Positions 1 through 64,000 of a stretch of 64,000 nt of DNA are shown here, piece after piece (within the stretch, counting starts at the first letter, position 1; every line of letters begins with the position of its first letter). The stretch covers positions 1-64,000 of the forward strand of contig JANQQC010000011.1 of assembly GCA_028285145.1 (NCBI GenBank), read 5' to 3'. Origin of the DNA: Hyphomonadaceae bacterium (lineage in GTDB: Bacteria > Pseudomonadota > Alphaproteobacteria > Caulobacterales > Hyphomonadaceae). The notes beneath the pieces are model-generated. The model was not told the origin of the DNA, ran no database searches, and saw only the letters and a list, made by a program, of their open reading frames with translations. The translations under genes were made by a program, and so were the position numbers.

Positions 1-2
1 AC

Positions 3-70
3 GCGCGCGGACGCCGAGGCGTCCACCCTTAGCGCACTCACACTCAACGGATGCCCCGGCGTCCGCGCGC
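3..70. repeat. Long inverted repeat at left edge, intergenic
   Basis: Two perfect 14-base arms (GCGCGCGGACGCCG at 3-16 and its complement at 57-70) flank about 40 bases. The left arm also folds on itself (GGACGCC-GA-GGCGTCC, 9-24), and a second hairpin with 6-base arms CCTGCC/GGCAGG follows at 76-90. No open frame fits bases 1-235. This may be the 3' end or terminator of a gene left of the window, or an extragenic repeat; a T-run is lacking. Confidence 0.4.
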
Positions 71-235
71 AAAGCCCTGCCTCCGGCAGGCTTGCTCAAG
101 GCTCATCACCCGGACGTGGACACACGGGCCGGACAAACGCGCAGGCCTAAACTTCAAAGGAGCACCACAGTCCTGAGCGCGCTTCATGTGAGCCGGCCGC
201 CCAAAGGGCGACCCGGCGATACGGAAGCAAACAAA

Positions 236-1795
236 TCAAGCGTGAGCCGTCTCGACGGTTTCTTCAGCCTCCTCCCTAGCATCTTCCAGATGCGGCTCGC
301 CATATTTGTACTTGCCAAGGAAGAGCAGCGGGATGGTGAAGATAAAGAGCAATATGGCGGACTTGGTCAGCGTGAAGGCCCAGTCCTGCCCGACCAGAAG
401 CCCGGTCTCCAGCCCCATCAGGCTGAGGCCACGGCCATCGGCGATATTGGTCATGATCGATGGACCAAGCCCGGCCCCCAGTGCGAAGAAGCCATAGATG
501 GCCCCATAGATCGCCGAGTAGCTGCGCATGCCGAAATACTTCGACACCATATAGGCCATGAAGTCGTACTCGACCCCTGCCCCGAAGCCGATCATCAGGA
601 TCGCAATCGTCGCGGTCGTCGTCGACACATCCGGCTGGCCGAGCAGATGAAGCGCAATCGCGGGCGAGGCGAGAAACACGAAAGCAACGCCCGGGGCCCA
701 GAACCGGTCGATCAGATAGCCGCCAATGATGCGCCCGCCGAGAACGGCGAGCCCGGTCAATGTCGCAAGTCCGACCGCCTCGTCCATGCCGACACCAGTG
801 GTCGTCAACACGCGTTCAATGTTTGGAATGATCGCGCCGATGGCATAGGAGATCGGCACAAAGCAGACAGCGAGCAGCCAGAAGCGCCAGGTCTTCAGCG
901 CGTCAGCAAGAGAGAGCCCCGGCAGCTCGACCTGAACACCTGCCTCACGGACCGGCGGCGCAGTCTTGATGTTCATGAACAACATCATGCCAACCGGGAT
1001 CAGGATGAGGCCGCAGAACCCGTAGGCCATGATGTATTCGAGCCGCAAGCCGTTTGCCTCGACCAGCGGGCCAACCTGACGGAGCACGATCCAGATCAGG
1101 CCGACGACACCAATCAGGGAGATGGACAAGATCGGGACCTTCAGCGCGGTGACCTTGGCATCACGGGCCGGCTCATCGTCCAGATCCCGAAGCCCGAGCC
1201 AGACAATCGGCAAGGCGATCATCAACGGAAGGAGGCCCAGCATCACATAGGCCGAACGCCAGCCCGATCCGGCGATGAAGTGCCACTCCGGATTGGCCAC
1301 GATGAATTGCGCAAAGAATTTGGCGAGCGCGCCGAAGACGCCTGTTGCAATGAGGGCGATGCCGAGCGCAATCCCGCGGTTGCGGTCAAACCAGTTCGCG
1401 ACCGGCCGGGTGAAGGTGATCGGCAAGGTGCCGGCCCCGGCAAAGGCGAGGATCAGCCAGAGCACGATGTAGAGCGATTTCGATCCGGTGTTCAGCGCCA
1501 GCGCCATCATGGCCAGGCTGAACGTCACCACCGAGATCAGCGCGACGCGGCGCGCGCCGAAGCGTTCGGCCAGCAATCCAATGAGCGGGGATGCAGCAAA
1601 AGCGCCGAACGTGTAGATTGCCAGTGCGTTCAGAATGTCGCCCGGCGTCCAGCCGAGCGGCCCGAACTCCGCCAGAAGCGGCGGAATCATCACACCGATC
1701 GTGTAGAAGGGCAGCGGCGACAGGCCGAGGCCAACCCCGACAGCGGCGGCGCTCAACACCGGCCAACCGCGCGCAAATTCTCCAGTCCCGGCCAT
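236..1795 (-). CDS. MFS transporter
   Basis: A 519-residue major facilitator superfamily permease of the inner membrane with about 12 hydrophobic segments. The loop after the second segment carries the family-type basic motif (GLLAERFGARR, near residue 75), and the second half repeats the pattern (GGYLIDRF). A charged Glu-rich tail ends the protein. The start is supported by GGGAGGGC upstream of ATG. It is divergent from the amine oxidase gene, and the shared 94-bp gap holds a copy of the island's operator, so it likely imports a substrate or exports an intermediate of that pathway. The substrate cannot be read from sequence. Confidence 0.85.
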   Translation of the reverse strand: MAGTGEFARGWPVLSAAAVGVGLGLSPLPFYTIGVMIPPLLAEFGPLGWTPGDILNALAIYTFGAFAASPLIGLLAERFGARRVALISVVTFSLAMMALALNTGSKSLYIVLWLILAFAGAGTLPITFTRPVANWFDRNRGIALGIALIATGVFGALAKFFAQFIVANPEWHFIAGSGWRSAYVMLGLLPLMIALPIVWLGLRDLDDEPARDAKVTALKVPILSISLIGVVGLIWIVLRQVGPLVEANGLRLEYIMAYGFCGLILIPVGMMLFMNIKTAPPVREAGVQVELPGLSLADALKTWRFWLLAVCFVPISYAIGAIIPNIERVLTTTGVGMDEAVGLATLTGLAVLGGRIIGGYLIDRFWAPGVAFVFLASPAIALHLLGQPDVSTTTATIAILMIGFGAGVEYDFMAYMVSKYFGMRSYSAIYGAIYGFFALGAGLGPSIMTNIADGRGLSLMGLETGLLVGQDWAFTLTKSAILLFIFTIPLLFLGKYKYGEPHLEDAREEAEETVETAHA

Positions 1796-1847
1796 ATCTG
1801 GCCCTCCCAGCTAAAGAGCCGCTTGCGACAGCGGCGAAATTCCCGCC

Positions 1848-1863
1848 TATTGGTATATCATTT
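1848..1863. promoter_or_regulatory. Operator copy 1 of the seven-site regulon
   Basis: The sequence TATTGGTATATCATTT matches the consensus AAATGATATATCWTTT in its right half and core; the left half is degenerate. It lies 25 bp before the amine oxidase start and 52 bp before the divergent MFS start. It is the weakest of the seven copies by eye. Confidence 0.6.
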
Positions 1864-1888
1864 GATGAGCACGTCGAGGGAGGGAGCG

Positions 1889-3283
1889 ATGGAATTTACG
1901 CGGCGAAGGACTCTGATGCTAGGTGCAGCAGCGCTGACTGCCGCTTGTGCACCGGCCACAGTGCGCAGCCCGGATGCAGATGTGATCGTCATCGGGGCCG
2001 GATTGTCCGGTTTGCATGCCGCGCGGATGCTGGCCGCAGATGGCGCAAACGTCATCGTGCTGGAGGCCGCTGGCCGCGCAGGCGGGCGAATGTTGACGCT
2101 GGATGATGTGCCGGGCAAGCCGGAAGCCGGCGGCACACAGGTCGGCCGGACCTATGCCCGCATCCGGGCTGCAGCCGCCGATCTTGGCGTTCCGATTGTC
2201 CCATTCCCTCCTCGCCCGGAAGGGCGCACCATGGCGCTGGGCGAAGAGGTCTTTCATCAGTCCGACTGGGCAGATCATCCCCTCAACCCCTTCCCGGAGG
2301 ACTTCAAACGCGCGGCACCGGACGCTGCCCTCTTCGCGGCCGCCTCCCGGGCGAACCCTTTGAAGGACAATTATGCCTGGCGCGAAGTCACGCGGGCGCA
2401 GGACATCTCCGCCGCCGCTTTCATGGCTGAGCTTGGTTTCGATGACCGCGCCCGAGCCCTGCTCGACATCGCCCTGAACGCCAACACGCTGGACACCTAT
2501 TCGATTGTGAATGTGTGGCGCTCGCTCACCCTGTTCCGGGAAGATGCGAGCCTTGGCCCGTCCGAGCAGATTGAAGGTGGATCATCCCGCCTGATGGAAG
2601 CGATGGCGGGAAGCCTTGGCGAGGCGATCCGGATGAACACAGCGGTGCGCGCCATCGATGCGCGCGAGGACGGGCAAGTGACGGTGCGGACCGATGACGA
2701 GGAACTGATGGCCCCCTTCTGCATCTGCACCATTCCGTTTCCGGCTCTGCGGGACGTCGAACTGCTCGGCGATGTCAGCGGGCCGACCCTCGCGGCGATC
2801 ACCGCCCTGCCCTACACGCAGATTCACCAGATCCACCTGGCGGTTGAGAATGCTTATTGGGAAGCAGACGGGCTACCGGCGGCCATGTGGACGGACACGC
2901 CGATTGAGCGGGTCTTCCCCGTTGTGTCCGATAGCGGAGAGATCGTCGCGCTAACGTGCTGGGTCAACGGGACTGGCGTGCGGACCGGCACCAGCGACGA
3001 AGACTGGATCAGCCTTGCCGAGAGCACGCTGCGCGATCTGCGCAATGCCGAAACGCGAGGAATGGAAGTCGTGCGCTGGGATCGCGGACAGGCGCGCTCG
3101 GGCGGTGCCTATATGCACTGGGCTCCGGGTCAGCTGAACGACTGGGCCGGGAAAATGGGTACGCCTGTTGGCGGACTGCACTTTGCCGGAGAGCACCTGT
3201 CCTATCTTCACACCGGCATGGAAGGCGCGATGGAGTCCGGCGAGCAGGCGGCCTATGCTGTTATCGAAGCGATGGCAGGCTGA
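1889..3283 (+). CDS. Flavin amine oxidase, Tat-exported lipoprotein
   Basis: A 464-residue FAD-dependent amine oxidase/NAD(P)-binding Rossmann protein. The N-terminus has a twin-arginine run (RRR, residues 5-7), a hydrophobic stretch and a lipobox-like TAAC (Cys20), so it should be exported folded with FAD and membrane-anchored. The dinucleotide motif GAGLSG is at 36-41, followed by an Ala/Gly-rich GRAGGR and a C-terminal FAD-binding motif (FAGEHLS...GMEGAMESG). The ATG at 1889 sits behind GGGAGGGAG; the same frame is open much further upstream, but that part is antisense to the MFS gene. The operator copy just upstream ties it to the island. It may oxidise an amine or a conjugated C-C/C-N bond; the substrate is unknown. 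Confidence 0.85.
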   Translation: MEFTRRRTLMLGAAALTAACAPATVRSPDADVIVIGAGLSGLHAARMLAADGANVIVLEAAGRAGGRMLTLDDVPGKPEAGGTQVGRTYARIRAAAADLGVPIVPFPPRPEGRTMALGEEVFHQSDWADHPLNPFPEDFKRAAPDAALFAAASRANPLKDNYAWREVTRAQDISAAAFMAELGFDDRARALLDIALNANTLDTYSIVNVWRSLTLFREDASLGPSEQIEGGSSRLMEAMAGSLGEAIRMNTAVRAIDAREDGQVTVRTDDEELMAPFCICTIPFPALRDVELLGDVSGPTLAAITALPYTQIHQIHLAVENAYWEADGLPAAMWTDTPIERVFPVVSDSGEIVALTCWVNGTGVRTGTSDEDWISLAESTLRDLRNAETRGMEVVRWDRGQARSGGAYMHWAPGQLNDWAGKMGTPVGGLHFAGEHLSYLHTGMEGAMESGEQAAYAVIEAMAG

Positions 3284-3287
3284 TCCG

Positions 3288-4316
3288 TTACTGATCGTCG
3301 AAAAGGCGATCCGGCGCGTAAGAACAACTGGCCTGCAACCAGCGCAGATTGAGGCCGACGCGTTCGCCGTCATACTCGGTCCAGGCATATGAGGTTGCGC
3401 GGTCGGAGCCGTCCTCATGGACATAAAGCGTCAGGGATGGCCGGTTCGATCCAGTCGGCCACTCAACCCGCCGGAGACGCAACATGATCTCTCTGGATGG
3501 CGTTTCGTCGGTGGTCAGAACAAGCTCGCCCTGCTGGTCGTGAATCCACCCACCCGTCCGGAAGTCCCAGTCCCGGTTGCCCTCGCCGGAGTCGCCATGC
3601 TCAGCGCCCCGCAGGACAGCCGTCCAGCATTCGAAGGGCCTGATCTTGCGCAGCTTGTGCGGCACGCCGGCCTTGTTGCCGAACACATACTCGCCATCGA
3701 CCGTTTCCGCGCGATCTGAAATCCAGATCTCATTTTCCGTCAGGACGAGATCGTCAGAAATGATGATCTCTTTTCCAAGCCGCCGGGACTCAAAACGACA
3801 GGCTCCCTCCTTCATATAACCAATGAATTGGTTGGCCTGTCGCTTCCAGAAGACATCACACCCCTCCCGCGCAGGAGCCGCTTCAGGCGTGAGACCCTCC
3901 AGAAGTGACGGATCCCTGTAGGCACCAACCAGCGCGTCTGTATCATCTGGACTGTGAATGCGCAGGCGGATCGCATCTTCATTCTCGTCCGCCTGGAAAA
4001 CGTAGATCCGCTGACGATAGACATCGGACGGATCGCCATCCTGAAACTGCTCGACATAGAAGACATGATCACCAAAGGCCGTGAGCTCGACCGGCCGGAA
4101 AACGGAATGGATACGCTCGTGCCGCTCATCTTCGGGCACGTCCAGGTCGGGCTCCCAGAACACCTGCAGGGAGTTATCGTAGCGCCCCGGAAACCATTCG
4201 AGGAAGAGCGCCAGATCCTTGTCCAGAACGCTTGCCGAAGGGGCCTGGCTCTCAGCAGGTGTTGGGGCCGACACACAAGCAGCCAGTCCAAACAGCCCAA
4301 TTAAAGCCGCACGCAT
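3288..4316 (-). CDS. Secreted CpcT/CpeT-like (phycobilin lyase family) lipoprotein
   Basis: A 342-residue protein with a signal peptide and lipobox LAAC (Cys14). The central ~200 residues resemble the CpcT/CpeT chromophore lyase family: WFPGRYDN near the start, a YVEQFQDGDPSDVYRQRIY stretch, GAYRDPSLLEGLTPE, then a GCDVFW...G...ACRF pair of cysteines. Cyanobacterial CpcT attaches phycobilins to phycobiliproteins and is about 200 residues; this one has about 130 extra C-terminal residues rich in beta-strand pattern. ATG at 4316 follows GGAG; upstream TTG/ATG codons at 4331, 4328 and 4322 are less likely. Its location points to ligand binding rather than protein chromophorylation. Family call good, function inferred. 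Confidence 0.75.
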   Translation of the reverse strand: MRAALIGLFGLAACVSAPTPAESQAPSASVLDKDLALFLEWFPGRYDNSLQVFWEPDLDVPEDERHERIHSVFRPVELTAFGDHVFYVEQFQDGDPSDVYRQRIYVFQADENEDAIRLRIHSPDDTDALVGAYRDPSLLEGLTPEAAPAREGCDVFWKRQANQFIGYMKEGACRFESRRLGKEIIISDDLVLTENEIWISDRAETVDGEYVFGNKAGVPHKLRKIRPFECWTAVLRGAEHGDSGEGNRDWDFRTGGWIHDQQGELVLTTDETPSREIMLRLRRVEWPTGSNRPSLTLYVHEDGSDRATSYAWTEYDGERVGLNLRWLQASCSYAPDRLFDDQ

Positions 4317-4330
4317 ATTCATCTCCATCA

Positions 4331-4360
4331 AAGAAAAACGCCGGCCCGAGGGCCGGCGTT
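4331..4360 (-). terminator. Rho-independent terminator after the first TonB receptor
   Basis: On the minus strand a 10-bp perfect stem (AACGCCGGCC / GGCCGGCGTT, loop of 4) is followed by a T-rich run. It falls right after the receptor stop codon and before the CpcT-like gene, so read-through to the latter is probably reduced or the latter has its own promoter. Confidence 0.8.
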
Positions 4361-4375
4361 TCGCACTGTCTGATC

Positions 4376-6847
4376 CTAGAAGCGGACTTTGAGTTCCGCG
4401 CCGTATTGCGGGCCGCGCCGCAGGGAACCAAAAAAGGCCCGAGGCACACTCGTCGAGGCACCGTCCGGAGCGGTGTTGATCGCCGCAAAGAAGTAAGGGC
4501 TTTGCAGCCAGCGTGTGGCGATCGCGATCGAGTCCTCGTCATTGAGGTTCTGGCCATAGAGGCTGAACGCCCATGTCTCCGTCTCGAAGCCCAAACGTGC
4601 ACCGAGAATTGTCGCATCGCCTGTTTCAGCCCGGTTGTGGACCTGCACAAACTTCGAACTCTCATAGGTAATATCGGATGAGGCAAAGAAGTCAGACCCC
4701 AGCGGACCAACCGCTGGTAGGTCAAACCGCAGGAAGGCACTCGCCTGATGCTCAGACGTAAGCGGGAATTTGTTCCCCGAAATGTCGCATGTAGCGGGGC
4801 CGGAGCCAGGGAAGTCTGCCGTAAAGTCCGTGCCAGTCCGGTTTGCCGGATCAGTGAGCAAACCGCCACCGGAGGTCAGTATCCACTCGTCGGCATCGCA
4901 GCCTTCGGTGAATTCGGTATCCGTCCAGGCATAGTTCGCACCGCCTGACCAAGTGTCGTTGAATGCACCAATCAGATCGAGTTCGACGCCGAGGATTTCG
5001 CCGGACCCTTGATTGGTCGCGATGGATGTAAGTGCATCTGTAGGTGTTCTAATTGCCTCGGTGAGTTGAACATTCGTTGCATCGGTAAAGAAGCCCGCTG
5101 CGGTGAGGTTCCAGTTTCCACCGAAGACCGGCGTCTTAAGACCGATTTCGAAGTTATCTGACTCTTCCTGTTCATAGGTTGGCCGACCGACGGCCTCCCC
5201 TGCACTCCCATTAATGCCACCCGGCTTCACACCCTGCGAGATAACGCCATAGATCGTACCGCCATTGTCCAACGAGTAATCAATCGTGAGACGCGGGGTG
5301 AAATTGTCGAAGCTTGCCGACGGGGTCGCGACCGACGTGTTATCCGTCTTTGTTTCTTCGGCGTACCGGCCCTCAAGCGTTGCCGTCAGCTTATCAGAGA
5401 AATCATACTCAACCAGACCGAATATGGCCTCGTTTCGAATGGTCGTTTTGCCGGTCGGCGTATTGCTGCCGTCCAGATCGTTGAAGGTAATGTCACTATC
5501 ATTTATTAGTGAGTCGTAGAGATAAGCACCAATCGCCCAACGCAATTGGTCATCCTCCGGTGAAGAGAGCTTGAGCTCGACGCTGTAGTCTTCAATGTCA
5601 TCGCGAGTGGTATTTGCAAAGAACGCTTCTGGATTCAGGAAGGCCGGCGCGACGAACCAGTTGACCGAAGAGTGGTCACTGTCGAAGCCCTGCTTAAGCA
5701 TCTCGTCACGATACCCACCGAGAAATTTCAGAACATAGCCTGATCCACCGATGTCATAATCAGCAATAATGCTGGTCAGAATCTGCTCCCGCTCAACGCC
5801 GTCGAACGCGGTGCCATCTGCAAGGCTATAAATCGGCGTGATGAAGCTTGATCCTTCCGGGACACCGTCCACCAGATTAGGCACACCATCAGCATCAGGG
5901 CCGGTGTTCAGGGCGACCTGACCGGGATCAATCACACCACAAAAATACTGGTTGGTATTGGCGCTGATCGGTGTTGGGAACGGCAAGCCACCCTGGAAAG
6001 CGGAGATGCTCGAGAGCGAACGATAGCCCGGTTCACAATTGTTGTCGGCGGCCGGTTGAAGGAACAATGCCAGCGGCCCATCATCGTCTTGGGTGTAACT
6101 CGTACGCAGACGAACATCAAAGTTTGATGTCGGCTCAAAGTCCAGAACACCAGAAATGCTGAATGTCGACTCGTCGCCAACCAGTTCTTCTGTCACCGCG
6201 TTGCGGAACTCGCCGCCATACTTGTAGCCGCGATAGCTCAGCCGGCCCGTCAGCACGTCACCAATAATTGGACCCGACATGAAGGCGGACAGATCCATCG
6301 TTTCGTTATTGCCAGCCCGGACGCGGCCGCCAGCCTCAAACTCTTCGGTACCACCCTGCGTGATGAAATTGATCGCACCTGCATAGGTGTTCCGACCGTA
6401 GAGCGCAGACTGCGGGCCTTTGATAACCTCAACCCGCTCAAGATCGTTCGGATCCATGTTCTGGATGGATCCGGAGAAGTATACGCCATCGACAAAATAC
6501 GCCGTGCCGGATTCAACACCGAACTGTACACCAGCCAGAACATTGGACTGGCCCCGAATGACTGGGCGTTCCGTTGTCCGCCCAAAAGCCTTCGAGAAGG
6601 AAAGACCCGGTGTGAACCGCGCAATATCATCGACAGATTGAAGCTGAAGATTTTCGATCTGGTCTTCGCCAAATGCCGACACAGCAACCGGCGCGTCGAG
6701 CAGCGTCTCTTCCTTGCGACGCGACGTGATAACGATCGTGTTCTGGCGGAGCGTGTCTTCGTCGCCCTCTTCCTGTGCAAATGCCGGCGTGCTGTAGGCG
6801 GTCACCGCCATTGCAGCCGCTCCGGCCATCAAACTGAATTTCCTCAT
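4376..6847 (-). CDS. TonB-dependent receptor (first)
   Basis: An 823-residue outer-membrane receptor with signal peptide (cleavage after AFAQ, about residue 25), a TonB-box-like TIVITSRR segment, a plug domain (DAPVAVSAFGEDQIENL ... GPQSALYGRNTYAGAINFIT), and a long 22-strand barrel ending in the typical terminal Phe (LKVRF). No SusD partner or FecI/FecR genes adjoin it, so it belongs to the stand-alone receptors typical of alphaproteobacterial heterotrophs. ATG at 6847 follows GGGGAGAG. An operator copy lies 46 bp upstream, and a strong terminator follows the gene. It probably admits the bulky substrate of the island. Confidence 0.9.
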   Translation of the reverse strand: MRKFSLMAGAAAMAVTAYSTPAFAQEEGDEDTLRQNTIVITSRRKEETLLDAPVAVSAFGEDQIENLQLQSVDDIARFTPGLSFSKAFGRTTERPVIRGQSNVLAGVQFGVESGTAYFVDGVYFSGSIQNMDPNDLERVEVIKGPQSALYGRNTYAGAINFITQGGTEEFEAGGRVRAGNNETMDLSAFMSGPIIGDVLTGRLSYRGYKYGGEFRNAVTEELVGDESTFSISGVLDFEPTSNFDVRLRTSYTQDDDGPLALFLQPAADNNCEPGYRSLSSISAFQGGLPFPTPISANTNQYFCGVIDPGQVALNTGPDADGVPNLVDGVPEGSSFITPIYSLADGTAFDGVEREQILTSIIADYDIGGSGYVLKFLGGYRDEMLKQGFDSDHSSVNWFVAPAFLNPEAFFANTTRDDIEDYSVELKLSSPEDDQLRWAIGAYLYDSLINDSDITFNDLDGSNTPTGKTTIRNEAIFGLVEYDFSDKLTATLEGRYAEETKTDNTSVATPSASFDNFTPRLTIDYSLDNGGTIYGVISQGVKPGGINGSAGEAVGRPTYEQEESDNFEIGLKTPVFGGNWNLTAAGFFTDATNVQLTEAIRTPTDALTSIATNQGSGEILGVELDLIGAFNDTWSGGANYAWTDTEFTEGCDADEWILTSGGGLLTDPANRTGTDFTADFPGSGPATCDISGNKFPLTSEHQASAFLRFDLPAVGPLGSDFFASSDITYESSKFVQVHNRAETGDATILGARLGFETETWAFSLYGQNLNDEDSIAIATRWLQSPYFFAAINTAPDGASTSVPRAFFGSLRRGPQYGAELKVRF

Positions 6848-6893
6848 ATGCGCTCTCCCCGCTCAGACCGCATCTCCGCTCGACACGGCATAC

Positions 6894-6909
6894 AAATGAT
6901 ATATCTTTT
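6894..6909. promoter_or_regulatory. Operator copy 2 of the seven-site regulon
   Basis: AAATGATATATCTTTT lies between the divergent TonB receptor (46 bp before its start) and the DUF3598-like gene (101 bp before its start). The core GATATATC is exact. Confidence 0.75.
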
Positions 6910-7010
6910 AAAGGACAGCGTTTCTGAACTTATTGCAAGTCCCGAATCCGAACCGCTGAGTATTGCAACCAAAGATGTGTCGTATTCGGCACACCAACCA
7001 GGATACCCGG

Positions 7011-7517
7011 ATGACCGACACGCTCACCGCCAATGAATTGAAAGCCCTGATGCCAACACTGGCGCGTCATGAAGGTGTCTGGGAGGGTGTCTACCGGTTC
7101 TATGACCCGCAAGGAACCAAGATCGATGAGCATGAGTCCCGCCTGATCTGCCGGTTCCCAGATGAGGGCCACCCCTATCATCAAACCAATCTCTATCGCT
7201 GGGCCGATGGCAAGCGTGAGACACGCGACTTCCCCGCTGGCGTCGAGAATGGCCGTCTGAAATGGGATAATGAGTTCATCAATGGCTGGGCCTGCGATGT
7301 GGCACTGGATGATTTCGGCCGCACGACAATGCTGAACTGGACCCGCACGGGCGAGCCGGACCTTTATCTCTATGAGATGATCCAGCTCTCCGATGATGGG
7401 CAGGCCCGCGCCCGTATCTGGCAATGGTTCAAGGAAGATCGGCTATTCCAGCGCACCCTTGTCGACGAACGGCGCGTCAGCGATGACTGGCGCAGCTATG
7501 AAGGTAAAGAGTTCTAG
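7011..7517 (+). CDS. Small lipocalin/calycin-like protein (DUF3598-like)
   Basis: A 168-residue protein without signal peptide. An early HEGVWEGVYRFYD motif, the strand-rich pattern, YHQTNLYRW and repeated Trp/Tyr at strand ends resemble DUF3598-type lipocalin-like proteins, a calycin fold that also includes bilin lyases of the CpcS group. ATG at 7011 follows AGGATA; in-frame codons upstream lack a ribosome site. It is divergent from the TonB receptor across an operator and overlaps the 3' end of the convergent VOC gene by 4 bp. It may bind a hydrophobic or tetrapyrrole-like intermediate in the cytoplasm; the ligand is a guess and the family call is moderate. Confidence 0.6.
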   Translation: MTDTLTANELKALMPTLARHEGVWEGVYRFYDPQGTKIDEHESRLICRFPDEGHPYHQTNLYRWADGKRETRDFPAGVENGRLKWDNEFINGWACDVALDDFGRTTMLNWTRTGEPDLYLYEMIQLSDDGQARARIWQWFKEDRLFQRTLVDERRVSDDWRSYEGKEF

Positions 7518-8278
7518 GCTGGCACGACACCAAAGATCGCTCCGAGAGGATCCCGCAGAACTTGAGCCGAGCGACCGTCGCCGAGCGCAATCGGGGCTCC
7601 GAGCGGTTGTGTGCCAAGTGAAACCACCCTGTCGACCGCTTCATCAAGGTTAGGAGCCGCGAGAAACGGAACCCATCCGGTCGGCAAATCGCCCCGCTGC
7701 TCACTTTGGGAGAGACCGGCGACACGGTCACCATTGGGTGTCTCGAAGAGACGGTGCGCGGCCTTTGCCCGATTGTCCGGCGAAGCCACTCGCCAATCCA
7801 GCACAGCTTCATATAAAGGCGTCGCAGCGACCGGGTCTGGCGTGAAGAGTTCCGCCCAGACAAACATGCCGCTCGGCGCTGGAAACGAATGAGACGGGAC
7901 GAAGGGCGCGATTTGCGCACCGTGCATATCCTGAACGATACAGCTTCGACCGACACCTGGGATGTCGAACGGGTCGCGCGCAATCGTTCCGCCCGAAACC
8001 GAGGCGCGCGCCGCAGCCTCGTCAGCGCTGTCGACTGCCACGTAAACCAGCCAGCCGGACCGCTCGTCTTGAGGCATGCTGACCATGCCGCCATGGGCCG
8101 CCGCGCCGTCTGACATCAAGACATAGTCACCCGGCCCCCCGCCCCAGACAAAGTCTGTGGAGTGCTCAATGACGTACTCAAACCCGAACAGATCTCCATA
8201 GAAGCGCTTCGACGCCTCGACATCGGGCGTGAACAGATCATGCCAGACAATCTGGCCGAGCGGCGCGGACGAGCTCAT
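7514..8278 (-). CDS. VOC (glyoxalase/bleomycin-resistance fold) protein, two domains
   Basis: A 254-residue cytoplasmic protein with two vicinal-oxygen-chelate repeats. The first begins GQIVWHDLFTPD, the second GMFVWAELFTPD at about residue 135; each has the paired beta-alpha-beta-beta-beta pattern and a terminal DP/DMHGA turn. The two-domain form resembles hydroxylase-like VOC proteins found next to antibiotic- and aromatic-catabolism genes. It shares the island but has no operator copy directly upstream; the gap to the upstream DUF1838 gene contains that gene's terminator. Function unknown. Confidence 0.75.
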   Translation of the reverse strand: MSSSAPLGQIVWHDLFTPDVEASKRFYGDLFGFEYVIEHSTDFVWGGGPGDYVLMSDGAAAHGGMVSMPQDERSGWLVYVAVDSADEAAARASVSGGTIARDPFDIPGVGRSCIVQDMHGAQIAPFVPSHSFPAPSGMFVWAELFTPDPVAATPLYEAVLDWRVASPDNRAKAAHRLFETPNGDRVAGLSQSEQRGDLPTGWVPFLAAPNLDEAVDRVVSLGTQPLGAPIALGDGRSAQVLRDPLGAIFGVVPA

Positions 8279-8362
8279 TAGATAATCCTTCTTCGACGAC
8301 GCCTTTCGTGGAAACGGGGGTCATCATGGCCCTCAATTGGGGTGCGAAAGATAGCGCACCTC

Positions 8363-8398
8363 ACAAGAAAAGGACCTACGCATCTCTGCGTAGGTCCT
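8363..8398 (-). terminator. Rho-independent terminator after the DUF1838 gene
   Basis: A 12-bp perfect stem (AGGACCTACGCA at 8371-8382 with its complement at 8387-8398, 4-base loop) is followed on the minus strand by TTTTCTTG. It ends transcription of the DUF1838 gene before the VOC gene. Confidence 0.85.
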
Positions 8399-8420
8399 CG
8401 GTCTGGGAGGAAGACCGTCT

Positions 8421-9323
8421 TTACCGTTCGGGCACTTCGATCTCGCCTTTGCGAACGCCATCAAAGTACTTCCAGCTCGTCATGTTGTCGCGCGGATCGC
8501 CCTCGGGCGGCGGGCCGACATATTCAGGATAATTGGTGCGGATCTCATTCTTCATGGTCTCCGACATATCATCCCAGCTGGCGAGCTTTGCACCGGCCGT
8601 ATGGACCCAGAACATGCCTTCGCGGCCATTCATCTTCATCCATGGCAACCAGTCAGACATGCGCGACCAGCCGACTGTGACTTTCGCCGTCGTCGTGTCT
8701 GGATCGAGCAGATCCTCTGTGCGGCCGAAGAAGTTGAACAGCTCGGTCGCATGATAGGTGCCGCCAATCTCGGCCTGATAAGGCCCACCAAGCGGGTTCG
8801 GATACCAAAGCGGGAAGGTTGAGCGCAGCCACCACTGGCCATTGCTGATCTCGCCGCTCCAGGTCGAAGGCTGGCCATCACGGCCAATCTCATATGCCTC
8901 GAAATTCACCGGATCGTTGGCGACGTGCAGCACATCCACCGTCTCGCCGGACCATGGATTGTCCCAGGTCGCGAGTGGCTCGCCTGTTTCCTTGTCGAGG
9001 TAGAGAAGGATTTCGCGCGAGACCAGCGCGTAACCATTGCCTCTCGTCTCATCCGTGATGGAAGAACAGGCCCGGACATTCATGCCTTCAACGTCGAAGA
9101 GATGGACATCCTTCTCGCCCTGCCGGCGGGAAAAAGCCTGACCGTGCCACCAGTAGACAATGGGCTCATTATCGACGGTTGAGCACTGGACCTTGCGATT
9201 GATCATCAGCGTGTCGGCAGCATCGGTCGGATCGAGTTGATCCCCCTGCGCCGTGGCAAGGCTCGCACACCCTGCAAGAGAAAGCGCCGCCAGCGCCCCC
9301 ATGGTCTTCAATAAGCCAGCCAT
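8421..9323 (-). CDS. DUF1838 family lipoprotein
   Basis: A 300-residue protein with signal peptide and lipobox LAGC (Cys19). The rest matches the DUF1838 pattern as I recall it: KVQCSTVDNEP, the YWWHGQAFSRRQGE segment, YLDKETGEPLATWDNPWSGE, and a Trp/Tyr-rich C-terminal half. No catalytic role is established for the family. The gene has its own operator copy 15 bp upstream, the only perfect 22-bp palindrome of the set, and its own terminator, so it is an independently controlled unit. Envelope location suggests handling of the imported ligand. Confidence 0.75.
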   Translation of the reverse strand: MAGLLKTMGALAALSLAGCASLATAQGDQLDPTDAADTLMINRKVQCSTVDNEPIVYWWHGQAFSRRQGEKDVHLFDVEGMNVRACSSITDETRGNGYALVSREILLYLDKETGEPLATWDNPWSGETVDVLHVANDPVNFEAYEIGRDGQPSTWSGEISNGQWWLRSTFPLWYPNPLGGPYQAEIGGTYHATELFNFFGRTEDLLDPDTTTAKVTVGWSRMSDWLPWMKMNGREGMFWVHTAGAKLASWDDMSETMKNEIRTNYPEYVGPPPEGDPRDNMTSWKYFDGVRKGEIEVPER

Positions 9324-9335
9324 CCTATCGCCTCC

Positions 9336-9357
9336 TGTAAATGATATATCATTTACA
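9336..9357. promoter_or_regulatory. Operator copy 3 (perfect 22-bp palindrome)
   Basis: Half-site TGTAAATGATA is followed directly by its reverse complement, a perfect 22-bp dyad centred at 9346/9347 and the most symmetric of the seven copies. It ends 12 bp before the DUF1838 start, where binding would block initiation or early elongation. The symmetry suggests a homodimeric helix-turn-helix repressor. Confidence 0.8.
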
Positions 9358-9365
9358 TGCCACGC

Positions 9366-10811
9366 TCAGGCTTTGTCGCCAAGACCAATGTCGGCGACCG
9401 GACGCGTTCTTTCGAGAAAACCAGCCGCGCCCATTGCAGCGAATGCTGCGACCCACGGCAAAGTGCGCGACCAAACGTCTCCCGGGCCTGATGGCAGGAT
9501 GAACTCGAACAGAAATGCGCAGGCAAAGCCTGCGAGAATGGAGGCGAACACCGCTGCCCCACCCGGCCGCAGACCAAGAGTCCGCGCCACCACCGTCGGT
9601 CCGAACGCGGCCCCGAGTGCGGTCCATGCAAACAGGACGCGGGCGAAAATGCTCGATGGCAGCAGCAGCGTGATGAGAACCGCCGCCGCGCAAACGCTGA
9701 GAATAGCGGCGCGCGAAATTAAAACATCGCGGCCAGGAAACGCCCGCGTCAGGCCAAGATCGTGACTCACCGCACCGCCGGCCACCAGAAGCTGGCTATC
9801 GACCGTGGACATGATCGCGGACAGCACCGCCGCTGCGATGATCCCCGACAGAATGCCCGGTAGCAGGTCAGCTGCCGCCCGAAAGAACACGCCTTCGGCA
9901 GGCGCATCCGATCCGAACAGGGCTCGCGCCGAGAGGCCCAGAACGGCCATGCCCGCATAGACCAGCGCGCCCCAGCCAATCGCAACACCCGCGCCCGTTA
10001 CACGCGCCTTCGTGTCGCGCGCAGCCATGATCCACGCGATCAGGTGCGGCTGGCCCAGCGCACCGAACCCTGTGGCGAACAATCCGGTCACAAAGCCCGC
10101 CGCCACCCAGCCAGCACGTCCACCGAAGGTCTCGGTATAGGTCGCCGGGGCTGCCGCAAGCGCATCGCCGAGCGCGGCTGGACCGCCAGCGGCGAAAAGC
10201 GCGGCCACCGGCAGGATCACGGCGACGACGGCGATCAGCAGACCCTGCAACGTGTCGATGAGCGAAACGGCGAGGAAGCCGCCAAGGAATGTATAGGCCA
10301 GCGTAATGGCCGCGCCGATCAGCACGCCCTGCGCGAGCCCGGTCCCGAAAAGATCGTCAAAGGCCTGCCCTGCCCCCTGAAACTGGGCTGCCACATACCA
10401 TGAGAACCCGATCGCGATCAGCGCGGACGCCAGAATGCGGATCAGCCTCGAAGCGCGCGGGCCGGCATCTTCGCAGAGAAAGTCTGTCAGCGTCTGGTGG
10501 TTCTGTGTTCGTGACGCGGTTTGAAGAACGCCGCCCGCCCACAGCCAGACCGCCGCATAGCCCGCCAGAATGCCCGGCACCATCCAGAGCGCTGACGGCC
10601 CCACCGCGTACACAAATCCGGAAAAGCCAAGCAGCACCCAAGCCGAAGAGCTGGACGCCGCATAAGCGAGGCCAGCGACCCAAGGACCAAGCGTGCGCTC
10701 GCCAATCAGAAAGGAGCTCTGGCTCTTCGCCCGCCGGGCCGCCCACAGGCCAACCCCGATCAGGGCCCCGGAGTAGACCAGAAACGTGATAAGCGCCGGC
10801 AGGTTCTCCAC
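9366..10811 (-). CDS. Sodium:solute symporter (SSS family)
   Basis: A 481-residue inner-membrane permease with about 13 hydrophobic segments. The features fit the sodium/solute symporter family related to PutP and PanF: ARRAKSQSSFLIGERTLGPWVAGLAYAAS-type start, GFVYAVG, and the conserved sodium-site region SAIMSTVDSQLLVAGGAVSHDL. It begins 6 bp after the HMG-CoA-lyase-like gene on the same strand, so both are likely transcribed from the operator-bearing promoter at 11823. It could import a small acid or amide product of extracellular degradation. Confidence 0.85.
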   Translation of the reverse strand: MENLPALITFLVYSGALIGVGLWAARRAKSQSSFLIGERTLGPWVAGLAYAASSSSAWVLLGFSGFVYAVGPSALWMVPGILAGYAAVWLWAGGVLQTASRTQNHQTLTDFLCEDAGPRASRLIRILASALIAIGFSWYVAAQFQGAGQAFDDLFGTGLAQGVLIGAAITLAYTFLGGFLAVSLIDTLQGLLIAVVAVILPVAALFAAGGPAALGDALAAAPATYTETFGGRAGWVAAGFVTGLFATGFGALGQPHLIAWIMAARDTKARVTGAGVAIGWGALVYAGMAVLGLSARALFGSDAPAEGVFFRAAADLLPGILSGIIAAAVLSAIMSTVDSQLLVAGGAVSHDLGLTRAFPGRDVLISRAAILSVCAAAVLITLLLPSSIFARVLFAWTALGAAFGPTVVARTLGLRPGGAAVFASILAGFACAFLFEFILPSGPGDVWSRTLPWVAAFAAMGAAGFLERTRPVADIGLGDKA

Positions 10812-10817
10812 GCGGGC

Positions 10818-11777
10818 CTACTCCGCCGCCGCAGGCACCGGCGCGCCCTTGAAGCCAAGCGGCAGGCCAGCCTTCGGGGTAAACCCGTAAAGTTCCTCGT
10901 CCGGCAGCGCCTTCGCGACGATCTCACGGCAAGCCATCAACGCATCCAGATCAATGCCTGTATTCACGCCCATGGATTCGAACATGAAGACGAGATCTTC
11001 CGTCACAATGTTTCCGCTCGCACCCGGCGCTGTCGGACAGCCGCCGAGTCCTCCAAGGGATGAATCAAAAGTGGTAATCCCCTCCTCATAGGCGGCGAGC
11101 GCGTTCGCCAGACCCAGCCCCCGCGTATTGTGCAGGTGAACACCGGTCAGGTTCTTCGCGCCGACTTCGCCGCGGACTGTACGGATCAGCCGCTTGATGG
11201 AAGCTGGATCGCCATAACCGGTCGTGTCCGAGAGGCCGACCTCGTCGCAGCCTGCCTCCATCAACCGTGTGGCGAGGCGCAAGATCAGGTCCTCAGGTAT
11301 GGCACCTTCAAGCGTGCAACCGAATGCCGTCGAGAGCGAGCCTTCAAAATGCGGGCGCTGGTCTTCCGGTAGCTCATCAAGCATGTCGGAGATCGCTTTG
11401 GCTTCCTCGATCACCTGATCATGCGTGCGGCGAATGTTGCGCAGGGAATGCGTCTCAGAAACTGAAAGCGGCAACGTGATCTTATGCGCCCCAGCCTCGA
11501 CAGCCATACGAGCCCCCTTCAGATTTGGCACGAGCACAGCAACATCAAGGCCGGGGACCGTCAGCGCAAACGCGACAACGTCTGCCGTGTCGGCCATCTG
11601 AGGCAGCAGTTTCGGTGAGACAAAAGAGCCTACCTCAATCTCCGTGACCCCGGCTGCGGCCTCTGCGGCGATCCACGCCGTCTTTGATGCCAGAGGCATT
11701 GTTTCTGCGCAGTTCTGGAGGCCATCCCGGGGCCCCACTTCGCTGATCAATACGTCAGGTTTTGCCATTTTGGTCAT
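10818..11777 (-). CDS. HMG-CoA lyase family protein (candidate alkylmalyl-CoA lyase)
   Basis: A 319-residue TIM-barrel lyase of the DRE-TIM/HMGL-like family. Motifs: EVGPRDGLQN near residue 13, STAFGC, the metal-binding HLHNTRGLGLAN, and the C-terminal loop GGLGGCPTAPGASGN containing the catalytic-type Cys. HMG-CoA lyase splits 3-hydroxy-3-methylglutaryl-CoA to acetyl-CoA and acetoacetate; relatives split other 3-hydroxyacyl-CoAs. Divergent from a CoA-transferase across one operator copy, and near a LeuCD-type dehydratase, it may split an alkylmalyl-CoA rather than take part in leucine breakdown. No isovaleryl-CoA or methylcrotonyl-CoA genes are nearby. Confidence 0.85.
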   Translation of the reverse strand: MTKMAKPDVLISEVGPRDGLQNCAETMPLASKTAWIAAEAAAGVTEIEVGSFVSPKLLPQMADTADVVAFALTVPGLDVAVLVPNLKGARMAVEAGAHKITLPLSVSETHSLRNIRRTHDQVIEEAKAISDMLDELPEDQRPHFEGSLSTAFGCTLEGAIPEDLILRLATRLMEAGCDEVGLSDTTGYGDPASIKRLIRTVRGEVGAKNLTGVHLHNTRGLGLANALAAYEEGITTFDSSLGGLGGCPTAPGASGNIVTEDLVFMFESMGVNTGIDLDALMACREIVAKALPDEELYGFTPKAGLPLGFKGAPVPAAAE

Positions 11778-11822
11778 CCTAGTATTTGCATCGGACCTGA
11801 ATGAGCGGTCGACTGTCTCGTG

Positions 11823-11838
11823 AAATGATATATCTTTC
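11823..11838. promoter_or_regulatory. Operator copy 4 of the seven-site regulon
   Basis: AAATGATATATCTTTC sits between the divergent HMG-CoA-lyase-like gene (46 bp before its start) and the CoA-transferase (17 bp before its start). Confidence 0.75.
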
Positions 11839-11855
11839 TCTCAGGTGTTGAGACA

Positions 11856-13085
11856 ATGGGTGCGTGTATGCCGGACGTGAGAAAACCACTCGCCGGGGTG
11901 AAAGTTGTAGAGTTCACCCATATGGTCATGGGCCCTGCCGCTGGCCTCATTCTGGCCGATCTCGGCGCGGACGTCATCAAGGTGGAGCCTGTCAGCGGAG
12001 ACAAAACACGGACCCTGCGCGGGTCCGGTGCCGGCTACTTCGCGATGTACAATCGCAACAAGAAAAGCATCGCGCTCGACCTGAAGTCTGAGCAAGGCGC
12101 AGAGATCGCCAAACGCCTGATTGATGATGCCGATGTGTTTATCGAGAACTTCCGGCCGGGCGCGCTGGACAAGCTCGGATTCGACTATGCGGCGCTCAAG
12201 GCCCGCAATCCGAAACTGATTTACTGTTCCGAGAAAGGCTTCCTCGACGGGCCCTACTCCAACCGGACAGCACTCGACGAAGTGGCACAGATGATGGGCG
12301 GTCTCGCCTATATGACCGGCCCTCCCGGACGTCCGCTTCGCGCCGGCGCATCCGTGATCGATGTGACGGGTGGCATGTTCGGCGCGATTGGCGTTCTGGC
12401 GGCGTTGCAGGCGCGCGGCCCGGATGGCGAGGGCAGCCACGTCAATGCGGCACTCTTCGAAACCACGGTCTTCCTCGTCGGACAGCATATGGCCCAATAC
12501 GCCGTGACTGGAACGCCGGCCCCGCCCATGCCGACCCGCATTTCGGCATGGGCCGTATACGACGTGTTCGACACAGGCGATGGTGAAAAGGTCTTTGTCG
12601 GTGTCGTGTCGGATGGCCAGTGGGCGTCTTTCTGTAAGGCCTTTGCGCTGGAAGACTGGGCCAAGGACCCAGCGCTCGCTGCCAATAACGACCGGGTGGC
12701 CCGGCGCGACGAGATCATCCCGCGCGTTCAGGGCGTTTTTAACGAGTACTCAAAAGACGGTCTGATGAAGAAGCTCGATGAGATCGGCCTGCCCTATGCG
12801 CCCATCAGCAAACCGGAAGACCTGTTCACCGACCCTCATCTGGCGGCATCGGACGGACTGCTGGAGATGAGCCTCCCCGAAGGAACGGATGTCGCCCTGC
12901 CATCCCTGCCACTCAGCATGAACGGAGAACGCTTCGGCCTGTCCATGAATCCGCCACGTATTGGCGAGCACACAGCCAACGTATTGTCTGACCTCGGACT
13001 ATCAGACGCGGAGATCAGCCGCTTGAAAGATGAAGGGCTTGTCGTCTGCGATGAAGGCAAGACACCAGCTCACGCCGCTGAGTAA
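11856..13085 (+). CDS. CaiB/BaiF family CoA-transferase
   Basis: A 409-residue family III CoA-transferase, moving CoA between carboxylic acids through an aspartyl-CoA intermediate. Motifs: KVVEFTHMVMGPAAGLILADLGADVIKVE at the N-terminus, NRNKKSIALDL, ENFRPG and the catalytic-type Asp141 in TALDEVAQMMGG. ATG at 11856 is used; ATG at 11868 is an alternative since the ribosome site is weak. Opposite an HMG-CoA-lyase-like gene, it is a good candidate to activate an alkylmalate to its CoA thioester before cleavage, as succinyl-CoA:citramalate transferases do. The 3' end meets the convergent LeuD-like gene without spacer. Confidence 0.88.
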   Translation: MGACMPDVRKPLAGVKVVEFTHMVMGPAAGLILADLGADVIKVEPVSGDKTRTLRGSGAGYFAMYNRNKKSIALDLKSEQGAEIAKRLIDDADVFIENFRPGALDKLGFDYAALKARNPKLIYCSEKGFLDGPYSNRTALDEVAQMMGGLAYMTGPPGRPLRAGASVIDVTGGMFGAIGVLAALQARGPDGEGSHVNAALFETTVFLVGQHMAQYAVTGTPAPPMPTRISAWAVYDVFDTGDGEKVFVGVVSDGQWASFCKAFALEDWAKDPALAANNDRVARRDEIIPRVQGVFNEYSKDGLMKKLDEIGLPYAPISKPEDLFTDPHLAASDGLLEMSLPEGTDVALPSLPLSMNGERFGLSMNPPRIGEHTANVLSDLGLSDAEISRLKDEGLVVCDEGKTPAHAAE

Positions 13086-13700
13086 TCAGCCCTGATAAAT
13101 CCAGGGTCGAACCTCTCGATCCCTGCTCAGGAATTCCGAAATCTCGCCGGACATGGATTGCGTCAATCCAATCGGATCAAGCCCGCCAACCAGAAGGCGT
13201 TTGGCATATGCGTCAATCTCAAACGTATACTCATCACCACCGCAATCTATCACCTGCCCCGCCAGATCGATGCGGACTTCCACACCGGACGCAGTACGAG
13301 CAGCGATCGCCTCGACATCGTTCGATAACAGAGCAACGGGCAACACACCGTTACGCACGCAGTTGTCCCGGAAGATGGCACCGAAGGATTTGGCGATGAC
13401 GGCGCGGATGCCGAATTCAGCCAGCGCCCATACCGCATGCTCACGAGAGGATCCGCAGCCGAAATTCTCTCCGACCACGAGAATACTCGCACCGTTGAAG
13501 GGCACTTTGTTCAGCACGAAATCAGGATGCAGCTCGCGGCTTTCCGCAGACACGTATCGCCAGCCGGCAAACAGCCCGACCGACAGACCGTCCCGGCTGA
13601 CCGCCTTCATTTCGCGTGACGGAATGATCTGGTCGGTGTCGACATTGTCGAGCATCATCGGCGCGGCGACGCCTTCATGTATTTTGAATGGCTCGACCAT
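13086..13700 (-). CDS. LeuD-like dehydratase small subunit
   Basis: A 204-residue swivelling-domain subunit of the isopropylmalate dehydratase/aconitase family. Motifs: DNVDTDQIIPSR near residue 18 and the substrate-loop GENFGCGSSREHA near 75. It pairs with the large subunit upstream; the start overlaps that gene's stop, so they are translationally coupled. No leuA or leuB is near and the pair is under the island's operator, so a catabolic hydratase role (alkylmaleate or citraconate to alkylmalate) is more likely than leucine synthesis. This is inference from context. Confidence 0.88.
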   Translation of the reverse strand: MVEPFKIHEGVAAPMMLDNVDTDQIIPSREMKAVSRDGLSVGLFAGWRYVSAESRELHPDFVLNKVPFNGASILVVGENFGCGSSREHAVWALAEFGIRAVIAKSFGAIFRDNCVRNGVLPVALLSNDVEAIAARTASGVEVRIDLAGQVIDCGGDEYTFEIDAYAKRLLVGGLDPIGLTQSMSGEISEFLSRDREVRPWIYQG

Positions 13701-15094
13701 CAGGACACCGTGTCCACCGCCGCAAAGGCGCGCGCATCAGCGATCCGACCGGCGACAGCGCTCGCAGCAACCGTCGCCGGGCTCGCCAGGTGGGTGCGCA
13801 CGCCGGGCCCCTGCCGCCCCTCGAAGTTCCGGTTGGTGGAAGACACAATGCGTGAGCCCGGCAGGAACGTCTCGCCGCCTGCATAGAAACACATCGCGCA
13901 GCCGGGCGAGCCCCACTCAAATCCAGCTTCCTTGAAAACCTCATCCAGCCCCTCGGCCTCCGCAGCGCGCTGCACAGATTGCGATCCGGGAACACAAATA
14001 GCCCGGACGCCGTCCGCAATGCGCCGCCCCCGGAGAACTTCACCGGCCGCCCGAAGATCAGACAATCGTCCGTTCGTACATGATCCGATGAAGACCCCAT
14101 CAATCGGCAGCTCATCCAGCTTCGCTCCTGCATCTAAGCCCATATAGGACAAGGCTGCTGGCCGGGCATTTGATGGCACCCGCGCTGTCACCGCAACGGC
14201 CTCCTCAGGGCTCGTCCCCCACGAAACCGTCGGCGCGATCGCATTCGCGTCTATCTCGATTTCCTCGTCGAAGACTGCATCATCATCCGTATAAAGATTA
14301 CGCCATGAAGCTTCAGCGCGCGCCTGCAAGTCATTGCCCGGCGCATATGACCGCCCCCTCAGATAAGCGAAAACCTTATCATCGGGCGCGATCACCGCTG
14401 TGAATGCAGCGAATTCAACGGCGAGATTGCAAAGCGTCAGGCGCGCTTCGATATCCATAGCGTCAACGGCAGAGCCCGCGAACTCGATGGCCGCGCGGCT
14501 CCCGCCAGCCGCACCATGTAGAGAAATCAGGTGAAGCGCCGCATCCTTCGCCGTCACGCCCGCGCCAAGGCGGCCATTAAACCAGACGCGTTTCTGCGCC
14601 GGCTTCATCACTCGCAGCGCTCCTGTTGCGAGCGCGTGTTCCGCCTCACTGGACCCTATACCCCAGGCGAGCGCACCGAGCGCACCAAGGCTGCAGGTGT
14701 GACTGTCAGGGCAGACAATGCTCGCACCGGGCATAGCAAGGCCGAGCTCCGGCGCGACGACATGGACAATGCCCTGCCGCGTGTCATCCGTATCAATGAG
14801 GTGAAGGCCCGCCGCCTTCGCCATTGCGCGTGTTTCAGTGATGAACGTCTCTCCGCCGGGCGAGCGGGATTCGTCTCGCCCGCGCCCTGCCCTGAACGAA
14901 ACGATATGATCCATGATGGCAAACGCGCGCTCAGGCGCGAGCACCGACCGCCCGGCTTCCGCCAGCGACTTCAGGGCGACGCCGCCCGTGCGCTCGTGCA
15001 GCATCACACGATCAATTGCGATCAGGTCCGCCCCGTCGCCTGCATCGGCAATCCGGTGCGCCTGCCATAGCTTATCGAAGATCGTCTGTGCCAT
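13700..15094 (-). CDS. LeuC-like dehydratase large subunit
   Basis: A 464-residue iron-sulfur hydro-lyase subunit, usual length for LeuC. It keeps cluster cysteines in GSCTNGR and GCAMC, VCPDSHTCSLGALGALAWGIG, and a C-terminal SSTNRNFEGRQG. The GCAMCFYAGGE loop departs from the biosynthetic GCSMCLGMN form, hinting at a different substrate. The start ATG at 15094 lies 14 bp from an operator copy. With the small subunit it would add or remove water on a branched malate/maleate; known catabolic relatives include dimethylmaleate hydratase and citraconate hydratases. Confidence 0.88.
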   Translation of the reverse strand: MAQTIFDKLWQAHRIADAGDGADLIAIDRVMLHERTGGVALKSLAEAGRSVLAPERAFAIMDHIVSFRAGRGRDESRSPGGETFITETRAMAKAAGLHLIDTDDTRQGIVHVVAPELGLAMPGASIVCPDSHTCSLGALGALAWGIGSSEAEHALATGALRVMKPAQKRVWFNGRLGAGVTAKDAALHLISLHGAAGGSRAAIEFAGSAVDAMDIEARLTLCNLAVEFAAFTAVIAPDDKVFAYLRGRSYAPGNDLQARAEASWRNLYTDDDAVFDEEIEIDANAIAPTVSWGTSPEEAVAVTARVPSNARPAALSYMGLDAGAKLDELPIDGVFIGSCTNGRLSDLRAAGEVLRGRRIADGVRAICVPGSQSVQRAAEAEGLDEVFKEAGFEWGSPGCAMCFYAGGETFLPGSRIVSSTNRNFEGRQGPGVRTHLASPATVAASAVAGRIADARAFAAVDTVS

Positions 15095-15107
15095 TACACC
15101 TCACAGC

Positions 15108-15123
15108 AAATGATATATCTTTT
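15108..15123. promoter_or_regulatory. Operator copy 5 of the seven-site regulon
   Basis: AAATGATATATCTTTT, flanked by GC and GTTGC, lies 14 bp before the LeuC-like start and 98 bp before the divergent PLP-enzyme start. The 126-bp gap holds no other recognisable element. Confidence 0.75.
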
Positions 15124-15220
15124 GTTGCAAGAATTGTAAGCCGTTTCCCGTGAGACAATTGCAACGCATCGGCGTTTCTGTCACGGGACGCTGAACGCCC
15201 AGCACCAAGGAGACGAGGCC

Positions 15221-16351
15221 ATGCCTGCCCTTACAGACACGCAGCTAGCAGGGATTCGCGACGCCTGCGCCCGCGCCTCATCCCTTGATCCGGACTACCG
15301 CAACTGGCTGACCGAGCGAGTCTCACGGATCGAGGCCGACTTCAACAGGTCGGCCGATACCCACCTTCTCCCTTTCAGCCTGCCGGGGATTGAAGGGATC
15401 GACCTCTACCTGAAGGACGAATCCACTCATCCGACCGGCAGTCTCAAGCATCGTCTCGCGCGTTCGCTCTTCCTCTATGGACTTTGTAATGGACGCATTC
15501 GTCCGGGTGCGACGGTCGTGGAAGCCTCATCCGGCAGCACAGCCGTGTCGGAAGCCTACTTTGCCAGATTGCTGGAGATTCCCTTTATCGCCGTCATCCC
15601 ACATGGAACATCCGTCGAGAAAATGCGGGAGATTGAACGCTTTGGCGGCAATTGCCATGCGTGCGAGCCGAAGATGATTTACGCCGAGGCCGAACGGATC
15701 GCGCGGGAGACGGGCGGCTGTTATCTTGACCAGTTCACCTATGCCGAACGCGCCACTGACTGGCGTGGCAATAACAACATAGCCGAGAGCCTGTTCGAAC
15801 AGATGGAACTGGAACGCTTTCCGGCACCGGAATGGGTGGTCGTCGGCGCAGGGACGGGCGGAACGTCCGCAACGATCGGACGGTTTATCCGCTACCGCCC
15901 GGAGACGTATGCTCACACCAAGCTCTGCGTCGCCGACCCGGACAATTCGGTGTTCTTCGAGAGTTATCGCGATGGCTGCCGCAAGACAGAATGCGAGACG
16001 CGCTCCCGTATTGAGGGCGTTGGACGCCCTCGCGTGGAGCCGTCCTTCATCGATGAAATTGTCGATCTCGTCATCAAGGTTTCCGACGATGCCAGTATCG
16101 GAACCACCCACTGGCTGGAACAGCGCCTCAAGCGTCGTTGCGGGCCGTCCACCGGCCTGAACGTCTACGCCACCCTCTCCCTGGCACTGCAAATGAAGGC
16201 CAAAGGAGAGAGGGGTAGTCTTGTGACGCTCATCTGTGATGGCGGCGAACGTTACGGAGACACGGTCTACAATCCGGACTGGCTCGCCTCGGAGGCCATC
16301 GATACCGGCCCAACAATGAAAGAGCTCAACGCTCTCTTCCCGGCCGGTTGA
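15221..16351 (+). CDS. PLP-dependent cysteine synthase/desulfhydrase family protein
   Basis: A 376-residue fold-type-II PLP enzyme. The PLP lysine is Lys76 in STHPTGSLKHR, with a nearby substrate loop EASSGSTAVSEA and a glycine-rich phosphate-binding GAGTGGTSATIG. The layout resembles the Cds1-type cysteine desulfhydrase group more than CysK. Such enzymes do beta-elimination or beta-replacement, giving pyruvate and ammonia from amino acids such as cysteine. The ATG follows AAGGAGACGAGGCC. It is divergent from LeuC over an operator and is probably part of the island. It might process an amino-acid-like fragment. Confidence 0.8.
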   Translation: MPALTDTQLAGIRDACARASSLDPDYRNWLTERVSRIEADFNRSADTHLLPFSLPGIEGIDLYLKDESTHPTGSLKHRLARSLFLYGLCNGRIRPGATVVEASSGSTAVSEAYFARLLEIPFIAVIPHGTSVEKMREIERFGGNCHACEPKMIYAEAERIARETGGCYLDQFTYAERATDWRGNNNIAESLFEQMELERFPAPEWVVVGAGTGGTSATIGRFIRYRPETYAHTKLCVADPDNSVFFESYRDGCRKTECETRSRIEGVGRPRVEPSFIDEIVDLVIKVSDDASIGTTHWLEQRLKRRCGPSTGLNVYATLSLALQMKAKGERGSLVTLICDGGERYGDTVYNPDWLASEAIDTGPTMKELNALFPAG

Positions 16352-16353
16352 GG

Positions 16354-17445
16354 CTAGTCGTCGATGTTCTGCATGAACTCGATGGTGGCTCCATCGGGGG
16401 CCTTGATCGTGAAGGCCCGCGTCAATCCATAGGGAAGCCGGTCAACCGTGTAAGGACCGCGCTCGATCTCCCAGCCACGCGACACGATGGTGTCGAGCGC
16501 ATCATCCACGCGCTCCACGGGATAACTCACCGAGAGAATGCCAAGGTTTGGTGCGTGGCAGCGATCCTCATAATCGAAGCCATCGAGACCATCGATCTCG
16601 ATGTATTCCATTCGTCCGTAGAGCGATTGTGTCGGTGGAGAGAATATCCCGGCCTTGTACGGCACGCTGGTTGTAAGGTTTTGCGGTATACCAAGCGGCA
16701 TCAGGGTCGGCTCATCATCAAGATAAGGCGGCCCGAACCAGAACGTGTCGAAGCCAAGCACATCCACCATCAACTCCCGCACAGCATCCCTATCGCGGGT
16801 CATTTGCATTATGTTGAACGGGCGACTGAGGCGCTCGAATGGGGTAAATCCTTCAGGGATCGGCCGGTTGAGACGTTCATAGGACTGAATCTGAACACCG
16901 TCCGGCCCCTTGAAGACGACGATATTCAGCTCCGAACCATTAAAGGACAGAGGGGCGATGGGCGTTTCCGTCCCCCAACCCATTGCGATGGCATCGTCAT
17001 AGATGGCTTCAAGATCATTCGCCCGGACCATGATCGACCAGAAACAACCCGTATCCCAGGCCCGTGCGCCGGGACGAGTCGGGACCTTGCGCCCGGCATT
17101 GTCAAAACGAACAAGCCGGATGTAACCACTGTCCGCGCTCGGCGCTCTCAAAACGAGCGCTTCACCGGACGCCGTCTCCGGCAGTCCAAAGGCTTCGATT
17201 TCCTCATAGCCCAGCTCGCCCTGCCAGACCGTCTCGTAGCCCGCAATCTCCCGGAAGAACTGCGCGGTTTGATCGAGGTCGCTGACACTGATCACCGCTT
17301 CAGACCAAGCAGAGGTCGTCACGGGAGATGGTGTCTCCGCCTCCTGCGCGGGCGACTCAGCAAGTGCCGCGCAAGACGCAAACAGCCCCAGCGCGAACGC
17401 CGGGGCTGCAAATCTGCGAACCGTCATTGAGAGCGGTCCAGGCAT
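16354..17445 (-). CDS. Secreted VOC/glyoxalase-fold protein
   Basis: A 363-residue two-domain VOC protein with an N-terminal signal; FASC could be a weak lipobox. The first domain starts at SEAVISVSDLDQTAQFF, the second near FNIMQMTRDRDAVRELM; both have the paired module layout and end with an IEFMQ-type metal-ligand strand. Its ATG overlaps the TGA of the TonB receptor by one base, so it is the receptor's operon partner; a second ATG at 17427 is possible. VOC enzymes in the envelope are uncommon. It could bind or isomerise the receptor's cargo. Confidence 0.75.
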   Translation of the reverse strand: MPGPLSMTVRRFAAPAFALGLFASCAALAESPAQEAETPSPVTTSAWSEAVISVSDLDQTAQFFREIAGYETVWQGELGYEEIEAFGLPETASGEALVLRAPSADSGYIRLVRFDNAGRKVPTRPGARAWDTGCFWSIMVRANDLEAIYDDAIAMGWGTETPIAPLSFNGSELNIVVFKGPDGVQIQSYERLNRPIPEGFTPFERLSRPFNIMQMTRDRDAVRELMVDVLGFDTFWFGPPYLDDEPTLMPLGIPQNLTTSVPYKAGIFSPPTQSLYGRMEYIEIDGLDGFDYEDRCHAPNLGILSVSYPVERVDDALDTIVSRGWEIERGPYTVDRLPYGLTRAFTIKAPDGATIEFMQNIDD

Positions 17446-19631
17446 CAGAACTCGTATCCGAGCTCAATGCCATATGTGAGCGGCTCAGAGGCGTAGGTAG
17501 AGAACGACCCTGCAGAGGCGGCGCGGTAGTATTCCTCATCACCGAGATTTTTGCCCCAGAGCGCGACCGACCAGCCGGCCTCAGCTTCGTACTTCACGCG
17601 CGCATTTACGAGCGTTGGTACGTCGATCAGCGCGTGCGGCGGATCGTTCGCCACAAGGCTCCAGCTATCGTCTTCGAAGTTGATATCGCCGGAGAAGATC
17701 AGATCCCCGCCCTGGATTGGCATCGTATAGAGCGCACCAATCGTGGCCTTGTATTCCGGCGCGTTCTTCAGATCGAGGGTCGACGCGCACGCCACCGAGA
17801 CGACACCGCCGCAAGCCGGCGTTGCACCCTCATTCGTAAGGCCGCCGGCGGCAACATCGTCGATTTCCGTGTACTCAGCGTCAAGCAGTCCAAGATTACC
17901 GTTGATCTGGAAGTTGTCCGTTGCCTGCACGACCCACTCAAACTCAAGACCCTGAATCTCCGTCTCAGGCACATTGAAGCGCGTGAAGCCGAGGCCTGGC
18001 ACAGTCGCGCCGATCTGAAGGTCTTCATAGGTATTGAAGAAGTAGGTCGCGTTGAACCGGACCCGGTCATTGAAGAGATCGGTCTTCACACCAGCCTCGA
18101 AGGACTCAAGCGTCTCCTTGCGGACAGGCAGGAATACGGCCGCGGGCGAGAACGCATCAGGAGACCAACCGCCGGACTTGAAGCCCGTCGAGAATTTGGC
18201 GTAGCCGAGCACCGACTCGTTGAAGCGATAGTCAGCGCCGACCGTGTAGCTGATATTGCTGAAATCGCGCTCATCGATGCGGGACAGACCTGACAACAGC
18301 GCCTCTGCGTCAAGCTCCTTGGTCTCCGTTGTATAACGCAGGCCGCCTGTGAGGCCGAGTTGGTCGGTCACATTGTAAGTCCCTTGCCCGAACAGAGCGA
18401 AGGACTCCGTTTCGGTGTTCACCGAGAATGGGAAGACGAAGGTCGTGTTCAACTCAAGCTGCTCGGTGAAGTAGTAAGCACCGAGAAGCCAGTCATGCGG
18501 GCCGTCATTCGAGGCCAGCGTGAACTCCTGGCTGAACTGATCTTGATTGGTGTCCTGAATGTATGGAAACCCAATGCGGGTCGAGAGATTGTCATCGAGA
18601 TTCCTTACGCCGGTCAGGGAGGTGAACGTGACACCTTCCATGGCCGCCTCGATGTTCACAGACGCCCCGCCAGACTTCAGGCGCTGATTATAATCAGTGA
18701 AGCAACCGAGCGGCTGGAAGTTGCCGGGTGTGAAGGCCGAGCACGTGGTGCCTTCCAGTGGTTCGATGGTGAAGATGTCATTGTCGACATCGCCGCCCAC
18801 CGCCAAGTCGCCGTTTGGCGCGGCGGAATCAGGGATTGGGTCCGATCGGTCGAGCGTCTGGTCAGCAGAGATAAGCACGCTCCAGACATCATTAAACTCA
18901 TGATAGAGGCTGCCACGCACAGCCAGTGTGTGAAGGCGACCAACATCCCGGTCCTGCCCTTCAAAATCACCATTCGGGCGAAGCGTGTGGAAGCCATCCC
19001 GCTCGCGATGGAGCGCCGTCAGCCGGAATGCCGTGCGGTCGTCAATCTGGTAGTTCGCCGTTCCGCGCAGATCGAGGCGGCCTTCATTGCCGATTGTGGT
19101 CAGCACATTGGCGCTGTTCTCGAATTGCGGCTTCACGGATGTCAGCTTGATGGCACCGCCAATCGTGTTCCGCCCGTATAGCGTGCCCTGCGGGCCGCGA
19201 AGCACTTCGATCTGCTCAAGATCCACAACGTCCATCAGGGAGCCAACGGACCGGCCGATATAGATACCATCCACATAGATGCCAACAGCCTGATCGACCG
19301 CGCCGCGGCTTTCATCCTCGCCAACCCCGCGCAGGAAGATCCGCGCCGCACTCGCCGTACCTGTATTGGTCGCGATGTTGATGTTCGGGGCAAGGAATTG
19401 CAGGTCCCGAATGTTCTGTACCTGCTTGTCTTCAATGTCTTCGGTGCTCAGGGCGGTAACAGCAACGGGCACATCCTGGAGGTTTTCCTCAGTCCGCTGC
19501 GCCGTCACAAGAACGGTGCCGAGCCGGCGGGAGTCCGCCGCATCATCTTCCTGCGCGACGGCCGGAGCCGAAAGGGTAACTGCTAGTGCTGAGGTCGCGA
19601 CGGTCGCCGCAAGAAACGTCCTGAAAGCCAT
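17445..19631 (-). CDS. TonB-dependent receptor (second)
   Basis: A 728-residue outer-membrane receptor. Signal peptide ends at AVAQ; a TonB-box-like TVLVTAQR precedes the plug (DVPVAVTALSTEDIEDKQV ... GPQGTLYGRNTIGGAIKLTS). The barrel ends with Phe (LGYEF). This plug pattern is that of the broad sphingomonad/caulobacter-type receptors used for aromatics and other organics. ATG at 19631 follows GGGAGAG; the frame is open to 19715 but that part covers the operator. The operator is 41 bp upstream and a VOC lipoprotein-like gene follows with a 1-bp overlap. Confidence 0.9.
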   Translation of the reverse strand: MAFRTFLAATVATSALAVTLSAPAVAQEDDAADSRRLGTVLVTAQRTEENLQDVPVAVTALSTEDIEDKQVQNIRDLQFLAPNINIATNTGTASAARIFLRGVGEDESRGAVDQAVGIYVDGIYIGRSVGSLMDVVDLEQIEVLRGPQGTLYGRNTIGGAIKLTSVKPQFENSANVLTTIGNEGRLDLRGTANYQIDDRTAFRLTALHRERDGFHTLRPNGDFEGQDRDVGRLHTLAVRGSLYHEFNDVWSVLISADQTLDRSDPIPDSAAPNGDLAVGGDVDNDIFTIEPLEGTTCSAFTPGNFQPLGCFTDYNQRLKSGGASVNIEAAMEGVTFTSLTGVRNLDDNLSTRIGFPYIQDTNQDQFSQEFTLASNDGPHDWLLGAYYFTEQLELNTTFVFPFSVNTETESFALFGQGTYNVTDQLGLTGGLRYTTETKELDAEALLSGLSRIDERDFSNISYTVGADYRFNESVLGYAKFSTGFKSGGWSPDAFSPAAVFLPVRKETLESFEAGVKTDLFNDRVRFNATYFFNTYEDLQIGATVPGLGFTRFNVPETEIQGLEFEWVVQATDNFQINGNLGLLDAEYTEIDDVAAGGLTNEGATPACGGVVSVACASTLDLKNAPEYKATIGALYTMPIQGGDLIFSGDINFEDDSWSLVANDPPHALIDVPTLVNARVKYEAEAGWSVALWGKNLGDEEYYRAASAGSFSTYASEPLTYGIELGYEF

Positions 19632-19672
19632 GGTTCTCTCCCGTAGAACGACGCTGATCGCCGCATGATTAC

Positions 19673-19688
19673 AAATGATATATCTTTT
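19673..19688. promoter_or_regulatory. Operator copy 6 of the seven-site regulon
   Basis: AAATGATATATCTTTT, identical to copies 2 and 5, lies 41 bp before the second TonB receptor. Confidence 0.75.
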
Positions 19689-19772
19689 GCCGGAAGCAGC
19701 AATATGTCCGGACAATGAATCTAAGTATGTGGCATTGGCGCTACAGATGATGCGCCGCCGGGCGAGGATTGC

Positions 19773-20174
19773 CTAGTTTGCGGGCGCCGGAAGCGCCTCC
19801 ACGAGGAAGACCTCGAATGTGCCCCACTCGCCATCGATCCGCGCCTTCTTGAGCACCTCGTATTCCGGGCTCGCCCAGAAGGCGCGCGCGGCCTCCATGT
19901 TGGGCCAGCGGGAGATGACATGGCTCTCAAAGCCCGGTTCGCCTTCCAGCACCTCCGCCCCCCGCCCTATGGCGACATAGGAGCCCCCATACTTCTCGTA
20001 GAGCGGGCCGAGCTGCGACGCATATCCCGCCATGAAAGCCTCGCGGTCATGCACAGTGCCTAGCACCACCATGTAAGCGCCGGTCTCTGGCGGTGCCGGC
20101 GCTGCGTCGGGCGGGGTTGCACAACTAGCCAAAGCCATCGCGCCCCCAACACAGATTAGGTGAGAGAGTTTCAT
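19773..20174 (-). CDS. DUF1330-like lipoprotein
   Basis: A 133-residue protein with signal peptide and lipobox LASC (Cys18). The mature part (GAYMVVLGTVHDREAFMAGYASQL, SHVISRWPNMEAARAFWASPEY) fits the dimeric alpha/beta-barrel DUF1330 family, the superfamily that also includes YciI, muconolactone isomerase and IsdG-type haem monooxygenases. Most relatives are cytoplasmic; a membrane-anchored form is unusual. The gene is divergent from the amidase operon across operator copy 7. Confidence 0.75.
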   Translation of the reverse strand: MKLSHLICVGGAMALASCATPPDAAPAPPETGAYMVVLGTVHDREAFMAGYASQLGPLYEKYGGSYVAIGRGAEVLEGEPGFESHVISRWPNMEAARAFWASPEYEVLKKARIDGEWGTFEVFLVEALPAPAN

Positions 20175-20217
20175 CGGGTATGCTCCATCATCGATAGGGG
20201 TCGGCTAGACTTGACCA

Positions 20218-20233
20218 AAAAGATATATCATTT
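20218..20233. promoter_or_regulatory. Operator copy 7 of the seven-site regulon
   Basis: AAAAGATATATCATTT lies between the DUF1330 lipoprotein (43 bp before its start) and the isochorismatase-led operon (33 bp before its start). TTGACC just to the left (20211) could be a -35 box of the rightward promoter. Confidence 0.75.
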
Positions 20234-20266
20234 GAAGACGAGTGACATTGCAAGCGGGATGAGGAC

Positions 20267-20962
20267 ATGACCGACTATCCAACCGAGCCGACGATGGCGG
20301 TCTCCGACAAGACCGCACGTGAAATCTTCGAGGATGTCCGGGCCAACCCCGCCCGCGCCCGGTTCGGGTTTGGGGAGAAAATCGCCATCGTGAATGTCGA
20401 TCCACAACAGGCCTACACGCGGCCAGACCTCTTCAAGACCGCCTACATCACCGACCCGCGCCAGATTGAACACATCAACGAAATCTCCAAACGCGCCCGG
20501 GCAAAGAGCCTTCCAGTTGTCTGGACTCATGTCGCCTATATGGAGAATGCTGCAGATGCCGGCGTCTGGGGCACCCGGACAGACACGCCTGACAGCCTGC
20601 AAAACATCAAGTCAGGGTCCGAGCGAAACGCCTTCGATGACCGCCTTGAAATCGATCCCAGCGTTGATGCGGTTTACGAGAAGCGGATGCCGAGCGCGTT
20701 CTTTGAAACCCGGCTCGCGTCTTTCCTCACATGGCACAAAGTCGACACCGTTATCGTTACTGGTGGCTCCACGTCCGGCTGCGTGCGCGCCACCGCCGTG
20801 GACAGCCTGTCGCACGGATATCGCACCATTGTTCCCATGGAGTGCGTCGCCGACAAGCATGAGAGCTATCACTTCGCCAACCTCACAGACCTTCAGCTGA
20901 AGTACGCAGACGTGGTGGAGGTTCAGGAAGTCTATGACTGGATCGAGGCCTATCGCGGATGA
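20267..20962 (+). CDS. Isochorismatase-family cysteine hydrolase (candidate half-amidase)
   Basis: A 231-residue cysteine hydrolase with the complete triad: Asp45 (NVDPQQAY), Lys139 (YEKRMPSAF) and Cys172 (STSGCVRATA, with the cis-peptide turn). The family includes maleamate amidohydrolase, ureidoacrylate and N-carbamoylsarcosine amidases. It is first in a five-gene operon and overlaps the next gene by ATGA. Since the next two genes resemble allantoinase/cyclic-imide hydrolases, a half-amide hydrolase releasing ammonia and a dicarboxylate is the most economical role. Confidence 0.88.
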   Translation: MTDYPTEPTMAVSDKTAREIFEDVRANPARARFGFGEKIAIVNVDPQQAYTRPDLFKTAYITDPRQIEHINEISKRARAKSLPVVWTHVAYMENAADAGVWGTRTDTPDSLQNIKSGSERNAFDDRLEIDPSVDAVYEKRMPSAFFETRLASFLTWHKVDTVIVTGGSTSGCVRATAVDSLSHGYRTIVPMECVADKHESYHFANLTDLQLKYADVVEVQEVYDWIEAYRG

Positions 20963-21903
20963 CACGACCCGATCCCAACCTTTATGACTACTGGCCCTAT
21001 CAGGGCCGCCCGAAGATCGAATGGCCCGGCGGCAAAAGGCTCGCCTTCTGGATCGCGCCCAATATCGAATACTATGAATTCGACCCGCCCCCGAACCCGC
21101 AGCGCCAGCCCTGGCCGCGCCCTAACCCCGACATAATCGGCTACTCCCAGCGCGACTGGGGCAACAGGATCGGCCACTGGCGGTTGATGGACCTGCTCGA
21201 CAAGTACGGAATGCGCGGTTCGATCTCACTGTCGATCGGACTGATCGACCACCACCCCGAAATCATCGAAGCCTGCAAGGCGCGCAACTGGGAGTTCTTC
21301 TCCCACGGCATCTATAATACCCGCTATTCCTACGGCATGGACGAAGCGCAGGAACGCGCCGTCATCGAGGACTCGATCAAGTCCGTTCAGGACGCCACAG
21401 GCGACCGCATCCGTGGCTATCTCGCCCCTGCCCTCACCCATACAGAGCGAACGCTGGACCTCATTGCCGAGTATGATTTCTGGTATTCCTGCGACCTCTT
21501 TCAGGATGACCAGCCTCAACCCCTGAAGACAAGGACGGGCAAGCTCGTCTCGATGCCCTATTCGCTCGAAGTGAATGATGTCATCACCTACTCCGTGCAG
21601 GGATGGTCGCCGCAGCGCTATACAGACATCCTGATCCGCCACTTCGATCAACTTCTTGAAGAAGGCGAAGAGTCCGGCACCGTGATGTGCATTCCGCTTC
21701 ACGCCTACCTTGTGAGCCAGCCCCACCGCCTGCGCGTCTTCGAAGACGCCCTAAAACACATCGCTGCCCACCGGGACGATATCTGGATCACGACAGGAGC
21801 TGAGATCGCCGAACACTTCCGCGAGCACTACTGGGACCAGAGCCTTGCCGACATCAAGGTACGCGGCGTTACTACAGGAGGAACCGGCTTTGCCCCTGCC
21901 TGA
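20959..21903 (+). CDS. Polysaccharide-deacetylase-fold protein, PuuE/cyclic-imide hydrolase type (1)
   Basis: A 314-residue NodB-like barrel protein. SQRDWGNRIGHWRLMDLLDKYGMRGSISLS, HPEIIEACKARNWEFFSHG and GYLAPALTHTERTLDLIAEYDFWYSCD are the hallmarks of the PuuE allantoinase and imidase branch rather than sugar deacetylases; the usual TFDD metal motif is absent. Enzymes of this branch open cyclic amides or imides. The start overlaps the amidase stop, and the stop lies inside the start of the second paralogue. No signal peptide: cytoplasmic. Confidence 0.85.
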   Translation: MTRPDPNLYDYWPYQGRPKIEWPGGKRLAFWIAPNIEYYEFDPPPNPQRQPWPRPNPDIIGYSQRDWGNRIGHWRLMDLLDKYGMRGSISLSIGLIDHHPEIIEACKARNWEFFSHGIYNTRYSYGMDEAQERAVIEDSIKSVQDATGDRIRGYLAPALTHTERTLDLIAEYDFWYSCDLFQDDQPQPLKTRTGKLVSMPYSLEVNDVITYSVQGWSPQRYTDILIRHFDQLLEEGEESGTVMCIPLHAYLVSQPHRLRVFEDALKHIAAHRDDIWITTGAEIAEHFREHYWDQSLADIKVRGVTTGGTGFAPA

Positions 21904-22801
21904 TGATTACCTTACCTACCCTCATCGCTCCCATGGCATGGATCAGGACCTCTATGACTGGGACCCGGCCGATCGCCGCGCGCCTGTTCAACTGGCCTCC
22001 GGCGTAAAGGCGATGGCCACCATCGTTATCCCGCTCGAATTCTTTCCGCTCAACCCGCCGGGCGAGCCATTCAAGCATCCCGGAGCAATGAAGACGCCTT
22101 ATCCGGACCTGCGCCATTTCACGACGCGCGACTATGGGAATCGTGTCGGCGTGTACCGGCTGCTGCGTGCACTGGAGACCGTTAGCCTGAAAGCCACCTT
22201 CGCGGTCAACGCAGAGATCGCCCGGCGCTACCCGCCGCTGATCGAAGCTGTCCGCACGGCCGGGCACGAAATCGCCGCCTATGGCGTCTCGACCGCGCAC
22301 ATTCATCATGCCGGCCTGTCCGGGGCCGAAGAACTCGCACTCATCGAAAACACCCGCAAGGCCTTTCCTAATGCGCGGACATGGATGAGCCCGGCCCGTA
22401 ACCAGTCCTTCAAGACGCTGGATCTCATCCGGCAGTCGGGCTTCGACATCTGCCTCGACTGGGAAATGGACCAAAGGCCGCTCGCCATGGGAACCAAAGC
22501 CGGTGAGATACATGCGCTACCCCTCATGAATGAGCTCGGGGATTTCAAGCTTCTGCTCGACCGATCCCAGAGTGAGGACGAATGGGCCGACCAGATTCTG
22601 GAAGCGGCACGGTTCCATATCGACGAACATGAGCAGCGTGGCGCACAATGCTTTGCCTTCACGCTCACGCCCTACGCCGCCGGACAACCTTTCCGCATGC
22701 ACGCTGTTCGCCGCATCCTTGATGGCCTTGCCAACATGGATGGCCTCGCCGTGGCGACTGCCGCTGAAACCGTGGATGCCTTCTCGGAGACAAAGACATG
22801 A
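21890..22801 (+). CDS. Polysaccharide-deacetylase-fold protein, PuuE/cyclic-imide hydrolase type (2)
   Basis: A 303-residue paralogue of the preceding protein (TTRDYGNRVGVYRLLRALE, AVRTAGHEIAAYGVS, TWMSPARNQSFKTLDLIRQSGFDICLDWEMD). The start is judged to be TTG at 21890, preceded at 8 bases by AGGAGG, the best ribosome site in this operon; it overlaps the previous gene by 14 bp. A start at 21845 has no such site. It differs from copy 1 in several loop residues (for example AYGVS in place of SHGIY), so the two may be a heteromer or act on different rings. It overlaps the next gene by ATGA. Confidence 0.85.
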   Translation: MPLPDDYLTYPHRSHGMDQDLYDWDPADRRAPVQLASGVKAMATIVIPLEFFPLNPPGEPFKHPGAMKTPYPDLRHFTTRDYGNRVGVYRLLRALETVSLKATFAVNAEIARRYPPLIEAVRTAGHEIAAYGVSTAHIHHAGLSGAEELALIENTRKAFPNARTWMSPARNQSFKTLDLIRQSGFDICLDWEMDQRPLAMGTKAGEIHALPLMNELGDFKLLLDRSQSEDEWADQILEAARFHIDEHEQRGAQCFAFTLTPYAAGQPFRMHAVRRILDGLANMDGLAVATAAETVDAFSETKT

Positions 22802-23913
22802 ACAGGCGCGAACTTCTTCTCGCTGCGACCGCGACCGCTCTCGCAGCCCCAGCCTTCGCACAGGACACACCGGGCCTCCGCTATACCGCCATCGCGCTCC
22901 AGACGGTCTGCGATGCGGTCAATCAGGATTCAACTGTTGAAGATGCTCACGCCCGCATGGACGCGGCCATCGCTCGCGTCCGAGGCCAGATCGGCGCATC
23001 GCGCGGATTCCTGAAAGGCTTTAACGGCTACGACACAAAACTCGTCGTCCTGCCGGAATACTGGATGACAGGTTTCCCCCTTGGAGAGTCCCGGGAGGAA
23101 TGGCAGGCCAAAGCCGCGATTGCCATGGACGGCCCGTTTGCCGAGAAGCTCGCCGGTCTCGCCCAGACCTTCGGAATCTATCTGTGCTCGAACCATTACG
23201 AGACCGACCCGAACTTCCCGAACCTCTATTTCCAGTCCAACGTCATCTACAGCCCGTCCGGCGACACAGTGCTGCGGTATCGGCGGATGATTTCGCTCTA
23301 CACGCCGAGCCCCTATGATGTTTGGGACAAGTACCTCGATACATATGGTGCCGATGCCGTTTTCCCGGTCGCCGACACCGAAATAGGCGTACTGGCAACC
23401 ATAGCGAGCGAGGAAATCCTGTATCCGGAGATCGCGCGTATGACGGCTTTCAAGGGTGCAGAGGTGTTCCTGCACCCGACCTCGGAAGTCGGCGCGCCGG
23501 GCCTGACGCCCAAGCACATCGCCAAGAAGGCCCGCGCCATCGAGAACATCGCCTATCTCGTCTCGGCAAACTCAGCCGGGATCATCGGAACCCCCGTCCC
23601 TGCCGCGTCGACCGATGCCATGTCCATCATACTGGACTGGTATGGACGCACGCTCGCCGAGTCGGGAACGGGTGAGACCCTGAACGCCAATGCCGTGCTG
23701 GATATTGGCGCGCTGCGCGAGACGCGCCGCAAGACCGGTATGACAAATACACTGTCACGCCTTCCAAACGATGCCTTCGAGACAGCCTATGCGCAGGCCG
23801 ATCACGCCCCCGCCAATCGCTCGCCAGCCAATCGAATGATGTCTCGCGCCGAGGCCATCGCCTCCCAGCAAACCGTCATTGACCGTCTCGTGGAAGATGG
23901 CGTTCTGAAGTGA
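22798..23913 (+). CDS. Secreted nitrilase-like protein with altered catalytic triad
   Basis: A 371-residue carbon-nitrogen hydrolase-fold protein with a Tat-like signal (NRRELLLAATATALAAPAFA). The fold is clear (VVLPEYWMTGFP with Glu87; IYSPSGDTVLRYRRM; GAEVFLHPTSEVG). Two catalytic positions look changed: the Lys of the usual RK motif is Arg (162/163), and the Cys after IGVL is replaced in TIASEEILYPE, where Ser204 aligns best. It may be a non-catalytic binding protein, or use another chemistry. It overlaps the second deacetylase-fold gene by 4 bp; a cytoplasmic-to-envelope switch inside one operon is notable. Confidence 0.8.
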   Translation: MNRRELLLAATATALAAPAFAQDTPGLRYTAIALQTVCDAVNQDSTVEDAHARMDAAIARVRGQIGASRGFLKGFNGYDTKLVVLPEYWMTGFPLGESREEWQAKAAIAMDGPFAEKLAGLAQTFGIYLCSNHYETDPNFPNLYFQSNVIYSPSGDTVLRYRRMISLYTPSPYDVWDKYLDTYGADAVFPVADTEIGVLATIASEEILYPEIARMTAFKGAEVFLHPTSEVGAPGLTPKHIAKKARAIENIAYLVSANSAGIIGTPVPAASTDAMSIILDWYGRTLAESGTGETLNANAVLDIGALRETRRKTGMTNTLSRLPNDAFETAYAQADHAPANRSPANRMMSRAEAIASQQTVIDRLVEDGVLK

Positions 23914-23926
23914 AGAAAGAGCCCTG

Positions 23927-24340
23927 ATGACTGACTTTCCCCCGACCGTCGAGAAACAGGCCCAGACCTGCTACCTTGTGATATGCCGCGATGGTCCCGG
24001 CTCAGCCGAGCCAAGACAGACCCATCTTGCCGGCCATTTGGAGCATGTGGAGAACAACTGGCAGTGCTACGTGACCGCCGGCCCCATCCGCGAACCAGGT
24101 GGCGACGCGCTGGTCGGTTCGGTGTTTCTGGTCAATGCCGACAGTCTGGACGAGGCTCAGGCGCTGATGGAAGGCGACCCCTACATCACCTGCGGCATGT
24201 ACGAGACGATCGAATATAAGGAACTGACCAATTCGATCGGGCTCTATCCGGGCGGCAAGATCTGGGAGAGCGTCGACGCCATCCGTCATCGGGCAGCTGG
24301 CGGGCCAACCGATGATCTTTCGAAAGGTATAGACGCCTAG
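23927..24340 (+). CDS. YciI-like protein
   Basis: A 137-residue protein of the dimeric alpha/beta-barrel class. HLAGHLEHVENNWQ, the AGPIRE turn, and GDPYITCGMYETIEY match YciI, whose His and Asp are thought to be active-site residues. The C-terminal 40 residues are an extension. It is last in the amidase operon, 13 bp after the nitrilase-like gene, and ends 3 bp inside the convergent FAD gene. It might act as a lactone or ring isomerase; not known. Confidence 0.75.
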   Translation: MTDFPPTVEKQAQTCYLVICRDGPGSAEPRQTHLAGHLEHVENNWQCYVTAGPIREPGGDALVGSVFLVNADSLDEAQALMEGDPYITCGMYETIEYKELTNSIGLYPGGKIWESVDAIRHRAAGGPTDDLSKGIDA

Positions 24341-25611
24341 CGCTTTACCGCTTCGATAATACGCGGGGCGAGCCGGGCATTGAAATCCATGATGTGAGAG
24401 ATGGACTCAAAGCTGAAAAGCGCGCCCGTATACCAGGTGCTGTCCTGCCCCTGCATCCGGTCCATGCGCGTCAGCAGGCCGCCACGGATGGCTTCGGGCC
24501 GCCATTGTGCGAAGTAGATCCACTTTCGCAGCATGATGACGTTGGGGTTCTCCCCGCCGCGATCCTTGATTTCATCTTCGAGAATTTCTTGAAGCTCGGC
24601 TTCTGAGTAATCGCCGGGAATCTGTCCGGTGATGAACAGCCGTCCGCCGAGTTCAGGAGCATCGGCTTCATAGCGCGCGCCCAGCATTTTGCCTTTGGGC
24701 GAGCCCGGCCGTGCCGCTTCGCTGTAACCGTCAATCTGGAAGCCTTCGAACCATTTCTCAACGGCGACGAGCGCACTGGCATAACCGGTCCAGTCAAAGC
24801 TGTCATTGAGCCAGGCCTCGGCCTCATTGGGTTCAACAACGTCAAAAAACTGGTCGAAGGGTGCCGCGCAAACCACGCCGTCAAAGGCGCGCGCCTCATC
24901 GTTCACGGTCAGCGTCACGCCGGTTTCATCGCGCTTGATCGCACTGACGGCGGCGTCCGTCTCGACGGTGAGGCCGTCCGCCACGCGCTTCCAGAACTCG
25001 GTCCATCCCTGTTCGGGCGCATGAATCTGGTTGAATTGTCCAGAGAGCAACAGGTCGACATCGATCCAGCGCAACGCCTGGATCGTGCTCACCTCGTCAA
25101 GCACGCCATAGCCCATCGTCGTGAGAATGCGGTGCATGAAACGCTCGATCTTGCGCAGCCCCCGCGCCTTCAGCCAAGCCTCCACCGGGAGCGCGGCTTC
25201 GGCCAGCGCTGCATCATCGTCGGGATTTTTGCTAAGTTTGCGCAGCAGACGGCGACGCGACCACATGAAGTGCAGCATTTGCAGCGCAAAACTCTTACCG
25301 CTGCCATCCTTCACATAGTCGATGAAAGGCTTGCCGTCATAACGGGACTCCCCGTTCTGGCGCAGGGTGATGCCTAGCTCCTTCATCCACTTCTTAGCGA
25401 TGCGGTGGCCCATGGCCGTGTAGGACGTACCCAGTTCAATGGGGCGGGCATAATCGTAGAGTGAGTAGGATTTACCGCCGAGCATCGATTCGCGCTCGAA
25501 GACGGTGACCTCGAGACCATCGGTATCAGCCAGCATACGCGCCAGCGAAAGACCCGCAGGACCGCCGCCCACAATTGCGAGTCGATAGGACTGACGCTCG
25601 GTTATTGTCAC
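24337..25611 (-). CDS. FAD-dependent oxidoreductase (amine oxidase/protoporphyrinogen-oxidase-like fold)
   Basis: A 424-residue flavoprotein beginning with the dinucleotide motif AIVGGGPAGLSLARML (residues 13-28) and an acidic strand end VFERESMLGGKS. The middle part is helical and the C-terminal YTGALFSFESISHIM resembles the FAD-closing segment. No signal peptide, in contrast to the flavoprotein at 1889. The start is GTG at 25611. It converges on the amidase operon and has no copy of the regulon operator, so membership of the pathway is uncertain. Confidence 0.75.
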   Translation of the reverse strand: MTITERQSYRLAIVGGGPAGLSLARMLADTDGLEVTVFERESMLGGKSYSLYDYARPIELGTSYTAMGHRIAKKWMKELGITLRQNGESRYDGKPFIDYVKDGSGKSFALQMLHFMWSRRRLLRKLSKNPDDDAALAEAALPVEAWLKARGLRKIERFMHRILTTMGYGVLDEVSTIQALRWIDVDLLLSGQFNQIHAPEQGWTEFWKRVADGLTVETDAAVSAIKRDETGVTLTVNDEARAFDGVVCAAPFDQFFDVVEPNEAEAWLNDSFDWTGYASALVAVEKWFEGFQIDGYSEAARPGSPKGKMLGARYEADAPELGGRLFITGQIPGDYSEAELQEILEDEIKDRGGENPNVIMLRKWIYFAQWRPEAIRGGLLTRMDRMQGQDSTWYTGALFSFESISHIMDFNARLAPRIIEAVKR

Positions 25612-25752
25612 GCACTAACGCCTTGAAAAACTACGCTTACACTATCGGCGCTCAACCATCCGCGCCGCCCGGACGGTCTTTGGACATCAGGCATTTCGCC
25701 CCGGTTAATTAATTCTGAAAGAGCGCGGCCAAGCGACAGGCCCGCCACCGGC

Positions 25753-26658
25753 TCAGCCACGAGCTTCCACGACCGGACTCTGTCCCTCAGAGGCGGACGT
25801 CGCGGCGGGCTCTTTGGGTGGGGGCGCAGCATCGTCCCGCCGGTACTGGTTTACCGAGAACAGACGCCAGGCCAGCAAAGAGAGCATCGCCACGAAGTTC
25901 ACAATCGCCCAGACCGTGGAAACCGTCTCATTGGGCACCGCCGGATACTGGTCCAGGGTCTGTGGCATCACATCGGTAGCCGCCCGCAGCGTCAGATGGA
26001 AGGCTAGTGTGAACACCCGGATCATGCCGAAGAGCTCAGGTTTGTTGACGAGGAACGTATAAAGAAGCGCGGCGATCAGAAGCGATGCCGAACTTGCGAA
26101 ATAGGTCGGGTTCTCATTGTAAACGAAGAGCAGGTTCCACGAGACATAGGCAACATTCCAAGCAGTACCTGTCAGGGCAAATACATCTCCCCGATTGTCC
26201 TCGGCAAAGCCCCAGTTGCGCTGTTTGAAGCCAGGATAGCGCACAGCGGGCAGCAGGATCATTAGCACAAAACCAGCCGCGCCGTTCAGCGTGTTGCCAA
26301 GCGCGATGTCTTTCACCGAGGCTTCAGCAATGTTCAGCGCGAACATGGCGTAGAAGCCCCAGAGCACCCATTCCCCGCGCATGAACTTCCATGCGCCACC
26401 GCGCTGGTCGTGATGGGCGATGCGGGCAAGGCCAATCAGAAACGCCATCGGGACGAGGACGCTAAGGGTCTTTATCCATCGGAACCAGCCATCCAAATGC
26501 TCTGGCCAGAGCGGCGCAGTCGCCAGCGCCAATAATGCGAGACCGAACGCGCCCCAGACAGTTTTACGGATCAGGGTCGCAAACAGGAGCAGGATGACGA
26601 TGTAAATCGCGGCGTAAACGAAAACCATGGCGAACGCGCCCACCCATGACGAAATCAC
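25753..26658 (-). CDS. Multi-spanning membrane protein, DUF5692-like
   Basis: A 301-residue inner-membrane protein with about nine hydrophobic segments and a polar, Pro/Ala/Glu-rich tail. FALNIAEASVKDIALGN, WNVAYVSWNLLFVYNENPTYFASSASLL and an IRVFTLAFHLTLR segment fit the DUF5692-type family as I recall it; no function is known. GTG at 26658 gives the longest frame; ATG at 26628 is an alternative. A 7-bp inverted repeat (CGAAATC / GATTTCG, 26650-26673) overlaps the start. Confidence 0.6.
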   Translation of the reverse strand: MISSWVGAFAMVFVYAAIYIVILLLFATLIRKTVWGAFGLALLALATAPLWPEHLDGWFRWIKTLSVLVPMAFLIGLARIAHHDQRGGAWKFMRGEWVLWGFYAMFALNIAEASVKDIALGNTLNGAAGFVLMILLPAVRYPGFKQRNWGFAEDNRGDVFALTGTAWNVAYVSWNLLFVYNENPTYFASSASLLIAALLYTFLVNKPELFGMIRVFTLAFHLTLRAATDVMPQTLDQYPAVPNETVSTVWAIVNFVAMLSLLAWRLFSVNQYRRDDAAPPPKEPAATSASEGQSPVVEARG

Positions 26659-26734
26659 TAATAGACGATTTCGTATTCTATCTCAGATGAGAAATACAGG
26701 AGATTCCCGAGTCGCGTGTGTCATAGCCCAAGGA

Positions 26735-28372
26735 CTAGCTTGCGGCGGACAGAGCAATGTCCGCTTCGGAGAGTTCTTCTTCCACCTGGCGCGGGGATTT
26801 CGGCACATGGTTTTCGGCTGGCAGCACCAGCGTCGCCACGGTGCCGACCTGCGGACGGCTCTTTATGATCAGATCACCGCCATTGGCCTGGGCCAGACGA
26901 CGACCGATGGTGAGGCCGAGGCCCGCTCCCTTGGAACCAGCTTCGATGTTCGGGTCGCCCTGATAGAACGGCTCGAAAATCTTCTCAGCCTCGCATTCCT
27001 CAATGCCCAGGCCCCAATCGCGAACAGAGACGTAAGGGGCCCCGTCGCTTGATAGGCCGGCGGCTATGGCGACTCGTGGCTTTACACCGCCAAACTTCAA
27101 AGCGTTGGAGATCAGCGCGATCAAAATGCGCTCAACGGCAAGCGGGTCTGCGATCACTGCGCCAAGTGACCGGCTCACCTTGATGTTCAGATCGATTTCC
27201 GGCCCGACTTCCTCAAACATCGTTGCAAGCCGGACGGCTTTGCGAATAACGGCTGGCAGTTCGAACTGCTTTTGATTGTTCGTCGCATGCTCAAGGCCGA
27301 GCTGCGAATAGGCCAGAATGTCATCGAGCATGCGCAGCAAATGCTGCCCGCTTTCAGAGATGCGCTCGGCATACTCGCTCATTTCTTGCGGCGACAAGGA
27401 GATGTTCGAGCCGGTCGCCATAAGGCGTGAGAAACCGATAATGACGTTGAGCGGCGTGCGGAGTTCATGGCTCATCGACTCAAGGAACCGCACTTTCGAC
27501 CGGTCTGCGGCTTCTGCCTCACTTAGCGCGCGCTCCAGATCGGCCTCACGATCGGCTCGCTCGGAAATATCGGAAAAAAGATAGACCCCTGCCCCATTGT
27601 CTCCGTGAGAGACGCTCGGCTCGAAGACCTTTCCATTTACGACAAGCTTTCGATTGGTGGCCGCTTCATCGAAGGAGAAGTCGCGATCGAAATTGTCGCG
27701 GAAGGTCTTATTCGTCAGGAGTTTTTCATTGTTTTGGCTGACCAGCGCGAAACCGTCCTTCATGGCTTCGATAGCGGAGACGAGGTTTGCGTGACTCTCA
27801 CGTTCAGCGAAGCGCGCTTTGATCTCCTGGCGCAGCTGGAACTGACTGTTCCGGCAGCCCACGTCGAGCGCAAAAGTCAGGACAAGCGAGAGGAAGAAGT
27901 AGACATAGCCCGACGATCCGAGGAACACAGTCGACAGGCCCGCGCCGAGACAGGTGGGCACGACGAAGCACATGGTCGGCCAGCGCGCGGTCGACAGGAT
28001 CGCCGTTGTGCCTGCGGCCATGGCGATCTGAATGGACGCGAAGAAGAAGATGGCGACATCGCCCGTACCCTCAGCGCGCAGCGCCGGCATTGCCCAGACC
28101 AGTCCCAGAAAGCCTGACTGGATAGCGCCCATTCGCAGCAAACGGCCGGAAACGACCTGAGGCGCTTCGCGATTGCCGAAACGCTTATAGATCCGCCACA
28201 TCAGGGCGGAGTTCACGATGCAGACAAGGCACCAGCCATACTCAGGAAGGCCAACCGATCCCGCGATCAGCGCCATGGAGATCACCACGATGATTGAGTT
28301 CAGCGCATTAATGGCTGCGATGATACCCAGTCGGCTTGCCAAAAACATTTGCTGAGCGCGGACAAAAGCCAT
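26735..28372 (-). CDS. Membrane sensor histidine kinase
   Basis: A 545-residue kinase: six or so hydrophobic segments (residues 15-170), a PAS-like domain (about 195-270, AIEAMKDGFALVSQN), a short coiled linker, HisKA with phospho-acceptor His302 in SHELRTPLN, and HATPase_c with N-box (ALISNALKFGG), G1 (DWGLGIEE) and G2 (GAGLGLTI). ATG at 28372 is preferred because AGGAG precedes it by 9 bases; the frame also opens at a GTG at 28531. No response regulator lies next to it, so it is an orphan kinase; the signal is unknown. Confidence 0.85.
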   Translation of the reverse strand: MAFVRAQQMFLASRLGIIAAINALNSIIVVISMALIAGSVGLPEYGWCLVCIVNSALMWRIYKRFGNREAPQVVSGRLLRMGAIQSGFLGLVWAMPALRAEGTGDVAIFFFASIQIAMAAGTTAILSTARWPTMCFVVPTCLGAGLSTVFLGSSGYVYFFLSLVLTFALDVGCRNSQFQLRQEIKARFAERESHANLVSAIEAMKDGFALVSQNNEKLLTNKTFRDNFDRDFSFDEAATNRKLVVNGKVFEPSVSHGDNGAGVYLFSDISERADREADLERALSEAEAADRSKVRFLESMSHELRTPLNVIIGFSRLMATGSNISLSPQEMSEYAERISESGQHLLRMLDDILAYSQLGLEHATNNQKQFELPAVIRKAVRLATMFEEVGPEIDLNIKVSRSLGAVIADPLAVERILIALISNALKFGGVKPRVAIAAGLSSDGAPYVSVRDWGLGIEECEAEKIFEPFYQGDPNIEAGSKGAGLGLTIGRRLAQANGGDLIIKSRPQVGTVATLVLPAENHVPKSPRQVEEELSEADIALSAAS

Positions 28373-28674
28373 GTCCTGGCGCTCCTGCTCTTGTTTTGGA
28401 TTGGATACCGTTTGGGCGTTCAAAACTTCACCGGTGACTTTGTTTCTGCTCCCGCATACGGCAACGTCCTTAACATTCAGCAACCATGAGTGGAGAGATT
28501 CCGCCCATTGCTGAAAGAAATGCAGGGCCACAAAAAGCGCTTTGTAAACAGAAACTTAAGACGCCGTCTAGATTTCCAGAGCCTGGCTGAACCGGACTTC
28601 AATTATAAGCGTGTAGACCGGTAGCTGATCGCCGGGCAGACCTCGGCACAGACCCTCAGCCTGGAGCCTGCCCC
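28373..28674. other. 302-bp intergenic gap
   Basis: This gap lies between the divergent histidine kinase and a small open frame. Bases 28373-28531 could encode a kinase N-terminal extension from a GTG without ribosome site. Beyond that I see no RNA gene, operator repeat or terminator. The AT-richer stretch 28535-28610 is the likely promoter area. Confidence 0.4.
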
Positions 28675-28869
28675 GTGCCGGAAGACATTCAAATCGCCGA
28701 AGACAACGAAGCCCAAAAGGCCGAGCGCGGCTATCTGGTGGAAGTCGTCCGCGCCCTCGCAGCCTTTACAGTCGTCGCTGGTGTTTTCGTGATGATCCCT
28801 CAGATTCTGGACGCCGATACCTGCTGCGAAGTCTACGCCGCCACTTCTGAGATGGTGCTGATTGCCTAA
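28675..28869 (+). CDS. Small single-span membrane protein, hypothetical
   Basis: A 64-residue frame starting at GTG with GGAG 8 bases upstream. It has an acidic N-terminus, one hydrophobic span (about residues 24-44) and a Cys-Cys pair near residue 50. The stop overlaps the convergent CitE-type gene by 4 bp. No family is recognised; composition and spacing make it plausible, but it could be spurious. Confidence 0.4.
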   Translation: MPEDIQIAEDNEAQKAERGYLVEVVRALAAFTVVAGVFVMIPQILDADTCCEVYAATSEMVLIA

Positions 28870-29738
28870 AGCGCGGCAATTGCCTCACTGACAGCTACAA
28901 TCCTGCGCGCCTCTTCAAGGTGCAGCAGTTCGGTCATCTTGCCATTGACCTTGATCACGCCCTTGCCTGCATTTTCCGGATCGGCAAACGCCTCAATGAC
29001 AGCGCGTGCCTGATCGACGGCCTCTGGTTCCGGCGAGAAGATCGCATTGCACGTTTCGATCTGGTTCGGATGGATTAGTGTCTTGCCGTCAAAGCCGAGC
29101 ACGCGTCCCTGACGACATTCTCCTTCAAGACCAGCTTCGTCCTTGATATCGTTGAACACACCATCAATAGCGAGAAGATCATAGGCGCGCGCCGCCGCCA
29201 GTGTCAGTCCGAAGGCAGACTGAAAGGCCTCCCGGTCCGGCGTTGCTTGCGCGCGATACTCCTTGGCAAGATCATTCGTTCCCATGACAAACCCGGTCAG
29301 ACGTGTGCGCCCGACCGCTTCGGCAATGTCCTGAATGTTCAAAATGGCCTTGGGCATCTCGATCATGACCCAGAGCGCCATATCCTCGGGCGCGCCAGCG
29401 CGGCTCATCGCGTCATTCAGCCGGTCGATGTCCCCGCCATCGATCACTTTCGGGGCAAGGATACCGTCTGGACCGGCAGCGACCGCCGCATTGAGATCAT
29501 CAAGGCCCCATTCGGTATCCAGCCCATTGATGCGGATGATCAGTTCGCGCCCACCATAGCCACCGCCGGTGACAGCAGACGTGACGGCGTCCCGCGCCTC
29601 GGACTTGGCGTCTGGGGCGACGGCATCTTCAAGGTCAAGGATCAGCGTGTCCGCAGGCAGACCCTTGGCCTTTTCAAGCGCACGTTCATTGGCCCCCGGC
29701 ATGTAAAGACAGGAGCGGCGCGGACGGTGATCAGACAT
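28866..29738 (-). CDS. CitE-type CoA-ester lyase (HpcH/HpaI family)
   Basis: A 290-residue TIM-barrel enzyme. RSCLYMPGANERALEKA, DLEDAVAPDAK, LIIRINGLDTEWGLDDL, the metal ligand region VMIEMPKAILNI, and MGTNDLAKE are diagnostic. Family members cleave malyl-, citramalyl- or beta-methylmalyl-CoA, or hydrolyse malyl-CoA. It lies 5 kb from the island's last gene and lacks the operator, but would be a second candidate to cleave the alkylmalyl-CoA expected from that pathway, or a glyoxylate/propionate enzyme. Confidence 0.85.
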   Translation of the reverse strand: MSDHRPRRSCLYMPGANERALEKAKGLPADTLILDLEDAVAPDAKSEARDAVTSAVTGGGYGGRELIIRINGLDTEWGLDDLNAAVAAGPDGILAPKVIDGGDIDRLNDAMSRAGAPEDMALWVMIEMPKAILNIQDIAEAVGRTRLTGFVMGTNDLAKEYRAQATPDREAFQSAFGLTLAAARAYDLLAIDGVFNDIKDEAGLEGECRQGRVLGFDGKTLIHPNQIETCNAIFSPEPEAVDQARAVIEAFADPENAGKGVIKVNGKMTELLHLEEARRIVAVSEAIAAL

Positions 29739-29775
29739 GGAGACCTCTTGACGGTAGGATCAGAAACGCCTCCCG

Positions 29776-30255
29776 ATGCCGCGTATGAGCGATGAAGTCC
29801 AGATCAGGCGCGGTAACACGTCCGACCATGCCGCGCTCGCAGACATCTTCCACGAGTCCGTTCGGGACGGGGCGACACTTTACTCGGGTGCCCAGCGCGC
29901 CGCATGGTCGCCAGCCCCGCCAGCGCTCTCAGACTGGTCAGCAAAACTGAACGCGCAGACGGTTTTTGTTGCCGAGGCCGACGGTAAACCAGTCGGCTTT
30001 CTGACGCTTCTGCCAGACGGAGAAATCGACCTCGCCTATATCCACCCGTCGCACAAAGGCACAGGCCTCTTCCGAAAGCTCTACGCGCAGCTGGAAACAT
30101 ACGCGCTCAAGTCCGACTCAAGAACGCTCACCACGCATGCGAGCCTCCACGCCCATCCAGCCTTTCTCGCCGTCGGGTTTGAGGTGACGGAGAAAGAGCA
30201 TGTCGAGCGCAATGGCGAGACATTTCAGCGCTACGCCATGCAGAAACGGCTATGA
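29776..30255 (+). CDS. GNAT family N-acetyltransferase
   Basis: A 159-residue GCN5-related acetyltransferase. The substrate arm (VFVAEADGKPVGFLTLLPDGEIDLAYIHPSHKGTGLFRKLY) includes motif A, here HKGTGLF at the acetyl-CoA loop, followed by the FEVTEKEHVERNG strand. A second ATG at 29785 is possible. The acceptor is unknown. It is divergent from the CitE-type gene with a 37-bp gap. Confidence 0.8.
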   Translation: MPRMSDEVQIRRGNTSDHAALADIFHESVRDGATLYSGAQRAAWSPAPPALSDWSAKLNAQTVFVAEADGKPVGFLTLLPDGEIDLAYIHPSHKGTGLFRKLYAQLETYALKSDSRTLTTHASLHAHPAFLAVGFEVTEKEHVERNGETFQRYAMQKRL

Positions 30256-30322
30256 CCGGCCCTCGGCTGCTTCGCGTTCAATTTGCTTTGTGTGAAGCCC
30301 AGCCCGGTTTAAAGCCGGTCCC

Positions 30323-31447
30323 ATGACCGAGATCACAGGACACATCGTCCCGGGGTTTGAACCCGTCCGCGACGCCTTCGCGGCGAATTTCGAGGCCGAT
30401 GACGAGTTGGGGGCGGGATTTGCCGTCATTCTGGATAGCGAGCCCGTTGTCGACCTGCAGGGCGGCTGGGCCGATCGTAAGAAAACCATAGCCTGGGACG
30501 CCGAAACGATCGTTCCGGTCTTTTCGACGACCAAGGGCATTGCTGCGCTCGTGATCGCCTTGCTGCTGGATCGCTCCGGCGGAGAGCTGACTTACGAGAC
30601 AACAGTCGCCTCTATGTGGCCGGATTTTGCTGCTGAAGGAAAAGACCGCGTCACGATCGGGCAGATGCTGTCTCATCAAGCTGGCCTGCCCGGCTTTACC
30701 GAGGAAATCGACCCTGCCCTCTGGCTCGATCCGCCCGCCTGCGCGGCGGCCATCGCTGCCCTGCCCCCATTGTGGGAGCCAGGCACGGCGCACGGCTACC
30801 ACCCCATCACCTGGGGCTATCTGGTTGGCGAGCTTGCACGTCTGATCGACGGGCGAACGCTCGGCACCATCTTGAGGGAAGACATCTGCGCGCCCGTAGG
30901 CATCGATTTCCAAATTGGGTTGCCGGAAGCAGACCACGCACGCGTCGCTGACATTCAGCGCCCACGCGCGCTTGCCGACCTTGGAAAGATCAACGAAGCG
31001 ACCCGTGCGGCCTTCCTCACCAAATGGGCCGCGCCCAATCGTGGCGGAGCGATCTGGAAGGCAATTGAAATCCCGTCCGCAAACGGCCATGGGACCGCGC
31101 TCGGCGTCGCCGCGCTTTACGGGCTCTATGCTAATGGCGGCGCGCTGTCAGGCAATCAGATCATCTCAGCGGCCGGCATGGGCGCACTGACGCGTCGGCA
31201 GACCATTGGTCAGGATCTCGTCCTGCCCTTCATAACGGAGTTTGCTGCAGGCCTTATGCGCAACAATCTCGGCCTTTACGGACCAAACCCGGAAACGCTC
31301 GCCCATTCGGGCTGGGGCGGTTCAATGGGGCTTGGCGACCCGGACCGGCACCTGTCGGCCGCCTATGTCATGAATCGTCAGTCCAACCATTTGCAGGGCG
31401 ATCCCCGCGCACGCCGGCTGATCGATGCGCTTTATGGCTGCCTGTAG
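30323..31447 (+). CDS. Beta-lactamase-fold serine hydrolase (class C/EstB type)
   Basis: A 374-residue protein without obvious signal peptide. The nucleophile motif is SxxK in FSTTKG (about residue 73), with YHPITWGY as the second-motif region (Tyr in YxN/YxP position) and a C-terminal HSGWGGS in place of KTG. This pattern marks esterase-like members (EstB, LACTB types) rather than true beta-lactamases. It likely hydrolyses esters or amides in the cytoplasm. Confidence 0.8.
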   Translation: MTEITGHIVPGFEPVRDAFAANFEADDELGAGFAVILDSEPVVDLQGGWADRKKTIAWDAETIVPVFSTTKGIAALVIALLLDRSGGELTYETTVASMWPDFAAEGKDRVTIGQMLSHQAGLPGFTEEIDPALWLDPPACAAAIAALPPLWEPGTAHGYHPITWGYLVGELARLIDGRTLGTILREDICAPVGIDFQIGLPEADHARVADIQRPRALADLGKINEATRAAFLTKWAAPNRGGAIWKAIEIPSANGHGTALGVAALYGLYANGGALSGNQIISAAGMGALTRRQTIGQDLVLPFITEFAAGLMRNNLGLYGPNPETLAHSGWGGSMGLGDPDRHLSAAYVMNRQSNHLQGDPRARRLIDALYGCL

Positions 31448-32160
31448 GCGCTGAGGAATTCCGGTTCTGCATCATCAGCCAGTCTGACCGCTGTCAGCGG
31501 TCCGCCGAACACCGCACCGGTGTCGACATTGATCCGGCGACCATCCGTAGAAACCCCCGGCTTTTGATCGTCAGTCGGAGTGTGCCCGTGAATGACGCGC
31601 TGCCCGGCCAGCGCGGGGCTGGTCCATTGAGCGGTATCGAAAAACCGCGCCGAGCGTGTCCAGATTCGGATATCTTCGGACTCCTCCGGAAACCGCCGAG
31701 GGCAAACGCCCGCGTGGACCACGATCAACTGCTCGTCTTCGAACCAGAGCATTCGGGGAAGACCCTTCAGCCAGCGCATGTGATCGGGGGCAAGGCCGTC
31801 AAACCCATGGTCTCTGTAGCTGAACTCGGTCTCGGCCCCGCCATTCTCGCTCCAGAAAGTGTAGTCGTGGCCGCCACGACTAAATGCGCTTATCGCCATC
31901 TCTTCATGATTGCCAAGCAGGCTGAGCACCTCCCACCCTTGCGGCGGCCGGGCCTCGAGGGCCATCAAACGTTCTATCACGCCGAAGCTGTCCGGCCCGC
32001 GGTCAATGTAATCGCCGAGATGGACCAGCACGCCGCCCGCGCCGCCACCAAACAACTCATAATGGTTGAAGATCTGCTGATGAAGATCGGCGAGCAGTTC
32101 AGCCTCACCATGAATGTCGCCGACGACATAAAAAACGCGTTTCTCTGGACGTTCCGGCAT
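31432..32160 (-). CDS. Metallophosphatase (serine/threonine phosphatase-like)
   Basis: A 242-residue calcineurin-like phosphatase with GDIHGEAELL, GDYIDRGPDS and GNHEEMA, then VHAGV and a late HGHT, so all five metal and phosphate motifs of the PPP/ApaH-like family are present. It may dephosphorylate proteins or dinucleoside polyphosphates. It overlaps the 3' end of the serine hydrolase by 16 bp in convergent orientation. Confidence 0.85.
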   Translation of the reverse strand: MPERPEKRVFYVVGDIHGEAELLADLHQQIFNHYELFGGGAGGVLVHLGDYIDRGPDSFGVIERLMALEARPPQGWEVLSLLGNHEEMAISAFSRGGHDYTFWSENGGAETEFSYRDHGFDGLAPDHMRWLKGLPRMLWFEDEQLIVVHAGVCPRRFPEESEDIRIWTRSARFFDTAQWTSPALAGQRVIHGHTPTDDQKPGVSTDGRRINVDTGAVFGGPLTAVRLADDAEPEFLSAYRQP

Positions 32161-32190
32161 GAGTCCCTTTTCCTCGCGGTTGAGGCGTTT

Positions 32191-33096
32191 TCATGTCACC
32201 TGCGCAGACCGGGCAAGCCGTCGCGCCTTGCGCCCGCCGAGCACGCTGTCGGTCGTGAATATAACGAGCGCCGCCCAGATGCAGGCAAAACCGACGCCAT
32301 GCGTCCAGCCAAAACGCTCGCCGAAGGACAGGGCAATCAGGAATTGGAGCGTCGGCCCCAGATACTGCATCATCCCAACCGTTGAGAGCATCAGCCGCTT
32401 GGCGGCGATTGCAAACAGAATAAGCGGCACAGCCGTGATTGGTCCGGACGCCATCAGCAGCAGGATGTCTGATCCCCCTTCCCCGAGAAGCCGGCCGTTC
32501 GGCTGACCCGTGAACCATCCCATCCAGAGCGCGGCGAGCGGTGCCAGCAGAGCCGCCTCGACCAGAAATCCGGCGCGGCCATCCACTTGCACACGTTTCC
32601 GGATCACCGAATAAATCGCGAAGGTGAGACAAAGGATAAGGGCCGCCCACGGGACGCGCCCAAACGCGACCGCCATCACCGCGACCCCAATCGCGGCGAC
32701 ACCGACCGCAGCCCACTGCGCCGGGCGCAGGCGTTCGGAGAGGAACACTGCCCCGATCAAAACATTCACCAGCGGGTTGATGTAGTAGCCAAGGCTCGCC
32801 TCCATCACGCGATCCTGTCCGACCGCCCAGATATAGATAAACCAGTTCAGCCCGATCAGCGCCGCAGACAGGGTGAGCCAACCCATACGCCGAACAGTCA
32901 GAACTGCGCGCAGGTCTGCCCATTTGGCGGCTATGGCGATGAAGATGACGCCGGTCGGCACCGACCAGAGGATCCGATGCGCCAGCATTTCTTCCGGCGC
33001 GATATGTCCAAGCACTTTGAAATAGAGCGGCAACAGCCCCCAGATCGTGTAGGCGCCGAGCGCAGAAAAAAAGCCAAGACGGATCGCGGGACTCAT
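32191..33096 (-). CDS. rarD: RarD-type EamA permease
   Basis: A 301-residue, ten-span drug/metabolite transporter. The start AIRLGFFSALGAYTIWGLLPLYFKVL and HRILWSVPTGVIF are characteristic of RarD, as is FGERFGWTHGVGFACIWAAL near the end. RarD proteins are permeases of unclear substrate. The gene is 30 bp upstream of the metallophosphatase on the same strand, so they may be cotranscribed. Confidence 0.88.
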   Translation of the reverse strand: MSPAIRLGFFSALGAYTIWGLLPLYFKVLGHIAPEEMLAHRILWSVPTGVIFIAIAAKWADLRAVLTVRRMGWLTLSAALIGLNWFIYIWAVGQDRVMEASLGYYINPLVNVLIGAVFLSERLRPAQWAAVGVAAIGVAVMAVAFGRVPWAALILCLTFAIYSVIRKRVQVDGRAGFLVEAALLAPLAALWMGWFTGQPNGRLLGEGGSDILLLMASGPITAVPLILFAIAAKRLMLSTVGMMQYLGPTLQFLIALSFGERFGWTHGVGFACIWAALVIFTTDSVLGGRKARRLARSAQVT

Positions 33097-33233
33097 CTTG
33101 ACGAGCTAACGCCGCGCGCGTCCGAGCGCCACCCGAAATATGCGAATGAGAGGTGGAATACCCCGGCGGTATGGCTTGCCTGTCTCAGCTACCCGCGCGA
33201 GCTTTTGTCTTCAGGTCACAGGAAAGCATACGC

Positions 33234-33782
33234 ATGGCTCATATCGGTCCCTCCGTCACACTCGATGATCCTGCATTCGTCCACGAGAGCGCCTTGCTTT
33301 ATGGCAAGATCTATATCGGCCCCGGGGCCAGCATTTGGCCGAACGTGGTCATGCGGTCCGAGATGTTCGAAATCCGCATCGGGGCACGATCGAACATTCA
33401 GGACTTCGTCATGGTCCATATCGGGTTCGACACGCCGACCATTGTCGGAGAAGACTGCTCCATCACCCATCATGTCACCCTTCATGGTTGCGAGATTGGC
33501 GACCGGTGCCTGATCGGCATCAACGCAACCATCATGGACGGGGTGAAGATCGGGGCGAATTCCATTGTGGCGGGCCAGTCGATTGTGACCGAGGGATCCG
33601 AGTTTCCTGAGAACTCCATTATTGCCGGTTCGCCCGCCCGGCTCGTGAAAACGCGAGACAATGGGGCCGCCAATCGCGGCAATGCCATCTTCTATGAACT
33701 TAACGCCCGCAATTATGCCAAAGGCGTCGACCGCGTTGATCCAGCAGAATTCAAGGCTGCGCTCGAGAGAGGCCATGTTTAA
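33234..33782 (+). CDS. Gamma-carbonic-anhydrase-like hexapeptide-repeat protein
   Basis: A 182-residue left-handed beta-helix protein. Hexapeptide turns run from GKIYIGPGASIWPNVV through GDRCLIGINATIMDGVKIGANSIV. Three histidines (MVHIG, ITHHVTLHG) fit the zinc ligands of the gamma-CA family. The ATG at 33234 follows AGGAAAG; the frame is open upstream without a ribosome site. It probably has a carbonic anhydrase-like or acyl-transfer role in the cytoplasm, trimeric by family. Confidence 0.82.
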   Translation: MAHIGPSVTLDDPAFVHESALLYGKIYIGPGASIWPNVVMRSEMFEIRIGARSNIQDFVMVHIGFDTPTIVGEDCSITHHVTLHGCEIGDRCLIGINATIMDGVKIGANSIVAGQSIVTEGSEFPENSIIAGSPARLVKTRDNGAANRGNAIFYELNARNYAKGVDRVDPAEFKAALERGHV

Positions 33783-36086
<2,304 letters not shown>

Positions 36087-36111
36087 TCATCCCTCCTCCC
36101 AGAAAAACAAA

Positions 36112-36141
36112 CGCCCCGGATTTCGGTCCGGGGCGCTTTTT
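36112..36141. terminator. Bidirectional rho-independent terminator between katG and asd
   Basis: A 9-bp stem (CGCCCCGGA / TCCGGGGCG) with loop TTTCGG is followed by CTTTTTAT on the plus strand and preceded by AAAACAAA, which gives a T-run on the minus strand. It serves both convergent genes. Confidence 0.9.
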
Positions 36142-36162
36142 ATGGGATGATGAGTCTGCCGC

Positions 36163-37203
36163 TTAGGCCGTCTCGACTTGCTTCTCCGGCTTCAGGACAC
36201 CTCGGTTCAGCAGCTCTTCGGCTATCTGGATCGCGTTCAGCGCAGCGCCCTTGCGCAGATTGTCCGAGACACACCAGAAGGCGAGCCCGTTTTCGACCGT
36301 TGGATCACGGCGGACGCGGGAGATGAAGGTCGCCCAGTCACCAACGCAATCGATCGGCGTGATAAACTCGTCTTCCTCAGGCTTGTCGACCAGCATGATG
36401 CCGGGGCTCTCGCGCAGGAGCTTGCGCGCCGATCCCGGCGTGATCGGGTTATTGAACTCGACATGCACAGCCTCGGAATGGCCGACAAAAACCGGCACGC
36501 GCACGCAGGTGACCGTCAGCTCAATCGCCGGGTCGACCATCTTCTTGGTCTCATTCCACATCTTGGCTTCTTCATCAGTGTAACCGTCATCATTGAAGCT
36601 GCCGATTTGCGGGATCACGTTGAACGCGATCTGCTTGGCGAACTCCATGGGCTCCGCTTCCTGGTTCACGAAGATGCCCTTGGTCTGGTTCCAGAGCTCA
36701 TCCATGCCGGCTTTGCCGGCGCCGGAGGTCGACTGATAGGTCGAGACAACGATGCGCTTGATCGAGGCCGCATCATGCAGCGGCTTCAACGCCACGACGA
36801 GTTGCGCGGTCGAGCAGTTCGGGTTGGCGATGATGTTCTTCTTGCCATAGCCCATCACGGCCTCGGCATTTACTTCCGGCACCACGAGCGGAACGTCGGG
36901 GTCCATCCGCCAGGCCGATGAGTTGTCGATGACAATCGCGCCCGCCTCAGCGATTTTCGGAGACCATTGCTTGGAGACTGTGCCGCCAGCCGACATCAGG
37001 ACGAGGTCGACCTTGGAGAAATCGAAGGATTCCAGATCCTCGCATTTCAAGGTTCGCTCGCCAAAGCTCACTTCGCGGCCAACAGAGCGGCGCGAGGCGA
37101 CAGCATAAATCTCGTCGACCGGGAACATCCGCTCGTCGAGGATATTGAACAGTTCGGCACCGACATTTCCCGTGGCACCAACGACAGCGATACGCGTAGC
37201 CAT
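36163..37203 (-). CDS. asd: Aspartate-semialdehyde dehydrogenase
   Basis: A 346-residue NADPH-dependent enzyme of the aspartate pathway to lysine, methionine, threonine and diaminopimelate. GATGNVG (residues 9-15) is the nucleotide loop, Cys130 in ANPNCST is the nucleophile, and STYQSTSGAGKAG and the HSEAVHVEF histidine complete the site. It is near dapF, a later step on the same route. The ATG follows AAAGGAGACGAAG. Confidence 0.96.
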   Translation of the reverse strand: MATRIAVVGATGNVGAELFNILDERMFPVDEIYAVASRRSVGREVSFGERTLKCEDLESFDFSKVDLVLMSAGGTVSKQWSPKIAEAGAIVIDNSSAWRMDPDVPLVVPEVNAEAVMGYGKKNIIANPNCSTAQLVVALKPLHDAASIKRIVVSTYQSTSGAGKAGMDELWNQTKGIFVNQEAEPMEFAKQIAFNVIPQIGSFNDDGYTDEEAKMWNETKKMVDPAIELTVTCVRVPVFVGHSEAVHVEFNNPITPGSARKLLRESPGIMLVDKPEEDEFITPIDCVGDWATFISRVRRDPTVENGLAFWCVSDNLRKGAALNAIQIAEELLNRGVLKPEKQVETA

Positions 37204-37321
37204 CTTCGTCTCCTTTTGGAGGCGCGCTTATGCGCTATCCTTGCGGCAGAATAAAGCCTGTTGCGCCGCAGCGCAGCCAATCCCACAATGCAAATATGGG
37301 TTTTTGGGAGAATCAGACGCC

Positions 37322-37693
37322 GTGCTTGAAGATGTGATCAGCCAGTATGTCGCCTGCTATAATGCTCGCGATATCGATGGAATGCTCGATTGCGTCGTCG
37401 ATGATGTGATCTTTGAAAACGTCTCCAATACCGGCCAGTCCGTGCGGCTGGAGGGCAAGGAAGCCATGGCTCAGGTTGCCGAACTCTCCGGAAACGCCTT
37501 CTCCTATCGACGCCAGCGTGTGATCAACATCGTTGCCGGGGCTGGAAAAGCCGCCGCCGAGATCGAGTTCGAAGGCAAGGCCGCCGTCGACCTGCCCAAT
37601 GGCGTGCGCGCCGGCGAAACCGTGAAAATGCGCGGGGCAAGCTTCTTCGAATTCCGTGGCAAACTGCTCAGCCGGATTGCCGATTACAGCTGA
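37322..37693 (+). CDS. SnoaL/NTF2-like protein
   Basis: A 123-residue cone-shaped NTF2-like protein: an N-terminal helix (ISQYVACYNARDIDGMLDCV), then DDVIFENVSNTG and a barrel ending FEFRGKLLSRIADYS. The fold hosts many small ligands and isomerases. The start is GTG at 37322 behind GGGAG; the frame runs upstream but antisense to asd. It abuts the following small membrane gene with no spacer. Confidence 0.7.
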   Translation: MLEDVISQYVACYNARDIDGMLDCVVDDVIFENVSNTGQSVRLEGKEAMAQVAELSGNAFSYRRQRVINIVAGAGKAAAEIEFEGKAAVDLPNGVRAGETVKMRGASFFEFRGKLLSRIADYS

Positions 37694-38110
37694 ATGAGCG
37701 GCTACACGCCCTTTGACAGCCTGACGGCGACGGCCGCAGCGCTTGCGGTGATCCTGTCCGCCCTGGTCAGCCTGATTGGCGCGTCCGCGCGCCGCCGGAA
37801 TGTGGAAATGAAAGTCGCCTCGGTGCAGGACCTGTGCGAACTGACCGGCATCACAGACCCCCGCGCCCTGCAGGATGTCTTCGGGCCGCCAGATATGGGC
37901 CGGGTCTGGCGCACAGTGACCCTGCCGGAAGTGATGGCGGCGCGTCGCCCGCTCGGCCGCCTGATCAGCGATCCATTGGTCGACTGGAGTTGTATCAGCA
38001 TTGCTCTGCTGTCGTTTTTTTCCAGCCACTTCCTCGTCGAGGGGGGCCTCCTAGTCGCCGTGATCGCTCAGGCAGGCGGCTGGATCGCGGCCACTCGCCT
38101 GCCCAAGTAG
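37694..38110 (+). CDS. Small membrane protein, hypothetical
   Basis: A 138-residue protein with an N-terminal hydrophobic span (about 10-30) and two C-terminal spans (about 100-132) around a basic, cytoplasmic-type middle. Its ATG directly follows the TGA of the SnoaL-like gene, so they are translationally coupled. I do not recognise a family. Confidence 0.6.
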   Translation: MSGYTPFDSLTATAAALAVILSALVSLIGASARRRNVEMKVASVQDLCELTGITDPRALQDVFGPPDMGRVWRTVTLPEVMAARRPLGRLISDPLVDWSCISIALLSFFSSHFLVEGGLLVAVIAQAGGWIAATRLPK

Positions 38111-38215
38111 TCGGCTCCGGTAGTCTCTGGTATTTCTGCAACGCGGTCTGCCGGGCTGACTTCTGCACAGCGAATTCACTTTTCGCCCCTTAAGAGAGCG
38201 CCTAAAAGCCATCCG

Positions 38216-39031
38216 ATGAAAGTCTGGAAGATGAATGGGGCGGGAAACGCCTTCGCGATATTCGACGCCCGCTCGACGCCTTTTGCGCCGACAACAGAGC
38301 AGGTGCGTGCCATCGCCGCTGAACTCAAAGCCGATCAGGTCCTCGCCCTGGAGCGCGATGCCACTAAGGATGCCTTTATGCGCATCTGGAATGCCGATGG
38401 CTCAGAAGTGTCGGCCTGTGGCAATGGTACCCGCGCGGTCGGCCACCTCTTGCTGCAGGAGACGGGTAAGGATTCCGTCACCATCCAGACCGAAGCCGAC
38501 ATGCTCCGCGCCATGCGCGCCGGGGAGAGTGTCGTCACCGTCGATATGGGCTCGCCGCTTCTGGGCTGGGCTGACATCCCGCTGTCCGAAAAAATGGATG
38601 TGCGCGGCGTCGATGTGAAAATCGGGCCGATGGACAAGCCGTATCTTGCCCGGCCCGCCGTGGTCTCCATGGGCAATCCGCACGCGGTTTTCTTTGTCGA
38701 TGACGTCAATGCCTACGATATCCCCGCTATCGGCCCGCTGGTCGAATGGCATCCGCTGTTTCCCGAAGGCACGAATGTCGGCTTTGCGCAGATCATTGAC
38801 CGTCAGACCATTCGCTTGCGCGTCTGGGAACGCGGCGCGGGCCTCACCAAGGCCTGTGGCACCGGGGCGTGCGCGGCGCTTGTCTGCGCCGCCCGCGCCG
38901 GCAAGACTGAGCGCGCCGCCAAACTTATTCTCGATGGCGGCGAACTGCACATTGAATGGCGCGAAAGCGATGACCGCGTGTGGATGACCGGTCCGGTCCA
39001 GATGGAACTGGAAACAGAACTGCCGCTCTGA
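38216..39031 (+). CDS. dapF: Diaminopimelate epimerase
   Basis: A 271-residue PLP-independent epimerase making meso-diaminopimelate for peptidoglycan and lysine. It has KMNGAGNAFAIFD at the N-terminus, catalytic Cys in SACGNGTRA and in KACGTGACA. Usual length. It heads the core stretch dapF - DUF3617 gene - mtaB - ftsY. Confidence 0.95.
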   Translation: MKVWKMNGAGNAFAIFDARSTPFAPTTEQVRAIAAELKADQVLALERDATKDAFMRIWNADGSEVSACGNGTRAVGHLLLQETGKDSVTIQTEADMLRAMRAGESVVTVDMGSPLLGWADIPLSEKMDVRGVDVKIGPMDKPYLARPAVVSMGNPHAVFFVDDVNAYDIPAIGPLVEWHPLFPEGTNVGFAQIIDRQTIRLRVWERGAGLTKACGTGACAALVCAARAGKTERAAKLILDGGELHIEWRESDDRVWMTGPVQMELETELPL

Positions 39032-39102
39032 GGCGCGTTTTCAGCAAAAACTTGCCATCTTTGGCCATCACGGTCGCCGGCATCCAAAGAGGGGTCCAAC
39101 TC

Positions 39103-39546
39103 ATGCGTACACTTTTTCTGACGACAGCGGCGGCAGTCATTGCCGGTCTCGCCATGGCTGATACGCCATCCATCAATCCCGGCCAGTGGGAGACCACGAC
39201 GACCACGAGCGTCGCGCTCGACATGAACGGGCAGGCGATGAACATGCCCGGCCAGACCATGACCAGCAGCGACTGCGTCACCGAGGAAGAAGCCGAGTTC
39301 ACGCCTGAAGACTTCGCTCAGGATGGCTGCACTGTCTCCAATTTCCAGTCGACGGCAACCACCGCGTCTTTCGATCTCGCCTGCTCGCAGAACGGCGTTG
39401 AAATGGCTGGTTCCATGGCCGTTGAAGCGGATTCCGATGGCAACGGATATTCCGGCTCATTCGACATTGCCGGCAACGCGCCGGGCATGGGCGACATGAA
39501 AGTGAATGGCGTCGTCACCGGGAAACGCACCGGCACCTGCAGCTAA
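39103..39546 (+). CDS. DUF3617-like secreted protein
   Basis: A 147-residue exported protein: signal peptide to AMA (about residue 19), then the DUF3617 core with NPGQWETTTTTSVALDMNG, a SDCVTEEEA cysteine, and a last GKRTGTC. The family is periplasmic and of unknown function. ATG at 39103; the frame extends upstream only over the dapF tail. Confidence 0.75.
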   Translation: MRTLFLTTAAAVIAGLAMADTPSINPGQWETTTTTSVALDMNGQAMNMPGQTMTSSDCVTEEEAEFTPEDFAQDGCTVSNFQSTATTASFDLACSQNGVEMAGSMAVEADSDGNGYSGSFDIAGNAPGMGDMKVNGVVTGKRTGTCS

Positions 39547-39595
39547 GCCCTCTTGTCTCGAATGGCTTAGGGGGCGATATGCGCCCTCTGACGCC

Positions 39596-40873
39596 ATGCC
39601 TGACACCGCCCCCTCCCCCGATCCGCGCGTCATAACGCTCGGTTGCCGGCTCAACACGTATGAGTCGGAAGTGATGCGCAATCATGCGCGCGCTGCTGGC
39701 CTGTGCGATGCGGTGATCGTGAATACATGCGCGGTGACCGGCGAAGCGGTTCGTCAGGCCCGCCAGACCATACGCCGCGCCGCGCGGGATAACCCCGACA
39801 CGCCCGTCATCGTCACAGGCTGCGCCGCCCAGATCGATCCCGGCATGTTCGCCGATATGCCAGAAGTCACGCGTGTGATCGGCAATCATGAAAAAATGCA
39901 GGCCGAGACATGGGCCCCGGCTGGTTTGCTCGGTGGGCATGAGAAAGTCCGCGTGAACGACATTATGGGCGTGCGCGAAACCGCCGCTCACCTGATCGAT
40001 GGCATGGAAGGCCGCGCCCGCGCCTATGTTCAGGTGCAGACCGGGTGCGATCACCGCTGCACCTTTTGCATCATTCCCTATGGCCGCGGAAACTCGCGCT
40101 CAGTGCCTGCCGGCGAAGTGGTGGAACAGATCAAACGCCTTGTGGATACCGGCCACCATGAGGTCGTCCTCACCGGCGTCGACCTGACCAGCTGGGGCGG
40201 AGACCTTCCCGGCACGCCGCAGCTTGGCAATCTGGTTCAGCGCATCCTGAAACTGGTGCCAGACCTGCCTCAGCTCAGAATCTCTTCCATCGATGCCATC
40301 GAGATCGACGAGGCGTTCTTTGAGGCCGTACCAGAACCACGCCTTGCGCCTTACATGCATCTCTCGCTTCAGCATGGGGACGATCTGATCCTGAAACGTA
40401 TGAAGCGCCGCCACGGCCGGGAGGAAGCCATCGCGCTAACCTCCCGCCTGCGAGACGCCCGCCCGGACATCGCATTCGGGGCCGACATCATCGCGGGTTT
40501 TCCGACTGAAACCGATGCCCATTTCGAAAACTCGCTCCGTCTCGTTGAAGAAACAGGGCTCGCTTTCCTGCACGCCTTCCCCTATTCGCCGCGACCCGGA
40601 ACGCCCGCCGCGCGGATGCCACAAGTGGACAAGACCGTAATCAAGGCCCGCGCAGCCCGTCTTCGCGAAGCAGGTCAGGCCGCGCTGGAGCGGCATCTTG
40701 TGAGTCATGTCGGCGAGGTGCGTGACGCCCTGGTCGAAAAGGGAACAAGCGCTCGGCTTGCAGATTTCACCCCAGTCTCGCTCGAAGGCTTCACCGATAC
40801 CGCTGCTGGACGCCCAGTGGCGACCCGGATAGTCCGCCATGACGAGACACGGCTGATTGGGACACCGGCATGA
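39596..40873 (+). CDS. mtaB: tRNA N6-threonylcarbamoyladenosine methylthiotransferase
   Basis: A 425-residue radical-SAM methylthiotransferase that adds a methylthio group to t6A37 of tRNAs. The UPF0004 domain has Cys in LGCRLNTYES, NTCAVTG and TGCAAQ; the radical SAM cluster is GCDHRCTFCIIPYGRG. A TRAM-like end follows. ATG at 39596 is chosen, since a longer frame would overlap the DUF3617 gene. It overlaps ftsY by ATGA. Confidence 0.94.
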   Translation: MPDTAPSPDPRVITLGCRLNTYESEVMRNHARAAGLCDAVIVNTCAVTGEAVRQARQTIRRAARDNPDTPVIVTGCAAQIDPGMFADMPEVTRVIGNHEKMQAETWAPAGLLGGHEKVRVNDIMGVRETAAHLIDGMEGRARAYVQVQTGCDHRCTFCIIPYGRGNSRSVPAGEVVEQIKRLVDTGHHEVVLTGVDLTSWGGDLPGTPQLGNLVQRILKLVPDLPQLRISSIDAIEIDEAFFEAVPEPRLAPYMHLSLQHGDDLILKRMKRRHGREEAIALTSRLRDARPDIAFGADIIAGFPTETDAHFENSLRLVEETGLAFLHAFPYSPRPGTPAARMPQVDKTVIKARAARLREAGQAALERHLVSHVGEVRDALVEKGTSARLADFTPVSLEGFTDTAAGRPVATRIVRHDETRLIGTPA

Positions 40874-42348
40874 TCCTCTGGTTCGGGAAAAAGAAAAAAG
40901 AAGAAGAGCTGAAAGCGGCTGGCGCGACGATGGTCGAGCCTGAGCTCTCCGCAGAAGAACTCGCGGCAAAAGAGGCCGCTGAGGCTGAAGCGGTCCGGCT
41001 GGCCGAAGAAGAAGCGGCGCGCAAAGCAGCCGAGCAGGAAGAGATCGACCGCAAGGTCCGCGAAGCGGCCATCGCCTGGGAAGAGCGCCAGAAACGCGAA
41101 CGCGCGGAAGCGGAAGCGGAAGCCAAACGGCTCGCCGCCGAAGCTGCTGAAGCCGAACGGCTGGCGGAGGCGGCGCGAGAGAGAGCTGACGCTGATGTCG
41201 CCGCTGCGGCCGAGGCTGAACGCCTCGCTGAAGAAGCCCGCCGGAAACGTGAAGCGGAAGAAGCCCGGCGCGCTGCGGAAGAAAAAGCGGCCAAGGAACT
41301 CGCCCTGCTGGAAGACCGCCGCCAGGCTGAACGCCAGCGCGCGGAGGCCGAAGCGGCCGCCCTCAAGGCGGAGGAAGACCGGCAAGCCGCTATTGCGCGT
41401 GGGGAGCCGGACCCGCTCGCGGAAACCAAGGATCCCGGCTTCTTCTCAAAGCTGTCGGATGGGCTGTCCAAATCCTCCGGCAAACTCACTTCGGGGCTGT
41501 CAGTCTTCGGCAAGCGCAAGCTCGATGATGACACGCTGGAAGAGCTGGAAGACCTCCTCATCACCTCAGACCTTGGCGCAAAAGTTGCCGCCAAGGTCAC
41601 CGCCGGCCTGTCTCGTGACCGGTTCGACAAGGAGATCAGCGAGGATGAAATCCGCGTGGCGCTGGCCCGTGAGATCGAGACCATTATGTCACCGCGCGAA
41701 CAGGTCGTTGATTTCTCAGACGGCCCCCGCCCGCGCGTCGTGCTCTTTGTCGGCGTCAACGGTTCCGGCAAGACAACCACTATCGGCAAGATCGCCTCGA
41801 AATTGAAAGAGCAGGGCGCAAAGGCCCTCCTCGTTGCGGGCGACACCTTCCGCGCCGCCGCCATCGAACAGCTCGCGGTCTGGGGCGAGCGCGCCGGAAT
41901 TCCTGTGCTGGCAAAGGAGCCGGGCGCAGACGCCGCCGGGCTTGTCTACGAAGCTATCGAAAAGGCGCGCGAGGAGGATCTCGATCTGGTGCTTGTCGAC
42001 ACAGCCGGCCGCCTCCAGAACAAGGCCGAGCTCATGGAGGAGCTGTCAAAAGTCGTCCGTGTCACCCGCAAGCTCGATCCCGATGCCCCCCACGATGTCA
42101 TCCTCGTGCTCGACGCGACCGTCGGCCAGAACGCTCTCTCCCAAGTGGAAGCCTTCCGGCACACAGCCGGTGTGACGGGGCTTGTCATGACGAAACTCGA
42201 TGGCACGGCGAAAGGCGGCGTGCTCGTCGCCATCGCTGAGGCGCACGACCTGCCCATTCACTTTGTGGGTGTCGGCGAGAAAGCTGAGGACCTTAAACCG
42301 TTCAGCGCGGAGGCCTATGCCCGCGCGCTGGTCGGTGTGGAGAGCTAG
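40870..42348 (+). CDS. ftsY: Signal recognition particle receptor FtsY
   Basis: A 492-residue SRP-receptor GTPase that docks ribosome-SRP complexes on the inner membrane. Residues 15-190 are an Ala/Glu/Arg-rich coiled-coil A domain, longer than in many relatives. The NG domain has the P-loop GVNGSGKTTTIGKIA, GDTFRAAAIEQL, DTAGRLQNK and TKLDGTAKGG. It is translationally coupled to mtaB and its end overlaps the convergent MerR-like gene by 4 bp. Confidence 0.97.
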   Translation: MILWFGKKKKEEELKAAGATMVEPELSAEELAAKEAAEAEAVRLAEEEAARKAAEQEEIDRKVREAAIAWEERQKRERAEAEAEAKRLAAEAAEAERLAEAARERADADVAAAAEAERLAEEARRKREAEEARRAAEEKAAKELALLEDRRQAERQRAEAEAAALKAEEDRQAAIARGEPDPLAETKDPGFFSKLSDGLSKSSGKLTSGLSVFGKRKLDDDTLEELEDLLITSDLGAKVAAKVTAGLSRDRFDKEISEDEIRVALAREIETIMSPREQVVDFSDGPRPRVVLFVGVNGSGKTTTIGKIASKLKEQGAKALLVAGDTFRAAAIEQLAVWGERAGIPVLAKEPGADAAGLVYEAIEKAREEDLDLVLVDTAGRLQNKAELMEELSKVVRVTRKLDPDAPHDVILVLDATVGQNALSQVEAFRHTAGVTGLVMTKLDGTAKGGVLVAIAEAHDLPIHFVGVGEKAEDLKPFSAEAYARALVGVES

Positions 42349-43349
42349 CGCCGCGCGGCGGCCTGCACTGCATCACACAGCGTATCGAGACCGGGCCGCG
42401 TAGCCGCTGCCTCGCGCAGGCGTTTAGGCGTTGCCGCCGCCGCAAGCGCGGGATTGGTATCGATTTCCCGGCGGATTTCGGTCGCCGCCGATAGTGTCGC
42501 AAACGCGTCAGCGCGCAGATTCACGATTTCCTCGCTGTTCAGACGCGGACCAAAATCCTCCGCTGCCTGATTATATCGAAGCACCAGTTCGGCCTTCAGC
42601 GACCGCGACGCCCGCTCCGACAACAGTTTGGCGGACCGCAGGCGCAGAGCCCGGCGTGGCAGAAGGAGACGCGCAGCATCATGAAGGGCCGCGCCTGCCT
42701 CAAGAATTCCGCGCAGATCATCGCGAGCCTGGAAAAGCACGTGGCGATTATCTCTCTTGAACAGAAGGCTGGAGACGTTGGGCTTTTCTGTGTTGGCAAT
42801 CGCGGTCATCGCCTCGGCATAGCAACGGCTGATGTCGACACCTTCGCGGATAATGCGCTCACCATCAGAGCCCTGAAGCTCGGCAAGACGATCGAGCGAG
42901 GCATGGCCGGTTCCTTTGAGGGCAGGTTTGCCAGCACCCATCGCTTCGCGCAGACGCCAGATCACTGTTTCAAGATTGTGCCCCTTGGACATGGCGAGAG
43001 AGGCCGCAGCCGATGCACCATGCCGGCCGAATGCATTACGCAGCATGCCCTGCTCTTCAAACCATGGCCGCCAGTAATCGTCGCCCACCGAAAATCCCTG
43101 CCACCAGAGTTCCCAGCCGACATAGGACTCATCGTCCTTCTCCCGGAACAGGCGCTCGGCTTCGAGAGCTTGCGCCACGCTGTCTGGCGCGTAGCAGGCA
43201 AGCCCGCCCCGGAAGGAATGCGGCATCAATCCCCGTGTGCGCCAGTTGCGCATACGGAAAGCGGGGATCTCAACGCCACGCTCTGCGAGCTGAGCATCAA
43301 AGCTCTCCTTGGAGATGAGATCGTCGTCGAGAACGCGTGCAAGTGCCAT
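42345..43349 (-). CDS. Hypothetical protein with MerR-like helix-turn-helix start
   Basis: A 334-residue soluble protein. IPAFRMRNWRTRGLMP near residue 30, followed by CYAPDSVAQALEAERLF, resembles the MerR DNA-binding start, but no arginine-rich dimer helix or known effector domain follows. The rest is helical and basic (RRALRLRSAKLLSERASRS). It could be a lineage-specific regulator; I do not recognise the family. Confidence 0.55.
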   Translation of the reverse strand: MALARVLDDDLISKESFDAQLAERGVEIPAFRMRNWRTRGLMPHSFRGGLACYAPDSVAQALEAERLFREKDDESYVGWELWWQGFSVGDDYWRPWFEEQGMLRNAFGRHGASAAASLAMSKGHNLETVIWRLREAMGAGKPALKGTGHASLDRLAELQGSDGERIIREGVDISRCYAEAMTAIANTEKPNVSSLLFKRDNRHVLFQARDDLRGILEAGAALHDAARLLLPRRALRLRSAKLLSERASRSLKAELVLRYNQAAEDFGPRLNSEEIVNLRADAFATLSAATEIRREIDTNPALAAAATPKRLREAAATRPGLDTLCDAVQAAARR

Positions 43350-43480
43350 GCACCGGTTATCGCGCCTCGCCGTTAAAACAACGCGACCAAATCGGCGTAA
43401 ATTCTTACCCGCCGGATCGAATTCAGTAACGATATCTGTTCTGGCCGAACGCTGGGTCAGCCTGCCATAAGCGCTGGTCT

Positions 43481-44341
43481 ATGCCTGCCACACTCCTCCC
43501 CGTTGCCCTTGGCCTGTTCTCGGCCATCACAGTTGCCATCGCCAATGTCGCGGTCAAACGCGGCGGCGATGTTCTGACCGCTCGCATGGTCCTGTCAGTC
43601 GTCATGGCCATCAGTGTACTGCCTTTTGCCTTCATCGTACCCCCTCCCCCGGTGGATTTATGGCCCGCTGTGCTCGGGGCGGTTATGGTTCACTGGTTTT
43701 ATCAAACCTGCCTGATCCGCTCGCTGCACCGAGGAGACCTTTCGCTCGTCTTCCCGGTCATGCGTGGTCTCGCGCCTTTGTTTACAGCCATTCTTGCTTT
43801 CATCGCCCTGCGCGAGACCCTCTCCCCTATCGCGATAGGGGGGCTTGTCATGGCGAGCGTCGCCCTGATCGTTTTCGCCTTGCCAACAGATTCGGCGCTC
43901 GACCGGCGACGGTTGGACCGCGCCGCCCTTGGCTGGGCTGTCGGAACAGCGCTCGGGATTGCGGCTTATGCCGTGGTCGATGCGGAAGTCGCGCGCGACA
44001 TGCCGGTGACGGCGACTTTCATCGTCTGGCTTTTCCTACTCGACTGGATCGGCATCACCGTTGTGACACTGTGGACCCGGCGCGGCGCGGTGCTCGCCCG
44101 GGTCCGACCGCAATTGAAAGCCGGGATCTGGGGTGGCCTCGCCGGCACGCTTTCCTATGGCGCGATCATCTATGCCTATACGCTGACCGACACGACCGCC
44201 CTCGTGACCGCGATCCGGGAAACCTCGGTTGTGTTCGCGGCCCTGCTCGGCTGGGTGTTCCTGAAAGAGGGATTCGGGGCTCGGCGGACGTTCGCCGCCC
44301 TTGCGCTCGCCAGCGGACTTGTCCTCATGCAGCTTGGCTAG
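43481..44341 (+). CDS. EamA/DMT family transporter
   Basis: A 286-residue, ten-span drug/metabolite exporter with two EamA repeats: the first ends ALRETLSPIAIGGLVMAS, the second VFLKEGFGARRTFAALALASGL, the usual E-x-x-x-x-x-G turn. The substrate is unknown. It sits between the MerR-like gene and ispZ. Confidence 0.85.
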   Translation: MPATLLPVALGLFSAITVAIANVAVKRGGDVLTARMVLSVVMAISVLPFAFIVPPPPVDLWPAVLGAVMVHWFYQTCLIRSLHRGDLSLVFPVMRGLAPLFTAILAFIALRETLSPIAIGGLVMASVALIVFALPTDSALDRRRLDRAALGWAVGTALGIAAYAVVDAEVARDMPVTATFIVWLFLLDWIGITVVTLWTRRGAVLARVRPQLKAGIWGGLAGTLSYGAIIYAYTLTDTTALVTAIRETSVVFAALLGWVFLKEGFGARRTFAALALASGLVLMQLG

Positions 44342-44417
44342 CCTGCTGGCCGGACGGGCCGGATCATGGCAGAGAGAGTCACTGATCCAACAGGGACGCC
44401 TCGGCGTATTCTATTCT

Positions 44418-45065
44418 ATGACAGATACGAAATCAGGTGCGGCCACAGCCGCTGACAAGGCTGGCAGCCTCTGGGGCGAACTCGGGCCAGCCATCGCCTT
44501 TGTGGTGATTTATAACGCGATGCTGCGCCTGCCTGCTGGCGATGGTCTCTTCACGAGAGACACCGCGCTCTATTGGGCGACCGGCGTACTCATGGTTGCT
44601 ACGGGTGCCGTGATTGTCCTGAAGCTGTTGCGGGGCGAGAAAGTCCCGCCCTTCCTGCTGATTTCCTCCGCCGTCATCGGAGCCTTCGGGGCCATCGGCA
44701 TTATCTGGCAGTCCAAGACATTTCTCTTCGTGAAGCCGACCATCGTGAACCTGCTCTATGCCGGCGTTATCTTTGGCGGTCTCGCCGTTGGCCGGAACAT
44801 CTGGAAGATGCTGTTCCGGTCTGTCTTCAGCCTGCCGGACTTCGCATGGAAGACGCTCGCCATACGCTGGGGGCTGTTCTTCATCGGAATGGCACTCTGG
44901 AATGAATTCCTGTGGCGCAATTTCTCCGAAGCAACCTGGGCCAACTGGAAACTCGGCAACTTCGTGATCGTGCTCGCCTTCGGCCTGCTCAACACGCCGT
45001 ATACGTTGAAACACCTTCAGAACGCTGAAGACGAGCCTGCAGACAAGCCGGCTCCCGCCGAATAG
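44418..45065 (+). CDS. ispZ: Septation protein A / intracellular septation membrane protein
   Basis: A 215-residue inner-membrane protein of the YciB/IspZ family with about six spans. LGPAIAFVVIYNAML, FLFVKPTIVNLLYAGVI, and WALW-type FIGMALWNEFLWR in the last third are the family signature. It plays a part in cell-envelope synthesis and division. ATG at 44418 fits the family's start; the frame is open 39 codons upstream over the previous gene's end. Confidence 0.9.
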   Translation: MTDTKSGAATAADKAGSLWGELGPAIAFVVIYNAMLRLPAGDGLFTRDTALYWATGVLMVATGAVIVLKLLRGEKVPPFLLISSAVIGAFGAIGIIWQSKTFLFVKPTIVNLLYAGVIFGGLAVGRNIWKMLFRSVFSLPDFAWKTLAIRWGLFFIGMALWNEFLWRNFSEATWANWKLGNFVIVLAFGLLNTPYTLKHLQNAEDEPADKPAPAE

Positions 45066-45068
45066 GCC

Positions 45069-45605
45069 TCAGCGCGTCAGCACATCTGTTCCCGGCGGAT
45101 TGCCGAAGGGCACAATCGTGTCCTGTAGCCGGGTCTCCGCATAATGGGTCAGTGCCCAGACTACGGTCGGGAAAGCCAGCTCCCGCCATGGAATGTCTTT
45201 CCAGTGATAAAGCCCGACCTCTTCGCTTTCTGGCCCGGCTGAAATGTCGGACAAAAGCCGCGCCCGGAACATGACCTGCACCTGTCCGATACGCGGGACG
45301 GAATACACCGCGAGCAGATTGTCGATCTCTATTTTCGCATTGGCCTCTTCCACGGCCTCGCGGGCGGCGGCTTCCTCGACCGACTCTCCGAGTTCCATAA
45401 AACCAGCCGGAAGCGTCCAGAATCCCATGCGTGGCTCAATCGCCCGCTTGCACAAAAGGATCTTCTCATCCCGGACGACAACGGCCCCGGCGACGATTTT
45501 CGGGTTCTGATAATCTACGAAATCGCAATGACGGCAGACCTGCCGTTCACGATCATCCCCGGCGGGAATACGTTTATCAAAAGTCGGCTCAAGGTTGTTT
45601 GTCAT
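45069..45605 (-). CDS. NUDIX hydrolase, NudC-related
   Basis: A 178-residue NUDIX enzyme. A zinc-finger-like CRHC and DYQNPK precede the catalytic Nudix box, GFMELGE followed by REAVEEANA. Short relatives of NudC with this finger hydrolyse NADH, ADP-ribose or capped nucleotides. Convergent with ispZ, 3-bp gap. Confidence 0.85.
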   Translation of the reverse strand: MTNNLEPTFDKRIPAGDDRERQVCRHCDFVDYQNPKIVAGAVVVRDEKILLCKRAIEPRMGFWTLPAGFMELGESVEEAAAREAVEEANAKIEIDNLLAVYSVPRIGQVQVMFRARLLSDISAGPESEEVGLYHWKDIPWRELAFPTVVWALTHYAETRLQDTIVPFGNPPGTDVLTR

Positions 45606-45722
45606 GTAAACTTCAATCTATCGAGGTATTGAGGACTTAAGGTAATCCGCATACGTCGGTATAGGGTGTACGGGTGCTTTAGCGACTTAGAGCGGGCACC
45701 GATGGATGGGAAGGGCTTCAAA

Positions 45723-46313
45723 ATGGCCACAGCAACAAAGACCAGCGATTTCTCTCTACACGAATCGCCAAGCCACCTGCTGCATCGCGCACAGCAGTTC
45801 GCAGCCGGACAATCAGCCAGCGCGCTGTCCGCAGCCGGCATCACACTGCGCCAGTTCTCGGTTCTGGCGGCAGTGTCCTCTCAGGAAGGCGCGAGCCAGA
45901 GCAATCTGGTCGATGAGACCGGGATCGACCGGTCGACACTCGCAGACATGGTCTCGCGCATGGAAGGCGCTGGCCTGATCCGCCGGACGGCGTCCAAGGA
46001 AGATGCTCGGGCAAAAGCGGTCTTCCTCACAGCCAAGGGCCGCAAGGCGCTCGCCAATGCAGCTCCGGCTGTTCAGGAGGCCGACGAGCAATTGCTCGCC
46101 GCCCTGCCAAAGAGCCGCCGGTCCGCGCTGCTCTCGATCCTCTCGGCTCTGTCAAATGCGCCCGAGCCTGCAGTTGCGAAAGTTGAGGCCCCAGAGCCAA
46201 AGCCAGCCAAGCCGGCGAAGAAGACCAAGGGGAAAGCAAAGCCTGCCAAGGCTTCGAAAGCCAAGAAGAAGGGCAAGCCGAAAAAGGCTGCCAAGAAGTC
46301 GAAGAAAAGCTAG
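45723..46313 (+). CDS. MarR family regulator with lysine-rich tail
   Basis: A 196-residue protein. Residues 15-145 are a MarR-type winged helix (TLRQFSVLAAV, SNLVDETGIDRSTLADMVSRM, wing RRTASKEDARAKAV). Residues 149-196 are an Ala/Pro/Lys tail with 20 lysines in 48 residues, like histone H1 or the AlgP/Hc1 class. ATG at 45723 is preferred over 45702. The tail may add non-specific DNA binding. The target is unknown. Confidence 0.82.
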   Translation: MATATKTSDFSLHESPSHLLHRAQQFAAGQSASALSAAGITLRQFSVLAAVSSQEGASQSNLVDETGIDRSTLADMVSRMEGAGLIRRTASKEDARAKAVFLTAKGRKALANAAPAVQEADEQLLAALPKSRRSALLSILSALSNAPEPAVAKVEAPEPKPAKPAKKTKGKAKPAKASKAKKKGKPKKAAKKSKKS

Positions 46314-46837
46314 CGCGCCTCGCTGGCGTTCAACGCCGCGAGAACATCACGTGCCGAGTCCGGGGTCAGTTGCCCCCGGACATGCAGGCGGATGGATCCA
46401 TCCGGCCCGACAACGAAGGTTTCCGGCACGCCGGTCAGCCCGAAATCGAGCCCGCCCTGCCCGTCCGGGTCCATTCCGATGTCCGCAAACGGATTGCCGA
46501 GACGCACAAGGAAGTCTTCGCCGTTTTCCGGCGTGTCCTTGTAGAGTATGCCGTGCACCCGCCCCGGAGCGTCCTCGGACATCTCTGTCAGGATCGGATG
46601 CTCAGCTTCACAGGGCGCGCACCAGCTCGCAAAAAGATTGACGATGACCGCTTCCCCGCCCGGCGGCGGCGCGAAGCTGATTTCCCCTGCCCCGTCCAGT
46701 TTCGGGAAGGCACGGTCAGGAGCCATACGCTCAATCCGTTCAAAACCCGACCGCTCAGGGTCGAACAACTGGACCCCGGCGAGGACGGCAAGGCCTGCAA
46801 GCGCGGCCAGCGGCGCGGCATAAATCAACGCCTTCAT
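46310..46837 (-). CDS. ccmG: Cytochrome c biogenesis thioredoxin CcmG/DsbE
   Basis: A 175-residue membrane-anchored periplasmic thioredoxin that keeps apocytochrome c haem-binding cysteines reduced. It has one N-terminal span, then the active site ASWCAPCEAEHP and a cis-proline GVPETFVVGPDG. It is last in the ccmABCDG operon; its ATG overlaps the ccmD stop. Confidence 0.93.
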   Translation of the reverse strand: MKALIYAAPLAALAGLAVLAGVQLFDPERSGFERIERMAPDRAFPKLDGAGEISFAPPPGGEAVIVNLFASWCAPCEAEHPILTEMSEDAPGRVHGILYKDTPENGEDFLVRLGNPFADIGMDPDGQGGLDFGLTGVPETFVVGPDGSIRLHVRGQLTPDSARDVLAALNASEAR

Positions 46838-46986
46838 GTGTCCGGCTCCGTTTCAAGCGCAGCAAGTTTCGCTTTCGCGCGCGACGCTCTTGCAAACGTC
46901 GCTGCGATCAACCCGCCAAGGACAAGCGCGGAAAAGGCATAAGCGGCCCAAATAAACGGACCGGTATGATCAAACTCCGGAATCAT
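46834..46986 (-). CDS. ccmD: Haem exporter protein CcmD
   Basis: A 50-residue, single-span protein (FIWAAYAFSALVLGGLIAATF) with a basic cytoplasmic end, the usual CcmD layout. It stabilises the CcmC-CcmE haem transfer complex. It overlaps ccmC by 4 bp and ccmG by 4 bp. Confidence 0.88.
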   Translation of the reverse strand: MIPEFDHTGPFIWAAYAFSALVLGGLIAATFARASRAKAKLAALETEPDT

Positions 46987-47717
46987 GCGCCGGCCATTCG
47001 CCGCATCATTAGCGCATCGGCCCGGCGCAGGCGCACTTCCGCCCGCATCGCCACCAGAACCAGCGCCGCGAAGAGGAGTGTATGGCCAAGCGCGCCAAGC
47101 AGCAGCGGGGTCAGGAACTCTGGGGCCATTGCCGGGCCGTCGAGACGCAACACGCTCGCATCCTGATGCAGGCTCGCCCAGATATCGACAGAGAATTTGA
47201 TGATCGGGACATTGATCGCGCCGACCATGGCGAGGATCGCACCGGCGCGCGCCGCCTTCTGCCGCGTATCCATCGCCGCTCGAAGGGCGATGTAGCCGAC
47301 ATAGATAAAAAACATCACCAGCACCGACACCATGCGGGCATCGTCCCACTGAAACCAGGTGCCCCAGGTCGGCTTGCCCCACACCGCCCCTGTCATGAGG
47401 CAGATCGCCGTGTAGCCGGCCCCGAACACCGCCATGGATTTGGCCGCCACATCCGCGATCTCATGGCGCCAGACAAACCAGACAAGACTCGCCACCGCCA
47501 TGCCCATATAGCCGCCCATGGAGAGCCAAGCTGCCGGCACATGCACGATCATGATGCGCGCACTATCGCCCTGGTAGGCCTCCGGCGGCAGAACATAGAG
47601 CCCCTGCCAGATACTGTAGGTGATCAGGATGGCCGCGCCCGCGCCAAGCCAGGGCAGCAGCGCATTTGAGAACGCCATGAAACGGTGCGGGTTCGCAAAG
47701 GCGGAGAGGATGGCCAT
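46983..47717 (-). CDS. ccmC: Haem transporter CcmC
   Basis: A 244-residue, six-span haem-handling protein that loads haem on CcmE. The Trp-rich haem-binding domain reads WGTWFQWDDARM, with flanking histidines in IMIVHVPAAWLSM and LGALGHTLLF. ATG at 47717 is chosen; the frame is open upstream only over ccmB. It runs to ccmD with a 4-bp overlap. Confidence 0.93.
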   Translation of the reverse strand: MAILSAFANPHRFMAFSNALLPWLGAGAAILITYSIWQGLYVLPPEAYQGDSARIMIVHVPAAWLSMGGYMGMAVASLVWFVWRHEIADVAAKSMAVFGAGYTAICLMTGAVWGKPTWGTWFQWDDARMVSVLVMFFIYVGYIALRAAMDTRQKAARAGAILAMVGAINVPIIKFSVDIWASLHQDASVLRLDGPAMAPEFLTPLLLGALGHTLLFAALVLVAMRAEVRLRRADALMMRRMAGA

Positions 47718-47737
47718 AACTGTCTTCTGCCCTGTCC

Positions 47738-48403
47738 TCAGTCTGTCGCCAAGCGCAAGGCGGCAGCAATGCCGAACGGGGCCACGGCCATGGAAAACAA
47801 TGTCGCTGCCGACAGGAAGAGAGTCTCGATCAGGGGCATGGGCACCTCTGCTTGCAGGCTCATAGCGCCAAATATGGCGGTCGGAACATAGAATGGAAGC
47901 GCAATCAGCGCGATCAAGAGGCCGCCGCGCCGCACCGTGGCCGAAAGCGCCGCCCCGAATGCTCCCCAAAGGAAGAAGGCGAGACCGCCAATTCCGTAGG
48001 CCAGCATGGCTGGCGGCAGCCGGTCTGGCTCCATCTGCAACATCAATCCCAGCAATGGAGACAACAGAGCGAGCGGCAGACCGGAGACCAGCCAGTGCGC
48101 AGCAACCTTGGCCGCAGCAATCGCTGACATCGGTACATCGGCCTGCACCCAGAGATCGAGAGCCCCGTCTTCAAGATCGGCCTGAAACAGGCGCTCCATC
48201 GTCACAAGCGACGCCAAAGCAAGCGCGACCCATAGCACACCGCCCCCAATCGCCGCGAGTTGGTCTGAATCCGACCCCACCGCAAAGGGCACGAGCATCG
48301 CCGCACCAGCAAAGAAACTCGCCGGCAGGAGCACGCCTGCCCCGCCCGCCCAGGCTTCGCGAAAAGCCTGTGCAAAGGCCGCGCGGATCGGAGCCGGGCT
48401 CAC
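47738..48403 (-). CDS. ccmB: Haem exporter permease CcmB
   Basis: A 221-residue permease with six spans, the membrane part of the CcmAB transporter that releases CcmE from CcmC. DLEDGALDLWVQADVPMSAIAAAK matches the family's cytoplasmic loop. It overlaps ccmA by 4 bp. Confidence 0.92.
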   Translation of the reverse strand: MSPAPIRAAFAQAFREAWAGGAGVLLPASFFAGAAMLVPFAVGSDSDQLAAIGGGVLWVALALASLVTMERLFQADLEDGALDLWVQADVPMSAIAAAKVAAHWLVSGLPLALLSPLLGLMLQMEPDRLPPAMLAYGIGGLAFFLWGAFGAALSATVRRGGLLIALIALPFYVPTAIFGAMSLQAEVPMPLIETLFLSAATLFSMAVAPFGIAAALRLATD

Positions 48404-48972
48404 AGCACCACTTCCCGGCTCGCGGTAAATCCCGCCTCACCATGAATCGCGGCAATTACAGCCCCGCCACTCGCCCGATGGCCGGCAATCAACTCCAGCA
48501 GCAGGTCGCGCCCATTGGTATCGAGCGCAGAAAACGGCTCATCCAACAGCCAGACCGGCCGGTCGACCAATAGCAGCCGCCCCAGCGCCGTACGCCGCCT
48601 CTGACCGGCAGACAACAAAGCTGCTGGAACATCCTTTGGCCGGGTAAGCCCCATCCGCTCAATCACAGGGTCGGTGGCTCCGCCGCCCCAGGCGCGCGCC
48701 CAAAGGCTGAGATGCTCAACGGGGCTTTCATGCGGCTTCAAACCGTCCCGGTGACCGAGCCAGTGCACCTCGGCGGCACGGGTGACATCCCCGGCCGCTG
48801 GCTGGGTCAGCCCCGCCAGAATGCGCAGGAGAGTAGTCTTGCCGGCACCATTTGAGCCCCGCAAAACAATCGCCTCGCCGGGCTTCGCGAAAAGCGAGAC
48901 CTCCCCAAACAGCACCCGAGCGCCCCGGATCATGCCAAGACCGTTGGCAGATATCAGGTTTTCGTCGTTCAA
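48400..48972 (-). CDS. ccmA: Haem exporter ATPase CcmA
   Basis: A 190-residue ABC ATPase: Walker A GSNGAGKTTL, signature LSAGQRRR, Walker B VWLLDEPFSALD. First gene of the ccm operon; ccmE, F and H are not in this window. It is divergent from acnA. Confidence 0.94.
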   Translation of the reverse strand: MNDENLISANGLGMIRGARVLFGEVSLFAKPGEAIVLRGSNGAGKTTLLRILAGLTQPAAGDVTRAAEVHWLGHRDGLKPHESPVEHLSLWARAWGGGATDPVIERMGLTRPKDVPAALLSAGQRRRTALGRLLLVDRPVWLLDEPFSALDTNGRDLLLELIAGHRASGGAVIAAIHGEAGFTASREVVL

Positions 48973-49071
48973 ATCGTCCCACCTGCGACCAATACAACGC
49001 CGCCGATCAATTGCGCGGCCGCGCCCCGCCCTATATGAGCATCACAAGAAATCAAAAATACAAATGAGGTC

Positions 49072-51822
49072 ATGCCCATGCCGTCCCTCGACAGCTTCAA
49101 GTCGCGCCGCACACTCACCGTCGGCGACAAGTCCTACACCTACTACTCCCTTGAAGCCGCAGGTGAAAACGGCCTTGGCGATGTGTCGCGCCTTCCCGCC
49201 TCTCTCAAGGTGCTCCTGGAAAACTTGCTGCGCCATGAAGATGGCTCATCGGTAACGAAAGAAGACATTCAGGCCATGGCTGCCTGGCTGACCAATAAGG
49301 GCAGCGCCAGCCACGAGATCGCTTACCGACCGGCCCGGGTTCTGATGCAGGATTTCACCGGCGTTCCAGCCGTTGTCGATCTGGCCGCCATGCGCGACGC
49401 TGCGCAGAATCTCGGCGCAGAAGCCAGCGCGATCAACCCGCAAGTGCCCGTTGATCTCGTCATCGACCATTCAGTTATGGTCGATTATTTCGCAGGCCCC
49501 GACAGCTTCAAGAAAAACGTCGAACGCGAATATGAGCGCAATGGCGAGCGCTATGAGTTCCTGCGCTGGGGCTCGTCTGCCTTCGAAAACTTCCGCGTTG
49601 TCCCACCCGGCACAGGCATCTGCCACCAGGTGAACCTCGAATATCTCGCGCAGACCGTCTGGACGAAGGACGAAAACGGCGAAACCATCGCGTATCCGGA
49701 CACCTGCGTCGGAACCGACAGCCACACCACCATGATCAACGGCCTGTCCGTCCTGGGCTGGGGCGTCGGCGGTATCGAGGCCGAAGCAGCGATGCTCGGT
49801 CAGCCCGTCTCCATGCTGATTCCGGAAGTCATCGGCTTCAAGCTGACCGGCAAGCTGCAGGAAGGCGTGACAGCCACCGACCTCGTTCTCGTCGTGGTCG
49901 ACATGCTTCGCCAGAAGGGCGTTGTCGGCAAGTTCGTCGAATTCTTTGGCGAGGGCCTCGCCAATCTGACCCTCGAAGACGAAGCGACAATCTCCAATAT
50001 GGCTCCGGAGTACGGAGCGACTTGCGGCTTCTTCCCGGTCGATGATGAAACTCTGTCCTATCTGAAGGAAACGGGGCGCGATCCAGATCGCGTGGCGCTT
50101 GTCGAAGCCTATGCCAAGGCACAGGGTTACTGGCGTCCCGACATGGCGGACCCGGTCTACACCGATACGCTGGAGCTCGATCTCGGGGCGGTCGAACCGT
50201 CGATCGCCGGACCGAAACGCCCGCAGGACCGCGTTCTCCTGAGCGAAGCCGCCCCAGCTTTTGCCCAGGCGGTGTCTGACATCCGCGCAGCAACCACGCA
50301 GAAAGTCACCGAAGCCGCCAAGCAGCGCTTCGACAATGAGGGCGGCGAACAGCTTGACCCCTATCCTTACTGGAGTGTCGAAGGCGAAGACTTCCAGATC
50401 CATGACGGCTCGATCGTGATCGCCGCCATCACCTCTTGCACCAACACATCCAACCCATCGGTGATGCTTGCCGCCGGGCTCGTGGCGCGCAATGCGCATG
50501 CCCGCGGCCTGAAGGTGAAGCCATGGGTCAAGACATCCCTCGCCCCCGGCAGTCAGGTTGTCACCGACTATCTGGAGCGCGCCGGCCTGCAGGACGATCT
50601 CGACGCGCTCGGCTTCAACCTCGTCGGATACGGTTGCACGACCTGCATCGGCAATTCCGGCCCGCTGCCCGCCAACATTTCAAAAGCGATCAATGACAAT
50701 GATCTTGTTGCCGCCTCGGTTCTGTCCGGCAACCGGAACTTTGAGGGCCGCATCAGTCAGGACGTTCAGGCGAACTATCTCGCCTCCCCGCCACTGGTCG
50801 TGGCCTATGCGCTCGCCGGAGACATGCATATCGACATTACGACCGAGCCGCTGGGCGAGGATCAGGATGGCAATCCCGTATATCTCAAGGACATCTGGCC
50901 TTCGAGCCAAGAGATCGCCGAAGTCATGCGCGAAGCGGTCACGCCGGAAATGTTCTCCGCACGCTATGCCGACGTGTTCAAGGGCGACGAGCGCTGGCAG
51001 GCCATCGAGGTCAGCGGCGGCAAGACCTATTCCTGGCCACCCGGCTCGACCTATGTGCAAAACCCACCTTACTTCGAAGGCATGACGTTCGACGTTGATG
51101 CCCCGGGCGACATCCAGAACGCCCGGATCATGGGCCTGTTTGCTGACTCCATCACCACCGACCACATCTCGCCAGCCGGCGCGATCAAGGCTGACAGCCC
51201 GGCCGGCCGCTACCTGAACGAGCATCAGGTGCCCGTGCTGGACTTCAACTCCTACGGCTCGCGACGCGGCAATCATCAGGTGATGATGCGCGGCACGTTC
51301 GCCAATATCCGGATCAAGAACCAGATGGTGCCGGGCACCGAAGGCGGTGTCACAATTCATCACCCATCCGGCGACCAGATGGACATTTACGACGCGGCGA
51401 TGCGCTACAAGGATGATGGCGTGCCGCTCGTTGTTTTCGCCGGCGATCAATACGGCACAGGCTCATCCCGGGACTGGGCGGCAAAGGGCACCATCCTGCT
51501 TGGTGCAAAAGCGGTCATCGCTGGCAGCTTCGAGCGGATTCACCGATCGAACCTGATCGGCATGGGTGTGCTGCCCCTTCAGTTTGCCGAGGGCGAAAGC
51601 TGGGAGTCGCTTGGGCTCACCGGCAATGAGCAGGTCACCATTGAAGGCATCGGCGACATCAAGCCCCGCCAGACGCTGGAGATCCGCATCGAAACGGCTG
51701 ATGGCGAAGTGAAGACGGCCAATACCGTCGTGCGCATCGATACCGACAATGAGCTGGAATATTACCGCAATGGCGGCATTCTCCACTATGTACTGCGCAA
51801 TCTCGCCAAAGAGGCCAGCTGA
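49072..51822 (+). CDS. acnA: Aconitate hydratase A
   Basis: A 916-residue aconitase that interconverts citrate and isocitrate in the TCA cycle. Cluster ligands are in [10 protein letters not shown] and [33 protein letters not shown] and the C-terminal [17 protein letters not shown] complete it. Usual length for the IRP/AcnA type. Its position beside ccm genes and a DUF1223 gene is common in alphaproteobacteria. Confidence 0.97.
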
Positions 51823-51884
51823 CGCTGCGTCTCCTCACAGCCTGTTGATTGGGGTGTCAGAGACGCCGTCGCTAAGTAAGCCGC

Positions 51885-52511
51885 ATGAAACGCGCTTTTG
51901 CCGCCTTGATCACACTCATTGCGTCTGCGGCCGCCCTCCCGGCGGTGGCGCAACCGATTGTTGTTGAGGTCTTTGCAAACCAGAATTGCGCGGCCTGCCC
52001 GAAAGCCCATGCTAATATGGCTAAGATCGACGCGGCCCGCGACGATGTGCTGATCCTGACATGGTCTGTCGACTATTGGGATTATCTCGGCGCACCGGAT
52101 CCGATGGCGCTACCAGAAGCGAACGCCCGTCAGGCGGCCTATGCTGAACGCTTCGGCCTGCGCGGCCCCTACACGCCGCAAACGGTCTATGACGGCGCGG
52201 TGCAATGCCCCGGCAACAAGATACGCCAGGTCAACCGGCAGTTGGAGCGCCGCGCGAAAACTCCGCTGCCATTGTCTTTTGTCTCTGGCGAAGACGGCAC
52301 GTTCACACTTAGCGGCGAAACAGACGCCGCTGTTGATGTCCGGCTCATTCACATCGCCGACATTCCAGGCATGCCCATGGTGAATCCGGTCCTCGCCGTC
52401 GATACGATGGACACGGACCTCCCCCTTGCCCCCACCTGCGAAGGCCGCTGCGTCCTCGTCGCGCAGGCTCCAGGCTACGGAGAAATCAAGGCGGCAGCCT
52501 GGGTGCAGTAG
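51885..52511 (+). CDS. DUF1223 secreted thioredoxin-like protein
   Basis: A 208-residue exported protein. Signal peptide ends at VAQ; the mature part begins VVEVFANQNCAACPKA, giving a CxxC in thioredoxin position, followed by WSVDYWDYLGAPDP and YTPQTVYDG as in DUF1223 proteins. It may help redox control of cytochrome or envelope proteins; not shown. Confidence 0.82.
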   Translation: MKRAFAALITLIASAAALPAVAQPIVVEVFANQNCAACPKAHANMAKIDAARDDVLILTWSVDYWDYLGAPDPMALPEANARQAAYAERFGLRGPYTPQTVYDGAVQCPGNKIRQVNRQLERRAKTPLPLSFVSGEDGTFTLSGETDAAVDVRLIHIADIPGMPMVNPVLAVDTMDTDLPLAPTCEGRCVLVAQAPGYGEIKAAAWVQ

Positions 52512-52515
52512 CGGC

Positions 52516-53976
52516 TCAAGACGCCTGACCCAGTTCAGGACCCGCGGCCTTTGAGGGCTCAGCGCGTTCGGACGTTTCCTCCGGCTGAGGCTCAGTCGCA
52601 TCTCCCGCCTCACTCTCCGCGCTACCGGAAAGAATCCGGCACAGCACAAGATCGCCTGTGACATTCACCGATGTCCGCGCCATGTCGAGAATCCGGTCGA
52701 CACCCATGACAAGAGGCAGTCCGGTCAGCGGGACGCCAAAGCTCATCGCTGTCGCCGACAGGATAGCGATGCTTGCGCCCGGCGCAGCAGGAGCACCGAT
52801 CGAGGCTCCGGTCAGCGTCACCATGATCAGCGCGATATCAGCGAGCGACAACGGCGCTCCGGCAATGTCGGCCAGGAAGATGATCGCAACCGATTGATAA
52901 AGCGCCGTACCTGCCATGTTGACGGTAGACGCCAGCGGTACGACGGCCCCGGCAAGAGAACGCGGTGTGCCGAGCTTGTCGACAGCGGTCTTCATGGTGA
53001 GTGGCATGACCGCCGCCGAGCTCGACGTGGAGAAGGCCAGAAGCTGAACCGGCCCGACCGCGCGCAGGAACCTCAGCGGATTCATCCGGCCAAGCACGGC
53101 GACAATCAAGATATAGAGCAGGAGCAGCGCGAACAGCCCGGCCAGCACAACAGCGCAGTAGACCGCGAGGTTGGCAAGCGTTGAAAGACCATTGGCGGAG
53201 ATGGTCTGGGCCATCAGCCCGAACACTGCGAGCGGGGCGAACCGCATCGCCGTCCGGATGACCGTCATGCTCACTTCCAGCACCGCATCGGCAAGCGCGA
53301 CGATGGGCCGGGTCAACTCTTTCTTGTCGGCGCTGATCATCGAAATGCCGACGAATATCGAGAACACGACAATGGCGAGCATGTCCTGTTCGAGCATGGA
53401 GGCGGTAATGTTCTGGGGGATCAGACCCGTGATCATATCGGGCAGGTCCCTGGTAATCCCTTCCAGCGCGGATGGCGCAGGTTCGCTCAGCCCAACCGTT
53501 TCGGGCTTCAGGCTGGGAATCGACGGAGCCGTCTGGTCAAGCGACCGGCCGGGCCGGATGGTCCGGGCCAGCGCCACACCGATGAAGGCGGCGGCCGCCG
53601 TCGTCAGCAGCACAAAGCCGATCAGTTTGCGCCCAACCGCCTTGAGGGCGTCTCCGCCGCCAGCCCCTGCAATCCCGAGAATAATGGAGCTCGCCGCAAG
53701 CGGGATGATCACCATGCGGATCAGCGCGAGAAAGAGATTGCCCGGTAGCGCCAGCCAGTCGCCGGCGATGTCAGCGTCGGACCTGGAGACAAGCGACAGG
53801 TCGGGCCCGAGCAACGCCCCTGCCCCGATGCCCAGCACGAGCGCGATGATCACCTGCAGCCAGAGCCGCCCTTTGACGAGTACATCCAGACGCCGATTCA
53901 TCCGGTTGTAGATGAACCTTGGTCGCCTTTTGCGAGGTGGCGTGGGCGTGTCGGTCATGAACAAGTCTTTGCTCAT
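52516..53976 (-). CDS. Dicarboxylate/amino acid:cation symporter (DAACS family)
   Basis: A 486-residue secondary carrier of the GltP/DctA/EAAT fold: eight spans with two re-entrant loops, including the serine-rich LLAFSTSSSAAVMPLTM hairpin and NMAGTALYQSVAIIFLA (NMDGT-like, Asp replaced by Ala). A polar N-terminal KRRPR stretch and an acidic tail flank it. The altered NMDGT motif may change cation coupling. Start at 53976, or 53958. Confidence 0.87.
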   Translation of the reverse strand: MSKDLFMTDTPTPPRKRRPRFIYNRMNRRLDVLVKGRLWLQVIIALVLGIGAGALLGPDLSLVSRSDADIAGDWLALPGNLFLALIRMVIIPLAASSIILGIAGAGGGDALKAVGRKLIGFVLLTTAAAAFIGVALARTIRPGRSLDQTAPSIPSLKPETVGLSEPAPSALEGITRDLPDMITGLIPQNITASMLEQDMLAIVVFSIFVGISMISADKKELTRPIVALADAVLEVSMTVIRTAMRFAPLAVFGLMAQTISANGLSTLANLAVYCAVVLAGLFALLLLYILIVAVLGRMNPLRFLRAVGPVQLLAFSTSSSAAVMPLTMKTAVDKLGTPRSLAGAVVPLASTVNMAGTALYQSVAIIFLADIAGAPLSLADIALIMVTLTGASIGAPAAPGASIAILSATAMSFGVPLTGLPLVMGVDRILDMARTSVNVTGDLVLCRILSGSAESEAGDATEPQPEETSERAEPSKAAGPELGQAS

Positions 53977-54048
53977 CGGAACGCCCTTTCAGCAATCCGT
54001 AAAACCACGGGCAAGGGGACAAAAAAGCCCGGTCTGCACATCGCAAAT

Positions 54049-54888
54049 TCAGGCCAGGTTTTGGGGCCTCGGATAGCACGTCAGCTGAGACGCGCCCCGC
54101 GCAATCAGGCGACCGGCCCGGTCACGGATTTCGCCTTCCGCCGCGATGAAGCCATCCTCGGCGAGATCGGCACGGGTCTTCAGATAAAGCCAGTCCTCCG
54201 CCGTGCTGGTGCGATGGAAGCGGTAATAGAAATCAAGGTTTGGCGCGATCCATGGTGAGCCTTCCGACGTCGGATGCGCCGGATAGGTTGCGAGCCACGC
54301 ATAGGTGTCAATCAGAACAAAGATCCGCGCAGCGTCGACAAACGCATCTTCATGGCGCGCCGTCGGGCTGAAACGGTAGAAGCCGGAGATCTCCGGCTCG
54401 CTCACAGGCGCATCATGGGAATGCGGCAGCGGATCGATGGGGCGATGGCCGAGCCGTTCCAGAAATGGAAAGACGGGCTCGTCGGGATACACGTCGCGAT
54501 AAGGCCGCAGCGTTTCCGGATCTGGCAGACCGGACACACTGGAATAGTCATGGGCCATGCCTGGCGCGCTCTGCGCGCTTACCCAGACCTGCGCGGTCAT
54601 GATCAGCTGCTCGTCCTGCTCCATGTCGACGCGCAACGCTTCGGTCCGCTTTCCGCCGCGCAGCGACTGAACCTTGATCTGCACGGGCGCGAATGTCGCG
54701 CGGTTGAGAAACTGGCAGGCAAAACTGACAGGCCGTGGAAACGCGGTCGCCTCTCCGGCAGCACGCAACGCAAGCGCGGACAGGAAGCCGCCAGAAGGGC
54801 CCCACAAGGCCCAGCTCTCATGCAGATTGGCGGTCCAGCTGACATCGCCATTATTGGCGAGCGTCGTCGCCTCGACGAAATCATCCAT
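54049..54888 (-). CDS. Acyl-CoA thioesterase, TesB-like double hot dog
   Basis: A 279-residue protein with two hot-dog halves: WALWGPSGGFLSALALRAAGE and FLNRATFAPVQIKVQSLRGGKRTEALRV in the first, IDTYAWLATYP and FYYRFHRTSTAEDWLYLKTRAD in the second. It would hydrolyse acyl-CoAs. ATG at 54888 follows GGAGG by 8 bases and is preferred over 54903. It lies downstream of the tetR gene on the same strand. Confidence 0.82.
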   Translation of the reverse strand: MDDFVEATTLANNGDVSWTANLHESWALWGPSGGFLSALALRAAGEATAFPRPVSFACQFLNRATFAPVQIKVQSLRGGKRTEALRVDMEQDEQLIMTAQVWVSAQSAPGMAHDYSSVSGLPDPETLRPYRDVYPDEPVFPFLERLGHRPIDPLPHSHDAPVSEPEISGFYRFSPTARHEDAFVDAARIFVLIDTYAWLATYPAHPTSEGSPWIAPNLDFYYRFHRTSTAEDWLYLKTRADLAEDGFIAAEGEIRDRAGRLIARGASQLTCYPRPQNLA

Positions 54889-54960
54889 GATCGGGGCCTC
54901 CATTGATGGCCTAATGCCATGGCAGCCCGCTTAAAAACAGAGGCAACAATGCGGTGCCGC

Positions 54961-55626
54961 CTACCCCAGCCGGATGCTTCCCACACTGATCACCTGTTCG
55001 ATCATGTCCTCGGCGATGGCGGCATCGATCTGGCGGTCGAGGATCAGCATAGCGAGACCGTGGATCAGCGCCCAGGCGCGCAGGGCACCGGCAAAGCGTT
55101 CGGCTTCGCTCGCATGGGGCGGTGAGAGGAACTCGACAGCATCGCGGAGCAAAGCGGCGGATGAGCCTTCCGGGCTCTCCTCAAAGGGATTGGCGTCGAC
55201 AGGGATCGCGGAAAAGATCAGGCGAAACAAGTGAGGCCTGCGTATCGCAAAGCGCACATAAGCCTGCCCGCTTGCCGCTAGCGCCGCCGGGCTACCAGCC
55301 TCGGCAGCGGCTGTCTGTTCGGCCGCCAACATCTTCAGACCTTTCGCGGCGAGCGCCCGCAGCAGCGAGTCCTTGTTCGGAAAGTGTCTGTAGATCGCTG
55401 GCGCGCTCACCCCGATCTCCCGGGCAAGATCGCGCAGGCTCAGCGCATCCGCCTCCTGTGTCTCAAGGTGCGTTAGCCCGGCCTGAATAAGCGCCGACCG
55501 CAGGTCGCCATGATGGTAGCCGCGCTTGACCGCGCTGCCACGGCCAACCCCGGCTCTGCGTGGTTTGGCGGGCCCAGCGTCTCCGGGCTCCACATTTTCG
55601 TTGACGGGGGTCGGTTTCGATGCCAT
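54961..55626 (-). CDS. TetR family repressor
   Basis: A 221-residue regulator. After a 35-residue basic leader, the helix-turn-helix is ALSLRDLAREIGVSAPAIYRHFPNKDSLLRA; the ligand domain is helical and TetR_C-like. It is divergent from the carotenoid-oxygenase gene. A GTTTAC-AGC-GTAAAC dyad overlaps the bases just before its start, so it probably represses both itself and that gene. Confidence 0.88.
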   Translation of the reverse strand: MASKPTPVNENVEPGDAGPAKPRRAGVGRGSAVKRGYHHGDLRSALIQAGLTHLETQEADALSLRDLAREIGVSAPAIYRHFPNKDSLLRALAAKGLKMLAAEQTAAAEAGSPAALAASGQAYVRFAIRRPHLFRLIFSAIPVDANPFEESPEGSSAALLRDAVEFLSPPHASEAERFAGALRAWALIHGLAMLILDRQIDAAIAEDMIEQVISVGSIRLG

Positions 55627-55641
55627 GTTTACAGCGTAAAC
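55627..55641. promoter_or_regulatory. Probable TetR operator
   Basis: Perfect inverted repeat GTTTAC-N3-GTAAAC directly abutting the tetR start codon and 63 bp before the divergent carotenoid-oxygenase start. Position and symmetry suit autoregulation. It differs fully from the seven-copy element on the left. Confidence 0.65.
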
Positions 55642-55703
55642 TTCATTGTTTGGAAAGACAAGCGCCGGTATTGGCGCGTCACAAAAAAACTGGGGGAACA
55701 ACC

Positions 55704-57092
55704 ATGGCAGACGGTAACACGAGCGTAATCGAGGCGGACGACCGCCCTCATCCCTTCCTCTCTGGCGTTCACACACCGATGAGTGAAGAGCTGACACTTG
55801 AAGACCTGTCTGTCACTGGCGAAATCCCGCAAGAGCTGAACGGGCGCTATATGCGCATCGGGCCAAACCCGGCGGCACCGCCCAATCCTGCCAAGTATCA
55901 CTGGTTTGCCGGCGACGGCATGGTCCACGGCCTACGCCTGAAAGACGGCAAGGCACTCTGGTATCGCAATCGCTGGGTCCGCTCCAAATCCGTCAGCAAG
56001 ACTCTCGGTGAAGAGCCCGCCCCCGGTCCGCGTAGCCCACTCGGCGATAATGCCAACACCAATGTGCTCGCTCATGCCGGCGACACCTGGGCTTTGGTCG
56101 AGGCCGGTGCCTTCCCAGTCCGGCTGACCGAAACGCTGGAAACCGTTGCGCATGATCCCTTCGGTGGAACGCTTGAAAGCTCTTTCACCGCCCACCCGCA
56201 CAAGGATCCGGACACCGGAGAACTGCACGCCATCTGCTATTATGGACCGGACGTCACGAAGATCCGGCACGTCGTCGTCGGCACGGACGGCAAAGTCATT
56301 CGCGAAGAGCCGATCACCGTTCAGGACGGCCCCTCTATCCATGACTGCATGATCACCGAAAACTATGTGATCATCCTCGACCTGCCGGTCACGATCTCTT
56401 TTGAAGCGCTTCAGGCTGGAGCCGGCTTCCCTTATCGCTGGAACCCTGAACACCCGGCCCGGGTCGGACTACTGCCAAAGACCGGAACCGATGAAGATGT
56501 CATCTGGTGCGAGGTCGAGCCCTGCTACGTCTTCCATCCCTGCAATGCCTACGAGACCGAAGACGGCAGCGTGGTCATGCATGCCTGCGTCCATGACACG
56601 ATGTTCGCCGGCTCCAAGAAAGGCCCGAGCTCGGACAAAACACCGTTCGAGCGCTGGACCATCCATCCTAACGCGCGCAGCGTTGCGCGGACCGTTCTCG
56701 ACGAAGCCTCGCAGGAGTTTCCTCGTCCCGACGAGCGCTTCATGGGCAAACCCTATCGCTACGCCTTCACCATGGCCCTGCCTGCGGGCGAGGAAGCACT
56801 GACGGAGGGCCAGACCCGTCTCTATAAGCACGACCTCGAAAACGGCACGCGCGAAGTGCACGACTTTGGCCAAGGCCGCGTAGCTGGTGAATTCGTCTTC
56901 ATTCCGCGCAGCGATGATGCGCGCGAAGGCGAAGGCTGGATGATGGGTCTTGTCGTCGACGCCAATAATGACACGACTGATCTCGTCATCCTCGATGCGA
57001 TGAATTTCTCAGGCAAGCCTGTCGCCAGCGTTCACATCCCGCACCGCGTGCCGCCCGGCTTCCACGGCAACTGGGCACCCGAAGGAGCTTAA
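55704..57092 (+). CDS. Carotenoid oxygenase family protein
   Basis: A 462-residue seven-bladed propeller dioxygenase. The four iron histidines are visible: His164 (TAHPHKD), His213 (SIHDCMIT), His278 (VFHPCNAYE) and His454 (FHGNWAP). The family cleaves C=C bonds in carotenoids, apocarotenoids or stilbenes. ATG at 55704 follows GGGGGA. It is opposite tetR and converges on an amidohydrolase gene; no carotenoid synthesis genes are near, so a catabolic substrate is likely. Confidence 0.92.
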   Translation: MADGNTSVIEADDRPHPFLSGVHTPMSEELTLEDLSVTGEIPQELNGRYMRIGPNPAAPPNPAKYHWFAGDGMVHGLRLKDGKALWYRNRWVRSKSVSKTLGEEPAPGPRSPLGDNANTNVLAHAGDTWALVEAGAFPVRLTETLETVAHDPFGGTLESSFTAHPHKDPDTGELHAICYYGPDVTKIRHVVVGTDGKVIREEPITVQDGPSIHDCMITENYVIILDLPVTISFEALQAGAGFPYRWNPEHPARVGLLPKTGTDEDVIWCEVEPCYVFHPCNAYETEDGSVVMHACVHDTMFAGSKKGPSSDKTPFERWTIHPNARSVARTVLDEASQEFPRPDERFMGKPYRYAFTMALPAGEEALTEGQTRLYKHDLENGTREVHDFGQGRVAGEFVFIPRSDDAREGEGWMMGLVVDANNDTTDLVILDAMNFSGKPVASVHIPHRVPPGFHGNWAPEGA

Positions 57093-57100
57093 GCTCCTTT
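57082..57100. terminator. Palindrome between convergent genes
   Basis: An 18-bp perfect palindrome (AAGGAGCTT and its complement) covers the stop codon of the carotenoid oxygenase gene and ends 4 bp before the stop of the amidohydrolase gene. A loopless palindrome is a poor hairpin, so termination is possible rather than certain. Confidence 0.4.
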
Positions 57101-57102
57101 AA

Positions 57103-58284
57103 TCAGGCGTGCACCCGTGCTTCAGGCCAGAGCCGGAGGAAGTTCTCAGTATAGAACTGGGTCTTCACCGGCTCATCATGACCTGACAGGGACTGTTCGA
57201 ACTTGCCAATCGGGTCTTTGCCCCCTTCGACATGCGGATAGTCGCTCGAGAAGAGGTAGAGATCCGGGTTGGACTGTTCGATCAGACCGCCGACATCCTC
57301 GATCGGGAACGGGGTGAAGCCCATCTGCGCGGTGAGCTGTTCGGACGGCTTGCGCTCGAACCGGACGGACTCGTCCACACGCGAATAGATCCGGCTCACC
57401 CAGTCGAGCCGCCGCAGCATTTCCGGCACCCAGCCGGCCCCTAACTCAACGGCCGCCCCCCGCAGGTTCTGATGGCGCTCGAACACACCGTCGATCAGCA
57501 GCATGGAGATGAACGTCTCCGGCACCTGATGCATAACGGCGGCATCTTTCGTGCGGACATTCTCGCCGCCGCCCATCCAGTCGCGCACCGCCTTGCGGCC
57601 ATTATTGCTCCAGGCTTTCAGCGCCTGCAGCGGAGAGCCACCGACATGTAGCACGAACGGCACACCGGCTTCGGCAAGCCGGGCCCAGAATGGCTCCAGA
57701 TCGACATGGCCGGGCGCGAAGCCAATCGGCGCGCGATGCGGCACCCAGATCGCTTCCATGCCGGCTTCAAGCGCAAAGTCGAGCTCCTTGATCGCGAGTT
57801 CCGGCGTGTCGAGCGGGACAACGCCCACCCCCATCAGACGGTCATCATCGGCGCAGAAATCAGACATGTGCCGGTTGTGCGCGCGTGTCGCGCCATAGCG
57901 CAGTTTCGGATCGGTCTTGGAGCTTGGATGAAAGGGCAGCGCCACTGAATGTGTCGCGAAAACGAGCTGTTTTCGGAAGCCCAGCAGATCCATCGCTTTC
58001 GACCGGTCAGAGGCATTGAACGCGCCCAGCGCCTGGATTTCCTTGGCTTCGGCGATCAGAGAGTCGCCCATCTCAATCATCTCGTTCACATGAGCGGCCG
58101 AATGCTGCCCGCCCTGCTCCATGATCTCGGCGACTTCCTCATCCGTCACGAGAGAGGCGGAATAGCTCACCTCCGGAATATCATCGCGCAAGTCCGGATC
58201 GGCATAGCGTTTGAGGAAATCCGGCAGCTCCATGATGTGGCTGTCGGCGTCGTAGATCGCGCGATTGTCGGGGGCATAGGCCAT
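57103..58284 (-). CDS. Amidohydrolase family 2 protein
   Basis: A 393-residue metal-dependent TIM-barrel hydrolase or decarboxylase. YDADSHIME begins the barrel where the HxH pair normally lies, FVLHVGG gives the third ligand and FSSDYPHVEGG the C-terminal Asp. Members hydrolyse or decarboxylate aromatic acids and related compounds. It converges on the carotenoid oxygenase gene and may act on its product. Confidence 0.85.
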   Translation of the reverse strand: MAYAPDNRAIYDADSHIMELPDFLKRYADPDLRDDIPEVSYSASLVTDEEVAEIMEQGGQHSAAHVNEMIEMGDSLIAEAKEIQALGAFNASDRSKAMDLLGFRKQLVFATHSVALPFHPSSKTDPKLRYGATRAHNRHMSDFCADDDRLMGVGVVPLDTPELAIKELDFALEAGMEAIWVPHRAPIGFAPGHVDLEPFWARLAEAGVPFVLHVGGSPLQALKAWSNNGRKAVRDWMGGGENVRTKDAAVMHQVPETFISMLLIDGVFERHQNLRGAAVELGAGWVPEMLRRLDWVSRIYSRVDESVRFERKPSEQLTAQMGFTPFPIEDVGGLIEQSNPDLYLFSSDYPHVEGGKDPIGKFEQSLSGHDEPVKTQFYTENFLRLWPEARVHA

Positions 58285-58409
58285 GGGGTTCCTCCTGATG
58301 TTTCTTTTTCAGGCAGCCTACGCCCCCGACGCAGCGAACGCCAAGGGCGCGCGTGACAGGGTGATTGATTTGAGAAACACTCACAATCGCAAACCAAGCA
58401 GGCGGACGG

Positions 58410-59024
58410 ATGTCGGGCGAGCCATCAACAAGGGACGATGCGGGAAGCTGGACGGCGCGGTTTATCGCGCTCGCGCACAGCCCCGCCATCATCCCGGCGC
58501 TGCTGCTTCTCGAAATCCTGGAAACAACGATTGTCCCGTTACCCTATGAGGCGGTCTTCATCGCGCTGTGCCTCGCCGCGCGAGACCGGATCTGGCTGTT
58601 CACCGCCATTACTGTTCTGGGCAGCGCAATCGCCGGGTCCATCCTCTATGCGCTGGGCGCGGGCCTCGCCGACCCGATCGCAGCCCAGCTTGGCATTGCA
58701 GAGACCATCACAGCCTATGAAGACGTGTTCAGTGAACGCGGCGGCGTCCTGATCTTCCTTGGCGGGCTCACGCCTGTGCCGTCCTATGCGGTGAATCTGG
58801 TCGCTGGCGCGACCAGTTATCCGTTCTGGCCCTTTGTCGGCCTGTTCTCGCTCAGCCGCTTCATCCGCTTCGCCATACTGGGTCTGATCCTTTACCTCTT
58901 CGGCGACGCAATCACGCGCGGCTGGGAGCGCCTGCCGAAATGGCCAAGGCGCGTTCTGGTGGGCGCCTTTCTCATCGCGGTCGGCTGGTGGGCGCTATCG
59001 GGCCTCACCGAGCCCCCAGCCTGA
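58410..59024 (+). CDS. DedA/SNARE-associated family membrane protein
   Basis: A 204-residue membrane protein with about five spans. LEILETTIVPLPYEAVFIALCLAARDR and FLGGLTPVPSYAVNLVAGATSYPFWPFV are the two DedA-type re-entrant stretches, though the classical G-x-x-x-G/R motif is modified. Relatives move undecaprenyl phosphate or phospholipids across the inner membrane. Confidence 0.75.
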   Translation: MSGEPSTRDDAGSWTARFIALAHSPAIIPALLLLEILETTIVPLPYEAVFIALCLAARDRIWLFTAITVLGSAIAGSILYALGAGLADPIAAQLGIAETITAYEDVFSERGGVLIFLGGLTPVPSYAVNLVAGATSYPFWPFVGLFSLSRFIRFAILGLILYLFGDAITRGWERLPKWPRRVLVGAFLIAVGWWALSGLTEPPA

Positions 59025-59061
59025 GCTTGAAACAAACGCCCCGCCCTGCTCATCTCGCGTG

Positions 59062-59544
59062 ATGAAAACGCTTCTCCCCCTCGCCGCCGAGATCGGCGCG
59101 CGCCTGAAAGACCGCGGCGAGACCATCGCCGTCTCTGAATCCTCCTCTGGCGGACTGATCTCTGCAGCTCTGCTCGCCGCGCCGGGGGCTTCGGCCTGGT
59201 ATCGCGGCGGCGGCGTGATCTACACCGCTCAGGCGTTCAAGGGGCTGATGGGCCTCACACGGGACGACGTTGAAGGCATGCGCTCCTCCAGCGAGCCTTA
59301 CGCCCGATTCATGGCGGGCACGATCCGCAGGAAACTCCGCGCGACATGGGGCCTGTGCGAGACGGGCGCGGCCGGCCCGAACGGCAACCCCTATGGCGAC
59401 GCAGCCGGCCATACCTGCGTCGCGGTGGTCGGCGACAAACTGGAAACCTCCCGCACACTGGAGACCGGAGACTCCAACCGCGAAAAGAATATGCGCCGCT
59501 TCGCCATGGAAGCGCTGGAACTGATGCGCGAGACGGTGGACTAG
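59062..59544 (+). CDS. CinA C-terminal domain amidohydrolase
   Basis: A 160-residue stand-alone CinA_C protein, the nicotinamide mononucleotide deamidase type. SESSSGGLISAALLAAPGAS and TGAAGPNGNPYGDAAGHT match the family. It recycles NMN to nicotinate mononucleotide in its relatives. ATG at 59062 is used; the codon before it is GTG. Confidence 0.85.
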   Translation: MKTLLPLAAEIGARLKDRGETIAVSESSSGGLISAALLAAPGASAWYRGGGVIYTAQAFKGLMGLTRDDVEGMRSSSEPYARFMAGTIRRKLRATWGLCETGAAGPNGNPYGDAAGHTCVAVVGDKLETSRTLETGDSNREKNMRRFAMEALELMRETVD

Positions 59545-59568
59545 CTTGTCATCCGCGCCGCATCCCTC

Positions 59569-60756
59569 TCATGCCGGCGGTGAAAGAATCCAGGCATCAA
59601 CATGATCTCGGCCGACGACTGCTGCAGCGAGTTCCAGCATGCGGTTTCCACTAAAGCGGCCCGATGCGACCTCTTCGTCGAGCCAAGCCAACGCATCGCC
59701 GCCTTGCTCGGCAAAACCACTCTGATTCATCCTGTGATAGATCGCGGCGGCCAGCAGGTGCATTCCACCATCCTGTTTCCGCCAATACTCGCCCTGGTCT
59801 CGCGCCTGTCCTAATTGCTCATTTATGACGGCCTCCAGAGCCTGCGTTGCATCCTCTTCAATTACGCCCTTGATTGAGGAGTAGCCGAAGGCAGGATTGG
59901 ATTTCTCGACAATCAACTTTACCAATCCTTCCCGTCCCAGCCGATCAAGAATCCTCGTCGATTCTGGCCGGTCTGGCTCAAGGAAGGAATGAATCATTTC
60001 GTGCACTGCGTTTCTACGCACGATATTGGTCGACCAGTTGGGGCTCGTGACAAATCGTTGCCCAGCGATGCGGATGCCGTGAGGCTCGGTCAGTTCTGTC
60101 AGAAAAATCGCAATCTCTGGCGTGATCGGCCGCCGGAGGTACCGCCGCAATTGCACGACGATGTCGACGGCGTCCAACTCGGCTGTCAGGGTCTGAACCT
60201 CCTTCAGTGACGGACGGTAGGTCTCGGTCCAGAACGCCGGGAAATCGGACGCTGCAACCGCTCGGAAGGCGCGCGCCGCCGGTTCGCGTATCACGTTGAG
60301 GTCCGCACGCGACGTCTCGTCTTGGTAGAAGGCGGTGCCTTCGAAGCCAGCCTTGAGGGCCTCCGGTGTCGATAAGGTCGCAATCGTCGACTCTAGCGAG
60401 TCTAACGGTCCGGCAGACACAATGAGCGCCAAAGCAGCCCCGGGTGTGTTCTTCCGCCCCGTCGAAGCAAGTGTCTCGATCAAGTGCTCGGAGGCCTCCA
60501 CCGCATCCCGGCCGAGCACAGCGCGAATCTCTTCGCGCTTATCCTCGTGATGGCGCGCCTGAAGAACGTCGAGACTGGCCGCCGCGATTGTGACCGCAAA
60601 GCAGGCATCTAAACTGATTGACGGTTGAACGGTCCACACCGTACCGGGCGCAGAGTCTGGCTCGGGCCCGCCAGCGCTTGTGCAGGATGACAGGGCAAGC
60701 GTTGCGCTGCCCATGGCGAGGATCTGGCGTCTGTCGAACTTGGTCATAAGCAACAT
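59569..60756 (-). CDS. Tat lipoprotein with HExxH zinc-protease-like motif
   Basis: A 395-residue protein with a twin-arginine signal (DRRQILAMG) and lipobox SSC (Cys25). The mature part is mostly helical; an HExxH motif lies at His252-His256 (VHEMIHSFLE), the metal site of zincins, near the middle rather than the end. No family is recognised. It may be an envelope peptidase or a relic. A second start at 60747 is possible. Confidence 0.6.
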   Translation of the reverse strand: MLLMTKFDRRQILAMGSATLALSSCTSAGGPEPDSAPGTVWTVQPSISLDACFAVTIAAASLDVLQARHHEDKREEIRAVLGRDAVEASEHLIETLASTGRKNTPGAALALIVSAGPLDSLESTIATLSTPEALKAGFEGTAFYQDETSRADLNVIREPAARAFRAVAASDFPAFWTETYRPSLKEVQTLTAELDAVDIVVQLRRYLRRPITPEIAIFLTELTEPHGIRIAGQRFVTSPNWSTNIVRRNAVHEMIHSFLEPDRPESTRILDRLGREGLVKLIVEKSNPAFGYSSIKGVIEEDATQALEAVINEQLGQARDQGEYWRKQDGGMHLLAAAIYHRMNQSGFAEQGGDALAWLDEEVASGRFSGNRMLELAAAVVGRDHVDAWILSPPA

Positions 60757-60806
60757 CTAGCAAGTCAGACGGGGCCGTCTTGAACAGGTGTGATGTCTGA
60801 AGCCGC

Positions 60807-61457
60807 TTAGCGCCCCGACCGAAGCCGGGCCGGGGTTGTGCCGAGTTCGCGCCGGCACACCCGGCTCATATGGCTCTGATCGGCAAACCCGGCCTCACCT
60901 GCAATATCGGCCAGCGACGCCCCCGCCGTCAGTCCTTTCAAAGCATGCTGCAGCTGCCGCTCGCGTCGCCACCGCCCCGGCGATATCCCGAAATGCGCCT
61001 TGAAGACGCGGTGCGCATGCTCACGGCTCACTTCGGCCTGGGCTTCGTCAAAGCGTCTGAAATCCAGTGAAACGAGATCGGCGAGCCAGTCCGGCATCGG
61101 CGCGGGGTCAACAAGCGAGCCCGTCGATACGGCCTCGCACACCTCCTCCGCGGTCGGCGGCCGCTCCTGCCCTGCCAGCCGCTCCGCGCCGCGTCCCGCG
61201 AACACCCCCCATGCAGGCGCGGCATCCCCAGACAAGGGAACGTTCCAGGCGCACCCCTCGTCCTCAATCGCATTGGTGTGCAGCTGCAACGGCGGATGGA
61301 TAACAATCATCGCCGTGCGAACCTCGAACCGGCCCTCAAGCGCCGCTTCGGAATAGCGCCCCGCCCTAACAATCGCAGCATAGCCATCGCGATGCCGGTG
61401 CGGCGCGATCGGCCCGGCGCGCAGGACATCCATGGCAGGAGACAAATCACGATACAT
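60807..61457 (-). CDS. AraC family regulator
   Basis: A 216-residue regulator with a cupin-like N-terminal half and a C-terminal AraC pair of helix-turn-helix motifs (GASLADIAGEAGFADQSHMSRVCRRELG). The tail is TTPARLRSGR. The target may be the genes around it, but no repeated operator is visible. Confidence 0.85.
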   Translation of the reverse strand: MYRDLSPAMDVLRAGPIAPHRHRDGYAAIVRAGRYSEAALEGRFEVRTAMIVIHPPLQLHTNAIEDEGCAWNVPLSGDAAPAWGVFAGRGAERLAGQERPPTAEEVCEAVSTGSLVDPAPMPDWLADLVSLDFRRFDEAQAEVSREHAHRVFKAHFGISPGRWRRERQLQHALKGLTAGASLADIAGEAGFADQSHMSRVCRRELGTTPARLRSGR

Positions 61458-61711
61458 GAGGCCTCACGTATGGCTGCCAGCGGCTGTCGGGGTACCCGCA
61501 CATTGGACATGTGCAGATGCCGGGCGCATTGCGCAAGGGTTCCCTTTGGTTCGGGAAAGCCGCTTGGACTCCTCGAGGGGAAAGAGCTAGGCAGCGACCC
61601 GTATAATGCGCCGATCACCGGAAGCCTCATCCAGCCAAGTCATGCCGGCTTTGCCTGCCAGCCATCGGCCGTGTTAGCTCACGCATGATGAAGCGCAGCG
61701 GAGAAACCATC

Positions 61712-62722
61712 ATGCAAAAGCGGAATGTCGGGCCGTTCGAAATCAATCCGGTTGGCCTCGGCTGCATGAATATGATGCACGCCTACAATGCCCCGATCTC
61801 CGAAGCGGAGTCCGATGCGCTCCTGAATCGCGCGCTCGATCTGGGTTACGACTTCCTCGACACCGCGACCATCTATGGCATGGGCGAAAGCGAACGGCGC
61901 ATCGGAAAGTTCCTCAAGCACAGGCGCGACGAATTCATTCTCGCCAGCAAATGCGTTCTGGGATTTGAAGACGGCAAGCGGATCCTTGATGCGCGCCCGG
62001 AAACAATCATCGCCGCCTGCGAAGCCAGTCTGCAAAGGCTGCAAACCGACACAATCGATCTCTACTACATGCACCGCCCTGATCCGAACGTGCCGCTCGA
62101 AGACTCCGTCGGGGCCCTCGCCGACCTCGTGGCGCAGGGAAAGATCCGGTCCATCGGCCTGTCGGAAATGTCGGCGGAGATGCTCGAAGCGGCCTCGAAG
62201 GTTCACCCCATCGCGGCCATGCAATCGGAATACTCGCTGATTGTCCGCAATCCGGAGATCGCCGTGATTGAGGCCTGCAAGGCGCTTGGCACAACGCTGG
62301 TGGCCTTCTCCCCTCTCGGCCGGGGCATCTTCTCGCAGGAGCCGCTCGATCCGGACGCCTACTGGGAAGGCGACATGCGTCGAAGCTTCTTCCCCCGTCT
62401 CGCCGAGCCGCATTTCTCAGAGAACATGAAACTGATGCCCCGCGCGCGCGAAATCGCGGAGAACCTTGGCTGTTCCCTGCCGCAACTCGCCATCGCCTGG
62501 ACTCTCGCCAAGGGGCCTGAAGTGGTTGCCATCCCCGGCACCAAACGCATCGACCATCTGGAGGACAATTGGGGGGCAGGCACGGTCGCGCTCAGCCCGG
62601 ACATTGTCGATGAACTGAACAATCATTTCACGCCAGAGGCGATCTCAGGCCCGCGCTACAATGCAATGGGACAAGCCACGGTGACGACTGAGCAATACCC
62701 CTTTGAAATGCAGGCCGGCTAG
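61712..62722 (+). CDS. Aldo/keto reductase
   Basis: A 336-residue NADPH-dependent AKR. The tetrad is visible: Asp in YDFLDTA, Tyr in TIYGMGES, Lys in LASKC and His in YYMHRPD. Start ATG at 61712 has GGAG 8 bases upstream; 61685 is the longer choice. It is followed after 35 bp by an SDR, probably one operon. Confidence 0.88.
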   Translation: MQKRNVGPFEINPVGLGCMNMMHAYNAPISEAESDALLNRALDLGYDFLDTATIYGMGESERRIGKFLKHRRDEFILASKCVLGFEDGKRILDARPETIIAACEASLQRLQTDTIDLYYMHRPDPNVPLEDSVGALADLVAQGKIRSIGLSEMSAEMLEAASKVHPIAAMQSEYSLIVRNPEIAVIEACKALGTTLVAFSPLGRGIFSQEPLDPDAYWEGDMRRSFFPRLAEPHFSENMKLMPRAREIAENLGCSLPQLAIAWTLAKGPEVVAIPGTKRIDHLEDNWGAGTVALSPDIVDELNNHFTPEAISGPRYNAMGQATVTTEQYPFEMQAG

Positions 62723-62757
62723 CCCAGTCTGGTCCGCCACAGGGAGAGGAGTTGGCG

Positions 62758-63594
62758 ATGACAGAATGGCTTGCAGAGGGCCGCACCGCCGTGGTGACGG
62801 GGGCAGCGGGCGGAATCGGGCTGGAAGCGGCCCGGCGCTTTGCTCAGGCCGGCATGAATATCGTGCTTGCCGATGTGAAAGAGGACGATCTGGCACAGGC
62901 CGAGACGTCGCTTGCCGACAGCGGCGCGAGTGTGCTCGCCCAACATTGCGATGTGTCAGACCCGGCCTCCTTGGAACGCCTGCGCACGGCAACGGAAGCC
63001 AGATTTGGCGCTGTCCATTGCCTGATGAACAATGCCGGCATTGGGCGCATGGGCACCAAGCCCTGGGAAGACATCGGCGCATTCCAGCAGATGATCGGCA
63101 TCAATCTGATGGGCGTCGTGCATGGCTGCCACGCCTTCATTCCGTCCATGCTCGCCCATGAGCAGCCGGCGGCCGTCATCAACACCGCGTCCAAACAGGG
63201 CATTACGCGCCCGCCCGGAAACTACGCCTACAACCTCTCAAAGGCGGGCGTGCTCGCCTACACTGAAAGCCTTGCGCACGCCTTCCGCAATGAAGAGGGC
63301 TGCCAGATCACCGCCCATCTTCTCATTCCGGGGTTTGTCTACACGCCCATGGTCTCCGCATTCATTCCGGACAAGCCGCCCTTCGCGGCGACGGCGGAAG
63401 AGACCGTCTCCTTCATGATGGACCGGCTGGAGAATGGGGACTTCTACATTCTCTGTCCTGACAATGAGACCCCGCGGACCCTGGATGAAAAACGGGTTCA
63501 GTGGACCGCCGACGACATCATCAAGAATCGTCCCGCGCTATCCCGCTGGCATCCCGAGTTTGAAGCCGAATACAAGGCGTTCGTGGAAGGCTAA
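62758..63594 (+). CDS. Short-chain dehydrogenase/reductase
   Basis: A 278-residue SDR. TGAAGGIG is the cofactor loop, NNAGIG the second motif, and the YxxxK site is YNLSK. Family members oxidise or reduce alcohols with NAD(P). ATG at 62758 with GAGGAG upstream is better than TTG at 62752. Downstream of the AKR gene. Confidence 0.88.
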   Translation: MTEWLAEGRTAVVTGAAGGIGLEAARRFAQAGMNIVLADVKEDDLAQAETSLADSGASVLAQHCDVSDPASLERLRTATEARFGAVHCLMNNAGIGRMGTKPWEDIGAFQQMIGINLMGVVHGCHAFIPSMLAHEQPAAVINTASKQGITRPPGNYAYNLSKAGVLAYTESLAHAFRNEEGCQITAHLLIPGFVYTPMVSAFIPDKPPFAATAEETVSFMMDRLENGDFYILCPDNETPRTLDEKRVQWTADDIIKNRPALSRWHPEFEAEYKAFVEG

Positions 63595-63639
63595 GTGGGA
63601 CGCAGGAGCCGTCAACTCAACAGAAAGAGCCGATCTTAC

Positions 63640-64000
63640 TTATGTGCAAAGTACACCAGCCTCACTGATGATTGACTGCGCGAGAAGGTTACGTTTGTGA
63701 AACTTCGTGAGTTTTTGCCAAGAGCCATCTGTCGGTAAGAACCTGACAGTTGATGGATCGAGTGTTTCTGGATCGCCCGCCGAACTGGCCAGATCTTCGA
63801 CCGTTGCCAAGAAGCAGGTACGCATACTCTCAGTATACAAATCATCCAATTCCTGCGGGATGTTTACCTGTAGTTCCAGCATCGAAAGTGGCCCGCTGGC
63901 GGTTCTGTCGATGCGGTAGAATGGCACCTCCTCAGCGTTCTTACTGCCGCGAGTTTGTGCGGAGTCATCCGAGCCCGCGGAACAGCCGCCGATCGTTAAG
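63640..64000 (-). CDS. Lipoprotein, 5' end beyond the window
   Basis: An open frame on the minus strand continues to the right edge. The N-terminal part visible reads LTIGGC-SAGSDDSAQT, a likely lipobox followed by a low-complexity linker, then PFYRIDRTASG... LQVNIPQELDDLY and TVRFLPTDGSWQKLTKF. A start at an internal GTG (63927) would have no leader, so the lipoprotein reading is preferred. Family unknown. Confidence 0.6.
   Translation of the reverse strand, partial: LTIGGCSAGSDDSAQTRGSKNAEEVPFYRIDRTASGPLSMLELQVNIPQELDDLYTESMRTCFLATVEDLASSAGDPETLDPSTVRFLPTDGSWQKLTKFHKRNLLAQSIISEAGVLCT

Follow-up and report, generated by a model that had tools for sequence, protein, structure and literature searches.

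An exported two-domain CpeT/CpcT-family protein is a candidate carrier for an imide/pyrrole catabolic gene cluster in a heterotrophic bacterium

A gene on the reverse strand of the window (the whole 64,000-nucleotide stretch of DNA analysed here) encodes a CpeT/CpcT-family protein that carries an export signal and a second, conserved C-terminal domain, and that lies in a conserved neighbourhood comprising a TonB-dependent receptor and recognisable families of catabolic enzymes. We tentatively favour, at a probability of about 0.38, the reading that this protein may be an exported carrier of a bilin- or pyrrole-type ligand serving an imide/N-heterocycle catabolic system, as its sequence and surroundings suggest. 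The first-pass annotation had proposed a bilin-handling role outside phycobiliprotein assembly, and this interpretation is partly supported: the family, the export signal, the extra domain and the setting without phycobiliproteins all stand, and the role is narrowed from bilin handling to putative carriage of a ligand for a cluster of imide/pyrrole catabolic genes.

The predicted open reading frame was confirmed on the reverse strand, with the following parts.

3288–4316, reverse strand: exported CpeT/CpcT-family lipoprotein with a C-terminal domain, 342 aa (PF06206, lipobox, Shine-Dalgarno sequence)
3645–4202, reverse strand: CpeT domain (PF06206 match)
3291–3635, reverse strand: C-terminal domain without a Pfam match (Pfam search; pairing of C232 and C333 across 64 homologues)

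Translation from the ATG at 4316, which has GGAG six bases 5' of it, gives a product of 342 residues; another in-frame ATG further upstream, at 4322, abuts the GGAG, and residue numbers used here are counted from it (P0001, 344 aa). A Pfam profile search matched residues 41–226 to PF06206 (CpeT) with an E value of 1.6e-34 and 119.8 bits against a curated cut-off of 21, as the first-pass annotation had anticipated in calling the protein CpcT/CpeT-like, and among PDB entries CpcT (4o4o) was matched by sequence at 2e-7 over residues 35–222. Judged from these matches, membership of the CpeT superfamily is solid. AlphaFold runs with one and two input sequences gave mean pLDDT values of 36 and 38, respectively, too low for a usable model of the calycin beta-barrel expected of the family. 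Two cysteine residues of the CpeT domain, C155 and C175, are kept in all 81 aligned sequences, including the cytosolic cyanobacterial proteins, and therefore mark the family as a whole, not the exported proteins. Export is indicated by the lipobox LAAC (residues 13–16) at the end of the signal sequence. The proposed lipoprotein nature holds for the window protein but varies among its relatives, two close ones (L027 and L043) and a more distant one (L018) having ordinary signal peptides, and lipidation was rejected as a defining trait of the group.

The 81 aligned sequences were collected by searches in the same bacterial family, class and phylum and in two further families, together with one relative from a Woeseiaceae metagenome-assembled genome (MAG); four of them are cyanobacterial or cyanophage. 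The Woeseiaceae protein (58% identity) was the sole relative from a scan of genome contigs. Members of the CpeT family were found in 8 of 105 genomes of the window's own bacterial family, which corrects the notion of a family limited to cyanobacteria; one protein from a genome of this family (L003/L015, G017:C253) contains two tandem CpeT-like domains. The extra domain comprises residues 230–344, about 115 residues and so slightly shorter than the 130 first estimated, and gave no Pfam match even at an E value of 10. As it is carried by 64 of the 81 homologues, in Alpha- and Gammaproteobacteria, a private addition of the window strain is ruled out. Its best-kept positions include W233, G264, G265, L283, L297, L299, Y312, W314, R321 and Q330. 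C232 and C333 are retained or lost as a pair over the 64 homologues, with C/C in 32 and G/L in 31, the pattern expected of a disulphide, and the two residues are likely to form one in the proteins that have them. Aligning the C-terminal with the N-terminal domain in hhalign gave a probability of 43.6% at 7% identity; a gappy tail is among the aligned columns, and the result is too poor to interpret.

The TonB-dependent receptor that had been noted beside the CpeT gene is directly adjacent to it, upstream and on the same strand, and further genes with homologues at other CpeT loci lie on both sides.

236–1795, reverse strand: MFS transporter, with homologues at about 45–50% in L027, L174 and L158
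1904–3283, forward strand: exported flavin amine oxidase, twin-arginine-like, with a lipobox, resembling monoamine oxidase (MAO) and nicotine oxidase (PF01593, 2.8e-45; start approximate)
4335–4362, reverse strand: terminator-like hairpin of 12 pairs separating the TonB receptor gene from CpeT
4376–6847, reverse strand: TonB-dependent receptor
6963–7517, forward strand: DUF3598_N-type protein with relatives in L041 and L174 (PF12204, 8.6e-5)
8421–9323, reverse strand: exported DUF1838 protein, of which L027 has a 63% identical homologue next to its CpeT gene (PF08894, 2.7e-68)

About six lineages have CpeT close to a TonB receptor, an exported flavin amine oxidase or both. The receptor neighbours CpeT in the window, the G744 group, G853, G865 and G279, and lies within a few genes of it in G034; G279 has CpeT and TonB without the amine oxidase. 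The G744 group matches the window at 53–57% for CpeT, 40% for TonB and 46% for the amine oxidase where one was found. The Woeseiaceae locus (L027) shares with the window the DUF1838 protein (63%), a carbon-nitrogen hydrolase (50%), the MFS transporter and small genes, and the CpeT locus of G034 has a DUF1838 protein, a DUF1330 protein and a cytochrome c nearby. Among the papers searched, none tied CpcT to TonB clusters, and DUF1838 came up in just one, on an unrelated subject. As a side observation, small DUF3598-type proteins are present at both CpeT loci of the window genome (6963–7517, where the PF12204 match is weak, and L041:7901–8335) and in a G279 cluster (L174:3242).

A set of imide-type genes lies further along the window (20267–23913), with the LeuD/LeuC-like, CaiB-type and HMGL genes in between.

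10818–11777, reverse strand: HMG-CoA-lyase-like (HMGL) protein, with a 70% homologue in L158
11856–13085, forward strand: CaiB-type CoA-transferase, with a 64% homologue in L158 (from its sequence and similarity to other CaiB genes)
13086–15094, reverse strand: LeuD/LeuC-like aconitase pair, a candidate alkylmaleate hydratase (PF00694, PF00330)
20267–20962, forward strand: isochorismatase-fold amidase of the N-carbamoylsarcosine/maleamate amidohydrolase type (8.8e-29; 3ot4/3uao, 1.9e-20; D/K/C triad motifs readable)
20959–21903, forward strand: first PuuE-like polysaccharide-deacetylase-family protein, a candidate imidase
21845–22801, forward strand: second PuuE-like polysaccharide-deacetylase-family protein (start uncertain)
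22798–23913, forward strand: carbon-nitrogen hydrolase of the nitrilase/amidase superfamily, with a 50% homologue in L027

The first-pass annotation had the imide-type genes lying beside CpeT; in the window they are 16–20 kb away (20267–23913), whereas in G853 and G865 they are indeed adjacent. The link itself recurs in other lineages and is stronger than could be known from the window: the imide module lies within 20 kb of CpeT in four lineages (the window, G853, G865 and G279, the last at about 18 kb), and the chance of four out of nine CpeT loci lying near such a module is about 6e-9, a rough order of magnitude that treats the loci as independent. In G853 and G865 the amidase and deacetylases close to CpeT are accompanied by a lyase of the methylisocitrate/2,3-dimethylmalate family (1zlp, 1e-58; 3fa3, 2e-43). 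The best match to the G865 lyase in the window genome reaches 24% only, with no close one, and HMGL and CaiB probably replace it in the window, as in a second G279 cluster (L158). The nearest structure in the PDB to the LeuC/LeuD-like pair is an isopropylmalate/citramalate isomerase (5e-59). A second LeuC-like gene elsewhere in the genome (L181, G000:C47:25349–26743) contains one in-frame TGA, which could stem from faulty assembly or mean that the gene is broken.

The first deacetylase is present in 50 of 289 genomes of the class, and 17 neighbourhoods showed the amidase, the two deacetylases, the LeuC-like hydratase and the lyase as a recurrent group, from which CpeT is mostly absent. The module is common in Alphaproteobacteria and occurs without CpeT at a dozen or so other loci of the class; loci that have it, most of them lacking CpeT, include L111, L126, L157, L160–L163, L166–L168, L172 and L173. 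This module, in which a NicF-like amidase, the PuuE-like deacetylase pair and a LeuCD-like hydratase are joined by a lyase of the methylisocitrate/dimethylmalate type or a CoA-dependent substitute, matches no described pathway known to us. From the enzyme families we infer an order that would fit conversion of an imide via maleamate, maleate and malate to pyruvate and an acid, with dialkylmaleimides as putative substrates. The end steps of nicotinate catabolism, in which the maleamate amidase NicF is followed by dimethylmaleate hydratase and dimethylmalate lyase, draw on these enzyme families in a matching sequence of steps. Unlike in nicotinate catabolism, PuuE-like deacetylases hold the place of an imidase here, a function proposed for them by analogy, and in the window the lyase is replaced by CaiB and HMGL. 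Methyl ethyl maleimide, methyl vinyl maleimide, hematinic acid and dipyrroles arise when chlorophyll and heme are oxidised, and leaves and sediments are reported to contain maleimides and hematinic acid (PMC7318184).

Taken together, the protein would be a CpeT/CpcT calycin-family member, either membrane-anchored or located in the periplasm, that has left phycobiliprotein assembly. Within the periplasm and close to its TonB receptor, it would most likely bind a bilin-like compound or another pyrrole/pyrrolinone. Periplasmic enzymes, among them the amine oxidase, the DUF1838 protein and the amidase, would receive the ligand from it, and the C-terminal domain would provide docking or a second binding site. 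Products could then enter the cytoplasmic module, in which the PuuE-like imidases would open the imide, the NicF-like amidase would remove ammonia, the LeuCD-like hydratase would add water and a lyase (of the methylisocitrate/dimethylmalate type, or CaiB plus HMGL in the window) would give pyruvate and an acid.

The same catabolic system may instead act on an alkaloid or other N-heterocycle, with the calycin fold reused for another small molecule, and this is a serious if still doubtful rival. The PDB matches of the window amine oxidase are MAO and other amine oxidases; being most like MAO and nicotine oxidases, it fits an alkaloid substrate equally well. The amidase is likewise nearest to N-carbamoylsarcosine amidohydrolases and then to the 3ot4/3uao protein, which we take to be NicF, a maleamate amidohydrolase. 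Elsewhere, the core module occurs with what read as ABC- and TRAP-type transporters, suggesting a small substrate; the TonB receptors, on the other hand, imply a large or scarce one. The CpeT versions in these clusters also retain more of the CpcT-invariant positions than other exported homologues do. Of 31 positions invariant in the four cyanobacterial or cyanophage CpcT/CpeT sequences, the window protein keeps 20, among the highest of the exported homologues and equalled by the G853 protein, which is also in an imide cluster; the G744 group keeps 17–18, other two-domain homologues mostly 9–18 and the f217 group 6–10. These counts are in line with a retained binding pocket in the cluster versions and are no proof of a ligand. 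To our knowledge, bilins (for CpcT and CpeT) are the only established ligands of the family.

It is less probable, and on balance unlikely, that the protein is a general envelope protein of the CpeT fold (structural, signalling or lipid-binding) and its neighbourhood a horizontally transferred mixed catabolic island. Homologues with the same C-terminal domain but without catabolic neighbours do exist, as second copies in the G744 group and in f217 gammaproteobacteria, so that the role of the domain, and of the exported fold, may be more general. In a tree of the CpeT domain, weakly supported in this part, the window protein sits closer to the Woeseiaceae protein (68% over the domain) than to relatives from the same order; the placement suggests horizontal transfer, although the MAG contig may be misbinned. 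However, the association with a TonB receptor, amine oxidase or DUF1838 protein recurs in several lineages at 25–60% identity, whereas drift alone would have scattered it.

As regards bilins, profile searches of the genome detected neither a phycobiliprotein (PF00502) nor a heme oxygenase of the PF01126 type, the only heme oxygenase profile used, in agreement with the heterotrophic, non-phycobiliprotein setting described in the first-pass annotation; a bilin ligand, if any, would therefore have to be imported. A true bilin lyase loading chromophore onto an exported or imported apoprotein would accord with PF06206 membership, yet the window protein lacks the phycobiliprotein acceptor, the PF01126-dependent bilin supply and the cytoplasmic location of a T-type phycobiliprotein lyase, its lipobox signal directing it out of the cytoplasm, and such a function is very unlikely. 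The homologous domain, C155/C175 and many invariant positions are common to the window protein and CpcT, the lyase for the phycocyanin beta-Cys153/155 bilin (PDB 4o4o, 4o4s), from which the window protein differs in its export, its extra C-terminal domain, its TonB/catabolic context and a genome without phycobiliprotein. Cyanobacterial and cyanophage CpeT proteins match it by tblastn over the CpeT domain at about 24–30% identity, but are cytosolic and single-domain, and the cyanobacterial genes adjoin phycobilisome linker and lyase genes. The plant protein AT5G51020 (CRUMPLED LEAF) is a eukaryotic chloroplast-envelope protein with no known relation to catabolic genes. It is listed as a plant homologue of CpcT (PMC2408579) and, like the window protein, falls outside phycobilisome assembly.

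We know of no bacterial route from the pyrrolic fragments of chlorophyll to central metabolism. If the carrier reading is true, the cluster would supply concrete gene candidates for bacterial feeding on chlorophyll, heme or phycobilin debris; chlorophyll turnover amounts to about 10^12 kg per year (PMC7318184). A bolder and improbable extension is that some Alpha- and Gammaproteobacteria would import linear tetrapyrroles or dipyrrole fragments via the TonB receptor and the two-domain CpeT carrier, oxidise them to dialkylmaleimides and convert these to pyruvate. In any case, a family name that refers to chromophore lyases is a misleading annotation for its exported, two-domain branch.

The window genome encodes a second exported CpeT protein (L041, 203 aa) without the extra domain. 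Its operon (L041:517–16775, G000:C17) contains genes for a PuuE-like protein, an amidase, a CoA ligase, two MmgE/PrpD proteins, two CaiB proteins, an acyl-CoA dehydrogenase, a mesaconyl-CoA-hydratase-like protein and a CitE-like lyase. A stretch syntenic with this operon adjoins CpeT and TonB in G279 (L029), in which several transposase- or recombinase-like genes, as read from their sequences, are found immediately upstream of CpeT (L028:7347–15039).
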